Virus record (IMG/VR): IMGVR_UViG_3300027976_000123
Location: 1-32,220 of that record
DNA: 32,220 bases
DNA from: a virus
Reading direction: 5' to 3' (one strand)
In this document: positions 1 to 32,220 of the stretch, piece by piece
How positions within the stretch are numbered: the stretch's first letter is position 1
Layout: every line of letters starts with the position of its first letter
Program-made: the position numbers and the translations under genes
The notes under the pieces: model-generated
Database searches by the model: none
What the model was told of the DNA's origin: nothing
The model's input: only the letters and a program-made list of their open reading frames with translations

Positions 1-1
1 T

Positions 2-589
2 ATTAGTCTTGACGAAAATGTTGGTAAAGACTGGTACGGTCATCGTGTGTACGCAGCCTGCTCATTTTTAGTTAATGCTGATATCATCATCTATCTTGAT
101 GAAGATAATTGGTTAGAACCAACCCACATTGAACATATGGTTAAAACAATAGAATCGGGGGTAGATTGGGCTTATTCTCTCAGAAGAATTGTGGATAAAG
201 ATGGTGAGTTTATATGCCAAGACAATTGTGAATCTCTTGGTGAATGGCCTGCTTATTTTAATGAGCAAGTTACACATATTGACACATCATGTTTTGCCAT
301 ACGAAGAGATATTGCAACTAAAATTGGACATTCTTGGTACGGACAATGGGGTGCAGATAGACAATTCTTCAGAGCATTAAAAACCCACTTTCCAAAAGGC
401 CAATGTTCTAATGAATATACAGTCAACTATCGTCTAGATGGCAATGAAAATTCTGTAACAAAGGAATTCTTTATTGACGGCAACAAAATAACAAAAGAGA
501 AATATGGTGAAGTATATCCATGGACAATTAAACAAAAGATTCATCAAGTTGGTCCAGGCATATCAATAGTGGAGTCATCAACAGAATGA
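2..589 (+). CDS. Glycosyltransferase, GT-A (family 2-like), 5' end outside window
   Basis: The reading frame is already open at base 2, before the first possible internal start (GTG at 47), so the true start lies upstream and only the C-terminal 195 or so residues are visible. The sequence YLDEDNW, preceded by a hydrophobic beta strand (ADIIIYL), is the acidic metal/nucleotide-sugar binding motif expected in GT-A fold glycosyltransferases. A later WGADRQFF segment resembles the acceptor/catalytic region of such enzymes. The frame overlaps the following epimerase gene by 4 bases (ATGA), so the two are likely cotranslated and act in one pathway, such as making or attaching a sugar to a phage or host surface component. 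The family is clear; donor and acceptor cannot be read from sequence. Confidence 0.75.
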   Translation: MSLDENVGKDWYGHRVYAACSFLVNADIIIYLDEDNWLEPTHIEHMVKTIESGVDWAYSLRRIVDKDGEFICQDNCESLGEWPAYFNEQVTHIDTSCFAIRRDIATKIGHSWYGQWGADRQFFRALKTHFPKGQCSNEYTVNYRLDGNENSVTKEFFIDGNKITKEKYGEVYPWTIKQKIHQVGPGISIVESSTE

Positions 590-1620
590 GGTTTGAAGAT
601 AAAATAGAGAATCTGAAATATCAGATAGGCAAACGAGTATTGATTACTGGCGTATCTGGATATCTTGGTTCCCATTTAGCAAAGACCATGAAACAGGCCA
701 ACTGGAATGTTCATGGGTTCGATAACAAACACAACTTCAATCCTTATGTCGATGTTATGCACGCTGGTGATGTGAGAGACGGACCTAGATTAGAAAGTGT
801 TCTTGGTAACTGGAACTTTGATTTAGTAATTCATTTGGCGGCTAGAATAGAAGCAGGAATATCTGTATTAGAACCAACTGAATTCTATGATGTCAACCTT
901 GGTGGAACTTGTGCTGTTGTAAACGCTATGAATAAACATGGTGTGAAAAATATCATTTACTCTTCAACAGCGGCTGTCTACAAAACAAAAAATACAATAA
1001 TTAAGGAAGATGATGAAATAGAATTCAATCAACCTTATGGCCACTCCAAAGAATTATCAGAACAGATAATTAGTAAGTCAAGATTAAATTATGTAATTTT
1101 TAGATTCTTTAACTTAACTGGTGCAGATAAAGATGGCGAGTTTGGTGAAGACCATCAACCAGAAACACACTTAATACCATGCTTAATATATAGCTTAGGT
1201 GATAAGAAATATGAAAGAAGTGATATAGAATTTGAATTAAATGGTGATGATTACAATACAAAAGATGGCACATGTGTAAGAGATTATGTCCATGTAAATG
1301 ATGTTGCTGATGCTCATATATTAGCGGCAGAATATCTAAATAAGGGTGGTAAATCAGATGTGTTTAATCTTGGTACCGGCCAAGGTCATTCAGTTTATGA
1401 AATCTTATCCGAAGTTGAGAAAGTATCTGAGAAATTGATTACAATCAGACTCAACCCAAGAAGAGATGGAGATGCAGAAAGTTTAGTCGCAGACATCTCC
1501 AAAGCGGTAGAGATATTAAAATACGAGCCGAAGTATAACATCACTTCGATTATAAAAACCGCTTACGAATGGCATACAAATGAAAAAAAAGAGACTACAA
1601 AAATACAAAAAACCAGTTGA
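586..1620 (+). CDS. NAD-dependent epimerase/dehydratase, UDP-glucose 4-epimerase-like
   Basis: The 344-residue protein is an extended short-chain dehydrogenase. The Rossmann NAD-binding glycine motif is TGVSGYLG (residues 21-28). The catalytic Ser/Thr lies in SSTAAVY (126-132) and the Tyr/Lys pair in YGHSK (Y151, K155). A RDYVHVNDVADAH segment near residue 230 and a NLGTGQGHSV segment are typical of the GalE branch. Length matches the usual 330-350 residues. It most likely interconverts a UDP-hexose, feeding the glycosyltransferase gene that overlaps its start by 4 bases. The exact sugar is not determinable. Its 3' end overlaps the ClpP-like gene by 41 bases, longer than usual in this genome. 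Confidence 0.88.
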   Translation: MRFEDKIENLKYQIGKRVLITGVSGYLGSHLAKTMKQANWNVHGFDNKHNFNPYVDVMHAGDVRDGPRLESVLGNWNFDLVIHLAARIEAGISVLEPTEFYDVNLGGTCAVVNAMNKHGVKNIIYSSTAAVYKTKNTIIKEDDEIEFNQPYGHSKELSEQIISKSRLNYVIFRFFNLTGADKDGEFGEDHQPETHLIPCLIYSLGDKKYERSDIEFELNGDDYNTKDGTCVRDYVHVNDVADAHILAAEYLNKGGKSDVFNLGTGQGHSVYEILSEVEKVSEKLITIRLNPRRDGDAESLVADISKAVEILKYEPKYNITSIIKTAYEWHTNEKKETTKIQKTS

Positions 1621-2188
1621 TGATAAGAGGGATTTAGACGAACTACTCTTCTCTTCAGAAAGAATTAATGTTGCGTTACTTAACAACCACATTAATTTTC
1701 TTACTGGTGAAATATGTGAAGAAAATGTTACTGAGATTATTCGGTGGATTGCATATGAGAATACCTTGCAATCTGAAGTTCCTTTAACATTGTTTATCAA
1801 TTCAACAGGTGGCAGTTTGACTGATGCATTTGCTCTAATTGATATCATGCATAATTCACAACGACAGATTCGAACCTTTGGAATTGGTAATGTTATGAGT
1901 GCAGCTTTTCTAGTATTCGCAACAGGAATGAAAGGTGAAAGATATATTGGTAAATATGCTAGTATTATGTGCCACCAATATACAGGTGAAGTTTATGGAA
2001 AACACCACGATATAAAGGCACAATATAAAGAAACTGAGTTATTAAATAAACGAATGGTTGATGTTTTGAAACGAGCAACATACATGGAAGAGAAATCCAT
2101 AAAATCAAAACTGTTACCGCCTACAGATGTTTGGTTAACAGCAGATGAGTGTATCAATTTAGGAATTGCCGATAAATTCATAAGTTAA
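1580..2188 (+). CDS. clpP: ClpP-like serine protease
   Basis: The 202-residue protein has the ClpP/crotonase fold signature. An INSTGGSL segment (73-80) matches the oxyanion strand. The nucleophile is likely Ser107 in GNVMSAA, the histidine His132 in IMCHQYTGE, and the acid Asp183 in PPTDVWLTADE, so a full Ser-His-Asp triad is present. The terminal LGIADKFI resembles the ClpP C-terminal GLID region. ClpP homologues occur in T4-like phages of marine bacteria. The role could be capsid-related proteolysis or remodelling of host proteolysis with a host ClpA/ClpX. The start overlaps the epimerase gene by 41 bases and no in-frame start lies immediately downstream. No obvious Shine-Dalgarno is visible. 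Confidence 0.85.
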   Translation: MKKKRLQKYKKPVDDKRDLDELLFSSERINVALLNNHINFLTGEICEENVTEIIRWIAYENTLQSEVPLTLFINSTGGSLTDAFALIDIMHNSQRQIRTFGIGNVMSAAFLVFATGMKGERYIGKYASIMCHQYTGEVYGKHHDIKAQYKETELLNKRMVDVLKRATYMEEKSIKSKLLPPTDVWLTADECINLGIADKFIS

Positions 2189-2197
2189 GGAAAAATC

Positions 2198-2347
2198 ATG
2201 ACTACGTTAGCACAGTTCAATCAACAAAGAATACTAGAACTTGAAGTGGAGATAGAATCGAAGATTTTACAGAAAACACAACTGGAGTTTGAGGTTGCGG
2301 AAGAAGAAAAGACTTACTATAGAGATAAACAGTTACAACTCTTTTAA
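2198..2347 (+). CDS. Small coiled-coil hypothetical protein (49 aa)
   Basis: A 49-codon frame begins at an ATG preceded by AAGGA at a good distance, and ends in TAA 15 bases before the next gene. The product is highly charged and predicted helical, with repeated Leu/Ile and Glu (for example ILELEVEIESKIL), suggesting a short coiled coil. It fits exactly between the ClpP-like and MazG-like genes on the same strand, which supports it as a real gene. No function is recognised. Confidence 0.55.
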   Translation: MTTLAQFNQQRILELEVEIESKILQKTQLEFEVAEEEKTYYRDKQLQLF

Positions 2348-2362
2348 AAGGTAATTTATATT

Positions 2363-2608
2363 ATGATAAGTAACGAGAAACATGAAATTCTAACCATTCT
2401 CATGGAAGAATGTGCAGAGGCTTCAGTTGAAGCATCCAAAATAATCAGATTTGATTCTGGATTCGATAATCTCGAATCTGAGTTGGGTGATATATATTGT
2501 ATGATTGAAATACTCATCAAAAAAGGTTACATCAGTAAAGAAGCTTTAGAACTTTGCTCACAAGCAAAAAATATAAAACTTCAGAAGTGGAGTAACATCG
2601 AACTATAG
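2363..2608 (+). CDS. MazG-like nucleotide pyrophosphohydrolase-type protein
   Basis: The 81-residue all-helical protein has the metal-binding layout of the MazG/all-alpha NTP pyrophosphatase superfamily: EECAE at residues 15-19 (EExxE) and ELGD at 40-43 (ExxD), with the helix between them of the right length. MazG-type proteins hydrolyse (d)NTPs or related nucleotides to monophosphate and pyrophosphate, and are common in T4-like phages of aquatic bacteria. It is shorter than full MazG and corresponds to a single minimal domain that would act as an oligomer. AAAGG precedes the start. The gene closes the first operon; a hairpin and two promoters follow. Confidence 0.7.
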   Translation: MISNEKHEILTILMEECAEASVEASKIIRFDSGFDNLESELGDIYCMIEILIKKGYISKEALELCSQAKNIKLQKWSNIEL

Positions 2609-2632
2609 TAAATGCGAACCACTCTCATTTAC
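2608..2632 (+). other. Hairpin after MazG-like gene
   Basis: GTAAATG at 2608-2614 is the reverse complement of CATTTAC at 2626-2632. Allowing one internal mismatch the stem extends to 10 positions with a 5-base loop. No T-run follows, so it does not look like a standard intrinsic terminator. It starts at the stop codon of the MazG-like gene and could mark the end of that transcript or stabilise its 3' end. Confidence 0.35.
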
Positions 2633-2668
2633 CTCACATAATAAATCCAAATTAATGCTCGAAAGTGC

Positions 2669-2696
2669 TTGACTTTTGCCTGGAATCATGTATAAT
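2669..2696 (+). promoter_or_regulatory. Sigma-70-type promoter P1
   Basis: A -35 box TTGACT (2669-2674) and a perfect -10 box TATAAT (2691-2696) are separated by 16 bases. It lies in the 238-base gap before the gene at 2847 and points towards it. This is a host RNA polymerase promoter, so the downstream genes are probably transcribed early. Confidence 0.75.
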
Positions 2697-2751
2697 CCTT
2701 CTATAGATGTAAAATTATGCACGATTCCCGGTAAAGATAAGGCGATAATGC

Positions 2752-2780
2752 TTGACTTTCAGGCAAAATTGTGTTATACT
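2752..2780 (+). promoter_or_regulatory. Sigma-70-type promoter P2
   Basis: TTGACT (2752-2757) and TATACT (2775-2780) are separated by 17 bases. The 11 bases TGCTTGACTTT at its -35 region are repeated exactly at the -35 of the promoter 83 bases upstream, so the two appear to be a duplicated or co-regulated pair. Both read into the gene at 2847. Confidence 0.75.
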
Positions 2781-2846
2781 TACCCTTCAAAATGAGAAAT
2801 CTATATATTAAATCTCTTTTGATTTTATTAACTAGGAAATTATATT

Positions 2847-3266
2847 ATGAAAACAGCGAAACTTAAGCCTTTTCAGAAATTATTGACAATAATGATTTCA
2901 GGAAATGCAGTAACACGAGAGGAAATTGACACACTTCTCGGTAACGAAATCTATATGTATCGTATTTCAACATACATGTGGCATATTAAAACAATAGCTA
3001 ATGGCATTATTCGTATTACTAAAGATGGTCGTATAGTGACTTCTTATCAATTAGTAAATGCGGATGAAGTAAAAGACTATATGCGTAGAACTGGTATATC
3101 AACATCAAATTTTACACCAGGTGATATGGTAAAGAAACCTTCAATATCGAAACTAGATGATTTAGTTTCTGATATCAAAAAAGAGATGCTTGAGATTGCA
3201 GATGAAGTTGATGCTGAAATGGCACAATCAAAATCACATGATGCAGAAGTAAAAGCAATAGCTTAA
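2847..3266 (+). CDS. Hypothetical protein, possible winged-helix DNA-binding protein
   Basis: The 139-residue protein is first behind two sigma-70-type promoters. Its N-terminal half (residues 5-75) reads as helix - helix - helix - beta hairpin: the segment VTREEIDTLLG, then YRISTYMWHIK, then IIRITKDGRIVTSYQLVN. This is the pattern of a winged helix-turn-helix, with the third helix and a wing. The C-terminal half is charged and probably helical. By position and form it may be a transcription regulator or host takeover factor. I do not recognise a named family. It overlaps the next gene by one base (TAATG). Confidence 0.6.
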   Translation: MKTAKLKPFQKLLTIMISGNAVTREEIDTLLGNEIYMYRISTYMWHIKTIANGIIRITKDGRIVTSYQLVNADEVKDYMRRTGISTSNFTPGDMVKKPSISKLDDLVSDIKKEMLEIADEVDAEMAQSKSHDAEVKAIA

Positions 3267-4015
3267 TGAAGAAACTTTTATTACCATTGTTAATTGCATC
3301 TATGTTTGCTAATGCTGAAGTTACGACTGCAGTGGGTGAATATAAATTTGGTCCTGATACGTCAGAATCGGATGCTTGTATAATTGCTGAATCAATCGCC
3401 AAAGAGAATGCTATTCTCGAAATTACTGGTGAATCGTTAAGCGCTTTTACAATTGAAAATTGCAAAGAAGCAAAGTGTGATATACAAAAAGATGTTATAT
3501 CAGATTCGTCTGGTTACATCAAGTCTATTATTGAAAAGAATATTCAAACAGGCAAAGCACTAGGTTATAATAAATGCACAGTAGTTATTCGTGCAGATGT
3601 AGAAAAGATTGATAATCCAATTAAATTCAAATTGGATAGTACTGAGTTTTATTTTAATGAAGGCGATGAAGTAGTTATTTCTGGTTCATCCAATAAACAG
3701 GGATTGGTTTTAGCTTTCTTGTTTACTGATGGCATATATCATTTAATCGATGGTAGCATGATTGCCACCTCACCAGGTAATTTTATGTTACCATCAACTA
3801 GAGAAAATAGATTGATAGCATACTTACCGCAAAATAAATTACAGTCGAAAGAACTTTTAACCGTATTGTTTATTGAGAATGATGACAGACACTATGACAT
3901 CAAACACAAATACAATAAAGTAGAAATGGAAAATTTATTGAATACTGTACCGGTTCAAAAGAGAAGGGTGATTAATAATCATGTTTATATTATGAAAAGA
4001 GGAAATAAGATATGA
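3266..4015 (+). CDS. Secreted protein with FlgT_N-like/DUF4384-like regions
   Basis: The 249-residue protein starts with a clear Sec signal peptide: two Lys, a Leu-rich core and a probable cut after ANA at residue 17, so it should be periplasmic. Residues about 20-112 have the AESIAKENAILEIT pattern (repeated Ala at helical spacing followed by a VVIRADV strand) seen in LPP20/FlgT N-terminal type domains. Residues about 115-205 (FKLDSTEFYFNEGDEV, then GLVLAFLFTDGIYHL, then FMLPS) resemble DUF4384, a domain found with envelope secretion and curli-like proteins. It forms a pair with the lipoprotein gene that overlaps its stop by 4 bases (ATGA). Domain names are by eye; function is unknown. Confidence 0.65.
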   Translation: MKKLLLPLLIASMFANAEVTTAVGEYKFGPDTSESDACIIAESIAKENAILEITGESLSAFTIENCKEAKCDIQKDVISDSSGYIKSIIEKNIQTGKALGYNKCTVVIRADVEKIDNPIKFKLDSTEFYFNEGDEVVISGSSNKQGLVLAFLFTDGIYHLIDGSMIATSPGNFMLPSTRENRLIAYLPQNKLQSKELLTVLFIENDDRHYDIKHKYNKVEMENLLNTVPVQKRRVINNHVYIMKRGNKI

Positions 4016-4665
4016 GTAACAAAAAAACTCTGATTGCGATGTTAGTTGCATCGACCTTAACCACAGGTTGTGGTTCAATGAAATACACAACAGGATTTGA
4101 AGTAGACACCAGCGCTCAACAAGCTGAAGCTAATCCTGGGGTTGAAGTAGCTTATCCTGAATGGTATAATGAAGCTTTAGAAGATGGTGATTCTAATCTA
4201 TATGCAGTAGCTTCAGAATATTCTAAAGATTTGCAGTTTGCATTAGATAAGGCACAATTATCTGCTAAACGTGAACTTGCTTCAAACTTCTCATCACATA
4301 TTGATGCTATGTTAAAAGATTACGCAACAGAAGTTGGTGACCTTGATACAAGCGTTATTCGTGAAATAGATAGAACTACTAAATTAGTTGTTGCACGAGT
4401 TAATCTAATTGGCGTTCAAAGAACCAATATGTCTATTGTTCATTCTGGTGAAGGTGGCTATCGTGCTTATGTTAAATTAAAGTATACGCCAGATTCAGCA
4501 AATGCAATTCTTTTATCTGAAGTAAGAAATAATGCTAAACTAATGGCGAAGTTTAATGCTTCTAAACGTTTTGAAGAGTTAGAACAAGGCGTTGCTTTGA
4601 TTGAAGAGCAGAAGATAGAAGAACTACAAATACTTAGTGGTGATTTGCCTCCATTAGTAGAATAA
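4012..4665 (+). CDS. LPP20-like lipoprotein
   Basis: The 217-residue protein has a lipoprotein-type signal peptide: Lys-rich start, hydrophobic core, then LTTGC with the candidate acylated Cys20. Thr at -3 is slightly off the standard lipobox. The mature part begins with YPEWYNEALEDGDSNLYAVASEYSKD, followed by repeated Ala spacing (ALDKAQLSAKRELASNF). This matches the LPP20/FlgP pattern in which a PxWY motif is followed by a helix and a sheet ending in a YRAYVKLKY strand. The C-terminus is helical. Together with the overlapping upstream gene it would sit in the outer membrane/periplasm of the infected cell. FlgP/FlgT pairs build rings around flagella and related proteins accompany CsgG-type pores. 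No pore gene is visible here. Confidence 0.65.
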   Translation: MSNKKTLIAMLVASTLTTGCGSMKYTTGFEVDTSAQQAEANPGVEVAYPEWYNEALEDGDSNLYAVASEYSKDLQFALDKAQLSAKRELASNFSSHIDAMLKDYATEVGDLDTSVIREIDRTTKLVVARVNLIGVQRTNMSIVHSGEGGYRAYVKLKYTPDSANAILLSEVRNNAKLMAKFNASKRFEELEQGVALIEEQKIEELQILSGDLPPLVE

Positions 4666-4684
4666 GCATGTATAATGGTTACTT

Positions 4685-5242
4685 ATGAACATATTTTATC
4701 TTCACAATGACCCAAGGCAATGTGCAGAAATGCACCTCGATAAACATTCTACAAAAATGTGTATTGAGTACGCTCAGTTGATGTCAACTGCCCATCGAGT
4801 TTTAGACGGCTCACAATATCTTGGTAAAACGGTCAATAACCGTAATATCAAGAGATGGCGTATGGCTGATGAGCGAGAATTTCAATTGATGAAAGCATCT
4901 CACGTCAACCATCCAAGTAATGTTTGGGTGAGAGCTAATCAAAACAACTACAAGTGGCTGTTTTCGTTGTGGGAAAACCTGCTCAAGGAATACACATTTC
5001 GTTATGGAAGACAGCATGCTTGTAGCCGTCTATTAGGTATATTAGAATCGCCACCAAAAAATATAAGTGATGGCGAATTCTATCCACCTACACCGGCTAT
5101 GCCAGATGACTGTAAAGTACCTGGAAATGTATTAGAATCATATCATAAATACTATATTAAAAATAAAAGGCATATTGCGACATGGACAAAAAGACCTGTT
5201 CCCTCGTGGTATGAAATGGATTATGGGATTTTATCAGTTTAG
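4685..5242 (+). CDS. Conserved aquatic T4-like phage protein of unknown function
   Basis: The 185-residue protein opens with MNIFYLHNDPRQCAEMHLDKH followed by KMCIEYAQLMSTAHRVLDG, a segment I associate with a conserved but uncharacterised family in T4-like cyanophages that is sometimes labelled as pyrimidine-dimer glycosylase-like. The His/Asp/Lys-rich N-terminus (DKHSTKM) could be catalytic. It has no signal peptide or membrane segment. The C-terminus has ATWTKRPVPSWY. There are no clear active-site matches to T4 endonuclease V, so I give no enzymatic name. It follows the lipoprotein gene after 19 bases and overlaps the next frame. Confidence 0.6.
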   Translation: MNIFYLHNDPRQCAEMHLDKHSTKMCIEYAQLMSTAHRVLDGSQYLGKTVNNRNIKRWRMADEREFQLMKASHVNHPSNVWVRANQNNYKWLFSLWENLLKEYTFRYGRQHACSRLLGILESPPKNISDGEFYPPTPAMPDDCKVPGNVLESYHKYYIKNKRHIATWTKRPVPSWYEMDYGILSV

Positions 5243-5660
5243 AGATTCAAATACAGAAGAACAATGGGAAGATATGATGTCTATAGCTTCTAAGGATGAA
5301 TATCTCAAAGCAAACCCCCACATAACACAAGTGCCAACTGGTTTTACTATTGTCACTGGAGTGGGAGATAACAGACAGAAAGGTCAATCTGCTGGATTCA
5401 AAGAAGTGTTATCCAAGATTGGTGAGAAATTCCCAGGCAGTCCGTTAGCCGATGAATATGTAACAAAGAGTATTAAAGAAGTGAAGACATCTGAAATTCA
5501 TAAAAAGCATGTTGCGGCTGGTGTTAAAAAGGAATTAGCTAAAAGAGAGAAAGATAGAGATGCTGATAAAATGGCATCAACAGTAAGACATGATGTTGAC
5601 ACATTAAGTAGTCAAACAGTTGAACAACGAATTGGCCATGGTGGCGAAAAAGAAGATTAG
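5223..5660 (+). CDS. Conserved hypothetical protein, basic helical C-terminus
   Basis: The frame is open from 5175, but that start would overlap the previous gene by 68 bases. ATG codons at 5211 and 5223 are more likely, and I chose 5223 (MGFYQFRDSN), which gives 145 residues and a 20-base overlap. The N-terminal third is mixed (EEQWEDMMSIASKDEYLKAN). The C-terminal half is rich in Lys, Glu and Asp and is predicted helical. No known motif is seen. It sits between two conserved phage genes on the same strand with little spacing, so it is probably real. Start choice is uncertain. Confidence 0.55.
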   Translation: MGFYQFRDSNTEEQWEDMMSIASKDEYLKANPHITQVPTGFTIVTGVGDNRQKGQSAGFKEVLSKIGEKFPGSPLADEYVTKSIKEVKTSEIHKKHVAAGVKKELAKREKDRDADKMASTVRHDVDTLSSQTVEQRIGHGGEKED

Positions 5661-5661
5661 A

Positions 5662-6333
5662 ATGACATTTGAATTTACTCATTTAAAAGAACTAGATTTT
5701 GACATGAACGCTGAAACTAAACCTGAAGGTCGTAGATATGTTACGCCAGAGGGTAACGCTTATCCGTCAGTCACAACTGTTCTATCCTCATTCAATAAAA
5801 AAGCAATACAAGAATGGAGAGACCGAGTTGGCCATGATGTCGCTAATAAGATATCCAATCAAGCATCAAGTTGTGGAACCAGATTGCATACAATGTGTGA
5901 ACAATATCTACTTAATGAATTGACACTAAAGAGAATGGCCTCGGCTTTTCCTGATGCTAAAGATTTGTTTTTCAAAATGAAACCAAAACTTGATGAAAAC
6001 ATTGGAAAAGTATATTCACTAGAACAAGCATTATATTCTGATGAATTAAAATTAGCAGGTCGTGTTGATTGTATTGCTGAATGGAATGGCCAGTTATCTG
6101 TTGTGGATTTTAAATCTTCAGCTAAAGAAAAGAAAGAAGATTGGATTGAGAATTATTTCATGCAATGTACGGCTTATGCTATGATGTTTGAAGAACGTAC
6201 AGGAATACCAATCAATCAAATAGTGGTGGCTATAGCAGTCACGAACGGAGACTCTCAAATCTTCGTAAAACAAAAAGATGCTTATATGAGTGGTCTTAAA
6301 CATTTTATTGATGAATATTATTCTACATTATGA
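5662..6333 (+). CDS. PD-(D/E)XK nuclease superfamily protein (RecB/Cas4-like exonuclease)
   Basis: From the ATG at 5662 the protein has 223 residues. The nuclease core is visible: RLH with His76, Glu121 in the SLEQALY strand, GRVDCIAE with Asp136, and VVDFKSS with Asp149 and Lys151. A QCTAYAMMFEERTG helix, the QxxxY motif of RecB-type nucleases, follows. Such proteins cut DNA from ends, and in T4-like aquatic phages may take part in recombination or host DNA breakdown. The frame also permits starts at 5620 and 5638, but these overlap the previous gene. 5662 lies one base after its stop and has a purine-rich stretch (AGAAGA) upstream. Confidence 0.8.
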   Translation: MTFEFTHLKELDFDMNAETKPEGRRYVTPEGNAYPSVTTVLSSFNKKAIQEWRDRVGHDVANKISNQASSCGTRLHTMCEQYLLNELTLKRMASAFPDAKDLFFKMKPKLDENIGKVYSLEQALYSDELKLAGRVDCIAEWNGQLSVVDFKSSAKEKKEDWIENYFMQCTAYAMMFEERTGIPINQIVVAIAVTNGDSQIFVKQKDAYMSGLKHFIDEYYSTL

Positions 6334-6344
6334 GGAAATAAGAA

Positions 6345-6563
6345 ATGCCTATTATAAACGAAGAAGTTAAATCGGTCAACGAATACATTGAACAGATACC
6401 AAAAGAATTTACTGAAGGTGAATTGTCTGATGTTTGGTTAGTAATTGCAATAGCAGCTGCTGTCTATTTTGGAAGTGGAATTGTTTCAATGGTTTTAAAA
6501 GTGTTGGCTGGTATAGTTGCAATATTAGGATTATATACCGTATCACAGACTTATTTGGTCTGA
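6345..6563 (+). CDS. Small membrane protein (72 aa)
   Basis: A good ribosome site (GAGGAAA) precedes the ATG. The first 28 residues are acidic and soluble. Residues about 29-68 are almost entirely hydrophobic (WLVIAIAAAVYFGSGIVSMVL then VLAGIVAILGLYTV), enough for two closely spaced membrane helices. Since a cell-wall hydrolase gene lies 236 bases downstream, a holin role is possible, but small membrane proteins of this kind are common in phages and nothing proves it. Confidence 0.6.
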   Translation: MPIINEEVKSVNEYIEQIPKEFTEGELSDVWLVIAIAAAVYFGSGIVSMVLKVLAGIVAILGLYTVSQTYLV

Positions 6564-6565
6564 CA

Positions 6566-6748
6566 ATGGCAGGTAAAAACAATATAACCGGTGATAATAT
6601 CATCAGCAAAGTTAATACTAAAAACTATGATGAAGGCTGGGACCGGGTATTTAGTAAGAAAGAATCAGGCAAAAAGTGTAAAAAGTGTGGGTTTATACAA
6701 CAAAAACCCAATATAATTCTTTGTGAGGCTTGCGGAAGTCTAGTTTAG
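6566..6748 (+). CDS. Small zinc-ribbon protein (60 aa)
   Basis: The ATG at 6566 starts 2 bases after the preceding stop. The product ends in a compact treble of two CxxC pairs: KCKKCGF and LCEACGS, 15 residues apart. This is a zinc ribbon/knuckle, as found in small nucleic-acid or protein-binding factors. The frame extends upstream to 6434, but that part only overlaps the membrane protein gene and is rejected. No Shine-Dalgarno is evident, so translation may be coupled to the previous gene. Function is unknown. Confidence 0.55.
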   Translation: MAGKNNITGDNIISKVNTKNYDEGWDRVFSKKESGKKCKKCGFIQQKPNIILCEACGSLV

Positions 6749-6761
6749 ACTACCTTAGGGT

Positions 6762-6769
6762 CATAAATA
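6762..6769 (+). promoter_or_regulatory. T4-type late promoter motif upstream of the SleB-like gene
   Basis: CATAAATA lies 29 bases before the ATG of the cell-wall hydrolase. T4-like phages use TATAAATA, and T4-like cyanophages a looser NATAAATA, as the late -10 element read with gp55 and gp33; gp33 is encoded 1 kb downstream. Spacing would leave a normal leader with the AAAGGAG ribosome site. Confidence 0.5.
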
Positions 6770-6798
6770 AAGAAACATTCGATTACAAAGGAGAATGT

Positions 6799-7350
6799 AT
6801 GCGTAAGGTGATTTTAATTATTCCAACGCTTTTTGTAATATTGATAACAGTATTAATATTCCAATTAAGTTCAAAAGCAATTCAAACTGAAGCTCTAATA
6901 AGAGCCGACTTCAAACATAACATAACATTTGACCAACTAATACCTAAAGCACAAAAACAAGTAATGTGCTTGGCAGAAAATATATTTTACGAATCAGCAC
7001 ATGAGCCATTAAATGGCCAGGTAGCTGTGGCTTTCGTTACACTCAATCGTGTGAAGAGTGAAAGTTATCCAGATAATATTTGTGATGTGGTTAAACAAAA
7101 GAATCCTAGAGGTTGCCAATTCTCGTGGTATTGTGAAGGCAAACAACCTATGGAGTGGTTGACAAGACATAACAAAACCATGTATAATACCATTATCAAA
7201 TTAGCTATAAATGTTTATGCTAATCATGACAGATTAGATGACCCGTCAAAAGGTTCGTTATTCTATCATGCAAATTATGTGAAACCTTTATGGCGTAAAG
7301 ATATGAATAAAGTTGCAGTTATTGGTAAACACATATTCTATAGGAAGTAA
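6799..7350 (+). CDS. SleB-type cell-wall hydrolase (endolysin)
   Basis: The start at 6799 has a strong ribosome site (AAAGGAG). The 183-residue protein has an N-terminal membrane segment at residues 4-22 (signal or signal-anchor). The hydrolase_2/SleB domain runs from about residue 52: CLAENIFYESAHEP, with probable catalytic Glu60, then GQVAVAFVTLNRVKS, CQFSWYC and the terminal FYHANYVKPLW region. SleB-family enzymes cleave the peptidoglycan glycan strand and are common endolysins in aquatic phages. The anchor suggests Sec export and possible SAR-type activation, although the segment is more hydrophobic than a typical SAR domain. A late promoter motif lies just upstream. Confidence 0.85.
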   Translation: MRKVILIIPTLFVILITVLIFQLSSKAIQTEALIRADFKHNITFDQLIPKAQKQVMCLAENIFYESAHEPLNGQVAVAFVTLNRVKSESYPDNICDVVKQKNPRGCQFSWYCEGKQPMEWLTRHNKTMYNTIIKLAINVYANHDRLDDPSKGSLFYHANYVKPLWRKDMNKVAVIGKHIFYRK

Positions 7351-7353
7351 ATT

Positions 7354-7599
7354 ATGAATCAATCATCAGTTCTATATATCGTGACAGTAATATGTTTTAC
7401 CATTATTCTTCTTTCAACCATAGGTGCTTATAATTACTATGTAACCCAAGACCGAATATTGATGTCTCAAAACATAGACGATGCGATATTAAAAGGAATT
7501 AACCCACTATCAGTTAGATGTGCTTATGCATCGGAGATTGATGCTGTATGTATATCATATGCTTATTCACGAAACAATAACTCTAAGGCGACAAAATAA
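7354..7599 (+). CDS. Small membrane-anchored protein after the endolysin
   Basis: The 81-residue product has one N-terminal membrane helix (residues 7-27, YIVTVICFTIILLSTIGAYN) and a C-terminal part with two cysteines in the pattern NPLSVRCAYASEIDAVCISYA. This ALKGINPLxxRCA pattern occurs in small single-pass phage proteins that I know only as conserved unknowns. It starts 3 bases after the endolysin stop. A lysis role (holin or spanin component) is suggested only by position and topology. Confidence 0.6.
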   Translation: MNQSSVLYIVTVICFTIILLSTIGAYNYYVTQDRILMSQNIDDAILKGINPLSVRCAYASEIDAVCISYAYSRNNNSKATK

Positions 7600-7601
7600 T
7601 C

Positions 7602-7835
7602 ATGGCAACAAAAGATGAGATGGCGAAATTCGCTAAAGAAATACACGATTTAGTTTCAAGAACCGATTACAATTATATTGAAGCAATAGCAGCTTATTGT
7701 AAAGAAACAGGATTAGAGATAGAAGTAGCGGCAACACTTTGTAATGCCAACCTCAAGTCACGAATAGAGTGTGATGCGTTGGACAACAATATGTTAAAAG
7801 AGAAGTCTAGTAGATTCAGTCGTTTACCTATATGA
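7602..7835 (+). CDS. 33: gp33-like late transcription coactivator
   Basis: The 77-residue protein aligns by eye with the core of T4 gp33. TDYNYIEAIAAYCKETGLEIE corresponds to the T4 segment with YLEATTAFLEEN, and SRIECDALDNNMLKE to the T4 segment ending EAIDENLL. T4 gp33 links the sliding clamp to RNA polymerase at late promoters. Order supports the call: 33-59-32 is the T4 gene order and the next two large genes are 59 and 32. It is shorter than T4 gp33 (112 residues), lacking most of the N-terminal extension. Confidence 0.75.
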   Translation: MATKDEMAKFAKEIHDLVSRTDYNYIEAIAAYCKETGLEIEVAATLCNANLKSRIECDALDNNMLKEKSSRFSRLPI

Positions 7836-7896
7836 GTTCCCTTTTGTTATCTCATAAAAATAACAAACCAAAACTATAATAATAGGAGAAACTACT

Positions 7897-7989
7897 ATGC
7901 CTTTAAGCTTAGACTTTAATTTAATATTAAATGTAGCAGTTGCAGTTGTAGCAGTGGATTGGCTCGGTAAATTGACCGGCTGGTGGTAA
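7897..7989 (+). CDS. Very small hydrophobic protein (30 aa)
   Basis: A 30-codon frame has a strong ribosome site (AGGAG, 7 bases before the ATG). The product is hydrophobic in the middle (LILNVAVAVVAVDWLG) and ends in two Trp. It could be a tiny single-pass membrane protein. Support comes from the ribosome site and its fit between gp33 and gp59; no family is recognised. Confidence 0.45.
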   Translation: MPLSLDFNLILNVAVAVVAVDWLGKLTGWW

Positions 7990-8024
7990 ATACTTAAGTA
8001 AGTAATTACAATTTATTATAGAGT

Positions 8025-8048
8025 TGGGAGAGCTCTTTAAAACTCCCA
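8025..8048 (+). promoter_or_regulatory. Hairpin just before the gp59 start codon
   Basis: TGGGAG (8025-8030) pairs with CTCCCA (8043-8048), and an alternative pairing GAGTT (8021-8025) with AACTC (8041-8045) overlaps it. The structure ends 10 bases before the ATG at 8059, where no Shine-Dalgarno is visible. Two exclusive hairpins so close to a start suggest control of translation; this is inference from base pairing only. Confidence 0.35.
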
Positions 8049-8058
8049 CACTAATTAT

Positions 8059-8655
8059 ATGACAGGTTACGAAACTTACATTTTATTTAATGCTTTGAAA
8101 TTACACTTTACTACGGAGAAGTTTGACTTCTTTAAATATAACGGTAAAGTGAAAACCACAACTGAACAATTTGAGAACAGAAAAGATAAATATCACTTCT
8201 ACAAACTTTCCAGAAAACACGAAAAACGAGATGACATGTTACAATACATTGTCTATAACTTTATCGAAAAAGATAACGTATGGATTGGTGAACTATTAAC
8301 TGAAGAATCAAACCAACGATACCAAAAACACAAAAAGATTTTACAATCGCTTTCATATAATTTCGAGAGTGATTGTAAAAAGTTATTTGGAGATGTGACT
8401 AATCCGAATGACTTGATTAAGGTAAAAGATGGATATCCCAAACTTTTGACTATGGCTTTACAACGTGATATTGAGATTGAAACCTTTTGCCTACTGAACT
8501 CTATTCTGAATTTCGTGCCAATGTGGAGTGAGAAAATTCAAGACACAATATATTGGCCAGAGTTTAGAAAAAAAGTTCTAAAGTTTGCCGCATTTCTACC
8601 AAGAGATGTAGTAAAATATAGACTTATTCTCAATAAAGCTATTGGGAACAAGTAG
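8059..8655 (+). CDS. 59: gp59-like loader of replicative helicase gp41
   Basis: The 198-residue protein matches T4 gp59 (217 residues) along its length. FNALKLHF, FDFFKYNGK, NRKDKYHFYKLSRKH and DNVWIGELL correspond to T4 segments with IKYN, RRDKYFFQKLSEKY and DAWIGDI. IETFCLLNSILNFV matches T4 ISFETFILLDSFLNI near the end. gp59 binds forks and gp32 and loads the gp41 helicase, linking recombination and replication. It lies directly upstream of gene 32, as in T4. It has no clear ribosome site but has hairpins just upstream. Confidence 0.9.
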   Translation: MTGYETYILFNALKLHFTTEKFDFFKYNGKVKTTTEQFENRKDKYHFYKLSRKHEKRDDMLQYIVYNFIEKDNVWIGELLTEESNQRYQKHKKILQSLSYNFESDCKKLFGDVTNPNDLIKVKDGYPKLLTMALQRDIEIETFCLLNSILNFVPMWSEKIQDTIYWPEFRKKVLKFAAFLPRDVVKYRLILNKAIGNK

Positions 8656-8663
8656 CATAAATA
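8656..8663 (+). promoter_or_regulatory. T4-type late promoter motif before gene 32
   Basis: CATAAATA directly follows the gp59 stop codon and lies 80 bases before the gp32 start. A similar but longer A/T run (TATAAAATA) is at 8697. gp32 is needed throughout infection, so a late promoter in addition to readthrough from gene 59 is plausible. Confidence 0.4.
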
Positions 8664-8699
8664 ACTTATACATTATGATTTACAGTGGATAATAGTTAT
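8661..8699 (+). promoter_or_regulatory. Leader hairpin upstream of gp32, candidate autoregulatory site
   Basis: ATAACT (8661-8666) pairs with AGTTAT (8694-8699), and within it ATTAT (8672-8676) pairs with ATAAT (8689-8693), leaving a 12-base loop. It is followed by about 40 bases of A/T-rich sequence up to the AAGGA ribosome site. T4 gp32 represses its own translation by binding a folded leader and then an unstructured A/U-rich stretch, so the layout is comparable. The pairing is seen; the function is inferred. Confidence 0.35.
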
Positions 8700-8743
8700 A
8701 AAATAAACGTACTAACATACAACTTATATAAGGAAAATACGAT

Positions 8744-9667
8744 ATGTCAAGTTTTGCAAATTTAAAACGTAATCGCTCTAGTCTAGATAAACTGACTCAA
8801 GCAATAGCATCAACAACAACAACTCAAGACTCAAACTCCCGAGAAGATACACGATTCTGGACTCCAGAAGTAGATAAGGCTGGTAACGGAATGGCTGTTA
8901 TTAGATTCTTACCTGCACCATCGGTCGATGGCGAAGACGGACTACCATGGGTTAGATATTTCTCTCACGGATTTCAAGGAACTGGAGGTTGGTACATTGA
9001 GAACTCATTAACAACTCTCAATCAAAAAGACCCAGTTTCTGAATACAATTCAACATTATGGAATTCTGGTATTGAAGCTAATAAAGAAATTGCTCGTAAA
9101 CAAAAAAGGCGACTACATTATATCGCTAATATTATGGTAGTTTCTGACCCAAGCAGACCAGAGAATGAAGGTCAAATAAGACTCTATAAATTTGGTAAGA
9201 AAATCTTTGATAAAATTACTGAAGCAATGAATCCTGATTTTGCAGATGAAGTGGCTGTTAATCCATTTGATTTGTGGGAAGGTGCCAACTTCAAATTGAA
9301 GATTCGTAATGTAGAAGGTTATCGTAACTATGATAAATCTGAATTTAGTGATAAAGTAGCTTTAATGGAAGGCAACGATGAGAAACTTGAAGCATTATGG
9401 CAACAAGAGTATTCATTGAAAGAATTCTTAGATGCTAAAAACTTTAAATCTTATGAAGTACTAAAAGCAAGATTAGATAAGGTTTTAGGTTTTGAAGGCG
9501 AAGCTGTACCAAGAACTATAGCAGAAGAAATTATGGCTGACACAATAGCGCCAGCACCATCAGATGTAGAAGTTTCATCTGCTCTAAATAAAGTAGACAC
9601 AGCAATTGCAACTGCTGGTTCTGATGATGATTTAGATTACTTTAAGAACTTAGCAGAACAAGGATAA
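8744..9667 (+). CDS. 32: gp32 single-stranded DNA-binding protein
   Basis: The 307-residue protein has the gp32 domains. The N-terminal LKRNRSS is the LAST cooperativity motif. The DNA-binding core includes MAVIRFLP, HGFQGTGGWYIENS, RLHYIANIMVVSDPSRPENEG, LYKFGKKIFDKI and WEGANFKLKI, all matching T4. The acidic C-terminus (DDDLDYFKNL) is for protein partners. In T4 one His and three Cys bind zinc. Here the His is present (His75) but the protein contains no cysteine at all, so the zinc site is missing. The N-terminus also has a Ser/Thr-rich insert. It is followed by a terminator. Confidence 0.95.
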   Translation: MSSFANLKRNRSSLDKLTQAIASTTTTQDSNSREDTRFWTPEVDKAGNGMAVIRFLPAPSVDGEDGLPWVRYFSHGFQGTGGWYIENSLTTLNQKDPVSEYNSTLWNSGIEANKEIARKQKRRLHYIANIMVVSDPSRPENEGQIRLYKFGKKIFDKITEAMNPDFADEVAVNPFDLWEGANFKLKIRNVEGYRNYDKSEFSDKVALMEGNDEKLEALWQQEYSLKEFLDAKNFKSYEVLKARLDKVLGFEGEAVPRTIAEEIMADTIAPAPSDVEVSSALNKVDTAIATAGSDDDLDYFKNLAEQG

Positions 9668-9683
9668 TTCCTGTTTTGAAAAT

Positions 9684-9721
9684 AAGCCGATAGAATCACG
9701 TTCCGTGCGGAGTTACGGCTT
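9684..9721 (+). other. Structured RNA element between gp32 and its terminator
   Basis: AAGCCG (9684-9689) pairs with CGGCTT (9716-9721). Inside it CACG (9697-9700) and CGTG (9704-9707) form a short stem around TTC. The element lies 17 bases after the gp32 stop and 31 bases before the terminator stem. It may be a 3' stabilising structure, an RNase site or part of a small RNA. It did not match any riboswitch motif I could recall. Confidence 0.35.
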
Positions 9722-9752
9722 TAAATAAGAACTCGACATGCGTTATACTGAG

Positions 9753-9780
9753 ACCCGCTTCGGCGGGTTTCTTTTTGTTT
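9753..9780 (+). terminator. Rho-independent terminator after gp32
   Basis: ACCCGC (9753-9758), a UUCG tetraloop (9759-9762) and GCGGGT (9763-9768) form a very stable hairpin, followed by a T-rich tract to 9780. It ends the left + strand block where it meets the - strand tail operon. The T tract overlaps the stop codon of the SoxYZ-like gene on the other strand. Confidence 0.92.
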
Positions 9781-10534
9781 ATAGGTCTAGAGTTTTGAGG
9801 AAGATTTGACCTTTCGTATCTGAAGCTTTAATTGTCATTATTCCAGACTGTTCAGAAGAAAAGTTAAATTTGAGATATGGGTCTTGACTTATACTGATTT
9901 TATTTTCAGCAATTAATATTGTTTCACCATTAAAATCATAACGAACCTGATTAATAATCCATTCTGGTACATACCAACCATTAACTGAATCTTTTTGTAA
10001 TCCCGTAAAATTAGGATGTTTGATACGGGTTGTTAGATATTTGTTTTTAGACTTGATTAGAATTTTACCTAAATCTTTAGTCATTTCGGGGTCTTGACTA
10101 TCCATATAACCACTACAACCACCTGACGCTCTTATAGCAACACGATTCATATATAATTTACCATTACTATCTTCAGCAACAACATGAACAAAAGAATCAG
10201 TCTCCATTCTAATGCGTGTTGATAGGTCTAAGTTTTGTGTTTGATTTGTAAGGTGATATGTAGCTGCATGTTGAATAGGATTCCCATCAATGATTAGGAA
10301 TATCTTTTTAATTTCAATATTGGGCGTTTTTGTTAATTGTACATTGATTGGAACTTGAGCGCCACTAGATGCTCTTTTTGGACCATCAATCTTAAGAAAT
10401 TCTACTTCAGTAATAACCTTATCGTTAAACATTCTTTCTTTAACATAAGGCCATAAATCAGGATTAGCATCGGCTCTTGCAATCAACCCAATACTTAATA
10501 ATAATAAAAAAAGTAATATCTTTTTAATAATCAT
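9779..10534 (-). CDS. Secreted fused SoxYZ-like carrier protein
   Basis: The 251-residue protein has a signal peptide (IIKKILLFLLLLSIGLIARA, cut near residue 21). Residues about 27-140 form a SoxY-like domain: LWPYVKERMF, GPKRASSGAQVPINV, and the carrier motif RASGGCSGY with Cys140. Residues about 155-251 form a SoxZ-like domain: IKHPNFTGLQKD, GWYVPEWIIN, ISISQDPYLKFNFS and a last TIKASDTKGQIF strand. In Sox systems the SoxY cysteine carries sulfur intermediates in the periplasm and SoxZ holds the complex. Fused versions are found beside quinoprotein dehydrogenases, so the real substrate may not be thiosulfate. It is last in the - strand operon, downstream of the lysozyme gene, and is an auxiliary metabolic gene. 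Confidence 0.85.
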   Translation of the reverse strand: MIIKKILLFLLLLSIGLIARADANPDLWPYVKERMFNDKVITEVEFLKIDGPKRASSGAQVPINVQLTKTPNIEIKKIFLIIDGNPIQHAATYHLTNQTQNLDLSTRIRMETDSFVHVVAEDSNGKLYMNRVAIRASGGCSGYMDSQDPEMTKDLGKILIKSKNKYLTTRIKHPNFTGLQKDSVNGWYVPEWIINQVRYDFNGETILIAENKISISQDPYLKFNFSSEQSGIMTIKASDTKGQIFLKTLDL

Positions 10535-10539
10535 ATGTT

Positions 10540-10547
10540 TATTTATG
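10540..10547 (-). promoter_or_regulatory. T4-type late promoter motif at SoxYZ-like gene start
   Basis: On the - strand CATAAATA spans the stop codon of the lysozyme-domain gene and ends 5 bases before the SoxYZ-like start codon. If used as in T4, transcription would begin at or inside the start codon, so function here is doubtful. Confidence 0.3.
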
Positions 10548-12102
10548 ATATTCGGTTTGCGATTCTTCCTGTGTTATCTTGTTTTGATGCTACAACTATA
10601 TCATTAGAAACAGTTGTGTTATTATTTACGGTCGGTGCGTTTATAACCGTTGGATTGCCACCACTCGACATGCCTCTTTTCTCAATAGAGTTGCTATTAG
10701 AATTGGAAGCAAGTGTTGTACCTTGACTCGAACCTGCTTGTGCAACAAGATTAACTACTGTATCTGCTCTTGCGCCAACTTGACTATACCATTTACTATT
10801 TTGTAACTCATTTGCAGCTAAAGTAAAGTTGCCTTGATTTAAAGCATCTGATGTGTTTGGCCATTTTGGCCACCATTTACCCATATTAAATGCAAGGTCA
10901 ACAAATGCTCCTTTGCCTGCTTCATTTGCTTTTCCATATCCCGGTGTTTGTTCTGCTATTTTTTTGTGATGAGCAAAGTCGCTATCAAATAGATTCATCA
11001 CTTCTTCATGGGAGTATCTTCTCATTTCTGGTTTAATTTTGCCTTTTCCTTCCATTAGATGCCCAACTCCTACTGTCCAGAGTCCTTTGGTATCCTGATA
11101 AGGTTCATATCTTACACCCTCATGTTGCATTACCATCGCCTTGACATCATCCATACCACCTGAAGACGATGTTGGAGTAGGAATTGTCGAACTAGACTCT
11201 CCATCTATTGATGGTCTTTCATTGGTAACTGGCGATGGCGATTTACCTTTTTTTCGTTTAATGGGCTTTTCTCTTTTATACAATTCTTTTGGGTCTGTTA
11301 TTCCAGCAGCTATTTTTTCATTTCGAATTCTTATTGTTTCAGCACGATTATCCAGTAATCTTTTCGCACCTTCTGGATTTGGCGTAGTTTGTTTTGACAA
11401 TGGAACAAATTCTTCTTTTGGAACTTCTTTTTTTGCACTTCTCATATGAGCAGGAACATTTTCGTTATCTACTGTAATGTTATTAGTAGATTCATTGGGT
11501 GTTCCAGTTGGATTAGGAGTTTTACTTCCAAACAGAAAGTCTTTAATTGCAGAAAATTTATCTGAAAACCAATCAGTAATGCCTGAAACAAAACTAGTAA
11601 ACTTTTCAATTATCGGTGCCATAAAATCTTTAGTTTTATCATAAAGACCAGATAACATCTCTCCACCTTCGGCAAATAAATCTACAAACCATTCGCCAAG
11701 ATTAGTTAGTCCTTCTTTCATGTTTTCATACACATTAGCAAAAAAATCATTAAATTTACCTGTAATGGCCTTCCATATTGTAGTTGCAATTAAAGCAGAT
11801 ACGCCAAGAATTGCTAGGGCTTTTATAATTTTTTTTACTGTAAACATCAGGAGTAATTTTGCAAAGAACCCCTTTGCTTTTTTCTTTACAAATTTCTTTG
11901 CTAATTTATCAACAAATTCAACTTCGGGAGTAGGAGAAAGCGACTTACTACTTGTATCAATTGAAGGAGATATAGTTTTGCCGGTTTTTAGTTTTACATA
12001 TTCAACAAGGTCTTTTGCTATAAAAGAGAAACTTTCAGCAATACTTGACATTATATCTAAACTAGATTTTTCTTTAACCATTGTTGGAGAGTTAGATGTC
12101 AT
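10543..12102 (-). CDS. Tail protein with C-terminal T4-type lysozyme (GH24) domain
   Basis: Starting at the ATG at 12102, placed one base after the previous stop (TAATATG), the protein has 519 residues. Residues 1-75 are soluble. A hydrophobic helical stretch (about 78-115) and amphipathic segments (to about 195) resemble the tape-measure gene next to it. A Pro/Ser/Lys-rich linker follows. From about residue 317 to 445 there is a T4-type lysozyme domain: MQHEGVRYEPYQD and WTVGVGH with Glu328, Asp337 and Thr343, spaced exactly as T4 E11, D20, T26. The C-terminus is Asn/Thr-rich. It likely supplies the tail peptidoglycan-cleaving activity that T4 carries inside gp5. A longer start at 12129 overlaps the upstream gene. 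Confidence 0.8.
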   Translation of the reverse strand: MTSNSPTMVKEKSSLDIMSSIAESFSFIAKDLVEYVKLKTGKTISPSIDTSSKSLSPTPEVEFVDKLAKKFVKKKAKGFFAKLLLMFTVKKIIKALAILGVSALIATTIWKAITGKFNDFFANVYENMKEGLTNLGEWFVDLFAEGGEMLSGLYDKTKDFMAPIIEKFTSFVSGITDWFSDKFSAIKDFLFGSKTPNPTGTPNESTNNITVDNENVPAHMRSAKKEVPKEEFVPLSKQTTPNPEGAKRLLDNRAETIRIRNEKIAAGITDPKELYKREKPIKRKKGKSPSPVTNERPSIDGESSSTIPTPTSSSGGMDDVKAMVMQHEGVRYEPYQDTKGLWTVGVGHLMEGKGKIKPEMRRYSHEEVMNLFDSDFAHHKKIAEQTPGYGKANEAGKGAFVDLAFNMGKWWPKWPNTSDALNQGNFTLAANELQNSKWYSQVGARADTVVNLVAQAGSSQGTTLASNSNSNSIEKRGMSSGGNPTVINAPTVNNNTTVSNDIVVASKQDNTGRIANRIS

Positions 12103-12103
12103 A

Positions 12104-13891
12104 TTATGTTCTTTGTAACATATCAGCAAAATCGAAATTCATAACATCTGCTGGTGGAGTTTTATTACTTCCAGTTGAACCTGAATTATTAGTTGTTGTT
12201 GGAGAATTGATTATACTACCTCCTGACCCCATAGACTCTTGTCTTTGTCCAGAATCCACTTCAACTGAACTACTCTCGACTACAGCACCAGATGAAGCTG
12301 AACCAAATGGAGTCACAGCACTTGGTGTAACACCGCCTGCATTTATCTTATCAGCAATAGTACTTGCTGCATTATCCATTGCACCTGGAACTGCAGTAGT
12401 TCCTGAAGATAAATTTCCCATGGCAGAATCAAGTCCGCCGCCCTGTAGAAAATTACCCATGGCAGCTTTATCTTCTTCTTCAGTAGTTCCAAACTTATGA
12501 GCGGTTGGCGCAGCAGAATTGCCAAATGTTGAAGAACCATCTGCTGAATTATCCACCCCAACCATACCAATTGGTGAATTATTAGGAGTGTTACTAAATC
12601 CTCTAATCAGTTCTGCTTCAGGTGAATTATCAGGAGTGTTACTAAATCCCCTAATCAGTTCTGCTTCAGGTACTTTTTGGCCTTTCACTAAATGAGATAC
12701 ACCATCAGCAGTGTTACCAAATCCCTTTAATGCCTCAGTGTCAGGTTTAAGCTCTTCACTAGCCATAATTTCAGCTTTAAGCTTTTCATGAGCTGATGGC
12801 TCAGGGTCCGGTTTAGGAGTAGAAACTTCATCATCTGGATTGCTTGGGTCATCTTTAAATGGATAATAAGGACCAATAGTCCATGGACCACCAAAGGCTT
12901 TCGCAGCTGTGGATTCACCAAATGTTATTTTTGGAATACCAACATTATTTTTAACCCAATCCATAATGCCAGTAAATACACTTCCTATTTTTTCTATAAT
13001 TGGTTTAGTAAAATCACCAATAGACGATAACATATTCTTAAGACTATCTTCACCAAATAATCCAAATGTAATGAAGTCTAACATGGTACCTAGACCGGTT
13101 GTTATTGCTGCACTAAGGTCGCCGCTTTCTTTATATTTGTCAAACCCAGCCATTAATCCTTTAAATATTCCAATAAACAATCCAGCTATCGCAGCTGCCG
13201 GTAACATTGCGGCCAGAGTTCCAACGGCAAAAATAGTTGTAAATGCAATCACAAGAAATTTTACAATCTTGCCTAGAAATCCAAGAAGACCCCCGCCACC
13301 ATCATCATTATCTTCACCCGCCTCTGAAGTTCCTCCCTCAACTGATATTTGTGTGGGAGACCCACCTTCTAATTTAGCTTCTCTTTCGTCTTGTTGTTTA
13401 AAAAAGGAGTCACCATCTCTATCTTTGCTTTGTTCTTTGTTCTCTCTTTCAAAACTTAAAAGAGATGAAATGGCATTACGAATGGTCGACACATCATTAG
13501 CAATACCCGATATCAGTCCTTCTTCTCCAAGACTTGCAGTTGGAGAAGAAGGACTTAATTTTGATGCAGTTGGAGAATCACCAGGTTTATTAACAATTCG
13601 ACCTCTCATATAGGCCGAGAGAAAATCATCGCCAGCAAATATTTCATTATAAAACTTTTTAGCAACAGTTTTAGGATTAAGACTGCTCTTAAGACTTTGT
13701 AAGTTAGATTGGGTACCACCAACAACAGATTCTACAATACCTCCACCTTGTTCAAGTCGAGATTTCACACCACCACTAAGACTATCTTTATTCATAGTCT
13801 TTTTCATATCTTTGAAGCTAGCATAGCCAAGAGACTTAGCTAAGTTTTCATTGTATGATTTTTGAACCTCTTGTAGTTGTTTTTTATCCAT
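12104..13891 (-). CDS. Tape-measure-like tail protein
   Basis: The 595-residue protein is close to T4 gp29 (590 residues), the tape measure. It has a charged, disordered N-terminal part, then a long hydrophobic region at about 195-250 (LLGFLGKIVKFLVIAFTTIF and beyond) typical of tape measures that enter the host membrane. Amphipathic segments (TKPIIEKIGSVFTGIMDWVK) follow, then a low-complexity Pro/Ser/Asn-rich C-terminus with a 16-residue tandem repeat. Position right after the gp26/gp51 chaperone-like pair is where tape measures are found. I see no sequence match to T4 gp29, so the call is by size, composition and order. It could instead be another hub protein. Confidence 0.6.
   Translation of the reverse strand: MDKKQLQEVQKSYNENLAKSLGYASFKDMKKTMNKDSLSGGVKSRLEQGGGIVESVVGGTQSNLQSLKSSLNPKTVAKKFYNEIFAGDDFLSAYMRGRIVNKPGDSPTASKLSPSSPTASLGEEGLISGIANDVSTIRNAISSLLSFERENKEQSKDRDGDSFFKQQDEREAKLEGGSPTQISVEGGTSEAGEDNDDGGGGLLGFLGKIVKFLVIAFTTIFAVGTLAAMLPAAAIAGLFIGIFKGLMAGFDKYKESGDLSAAITTGLGTMLDFITFGLFGEDSLKNMLSSIGDFTKPIIEKIGSVFTGIMDWVKNNVGIPKITFGESTAAKAFGGPWTIGPYYPFKDDPSNPDDEVSTPKPDPEPSAHEKLKAEIMASEELKPDTEALKGFGNTADGVSHLVKGQKVPEAELIRGFSNTPDNSPEAELIRGFSNTPNNSPIGMVGVDNSADGSSTFGNSAAPTAHKFGTTEEEDKAAMGNFLQGGGLDSAMGNLSSGTTAVPGAMDNAASTIADKINAGGVTPSAVTPFGSASSGAVVESSSVEVDSGQRQESMGSGGSIINSPTTTNNSGSTGSNKTPPADVMNFDFADMLQRT
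12573..12668 (-). repeat. Two tandem 48-bp repeats in the tape-measure-like gene
   Basis: The units 12573-12620 and 12621-12668 agree at 46 of 48 bases and encode two copies of a 16-residue unit containing PEAELIRGFSNTP. A third, worn copy (EALKGFGNTADG) is encoded just upstream in the gene. The near identity points to a recent duplication that keeps the reading frame. Confidence 0.9.
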
Positions 13892-14094
13892 TACCTTTGA
13901 CTTCTTCTCTGCATTTGTTGTAGTTGTAATCTTTCTTTTTCCTCATCTAAAAACTTGATGAGCATATTAACATAGATGGTTCTTTCCCAAGGTATCATAT
14001 TTTCAAGCTCACTAAGACTATATTTGTGATGTTGCATTAACGCAAAATTCGTCTGATAGTAATTACCTAGGGTATCATAACGAAATATTAGACG
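13891..14094 (-). CDS. 51: gp51-like extension of gp26 in the -1 frame
   Basis: In the -1 frame of gene 26 an open frame runs from the slippery site to a TAA whose last bases overlap the tape-measure start (TAATG). It gives 67 residues with a conserved-looking core: HHKYSLSELENMIPWERTIY followed by VNMLIKFLDEEKERL. This resembles the gp51 family of T4-like cyanophages. An ATG at 14037 would yield a separate 48-residue protein, but it has no ribosome site. With a frameshift the product would be a gp26-gp51 fusion of 309 residues. The arrangement equals that of tail assembly chaperones (lambda G/GT) upstream of a tape measure. Confidence 0.65.
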   Translation of the reverse strand, partial: RLIFRYDTLGNYYQTNFALMQHHKYSLSELENMIPWERTIYVNMLIKFLDEEKERLQLQQMQRRSQR

Positions 14095-14819
14095 AAAAAA
14101 CTTTGGATTCCTTTGATTGCTATATCCTCTTTATATTTACATTTAGGACATTCAAAAGATACATCTTTTTTCACTTCAGGCACAGTATCAAAAAAGTCTT
14201 TAAATTTAGCTAAATCTTTTTGTTGAAGACTATCTACAAATTCTGACAACTCTTCTCTATTTGTATCTTTAGCATGGTACATTTGGTCTTTATCGTAAAT
14301 ATAATCAATACAGTCAATTAATACATTTGACATAACTTCGGATTCGCCGAGACTTTCATATTTCTCAACCATTTCAAATGTTGGATATTTTAAAACTATT
14401 CCAAGATTTTCGTTGATTTGTATTTTGTTTGTATGGTCTGGATTCTTATAAGGCTCAATCTCTAATAGATTAACATCAATCTCAACTATTCCCAAACATT
14501 TTTTATCTTCACCTTCTTCATTTTTGACAGTGTTATTACATTTATAATTTAAATGAACAACCTCTTCGACTGACCTTGCTCTTAGATGTATGAATAGCCA
14601 TTCCAAGTCGAATGTTGGTAAATTATCTATATCTAATTCGTCAATGATACAGTTTTTTAATACCTGTCTAATTACATTAATAGTTTCTTTAGGGTCATCT
14701 GATTCAGACGCCATTAAGAATAACTTTTGTTCTTTTACAAGAAACGGTCTAAATCTCACCGGTTTTCCTGTTGATATCAAATTCACCTCATAAGTAGGCA
14801 CATCTAACTTTGGTAACAT
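14088..14819 (-). CDS. 26: gp26-like baseplate hub assembly protein
   Basis: The 243-residue protein has the T4_baseplate (gp26) family pattern: LPKLDVPTYEVNL at the start, RFRPFLVKEQKLFLMA (22-37), a KNCIIDELDIDNLPTFDLEW segment and LRARSVEEV. It has four cysteines, one pair spaced as CPKC near the end (SFECPKCKYKEDI), suggesting a zinc ribbon. A GAGG ribosome site lies upstream. In T4 gp26 takes part in hub assembly with gp51, gp28 and gp29. It is encoded immediately before the gp51-like frame and the tape measure. The gene ends with a slippery heptamer three codons before its stop. Confidence 0.85.
   Translation of the reverse strand: MLPKLDVPTYEVNLISTGKPVRFRPFLVKEQKLFLMASESDDPKETINVIRQVLKNCIIDELDIDNLPTFDLEWLFIHLRARSVEEVVHLNYKCNNTVKNEEGEDKKCLGIVEIDVNLLEIEPYKNPDHTNKIQINENLGIVLKYPTFEMVEKYESLGESEVMSNVLIDCIDYIYDKDQMYHAKDTNREELSEFVDSLQQKDLAKFKDFFDTVPEVKKDVSFECPKCKYKEDIAIKGIQSFFV
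14094..14100 (-). promoter_or_regulatory. Probable -1 ribosomal frameshift site (T TTT TTC)
   Basis: In gene 26 the zero-frame codons are AGT TTT TTC GTC TAA, giving the heptamer T TTT TTC, a canonical X XXY YYZ site. After a one-base slip both tRNAs re-pair fully with TTT TTT. The new frame runs 67 codons instead of ending two codons later. No clear downstream stem was identified by eye. Confidence 0.65.
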
Positions 14820-14843
14820 AATAACCTCGCTTTAATATATATT

Positions 14844-15587
14844 TTAAATTTTTGCAAATGGTGATAGTCTAGAACCAGCAACACCAAGTAATGATGTAGC
14901 AGCTTGACCTAAATCATAACCACCTTCATATACGACTCTATATTTCTGATATGCAAATTGCACAGATAATCTATGAAAATTATCATCAGACCAGTTGAGA
15001 GTTTGTGGTGCAATTCCAACTGGAAAAGCATCTAACAACTCAACTATATAAACTCGTTTAATAAACTCATCATATTGTATAACTTTTACATTACACATAT
15101 AACGAGACTTTTCTCCCTTAGGAAATCTTACATTGTTTGTATCTGAAGGATGAATTGATTCCATCCACTTATCAAACAATTTTCTTTCATAGAAATCATT
15201 CGTACATAAAAATGTTAAATTCATGTCACTGTACATAGATTGATATGGAACTTTAAATGTTGGACCATAAATCTTAACATCAGCTGTAGCAAGTGTTCTG
15301 CCAGGCAATTCAGCTGCCTCACACTGTAGTGATAAGTAACGAGATATAGATGAGTTTCCTGACTTAGAGAATCCATCTTCAGGTGCTCCACCTAAAGCGC
15401 CATTGATTGCATCAGATACATCGGCAAATACTGAATTGGGAAAATTCAATATCTTTTCTATAATTGAATTGCCAATATGATTAGCAATAGCTGGTGGAAT
15501 AGGCAAGATGACTTCGAACCGATTTGGTTTCGCTAGGCCGTCTTTACCGTGAATATTTGATAAAAATAAATTAGGTGAGAATGACAT
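14844..15587 (-). CDS. gp19-family tail tube-like protein (candidate gp54)
   Basis: The 247-residue protein has the T4 gp19 family pattern: KPNRFEVILPIPP near the start, then LQCEAAELPGRTLATADVKI, a GPTFKVPYQSMYSDMNLTF segment, FLCTNDFYERKLFDKWM, and IKRVYIVELLDAFPVGI. This fold is shared by the tube protein gp19 and the baseplate-tube initiator gp54. Its size, larger than gp19 (163) and smaller than gp54 (320), and its place among baseplate genes favour the gp54 role, but a major tube subunit cannot be excluded. It starts directly at the stop of the upstream gene. Confidence 0.75.
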   Translation of the reverse strand: MSFSPNLFLSNIHGKDGLAKPNRFEVILPIPPAIANHIGNSIIEKILNFPNSVFADVSDAINGALGGAPEDGFSKSGNSSISRYLSLQCEAAELPGRTLATADVKIYGPTFKVPYQSMYSDMNLTFLCTNDFYERKLFDKWMESIHPSDTNNVRFPKGEKSRYMCNVKVIQYDEFIKRVYIVELLDAFPVGIAPQTLNWSDDNFHRLSVQFAYQKYRVVYEGGYDLGQAATSLLGVAGSRLSPFAKI

Positions 15588-16165
15588 TAAAATTTCTTCC
15601 TTGAATCGTTATATACTTGGTTTGTTGAAGCACCCTTAAAGTCTTCAACTGGTAATAATGCGGCTATATCCCACTCGTCAGCATTAATTTGTAAGAACCG
15701 TGATTGTACATGGTTATATAAATATCTCTTGATACATGGTGTTGCTTCGAATGCTTTTGAAGCAGACTTTAGAAAACTATAACTCAATCTAAATTTAGTT
15801 TTATCATCATATTGACTATTGGTTAACGTTTCACTTAACTTATCTAATAAAATAACTCTATTCTTTGGATGGATATAATGTAAATTCAATCCTAAAAAAC
15901 CATCTTTATATTCTTCGACTGGAATGACCAAAGGGAATCTATCGTAATATTGTAGTTTCTCTTTAGTTTTAGGGTCATAATAATAAAAATACATTTTACC
16001 AATGATTGTAGAAGACTTTAAATTATTTCTATCGCTCATCAAATTGGTGCGAGAAACTGTTAATTCTTGTATCTTGGCTTTCAACCAATCACGAGATGAA
16101 GCAGTTCGAGGTTTTATTCCCTCTTTTGCTAATGATTCTCTGATTCTATCTAATAAGTAAGGCAT
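15587..16165 (-). CDS. Conserved T4-like virion protein, possible gp2 DNA-end protector
   Basis: The 192-residue protein has a helical N-terminus (LLDRIRESLAKEGIKP) followed by a conserved-looking core: GKMYFYYYDPKTKEKLQYYD, FPLVIPVEEYKDGFLGLNLH, and YIHPKNRVILLDKL. I recognise this core as common to T4-like aquatic phages but cannot fix its name. In T4, gene 2 lies next to gene 4, and here the upstream neighbour is gp4, so gp2 is a reasonable guess. It is shorter than T4 gp2 (274 residues). A TATAAATA motif lies between its start codon and the gp4 stop. Confidence 0.6.
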   Translation of the reverse strand: MPYLLDRIRESLAKEGIKPRTASSRDWLKAKIQELTVSRTNLMSDRNNLKSSTIIGKMYFYYYDPKTKEKLQYYDRFPLVIPVEEYKDGFLGLNLHYIHPKNRVILLDKLSETLTNSQYDDKTKFRLSYSFLKSASKAFEATPCIKRYLYNHVQSRFLQINADEWDIAALLPVEDFKGASTNQVYNDSRKKF

Positions 16166-16169
16166 TATC

Positions 16170-16177
16170 TATTTATA
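16170..16177 (-). promoter_or_regulatory. T4-type late promoter motif between gp4 and the next gene
   Basis: On the - strand the gp4 stop TGA is followed directly by TATAAATA and then, after 4 bases, by the next start codon. The motif is a perfect T4 late -10 element. The spacing leaves no leader, as at 21970 on the + strand. Confidence 0.4.
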
Positions 16178-16609
16178 TCAAATGCCTAAGTCTTTTTCGG
16201 TTACTAGCATAAATTGCCAACCATGTTCACGACAGAACAAATCTGCAGCTCTCCATTTTTCTTGATTGATAGCATATGTGATTGATTCAGATATGAATGT
16301 TTTAGTTTTTCTTTTTTGAGTAGGCGCTTTTGTTTGTTTTTCGGGTTTAACTTCTAACACTAAAGTCTTTTGTTTACCATTCTTTTGTAACATACGACAA
16401 ACAAAGTCCGGGAAATAACGATGAGGTTTTTGGTCCACAGGTGAGCGATATGGTACGATTAGTTCTTCACTAGACCACCATATGCATTTCTTTTCATTAT
16501 CTAAGTAGTTCATAACACGGCGTTCCCAACTAGAGCGATAAATAATGTTAGTAGGGTTACCTTTATATTTACTTGGATTTTTAGGGGTAAATTTTCCAGA
16601 ATAAGGCAT
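16178..16609 (-). CDS. 4: gp4 head completion protein
   Basis: The 143-residue protein matches T4 gp4 (150 residues) almost throughout: GKFTPKNPSKYKG, NIIYRSSWE, WWSSEELIVPYRSPVDQKPH, RYFPDFVCRM, then KTKTFISESITYAINQEKW, AADLFC and LVTEKDL. T4 gp4 finishes the DNA-filled head so that the tail can attach. The YFPDF and LVLEVKP segments resemble a nuclease-like TnsA/PD-(D/E)XK fold. It is the first gene of the - strand operon and is divergent from gp48. Confidence 0.93.
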   Translation of the reverse strand: MPYSGKFTPKNPSKYKGNPTNIIYRSSWERRVMNYLDNEKKCIWWSSEELIVPYRSPVDQKPHRYFPDFVCRMLQKNGKQKTLVLEVKPEKQTKAPTQKRKTKTFISESITYAINQEKWRAADLFCREHGWQFMLVTEKDLGI

Positions 16610-16614
16610 AAATA
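16607..16614 (+). promoter_or_regulatory. T4-type late promoter motif for the baseplate operon
   Basis: CATAAATA lies 37 bases before the gp48 start in the 42-base divergent gap and overlaps the gp4 start codon on the other strand. Spacing to the ATG suits a normal leader. For the - strand only an imperfect motif, TATAACTA (16632-16625), is seen. This is probably the late promoter of the + strand baseplate genes. Confidence 0.45.
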
Positions 16615-16651
16615 CTACTTATGCTAGTTATAACACGAAACGGATAAAAAT

Positions 16652-17977
16652 ATGTCACTTTTTGGCTTTGGCGATATCAAATTTAACAACGATAAACGAG
16701 ACGGCTTCGGTCCTTTAGCTGCTTTAGAAGGCACAGAGTATCAAAGAGAGACTTTCAGATATCCAACAGATGTTGGTGCCTTTGATAAAGGTCATTACAT
16801 GGTGTTTTATGTTCGTGAACAAAATAGAGATGCAATTGCAGCAGGTTTTTCTGGCAGCAAGGATATACCTTTACCAAAGTTTGAACCAGGGTCTGAAACT
16901 TATCAAAACATAAGAACTGGAAGTGAACTAAGTTCAAAAATATCAAGTGGCGCCAATCAAATAAAATCAGCTGTTGGTAATATGGGCGGTAGTTTTACTT
17001 CAAAGATTTCATCATTGGGGGGGTCAATGGACGGATTTGCTGGAGGTTCAATTAGTGGTGCAATCAATAGTATCGGCAATAAAATTAAAGGCGGAGCATC
17101 TAGTATATTTGGACAGACTAATGTTCTTAAAGGCAATACACAATCAACAAGCAAAATATTAGACTATAATTTCCAAAAGATAACTAGCAGTAAACTCATA
17201 AACACAACAACACGCACAAAAGAAGCTATAGCAATATACATGCCTGATACTTTGATGTATAACCACACACAATCTTATAGTTCGGCTCAATTGGGCGGAG
17301 GAATAGCTGGAGCTATATTGGCGGCTGGCAGGTCAGCTGTTGAAAGCTTTAAAAAGAATGGTGGAAAATTAGATGGTGGAACATTATTAAAGTCCGCGAC
17401 CGCAGGGCTCAAGGAATTAGCTAGTGCTTCTGCGGCTGGAGCTGTTGAATCACTGGTCGGAGGCGCCGCCGGAAATGCAGATATGGGAAAAGCAGCATCA
17501 ATAGCATTATTAGGTCAAATACAAAACCCGATGTTAGAAATGATATACTCGTCTCCTAACTTCAGAAAATTTCAATTTGACTTTCTCTTTTATCCTAGAG
17601 ATGAAACGGAGGCACTAGAAGTTCAGAATATTCTAGATAGGTTTAAATATCATCAAGCACCAGAATTTGGTACTGGCATAAATCAGGAAAGTGGTGCAAC
17701 ATTAAGACCACCATCAGAATTTGATATCAAGTTCTATTATGGCGCAGGTGAAAACCCAAACATTCCAGAGATTGCTCAAGGTTGTGTATTAGAAACTATT
17801 GATGTGAATTATGCACCTAACGGCGCCTCGTTCTATGAAGTACCTGGTGAAAATATTCCAGCTCTTGGTCGTACGGGTATGCCAACAGCTGTTCAACTAA
17901 CACTGAACTTTACAGAAACAAGGATTCTTACAAAGAATGATTTGAGAAATCCTGCTAAAGAGGGAGGAAGCAGATAA
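16652..17977 (+). CDS. 48: gp48 baseplate-tail tube cap protein
   Basis: The 441-residue protein matches the T4 gp48 layout. An N-terminal beta region has YQRETFRYPTDVG and GHYMVFYVREQN. A long Gly/Ser-rich low-complexity middle (about 90-300) follows. A conserved C-terminal half has RKFQFDFLFYPRDETEALEV, a FKYHQAPEF segment, VLETIDVNYAPNG and AVQLTLNFTETRILTKNDL. T4 gp48 (364 residues) forms the ring on the hub that nucleates the tail tube with gp54. It shares a TAATG junction with gp53. Confidence 0.88.
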   Translation: MSLFGFGDIKFNNDKRDGFGPLAALEGTEYQRETFRYPTDVGAFDKGHYMVFYVREQNRDAIAAGFSGSKDIPLPKFEPGSETYQNIRTGSELSSKISSGANQIKSAVGNMGGSFTSKISSLGGSMDGFAGGSISGAINSIGNKIKGGASSIFGQTNVLKGNTQSTSKILDYNFQKITSSKLINTTTRTKEAIAIYMPDTLMYNHTQSYSSAQLGGGIAGAILAAGRSAVESFKKNGGKLDGGTLLKSATAGLKELASASAAGAVESLVGGAAGNADMGKAASIALLGQIQNPMLEMIYSSPNFRKFQFDFLFYPRDETEALEVQNILDRFKYHQAPEFGTGINQESGATLRPPSEFDIKFYYGAGENPNIPEIAQGCVLETIDVNYAPNGASFYEVPGENIPALGRTGMPTAVQLTLNFTETRILTKNDLRNPAKEGGSR

Positions 17978-18630
17978 TGGCAAGATATTTTAATTTCTTC
18001 CCGGTAACACCATATACAAGTAACACTCAAACTGATGGTGTTGATACAGCTACTAATATAATTTCTAGATTTGGTTTTGAAAAGAAACTAAAAGAAAACG
18101 CAAATGCTTTCTACAAATATTCCATTAAAGATAGTGACACGCCAGAAATTATTGCACACAAATATTATGGTCATTCTGAAAGGCATTGGATTGTATTATC
18201 ATTTAATGACATTATAGACCCACAATTTGATTGGCCATTACAATATGACCAATTCATTAGTTTCGTTAGTGATAAGTATGCATCTCAAGGTGCAGCTAAC
18301 ACAACAGTTCAAACTGGATTGGAATGGTGTCAAGATGTGAATAACACACAAGCTTATTATAAAGTTGTTACAAGAACCAACCCAGCAGACGGCACTGTAA
18401 TTGCAGAAAAGATTGAAATAGATTCAGCCACTTATGCAAATGTAGGGGCATCAACAATAGTTTACACAACATCTGATGGCAAGAAGACATCTCAGGCTAT
18501 CACAAAACTGAAGACTACATATTATGATTATGAAGAGGAAGTGAACGAGGGTAAGAGGGAGATTAATTTATTACAAAGTCAGTTTGTTACTGAGGTTGAA
18601 AAAGAATTTAAACGAGTTATTTCTGAATGA
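17977..18630 (+). CDS. 53: gp53 baseplate wedge protein
   Basis: The 217-residue protein has the gp53 pattern: FFPVTPY near the start, YKYSIKDSDTPEIIAHKYYG (residues about 46-65), then HSERHWIVLSFNDIIDPQFDWPL. This equals the T4 segment with NAIYGNPQLYWVLLMCNDNYDP, a LysM-like fold. The C-terminus is helical (YDYEEEVNEGKREINLL then LQSQFVTEVEKEF). In T4 gp53 clamps wedges together. It overlaps gp48 by one base and gp27 by four. Confidence 0.9.
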   Translation: MARYFNFFPVTPYTSNTQTDGVDTATNIISRFGFEKKLKENANAFYKYSIKDSDTPEIIAHKYYGHSERHWIVLSFNDIIDPQFDWPLQYDQFISFVSDKYASQGAANTTVQTGLEWCQDVNNTQAYYKVVTRTNPADGTVIAEKIEIDSATYANVGASTIVYTTSDGKKTSQAITKLKTTYYDYEEEVNEGKREINLLQSQFVTEVEKEFKRVISE

Positions 18631-19967
18631 GTGAAATAACGATTACTAACCCTGTTCAATTTTTTGTTAAAGAAGTTGCAATTATTACAAAGAATGGGGC
18701 AAAACTTGATTTACAAAAAGTATTTGAAGAAATTAATATATTTGATTCATTGTTCTTACCTGTAGTTAATGGAAATATTCTTATTAGTGATTCTATTGGG
18801 CTCTCAAATAAACTAGCGCTCGATGGTTCAGAAGCTCTTCTCCTTGAGATAGCAAAAGATAAAGATTCAGAAATAGCTTCTTATAAAAAAGCATTTCGTA
18901 TTTATAAACAAACAGATAGAAACAATACTAATCAAAGTAACGAAGCGTATATTCTCCATTTCGTTTCAGATGAATTGTTGTTTTCTGACCAACAGCGGGT
19001 TACACAAAGTTATACGGGAAAATATTCAGATATTGTAGCATCTATTATGTTTGATTATCTACAAGTACCAGCAAACAATTTAGGTGGTATTTTAGCAGAC
19101 ACTAGTGGTGTAAGAAAGGTTGTTATACCTAATTTAAGACCTTTAGAGGCTATTGAATGGTGTGCTAAACGTTCGGTTGATGTTTTAAATTCACCAAGTT
19201 ATGTTTTTTATCAAAACGTATCTGGTTATAATTTTGTAGGGTTGTCTGACTTATTAACAATGCCTGCAATATTAGATGTTAGATTTCAGGCTAAAAATAT
19301 AGCTGGCCAATCTAAATTTTCTGAGTTATCTGGAGCTAGAAGTTATGAAGTGATTGCACAAAGCGATTCACTGGAAAAAACAAGAAGTGGTATTAATGCT
19401 GGCAAGTTTATTGGATTTGACCCAATAACAAGAACCATAGCTACAAGAGGAATAAGTTTTATTGATACATATTTATCAATGCGGCATGGAAATAAAACTC
19501 CAAATATAACAGACATGTTGAATAAATCTGGACAAAGTAATATGGAAGCATTTGACTCTAAAAAGGCATTAAGTATATTTGGTGCTGGCAGAAAATATAG
19601 TGCATACATTAAAGCAAAAGACCCCGAGTCGCTTACATATATTGAACCATATGAAGATTTAGTATTTCAAAGAAAATCAATCATGAAACAATTGATGTCT
19701 AAACGTCTGAAGTTTGTTATGCCTGGTAATTTTCAATTATCATCAGGATATAATGTTGACGTTAAGATTCCAGAACTCGCAATCAAAGAAGATGGCATAG
19801 AGACTGAAGATTTATCTTTAAATGGTAAACATCTAATTGTAGCATCAAGACATATTATATCATTTGACAAACACGAAACAATTATTGAAGTAGCTTCCAC
19901 ATCAACTAATAAAGAACAAGTACATGCTTCTAACCCAAATCAAACATCTGCGGTGGAAAATTATTAA
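18627..19967 (+). CDS. 27: gp27-like baseplate hub protein
   Basis: The 446-residue protein has the beta-rich organisation of T4 gp27 (391 residues), the trimeric hub ring that holds gp5. The start VKEVAIITKNGAKLDLQKVF, then FEEINIFDSLFLPVVNGNIL, is typical of the tail hub domain. A middle part with YTGKYSDIVASIMFDYL followed by LRPLEAIEWCAKRS matches the family, as does a C-terminal ring domain with GYNVDVKIPEL and GKHLIVASRHIISFD. It lies just before gp5, its partner, with a 2-base gap. Assignment is by pattern and order. Confidence 0.82.
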   Translation: MSEITITNPVQFFVKEVAIITKNGAKLDLQKVFEEINIFDSLFLPVVNGNILISDSIGLSNKLALDGSEALLLEIAKDKDSEIASYKKAFRIYKQTDRNNTNQSNEAYILHFVSDELLFSDQQRVTQSYTGKYSDIVASIMFDYLQVPANNLGGILADTSGVRKVVIPNLRPLEAIEWCAKRSVDVLNSPSYVFYQNVSGYNFVGLSDLLTMPAILDVRFQAKNIAGQSKFSELSGARSYEVIAQSDSLEKTRSGINAGKFIGFDPITRTIATRGISFIDTYLSMRHGNKTPNITDMLNKSGQSNMEAFDSKKALSIFGAGRKYSAYIKAKDPESLTYIEPYEDLVFQRKSIMKQLMSKRLKFVMPGNFQLSSGYNVDVKIPELAIKEDGIETEDLSLNGKHLIVASRHIISFDKHETIIEVASTSTNKEQVHASNPNQTSAVENY

Positions 19968-19969
19968 TT

Positions 19970-20959
19970 ATGGAAAATGAAGATAAAAAAGACTTCGCTG
20001 GTAAAAATGGATTTACTTGGTGGGTTGGTGTTATTGAAGATAGAAAAGACCCACTCAAACTAGGTAGATGTAAAGTAAGATGTGTTGGTTGGCACGCTGA
20101 TGATAAGATGCGATTGCCTACTTCAGATTTGCCTTGGGCAATGCCATCACTTCCAGTAAATAATAATACCACTTATACGTCTAAAGAAGGTGATATGGTA
20201 TTTGGTTTTTTTGTTGATGGTGAAAATGCACAAGAACTAGTTATGTTAGGAGTTATGCCTGGTATCCCATTGGCGGCTGCAGACAATCAATCAGCTTTTA
20301 ATGACCCACGAACAGATGCAGAATTAACATTAGCACCTAGGCCTCCAAAGACAAAGACATACAATACTGACGGAACAGGAATTGTTGTTACAGAAGAAGA
20401 CAAAGCAAGTTTAAATCCATTGATTCTTGATGAACCAACAACATCACGAATTGCTAGAAATGATTCAGATACAATAACAAAGACTTTTATCCAAGAAAGA
20501 AAAGATAATGTTGTAAAAGATATACCAACATTCAATTCAACTTGGTCTGAACCAGAAACAAAATATAATACAAATTATCCATATAATCATGTAACGCAAA
20601 CAGAGTCCGGACATGTATTTGAAATTGATGATACCCCAGGCGCAGAAAGATTACAAAAAGCACATCGTAATGGGTCGTTTGAGGAATTATATCCAGATGG
20701 CGACAAAGTAACTAAAGTTACAAAAAATAACTATGAAATAGTAATGGGCGATGAGAGTGTTTATATTATGGGTAAATGTAACATCACTGTTCAAGGTGAT
20801 GCTGAGATTTATGTAAAGAAAAATATGTATGCGAAGATAGATGGTAATGTAGAAGTTGATGTTAAAGGCAACTACAATGAAAAAGTTGGTGGAACATATA
20901 CAGTTACTTCAGATGGCAATATGAAGTTTGTTGCACCTAAGATAGACTTGAATCCATAA
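19970..20959 (+). CDS. 5: gp5 baseplate hub/spike protein without lysozyme domain
   Basis: The 329-residue protein has the gp5 N-terminal OB fold (about 14-120): FTWWVGVIEDRKDPLKLGRC, KVRCVGWH, LPWAMPSLP and EGDMVFGFFVDGENAQE. A mostly disordered linker (120-205) follows. A C-terminal trimeric beta-helix spike (about 245-329) has repeats such as YEIVMGDESVYIMGK, ITVQGDAEIYVK and VEVDVKGNYNEKVGG. T4 gp5 has a lysozyme domain between OB fold and helix; there is none here (no EG...D...T pattern). A lysozyme domain exists in a separate - strand gene about 8 kb away. Confidence 0.9.
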   Translation: MENEDKKDFAGKNGFTWWVGVIEDRKDPLKLGRCKVRCVGWHADDKMRLPTSDLPWAMPSLPVNNNTTYTSKEGDMVFGFFVDGENAQELVMLGVMPGIPLAAADNQSAFNDPRTDAELTLAPRPPKTKTYNTDGTGIVVTEEDKASLNPLILDEPTTSRIARNDSDTITKTFIQERKDNVVKDIPTFNSTWSEPETKYNTNYPYNHVTQTESGHVFEIDDTPGAERLQKAHRNGSFEELYPDGDKVTKVTKNNYEIVMGDESVYIMGKCNITVQGDAEIYVKKNMYAKIDGNVEVDVKGNYNEKVGGTYTVTSDGNMKFVAPKIDLNP

Positions 20960-21222
20960 TGCATGAATTTATATTATTGATAGATGGCAAACAGAAGACT
21001 TTTCATAACTACGAAGATATTCCTGAGAATTTTCAACATGTCATTAAATTTGCACCAGAGATACCAGAGGGTCCGCACACTGAAGAACAACATGAAGAAA
21101 TTAATTTGTGGAATAATAAGTTACAAATTTTAATGCGAAGAGAAAGAGAATCTATATTAGATATTTTTTATCCACCATCAGATGCAGTAAGAAAAGCACA
21201 GGAGAATTGGAATGTCGGTTAG
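20959..21222 (+). CDS. Small hypothetical protein in the baseplate operon
   Basis: The 87-residue acidic protein overlaps gp5 by one base (TAATG) and the next gene by 11 bases. It starts with a short beta pair (EFILLIDGKQKTFHNYEDIP) and continues with a helix (HEEINLWNNKLQILMRRERES). There is no known motif. Tight coupling in the tail operon suggests a structural or assembly role. Confidence 0.7.
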   Translation: MHEFILLIDGKQKTFHNYEDIPENFQHVIKFAPEIPEGPHTEEQHEEINLWNNKLQILMRRERESILDIFYPPSDAVRKAQENWNVG

Positions 21223-21667
21223 TGTAAGTGTTGTCCCAGGCGCAGATACGGTTGTGTCATCAACTCTTAGGGTTGGAACAATTAATGCAACCGTAATAGC
21301 TGAAGGAGATGCTGGCGAAAGTATTACTAATGTGACTTCAACTACACATACAGGAATTAATGTAACACCTGGAACAGACTCTTGTACACTAGTTGGAACT
21401 TATGAGGATTCTTATACTGATACATTTACTTATGTAGAAAGAGAAAAGAGTGACTTGAATAGTACACCCGTAACAATAGTTGGACTTGCTAATTTACCAA
21501 GTGGCAAAACATATTACAACTTAAGTCAAGACACTAGAACCCATGTTACTAAGTCGTATACGATATCGGTAATTTATGATGGAGGTACAGAGAATTTTAC
21601 TGTTACACAAGATATTTATAATACATGGGATGCGATTAAAGATGCAGTTGCGTCCTATTATGATTGA
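21212..21667 (+). CDS. Hypothetical beta-rich tail protein
   Basis: The 151-residue protein has a GGAG ribosome site overlapping the 3' end of the previous gene. It is rich in Thr, Val and Ser, with alternating beta patterns (VSVSVVPGADTVVSS, TVTQDIYNTWDAIKDAVASYYD) and no signal peptide. Position between gp5 and the PAAR tip suggests it is part of the spike or hub area. No family is recognised. Confidence 0.65.
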   Translation: MSVSVSVVPGADTVVSSTLRVGTINATVIAEGDAGESITNVTSTTHTGINVTPGTDSCTLVGTYEDSYTDTFTYVEREKSDLNSTPVTIVGLANLPSGKTYYNLSQDTRTHVTKSYTISVIYDGGTENFTVTQDIYNTWDAIKDAVASYYD

Positions 21668-21678
21668 GGAGAAATGAA

Positions 21679-21969
21679 ATGCCAGCAGCAACTAGAATTG
21701 GAGATGCAGACATAGCACATTGTTCTGGAATGGTCAGAGCATCTGGAAGTGGTAACGTATCTGTTAATGGAATACCTTGGAGTAGACAGGGTGACAATAA
21801 CACCGGACACCTACTTCCAGGCACACCATGCCCGGCACACGTTGCCCCAATTACAACAGGTTCAACGACTGTTTTTGTTAATTCAAAGGGAGCTGGACGA
21901 ATAGGTGATGCAATTACAGGCTGCACGTCAGTTGCTCAAGGTTCTACCAACGTTTTTGCTGGAGGTTGA
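21679..21969 (+). CDS. 5.4: PAAR-domain spike-tip protein (gp5.4-like)
   Basis: The ATG at 21679 follows a GAGGAG ribosome site, so the longer frame from 21664 is rejected. The 96-residue protein is one PAAR domain: MPAATRIGDADIAHCSG, GNVSVNGIPWSRQGD, then HLLPGTPCPAHVAP, TTVFVNSKGAGRIGDAITG and a final GSTNVFAGG. His and Cys residues in these loops can bind the metal at the tip. T4 gp5.4 caps the gp5 spike that pierces the outer membrane. Its place between gp5 and gp25 fits. Confidence 0.92.
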   Translation: MPAATRIGDADIAHCSGMVRASGSGNVSVNGIPWSRQGDNNTGHLLPGTPCPAHVAPITTGSTTVFVNSKGAGRIGDAITGCTSVAQGSTNVFAGG

Positions 21970-21977
21970 TATAAATA
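21970..21977 (+). promoter_or_regulatory. T4-type late promoter motif before gp25
   Basis: The stop TGA of the PAAR gene is followed directly by a perfect TATAAATA and, after 4 bases, by the gp25 ATG. The layout is almost identical to the junction at 16165-16180 on the - strand. The distance would place the transcription start at the start codon. Confidence 0.4.
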
Positions 21978-21981
21978 GAAC

Positions 21982-22386
21982 ATGGCTACTGTAACTATAA
22001 AAACAAATAGAACTTTTTCTGATTTAGATTTGAATTTCAAACTACATCCAGTTAAAAAAGACGTTAATATACATCTCAACGAATTGGCTATTACCAATTC
22101 TATTAAGAATCTTGTATTGACTAATCACTATGAAAGGCCATTTCAACCCAATGTTGGAAGTAATATTCGTAGGTTATTGTTTGATAATTTAGATGCAATA
22201 ACAGCAGCACAAATAGAACGAGAAATTAAAGAAACAATAGACAACTTTGAACCCCGAGCAAGAGTTTCAAAGGTAACAGCAGTTGCGGCTCCAGACCAAA
22301 ATGGTTATAAAATGCAACTTGAATTTTTTGTATTGAACAATACAAGTCCTATTACAATAAACTTCTTTTTAGAGAGAGTTAGATAA
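21982..22386 (+). CDS. 25: gp25 baseplate wedge protein
   Basis: The 134-residue protein (T4 gp25 132) has the GPW/gp25 pattern: FSDLDLNFKLHPVKKDVNIH, AITNSIKNLVLTNHYERPFQP, GSNIRRLLFDNLDAITAA, then TIDNFEPRARVSKV containing the conserved EPR. gp25 staples the first sheath ring to the baseplate, and related proteins occur in all contractile injection systems. It is followed after 2 bases by gp6, its binding partner. Confidence 0.95.
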   Translation: MATVTIKTNRTFSDLDLNFKLHPVKKDVNIHLNELAITNSIKNLVLTNHYERPFQPNVGSNIRRLLFDNLDAITAAQIEREIKETIDNFEPRARVSKVTAVAAPDQNGYKMQLEFFVLNNTSPITINFFLERVR

Positions 22387-22388
22387 AC

Positions 22389-24452
22389 ATGGCTTCAGAT
22401 AGATTAAGAATAACGGAGCTAGACTTCGACACAATTAAGGCGAATTTACAAACGTACTTAAATGCACAAACAGCCTTTACTGATTATGATTTCACAGGTT
22501 CAGGTCTATCAACACTTCTAGATATTTTAGCATATAATACACATTATAATGCTTACTATCTAAACATGGTTGCCAACGAGGCATTTTTAGATACTTCGTT
22601 ACTAAGAGATTCCGCAGTGTCACATGCTAAGACTTTAGGTTATACTCCATTTTCTACACGAGCTTCAGTCGCAACAATTAACTTTAGAGCTAATTCAGCA
22701 ACATCTACTGTGGGTACAATGACATTACCTGCTGGATTTTCATTCTTATCTGAACAGATTGATAACAAGGCTTATAACTTTATTGTATTGAATGATACTA
22801 CAGTTACAAAAGCTGATAGTTCATATCTAATCGAAGACCTTTCAATATATGAAGGTCAGTATGTAACTTATGTTTTTAATTATGATAGTGCATCTAATCC
22901 AAAATCAATATTCGTGTTGCCTGATAGTAGCATAGACACAACAACTATTTCACTTACAGTACAACAATCATCTTCTAATACTTCAACTGTTGTTTATAAT
23001 AAAGTTACAGAGGTTTTAGATATTGGACCAACATCGGAAGCTTATTTCTTACAAGAAGAAAAGAATGGTAAATATGAAGTTTACTTCGGCAATGGCGTAG
23101 TGGGTAAAGCATTACCTGATGGCGCTGTTGTTAAAGTTAATTATGTTGTAACAAACGGAACAACAGTCAACAAAGCAAATAACTTTATAGCTACTGCGAC
23201 TGTAGCTGATTCATTGAGTGAAGCATTATCAACATTTGTAATTTCTCCAATTAGTGCGGCTGCTGGTGGAGCAGAAAGAGAAACCGTTGATGCTATTAAA
23301 TATTCAGCTGCGGCTCAATTCTCATCACAGAATCGTTTAGTTTCATTTAAAGATTATGAATCATATATTACTAATAATTATCCAAACATCTCATCTATAT
23401 CAGTTTGGGGTGGAGAAGATAATGACCCACCAGTTTATGGTAAAGTATTTGTTTCATTAAAACCAAAAGATAATTATTATATTTCAGAAACAGAGAAGGC
23501 AAGAATTATTAATGATATAATTACTCCAAAAGCTATCGTTGCTGTGACAGCTGAAATACTAGACCCACAATATCTATATCTAATTGTTGAAGCTGACATT
23601 GAATATACTGCTACAAAAACCACTCTAACTGAAGATGCTTTAAAAGTATTAATTAGAAATGCAATTGTTAATTATAAGAATGTTAATCTAGATAAGTTTG
23701 ATGCTAAATTCATCAATTCAAAAATAGAAACAGACATTGATAATGTTCAAAAAAATGCAATCGTTGGTTGCGAAACTCTAGTTCGTGCTCAGAAAAGATT
23801 TACACCAACACTTTCAACATCATTAAGTTACACAATTGATTTTAATATTCCTTTATTCCGTGGTTCACTTACTAATAGGTTAACTTCAACATCATTTAGT
23901 GTATTAGATTCTACTGCCACTACTCGCTCTGTTATTTTAGAAGAAATAGCACAATCATTTTCTGGTGTTGCTTCTATTAGTATAACAAATCCTGGTACAG
24001 GATATACAATAGCGCCAACAGTAACAATCACTGGTGATGGCACAGGTGCTACTGCAACTGCTGTTATTGTTAATGGCGCAGTTCATTCAATTGAAATAAC
24101 AAATCGTGGTATTGATTACACAAGGTCAATTGTAACAATCTCTGGTGGTTCCGGTTATGGTGCTACAGGCACAGGTGTGATTGATGCAAAAACTGGATTA
24201 TTAAGAACAATCTATTATGATGCAAATGCAGAAAGACAAATTGTAGATGCGACTGCTGGTGAAATTAATTACGAGACAGGTCGAATTACAATAAATGACA
24301 TTAATATCCTTTCAGTATCAGCTACAGATGATGTGATAAGATTGACTATTGAATCAGAAGATAGTATTATAGAATCCTCTAAAAACACAATTATTACAAT
24401 TGATACAGCAGACGTAACGTCTATTGTTACAACACTAACTAAAGCGACTTAA
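22389..24452 (+). CDS. 6: gp6 baseplate wedge protein
   Basis: The 687-residue protein (T4 gp6 660) starts with the conserved gp6 segment: RITELDFDTIKANLQTYL, YDFTGSGLSTLLDILAYNTH, YLNMVANEAFLDTSLLRDSA and KTLGYTPFSTRAS. The core baseplate_J-like part continues with GKYEVYFGNGVVGKALPDG and LVSFKDYESYITNNYPNIS. Residues about 528-600 carry a Gly-Tyr rich beta module (ITNPGTGYTIAPTVTI then VTISGGSGYGATGTG) not expected in T4 gp6. gp6 dimers form the inner ring that expands on contraction. It joins gp7 by TAATG. Confidence 0.93.
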   Translation: MASDRLRITELDFDTIKANLQTYLNAQTAFTDYDFTGSGLSTLLDILAYNTHYNAYYLNMVANEAFLDTSLLRDSAVSHAKTLGYTPFSTRASVATINFRANSATSTVGTMTLPAGFSFLSEQIDNKAYNFIVLNDTTVTKADSSYLIEDLSIYEGQYVTYVFNYDSASNPKSIFVLPDSSIDTTTISLTVQQSSSNTSTVVYNKVTEVLDIGPTSEAYFLQEEKNGKYEVYFGNGVVGKALPDGAVVKVNYVVTNGTTVNKANNFIATATVADSLSEALSTFVISPISAAAGGAERETVDAIKYSAAAQFSSQNRLVSFKDYESYITNNYPNISSISVWGGEDNDPPVYGKVFVSLKPKDNYYISETEKARIINDIITPKAIVAVTAEILDPQYLYLIVEADIEYTATKTTLTEDALKVLIRNAIVNYKNVNLDKFDAKFINSKIETDIDNVQKNAIVGCETLVRAQKRFTPTLSTSLSYTIDFNIPLFRGSLTNRLTSTSFSVLDSTATTRSVILEEIAQSFSGVASISITNPGTGYTIAPTVTITGDGTGATATAVIVNGAVHSIEITNRGIDYTRSIVTISGGSGYGATGTGVIDAKTGLLRTIYYDANAERQIVDATAGEINYETGRITINDINILSVSATDDVIRLTIESEDSIIESSKNTIITIDTADVTSIVTTLTKAT

Positions 24453-27007
24453 TGGCACATCTGAACGACAAAACCTCGATACTGGTTAATAGACAACTTC
24501 CTGAATTTGTTCGTGAAGATTATCCTCTATTCATCACTTTCCTTGAAGCTTATTATGAGTTTCTTGAAACTAAACAAGGAAGTGAACTTAATGATTTAAC
24601 AACTCAAGCAAAATCATTACGATATGTTAATGATGTTGACCATGCAATTGCAGAATTTGAGACTAGTTTCTTTAATTCATTTGCAACTCTTTTACCTAGA
24701 GATATTGAAGTTGACAAAGAGTTTTTAATTAAAAATGTTTTACCTCTTTACCTTGCCAAGGGTAATGAAAAGTCATTTAAACTCCTCTTCAGAATGTTAT
24801 TCAATGATGAAGTTGATATTATTCTACCAAAAAATAATATATTAAAACCATCAGATGGCAAATGGGTTATTGACAATGTTCTTAAAGTTGAAACTGATAT
24901 AAGAAGCGTTTATGTTGGTGACGGAACAACAACTACATTTATCTTAGCACAAGAAGCTTTAGCTTCACAAATCACAGTTACAGTTGCCGGCGTTACTCAA
25001 GTTGAGACCACTAATTTCTATATTCGTAAAGAAACTAAAAAATTAATATTAGTAACTGCACCAGCTATTGGGGCAGAAGTTAAAGTTGTTTATACTAACT
25101 TCGAAGCATCACAATTAAACAATAGAAAAGTAACAGGTATGCAATCAGGTGCAACAGCACTTATTGAACGTGCAGTAAAAAGAACAATTACAGATACATT
25201 AAATCTTGGTTTCCCTTACCAATTATTCATTAATAGTAAAACTCTAGTTGGTACATTCACTCAAGGTGAACAAGTTACAACAGACGTATTTGATGCCAAT
25301 GGGAATCTAATTACAATCACAGCTGATACTTTTTCAATTGTAAATAAAATTAATGTTATCACCGGCGGTGAAAGTTATAATGTTGGTGACCAAGTTCCAA
25401 TTACAGGAGGCGGTGCAACAATTGTAGCAACTGCTTCTGTCGATGATGTTGTTGAAGGATATATTGATAGAGTTGATGTTAATAATGGAGGTTCTGGTTT
25501 TATTGCTGGAGGTGACATTTATGTTTCTGGCATTGCACCTTTAATATTAGACCTTGCTATTGGTTCTGTAGACACTACAGGTGTAGCAAATTCAACATCT
25601 AATACATATTTTGTTAATAATGATGTTATCTCAACCTATGGTTCTATATTAATAAGTGCTCCTGATTATGGGTTTCCAGCAACAGTGGTTGCTAGTGAAA
25701 ATGTGGCTACAGTGATTGCTGATGCATTAACAGAATTAACATTAACGAATTTAGGACCAATTACAAATGTAGCTGTTCTATTCTCAAACACCTCAACTTC
25801 AATATCTCCAACTTTAGTTGCTCAAGGAGCTACATATACCGCCGGCGCTTCTACATTTACTATTAAACCATTTAACTCCGTTGGAAGAATTACAATCACA
25901 GCTCCGGGTACAGGATATAATGTCGGCGAAGAGATTGTATTTACAAATCCAATAGGCACTTTCGGAATAGGTGCAGCCGCAGCTATTAAAGAAATTGATG
26001 TGTCGGGTGGAATCACTCAAATAGAAATACAACAGTCTCGTATTCCTGGCACAGTAGCTATTACAAATAATACAGTTACAATGTCTGGAACAGGAACGAA
26101 CTTTGGCGTAGATGTTCGAGTTGGAGATAACATAATTGTTCAAAATCAAAATAGAACTATTAATGCAATATCTTCAACAACTTCAGCTAATGTAAGTGCC
26201 AATTTCACATTTCCAGATGCAAGTGATATAACAGGAGAAACAGGAAGAAAAGTTGGTCGGTATAGTGTTTACCCTCTAGGCGGCCAAAATTATAATGCAG
26301 ATGTTATGCCAACATTATCAATAACAACAGCCACAGGAACTGGAGCTACAATAACTACATCTGCGTTGATGGGTAATAATAGTTCAATGACGCCATTTAT
26401 TGGTACTGATAAACCAGGTGAAATTATTTCTATTAGTGTTATTTCTGGTGGCACAGGTTATCAATTTACACCACAAGTTGACTTGACATTATCTGGTAAC
26501 GGACTTGCCACAGCTAATGCAGAAATTGAATCAGTTTATTCATCATTTACTGGTCGCTGGACATCATCAGATTCCATTCTATCTTCAAGTGAAAGAAGAT
26601 TACAAGGTAGTAATTATTATACTGATTTCTCTTATGTAACATCTTCACTTACTGAATTTACAAAATACAAGAAAGTATTAAGAGACTTATTACATCCATC
26701 TGGATTTAATCAGTTTGCTGACTTAAACTTCAAATCAAATATTGTACCACCAACAATTGTATATTCAAGTGCAACTCAAAAAACAGTTTCTGGTACCGTA
26801 AATGTTGCGGCTGCTTCAATATATCTAACTGGTACTAACACCAAGTTTAATGTAGCAACATCAGAAAGTATTATTACAATCGGCGATAGTATTTCAGTTA
26901 ATAATGAAATTCGAGTTATTAACAGTATTATCAGTAACACTAACCTATCGGTCACTGCAACATTTACTAATTCAGCAAATGAACAGCCCGTTATATTACA
27001 GACATAA
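24452..27007 (+). CDS. 7: gp7-like baseplate wedge protein
   Basis: The 851-residue protein starts with LVNRQLPEFVREDYPLFITF, then LEAYYEFLE and KNVLPLYLAKGNEKSFKLLFR, a pattern I link to T4-like aquatic phages at the gp7 position. After about residue 150 it is almost all beta, with three GxGY modules (near DNA 25360, 25890 and 26420). Two copies of another module have SGTGTNFGVDVRVGDNI and LTGTNTKFNVATSESI followed by a GDxIxVxNxxRxI strand (26041-26230 and 26785-27000). T4 gp7 is 1,032 residues. Identification rests on order (gp6-X-gp8) and the N-terminus. Confidence 0.72.
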   Translation: MAHLNDKTSILVNRQLPEFVREDYPLFITFLEAYYEFLETKQGSELNDLTTQAKSLRYVNDVDHAIAEFETSFFNSFATLLPRDIEVDKEFLIKNVLPLYLAKGNEKSFKLLFRMLFNDEVDIILPKNNILKPSDGKWVIDNVLKVETDIRSVYVGDGTTTTFILAQEALASQITVTVAGVTQVETTNFYIRKETKKLILVTAPAIGAEVKVVYTNFEASQLNNRKVTGMQSGATALIERAVKRTITDTLNLGFPYQLFINSKTLVGTFTQGEQVTTDVFDANGNLITITADTFSIVNKINVITGGESYNVGDQVPITGGGATIVATASVDDVVEGYIDRVDVNNGGSGFIAGGDIYVSGIAPLILDLAIGSVDTTGVANSTSNTYFVNNDVISTYGSILISAPDYGFPATVVASENVATVIADALTELTLTNLGPITNVAVLFSNTSTSISPTLVAQGATYTAGASTFTIKPFNSVGRITITAPGTGYNVGEEIVFTNPIGTFGIGAAAAIKEIDVSGGITQIEIQQSRIPGTVAITNNTVTMSGTGTNFGVDVRVGDNIIVQNQNRTINAISSTTSANVSANFTFPDASDITGETGRKVGRYSVYPLGGQNYNADVMPTLSITTATGTGATITTSALMGNNSSMTPFIGTDKPGEIISISVISGGTGYQFTPQVDLTLSGNGLATANAEIESVYSSFTGRWTSSDSILSSSERRLQGSNYYTDFSYVTSSLTEFTKYKKVLRDLLHPSGFNQFADLNFKSNIVPPTIVYSSATQKTVSGTVNVAAASIYLTGTNTKFNVATSESIITIGDSISVNNEIRVINSIISNTNLSVTATFTNSANEQPVILQT
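26041..27000 (+). repeat. Two copies of a beta module in gp7
   Basis: Residues encoded at 26041-26230 and 26785-27000 share the order: beta strand, GTxTxF, (V/I)GDxIxVxNxxRxI, a Ser/Asn turn, then V-x-A-x-F. Protein similarity is visible while DNA similarity is low, so the duplication is old. Confidence 0.5.
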
Positions 27008-27010
27008 ATA
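27003..27010 (+). promoter_or_regulatory. T4-type late promoter motif before gp8
   Basis: CATAAATA contains the TAA stop of the gp7 gene and ends 7 bases before the gp8 ATG. As at other junctions here the distance to the start codon is shorter than a usual leader. Confidence 0.33.
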
Positions 27011-27017
27011 GAATACA

Positions 27018-28592
27018 ATGACCCAAATTACAAAGAAAAAAACAGGATATCAAAACGCTAAAATCTGGCGTGATTCTCAACAAACAGCGGCTGCTACAGA
27101 CCCGGTACTGTATATCTTTATTGGTAATAATATACCATATTCAGATGAAGCTACACCCCCTGCTCTAGTTGATTCAATAACAGAAGAGAAAGATACATGG
27201 GATAATATGTATGCAGCCAAGAAGATTACTGGTGGCGATAGTGAATTAGTTATTCCAAAAGTTGTTTGGGCAGCTAATAACAAATATATCCAATTTGATG
27301 ATACTACAGATGCTAATACTCTTGTTCAAGCAAATACAATAAGAGGCGTTCAGCCGATGTATACGATTACATCTGACCGAAATGTTTATAAGTGTATGTC
27401 TAATAACACATCTACATTGGCTAACACTGCTAATTCAACAATAGAACCAACAGGTGATTATACATCATCTAATGGTAATATATCTACGGCTGATGGTTAT
27501 TTGTGGAAGTATATGTATAATGTTAAACCGTCAAACAAATTCTTAACATCTTCCTGGATTCCAGCTCCAACTTCAACAAGTCAATTAGATTATGGAGTAA
27601 ATACCACAGGTGTGGTTGATGGCGAATTAACAACCGTTGTCATGCAAACTGCTGGTTCTGGTTATGTAGATAGTGTTGTAACTGTTAGTGCATTTATAAC
27701 TGGTTGTACTATTCTTACATTAGCAAATACAACAAATATATCTGCGAATATGAGTGTGTCAGGCACTGGTATTTTCACAGGTGCAACTATAACATCAAGA
27801 GATGTTGCTAATAATACAATATTACTTTCGACCGGCGCCACAGCAAACGGCGGAGCTTCAGGAAATAATTTAACTGTATCGACTAGAGTTTCTATCGATG
27901 GCGATGGAGTCGGTGCTGTTGCTACTCCTACATTAACAGGTGACACTTTAACCAAGATAACAATATCAACTATTGGCACCGGATACACAACTGCAAACGC
28001 AGCTATCTATGGCTCAGCAACTGTTGCTAACACAGCAACTGCTCGTGTTGTGATTGGTCCAAAATATGGCCATGCATATAATCCCGCTGATGAATTAATG
28101 GCAGGAAATGTAATGAACACCATTAGACTTGGAGAAATAGATACAACAGAGGATGGATTAATTTCAGCAAATACTTCGTTTAGGCAGGTAGGTCTTCTGA
28201 TTAATCCGCATAAATATAGCAATACATCGGCTGTTAGTCATACGACTGCTAATTCAGTTATAAAACAAGCAACAACATTAACGGTGATTGCTGGGTCAAC
28301 ATATAACTTAAATGAATATGTCTATCAAGGCTCTTCAGCTGCAACTGCAACATTTTTTGCTTATTTAAACTATCAAACTGCAAATGACTTATGGCTTACT
28401 AGGGTTAAAGGAACATTAACAGTTGGTCTTCCTTTGACTGGTGCAACTTCGGGAAGTTCAAGAACAGTAATTAGTAGTGTTAATCCAGAATTTCAACCAT
28501 ATTCTGGCGATATTGTTTATACAGAAAACGCTGTCAAAACAGACCGAACAGACGGTCAGGCGGAAAATATTAAATTAGTTATAAGATTTTAA
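27018..28592 (+). CDS. 8: gp8 baseplate wedge protein with inserted beta modules
   Basis: The 524-residue protein matches T4 gp8 (334 residues) at both ends. The N-terminal half has YIFIGNNIPYSDE, DTWDNMYAAKKITGGD and NVYKCMSNNTS, then TADGYLWKYMYNVKPSNKFL. The C-terminal part has FRQVGLLINPHKY and FQPYSGDIVYTENAVKTDR, ending in LVIRF as T4 gp8 ends in a similar ILFTF. The extra length is a middle block: a GxGY module split by another inserted module (TGCTILTLANTTNI through GNNLTVSTR, about 27690-27890). gp8 connects gp7 and gp10 in the T4 wedge. Confidence 0.88.
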   Translation: MTQITKKKTGYQNAKIWRDSQQTAAATDPVLYIFIGNNIPYSDEATPPALVDSITEEKDTWDNMYAAKKITGGDSELVIPKVVWAANNKYIQFDDTTDANTLVQANTIRGVQPMYTITSDRNVYKCMSNNTSTLANTANSTIEPTGDYTSSNGNISTADGYLWKYMYNVKPSNKFLTSSWIPAPTSTSQLDYGVNTTGVVDGELTTVVMQTAGSGYVDSVVTVSAFITGCTILTLANTTNISANMSVSGTGIFTGATITSRDVANNTILLSTGATANGGASGNNLTVSTRVSIDGDGVGAVATPTLTGDTLTKITISTIGTGYTTANAAIYGSATVANTATARVVIGPKYGHAYNPADELMAGNVMNTIRLGEIDTTEDGLISANTSFRQVGLLINPHKYSNTSAVSHTTANSVIKQATTLTVIAGSTYNLNEYVYQGSSAATATFFAYLNYQTANDLWLTRVKGTLTVGLPLTGATSGSSRTVISSVNPEFQPYSGDIVYTENAVKTDRTDGQAENIKLVIRF

Positions 28593-28610
28593 CAGAGGAA
28601 ACTGAACTAG

Positions 28611-31600
28611 ATGACAATCAATACCAATTTTAATGTAAGCCCTTACTATGATGACTTTAGTGAGGATAAAAAGTTTCTTCGAATGTTATTCAAACCTGGA
28701 TATGCTGTTCAGGCTCGTGAATTAACTCAATCACAAACTATTCTACAAAAGCAAATTGAAAGATTTGGTAACCATATTTTCGAAAATGGGTCAGTTGTTT
28801 CTGGCGGTACCACATACTTACAAGATGTTACATATCTTAAACTAGACTCCGATTATGCAGGCACAGCTGTTACTGCAAATAATTTTATTGGTGCAACTAT
28901 TGTAGATAGTATTTCTCTGCCAACTAAACGTGCAGAAGTTATTAAAGTTTATGATGCAGATGCTGGCACAGGTGACCCAAAAACACTTCTAGTTAAACAA
29001 ATTTATGGCACTGCGTTTGCAGCTGCTGACACTATACTAACTTATGAAGCTTCATTCACGGCTGCTAATGTAGCAACTTCGGGTGTTGGTACAGGCCAAA
29101 TATTTTCTGTAAATGAAGGATTTTATTACTATGACGGATTCTTCATTAAGAATTCTGCTCAAACTATAGCAACATCAAAATATTCCAGCTCAACAGCTAA
29201 TGCAAGAATTGGTTTTATAATTTCAGAATCAGTTGTCACGTCAAGTTCAGATACTAGTCTATTAGACCCAGCCCAAAATGCTTCTAACTATCAAGCACCA
29301 GGTTCAGACCGATTTAAAATTGATTTAACTCTTACAACTCGGGCACTCACATCAACAGATGTGACACAATTCATTGAACTTGCTCGTGTTGAAAATGGTG
29401 TTTTAACAAGAGCATATACAACACCAATTTATTCAGTATTAGAAGATACATTAGCAAGAAGAACTTTTGATGAATCTGGTAACTATACAGTAAGGCCATT
29501 TAAGTTATCTTTAGAAACAAATTCAGCAAACACCGCTAATTTAGATATAACACTCTCTCCAGGTAAAGCATATGTGTTTGGTTATGAGTATGAATCAATT
29601 GCCCCAATAACATTAACGATTGACAAACCAAGAAATAAGGAAGCTGTTCAAAATAAAAAATTAACTGGTGATTATGGTAATTTTGTTTATACAACAAATC
29701 ATGTTGGCACACAAGCAATTAACGATTTATCAACCATAGATTTACATTGTGTTAATTCAGCATCCATTAATGTAGTTTCATCCGCAACAATATCAAATAC
29801 AAAAATAGGTACGGCAAGAGTTATTTCATTATCATATGATACTGCTTCAAATACCTCAAATTCATCAACATATGCCTATAAATCATTCTTGTTTGATGTT
29901 TCTGTAAATAATTCAGTTACAGGAAATGTCACTTCAGCTGCTAGCACAACAATTACAATTGGTAACACAGGCGCTGGTCAAATATTTTCTGGCATAACAG
30001 ACGCTTACAATGGCACAACACTTAGTATCACAACTGGACCCGGTTCAACTGAATCACCAAAAAGAATTACAGCTTTTAATGCAACAACACAAACATTAAC
30101 AATATCTGAAGCATTTATTACAACGCCTACCACAGCATCTCAGTTTTCTATCGACTTTGGAATAAGTGAAATGGAAAGTTTAGCTACATTCTCAGGAACA
30201 ACAGTAGTTAATAAATCCGATGTTGAAATACGGTCTAAAGATTTAGCTTCAACATATAATGATACATTTATAACCGATTCGGAATATCAATCACCAATTA
30301 TTTCTTTAGGTGAGAGATTTATTGCTGATGGAACAATTGCTGATTTTTCTTATTCATATAAAAGATTATACACAGGTCAATCATTTACCGCTAATGTATC
30401 ACCGGCATTATCAGTAGGTTCAGGTGAAACGATTGCGAGTGCAACAACATCTTCTACAAAATTAGCAAACTATCAAGTTGTTGTAACTTCTGCTGGAAGT
30501 TCATCATATTCTGTTGGCGAGGTTATTTCGGTTGATAAAATTACAACCGTTGACGCCGGCACAAGAAAAATTACAGTTGATGGTGCAGCAAACATGACAG
30601 CAAATGTGACTGCAACTATTGATTTCACATTAGTATCTGGTAGTCCTGCAAAAACAAAAACACTAGTTTCAGCTGCTGCAGCTGTTCAAACTACGGGTGG
30701 TGAAATTATCAGTACTGGTAATATTGTTTATGCCTCTTCAGGTCAAACAACAATTGCAGCTGCTCAAGTTGTTAAAACTCCAGATACAGCACAAACACTT
30801 TATGTTTCTGATATTGATGCTCTAGTTAGTGTTTATGATTTTGATGGTAATGCAGTTTCTAATAGTCCTTCTGACTACACAGATATTACAACTCGTTATA
30901 CATTGGATAAAGGACAAAAAGATTCATTCTATGACCATGGAAATATTAAACTAAAACCTGGACAAATAGCACCCAATGGTCCACTAGTTGTAAGATATAA
31001 TCATTATTCATCATCTGGCGCTGGATTCTTTACCGTAGATTCTTATCCAACATATGGAACAATACCCACATTTACTTCACCTACATCCGGTCGAGCTTAT
31101 GAACCAAGAGATTCTATTGATTTTAGACCAGTTCGTAAAGATGCAACTGCAGCAATTGGTGAAACAGTAGTATTTGATGTTGATTCTTCAACAACAGGAC
31201 CAAAAGTTGTTGAAAATGGTTCATCTATCATTTTAGACTTTAGTTATTATTTACCAAGAATTGACATCGTTGTTTTAAATAAAAATAGAACATTTGATAT
31301 TGTAAAAGGCGAACCATCTATAAATCCGGTTCGACCAAGAAATATAGATGATGCTATGAATCTTTATATTCTAAGTGAACCAGCTTATCTTGCAGACACT
31401 AGCGATACTCAAGTTGAATATGTTAATAATCGTAGATATACGATGCGAGATATTGGTAATTTAGATACTCGTATTAATAATCTTGAATACTATACATCAT
31501 TATCATTACTTGAACAAGACGCTATTAATAAACAAGATTTAACAATTCTCGATTCAACAAATTTACCAAGATTTAAAAATGGTATTGTTGTTGATGGGTT

Positions 31601-32220
31601 TAAAGGACATTCTGTTGCTGATGTATCAAGTGCTGAATATATAGCCTCTATTGACCCTACACGAGAAGAATTAAGACCGTCATTTAACATTTCATCGTAT
31701 GGATTAACATTTGATTCTGCTAATTCTGCAAACTTCACACAAGATGGTCCTTTTGTTACACTCTCATCAACATCTACATCTTTTGTTGAACAAGATTTAG
31801 CATCTAAAACCATGAACATTAACCCATTTAATGTGGTTAATTATCTTGGTAAAATTAAATTAAATCCACCATCTGATATTTGGGTTGATACCACCAAAAA
31901 ACCAGATGTATTAGTTAATATAGGTGGTGATAGAGATGCTTGGGACATTCTTTTACAAAACCAAGATATTGACCCATTTAAAGTTGAGTGGGGTAATTGG
32001 GAAACATTTTGGACAGGAACATCAACCTCGACTAGTGAAACTACAAGAGCTAACGCTTGGATTGGTGGTCGAAGAAATGGCCGAGGTAATATAGGAGTGT
32101 CGGACGCTGGGTCAATAACAACAACTACAACCGTGGACCAATCACAAACTAGAACCGGTATTACAACTCAAGTTGCAGCTGAATCAATTACACAATCAAT
32201 TGGTGACCGTATTATTGATG
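28611..32220 (+). CDS. Large DUF4815-type virion structural protein, 3' end outside window
   Basis: An open frame runs from the ATG at 28611 to the window end, 1,203 codons without a stop. The start NTNFNVSPYYDDFSEDKKFL, then FKPGYAVQARELTQSQTILQ and KQIERFGNHIFENGSVV, is the DUF4815 pattern found in large baseplate or tail structural proteins of T4-like aquatic phages. Further conserved-looking parts are SPGKAYVFGYEYES and, late, SSGAGFFTVDSY and YEPRDSIDFRPVRKDA. The middle is Thr/Ser/Val-rich beta. It follows gp8 and probably takes the peripheral baseplate or fibre-attachment place that gp9/gp10 have in T4. A GAGGA box lies 12 bases before the ATG. Confidence 0.82.
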   Translation, partial: MTINTNFNVSPYYDDFSEDKKFLRMLFKPGYAVQARELTQSQTILQKQIERFGNHIFENGSVVSGGTTYLQDVTYLKLDSDYAGTAVTANNFIGATIVDSISLPTKRAEVIKVYDADAGTGDPKTLLVKQIYGTAFAAADTILTYEASFTAANVATSGVGTGQIFSVNEGFYYYDGFFIKNSAQTIATSKYSSSTANARIGFIISESVVTSSSDTSLLDPAQNASNYQAPGSDRFKIDLTLTTRALTSTDVTQFIELARVENGVLTRAYTTPIYSVLEDTLARRTFDESGNYTVRPFKLSLETNSANTANLDITLSPGKAYVFGYEYESIAPITLTIDKPRNKEAVQNKKLTGDYGNFVYTTNHVGTQAINDLSTIDLHCVNSASINVVSSATISNTKIGTARVISLSYDTASNTSNSSTYAYKSFLFDVSVNNSVTGNVTSAASTTITIGNTGAGQIFSGITDAYNGTTLSITTGPGSTESPKRITAFNATTQTLTISEAFITTPTTASQFSIDFGISEMESLATFSGTTVVNKSDVEIRSKDLASTYNDTFITDSEYQSPIISLGERFIADGTIADFSYSYKRLYTGQSFTANVSPALSVGSGETIASATTSSTKLANYQVVVTSAGSSSYSVGEVISVDKITTVDAGTRKITVDGAANMTANVTATIDFTLVSGSPAKTKTLVSAAAAVQTTGGEIISTGNIVYASSGQTTIAAAQVVKTPDTAQTLYVSDIDALVSVYDFDGNAVSNSPSDYTDITTRYTLDKGQKDSFYDHGNIKLKPGQIAPNGPLVVRYNHYSSSGAGFFTVDSYPTYGTIPTFTSPTSGRAYEPRDSIDFRPVRKDATAAIGETVVFDVDSSTTGPKVVENGSSIILDFSYYLPRIDIVVLNKNRTFDIVKGEPSINPVRPRNIDDAMNLYILSEPAYLADTSDTQVEYVNNRRYTMRDIGNLDTRINNLEYYTSLSLLEQDAINKQDLTILDSTNLPRFKNGIVVDGFKGHSVADVSSAEYIASIDPTREELRPSFNISSYGLTFDSANSANFTQDGPFVTLSSTSTSFVEQDLASKTMNINPFNVVNYLGKIKLNPPSDIWVDTTKKPDVLVNIGGDRDAWDILLQNQDIDPFKVEWGNWETFWTGTSTSTSETTRANAWIGGRRNGRGNIGVSDAGSITTTTTVDQSQTRTGITTQVAAESITQSIGDRIID

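Follow-up and report, generated by a model that had tools for sequence, protein, structure and literature searches.

The gp26 gene of this phage and a gp51-type C domain encoded in the -1 frame behind it very probably form a short/long pair of tail assembly chaperones (TACs), the long one being made by a predicted -1 frameshift at the heptamer T TTT TTC. This reading is supported because six lines of evidence bear on it together: the heptamer, the -1 frame, the lack of a usable start codon in that frame, a T4 fusion joined at the same residue, the fold of the gp26 model, which points weakly to a known TAC, and a position just upstream of a tape-measure-like gene.

The gp26 locus

The window, that is, the whole stretch of 32,220 nucleotides of viral DNA that was analysed, contains the following features at this locus:

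14088..14819, minus strand: gp26, proposed short tail assembly chaperone (TAC-N), 243 aa (phrog_150, PF12322, AF2 model)
14109..14114, minus strand: SD-like AAAGGA, a possible stimulator, ending 8 nt before the heptamer
14094..14100 (14100-14094), minus strand: slippery heptamer T TTT TTC (TTTTTTC), read in gp26 phase as T, TTT, TTC
13891..14094, minus strand: -1 frame part of the proposed frameshift product (TAC-C domain, gp51 C-terminal), 67 codons plus stop (phrog_634)
14035..14037, minus strand: first ATG in the -1 frame after the slip, an unlikely start, 19 codons past the slip, anti-SD energy 0.1
12104..13891, minus strand: tape-measure-like gene, 595 aa, starting in the TAATG overlap and named from position, length and hydrophobic segments only

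The gp26 protein matches the profile phrog_150 'baseplate hub' (1.5e-61) and Pfam PF12322 T4_baseplate (9.1e-57). Its 3' codons are ATC CAA AGT TTT TTC GTC TAA, and the stop codon TAA lies at 14090-14088, 10 nt 3' of the heptamer. The -1 frame is open from 14130 to 13891 on the minus strand. After a slip it would read CGT CTA ATA... for 67 codons and end in RSQR-TAA (TAA 13893-13891), this stop overlapping the ATG of the next gene in the sequence TAATG (13893-13889). An earlier note on this DNA had described gp26 as ending in an in-phase slippery site, with a 67-codon open -1 frame running to a TAATG overlap, and the sequence bears out both descriptions. The -1 frame matches phrog_634 'baseplate hub assembly catalyst' (2.5e-27), and it also matches the last 50 positions of phrog_150.

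Conservation of the heptamer and of the -1 frame

The heptamer by itself is unremarkable. The window has 10 copies of TTTTTTC where 18 are expected, and its 28 genes hold 17 in-frame A6/T6 slip heptamers; the gp26 heptamer is the only one of these 17 with more than 27 open -1 codons. It stands above chance because it is conserved among relatives, because its synonymous sites are fixed, and because the -1 frame diverges in a codon-like manner.

In a first sample, all 83 loci have T TTT TTC or T TTT TTT with gp51 in the -1 frame, at gp26 identities down to 31%. Because one search peptide behind this sample covered the slip site, the sampling was redone with gp26 proteins as queries. The resulting 258 gp26 loci, the majority of which were retrieved by gp26 protein queries independently of the slip site, are skewed towards relatives of the window phage and of P-SSM2. 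The heptamer lies in phase at the end of gp26, its last codon being TTC (248 loci) or TTT (6 loci), with gp51 in the -1 frame, in 254 of them. The alignment of relatives that the earlier note had recommended thus recovers both a conserved heptamer and a conserved -1 frame. This type of locus is found in Kyanoviridae, Schizotequatrovirus, Emdodecavirus, Menderavirus, Nanhuvirus and Pseudomonas phage Milchi. Of the four exceptions, two come from Ackermannviridae and one from Vibrio phage K355, and in the fourth the gp26 frame is broken.

The synonymous sites were examined in 59 representatives of less than 70% identity. All of them have T as the last base of the codon before the Phe pair and TTT as the first Phe codon. 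Since gp26 genes use these two T choices at frequencies of about 0.60 and 0.63, the joint probability is about 1e-27, assuming that the representatives are independent. Divergence in the -1 frame is 0.16, 0.05 and 0.34 at codon positions 1, 2 and 3, respectively, and 58 of the 59 representatives have no stop in this frame, while the remaining two frames average about five stops. A six-frame search yielded 571 phage records that match the -1 frame, mostly from the first residue past the slip. On this pattern the -1 frame behind the gp26 heptamer is judged to be coding and to be under strong purifying selection.

At the gp26 end of the Ackermannviridae loci (L091, L097, L273-L287) and of Vibrio phage K355, an open -1 frame with a C-domain-like block (LLSYFVMCDEL...SMPWHLD) is present and there is no X XXY YYZ heptamer. 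The Ackermannviridae loci have GAR ATT TTC ATT TAA TTTTTG in common, and a non-standard slip site possibly operates in both groups. S-SCSM1 (around position 2469) has an intact heptamer, but only two codons of its -1 frame stay open and the C domain is found in +1, reflecting either a one-base sequencing indel or a true loss.

Comparison with T4 gp26 and gp51

In T4, gp26 and gp51 both belong to phrog_150, but gp51 spans positions 13-280 of the 282-position profile and gp26 only positions 14-235, so that T4 gp51 comprises a gp26-like N domain and a C domain within one gene. The C-terminus of T4 gp51 aligns with the -1 frame of the window (E 5e-07). Because T4 gp51 FKLLVNPDEIFTFYQ aligns with FRLIFRYDTLGNYYQ of the window (FKLL...YQ in T4 against FRLI...YQ at the junction), the in-frame join of T4 falls at the slip point. 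The window gp26 is homologous to T4 gp26 and the proposed frameshift product is homologous to T4 gp51 from end to end; T4, in contrast, has two separate genes on opposite strands and no slip site. The earlier note had proposed that gp26 and gp51 themselves form the frameshift pair. Its mechanism has good support as a prediction, and what it anticipated in the sequence was found. However, the -1 frame corresponds to the C domain of gp51 only, and the T4 counterpart of the whole proposed fusion is gp51.

T4 itself shows no frameshift here and carries two genes. In T4 and its near relatives the Phe-Phe pair of gp26 is kept, mostly as GAG TTC TTT, and the heptamer occurs in none of the T4-type genes examined. 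Gene arrangements were compared in 19 complete phages. Three of them (T4, Aeromonas phage 25 and Erwinia phage Cronus) have two genes, one of which is unbroken to profile position ~280. A single long phrog_150 locus is present in the remaining 16. In most it stops near profile position 234, and in eight of the 16 the C-terminal part (~227-278) appears beside it as a second short match in an adjacent frame. The window likewise has a single locus and no second unbroken gene with both domains within its 32 kb.

In a tree of the N domain, T4-type gp26 and gp51 are separate from the frameshift group, on branches too long to settle polarity. Tentatively, and with somewhat less than even confidence, we suggest that frameshifting by a heptamer with an SD-type stimulator may be ancestral in the T4-like supergroup (Kyanoviridae, Schizotequatrovirus, Emdodecavirus, Menderavirus, Nanhuvirus), that the T4 26/51 pair may be a later duplication that exchanged recoding for two genes, and that Ackermannviridae may have moved to a different, non-standard slip site.

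Signals around the slip site

An SD-like GARGG motif ends about 8 nt upstream of the heptamer in the representatives. The predicted anti-SD duplex averages -6.1 kcal/mol over the 59 representatives against -4.9 kcal/mol for synonymous-codon shuffles (mean z -0.89), and in the window it is -5.6 against -4.3 kcal/mol; conservation of Glu/Lys-Gly in the protein accounts for part of this signal. The stimulator of dnaX is a parallel for such an upstream SD-like element.

RNAalifold gave no consensus downstream structure for the 59 representatives or for 97 close relatives that was better than in column-shuffled alignments. Windows of 50 nt placed 20-40 nt downstream fold somewhat better than shuffles, with single-sequence z down to -1.2 at ~30 nt. 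This dip may come from the conserved TTTGC..TAATGCA codons and the RNAalifold result was null, so a downstream stem-loop is not claimed. An Rfam search at the slip site returned no family, and a tRNA search of the window returned no tRNA.

Alternatives to the proposed ribosomal frameshift

The C domain could be a small gene of its own whose translation begins at an internal ATG, perhaps by coupling to gp26 termination, and the heptamer would then be incidental. It is annotated as its own gene, gp51, in many cyanophage records, and in about one quarter of the representatives a start codon lies no more than a few codons past the slip. However, the first -1 ATG lies at a median of 19 codons past the slip in the 59 representatives, and its mean anti-SD energy is 0.03, as compared with -0.74 for random ATGs and -2.5 for the start of the next gene. 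In the window this ATG sits inside the conserved NFALMQHHKYSL block, 19 codons into the domain, with an anti-SD energy near zero, as the earlier note had recognized in stating that the internal ATG has no ribosome site. A start placed in the conserved core and lacking a ribosome site speaks against a separate gp51, and such a start would also lose the stretch between the slip and the ATG, where conservation begins at the first residue. Furthermore, the T positions of the heptamer are fixed at synonymous sites, and both parts are fused in T4. A separate gp51 is thus very unlikely, and what cyanophage records list as a small 'gp51' gene is probably one half of the fusion with a wrongly assigned start. 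The annotation of S-WAM1 (2309-3198) begins gp26 about 37 codons too late and omits the C domain altogether.

It is just as improbable that RNA polymerase, rather than the ribosome, changes the frame by slipping on the T6 run. A one-base insertion in the transcript would yield the same frame, and seven T residues stand at the site in 6 of the 258 loci. However, the run is nearly always six T followed by C, which is short for polymerase slippage, its phase fits tandem tRNA slippage exactly, and the upstream SD-like signal would have no role. Finally, the locus might be a decayed fusion: production of its C domain would have ceased, and a second gene of the T4 kind at another place in the genome would do the job. 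The window is a 32 kb fragment, which leaves room for a second copy elsewhere in the genome, but the strong purifying selection on the -1 frame and the single long phrog_150 gene in complete relatives make decay extremely unlikely.

Proposed mechanism of the chaperone pair

In the frameshift model, gp26 would be the short chaperone, TAC-N. A fraction of ribosomes, with tRNA-Phe in the P and A sites on T TTT TTC, would slip back by one base, bypass the TAA and produce the long form TAC-NC, consisting of gp26 and the 67-residue gp51-type C domain with the junction ...QSFF-RLIF.... Slippage may be made more frequent by the AAAGGA that lies about 8 nt upstream. The sequences themselves show the heptamer and how well it is kept, a coding -1 frame with no usable start, and the fused homologue in T4; the slip and its rate are inferred. 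By analogy with lambda G/GT and from T4 genetics, the short form would coat the tape measure during assembly of the hub and tail tube, the C domain of the long form would recruit a tube or tape partner, and both forms would depart before the virion is completed.

The AlphaFold (AF2) model of gp26 has a pLDDT of 88.8. In a fold search with this model, the HK97 TAC 2ob9 is the only solved structure above 0.5 probability among the matches listed (0.85, with a weak E of 0.78); 3fgx and 3klu are also listed with weak E-values. All three are called TACs (PMC9603447). The modelled fold thus points weakly to a known tail assembly chaperone. A PDB sequence search with gp26 profiles gave nothing relevant, and the 79-residue C domain had no significant match in a fold search.

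Relation to known systems

Production of a chaperone pair by -1 frameshifting is long established in other tailed phages, and known TACs such as lambda G/GT consist of an abundant short form and a rare fused form. As in lambda G/GT and P2 E/E', the -1 slip, here a predicted one, falls close to the 3' end of the short gene, and the tape measure (here a tape-measure-like gene) comes next. The slip sequence is different, however, and the likeness is one of logic, the fold link to the HK97 TAC being only suggestive. The TAC locus of Vandenendeviridae/Andersonviridae (phage Adele) is also similar, with a conserved poly-T -1 site ending TAC-N and an unbroken -1 frame ahead of the tape measure, but its motif is GTTTTT and the phage families are different (PMC12846349).

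The earlier note supposed that nothing of this kind had been described for T4-like phages, which is wrong. According to its title and to papers citing it, Vladimirov, Gautam and Davidson (2022, Virology 566:9-15) treat the TAC genes of T4-like phages, and the citing papers credit it with poly-T slip sites in some T4-like TAC-N genes and with short and fused gene pairs in others (PMC10885494, PMC12846349). The subject is therefore the same as here, whereas the lineage of the window is uncultured. The present analysis computed the SD-like element, the test on synonymous sites and the lack of a heptamer in T4-type gp26, and that paper, as known from its title and citations, may contain them too. 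A frameshifted chaperone is not new in kind and was largely expected; the window adds a new member and some sequence evidence. The slip would account for the annotations of many marine T4-like phages, in which gp51 either is overlooked or appears as a tiny, poorly started gene. It would also give T4 gp26 and gp51 a concrete role as a chaperone pair, and it allows phages that obtain the pair by recoding to be compared cleanly with those that use two genes.

Neighbouring genes

Upstream of gp26 lies a tube-like gene (phrog_45, 2.4e-40). The downstream gene is tape-measure-like by length and place only: searches of its 595-aa product against PHROG and Pfam gave no noteworthy match, and its comparison with T4 gp29 gave none that was significant. 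Directly after it, a gene at 10543-12129 on the minus strand encodes a lysozyme-domain protein (PF00959, 8.2e-15) with weak tape-measure matches. At 9779-10534 on the minus strand, adjoining the tail genes, a SoxY-SoxZ fusion-like protein is encoded (PF13501, 4.5e-28; PF08770, 1.6e-21), and this is likely a sulfur-oxidation auxiliary metabolic gene. A head-closure (gp4-like) homologue at 16178-16609 on the minus strand scores as a TnsA-like endonuclease (PF08722, 1.6e-19).
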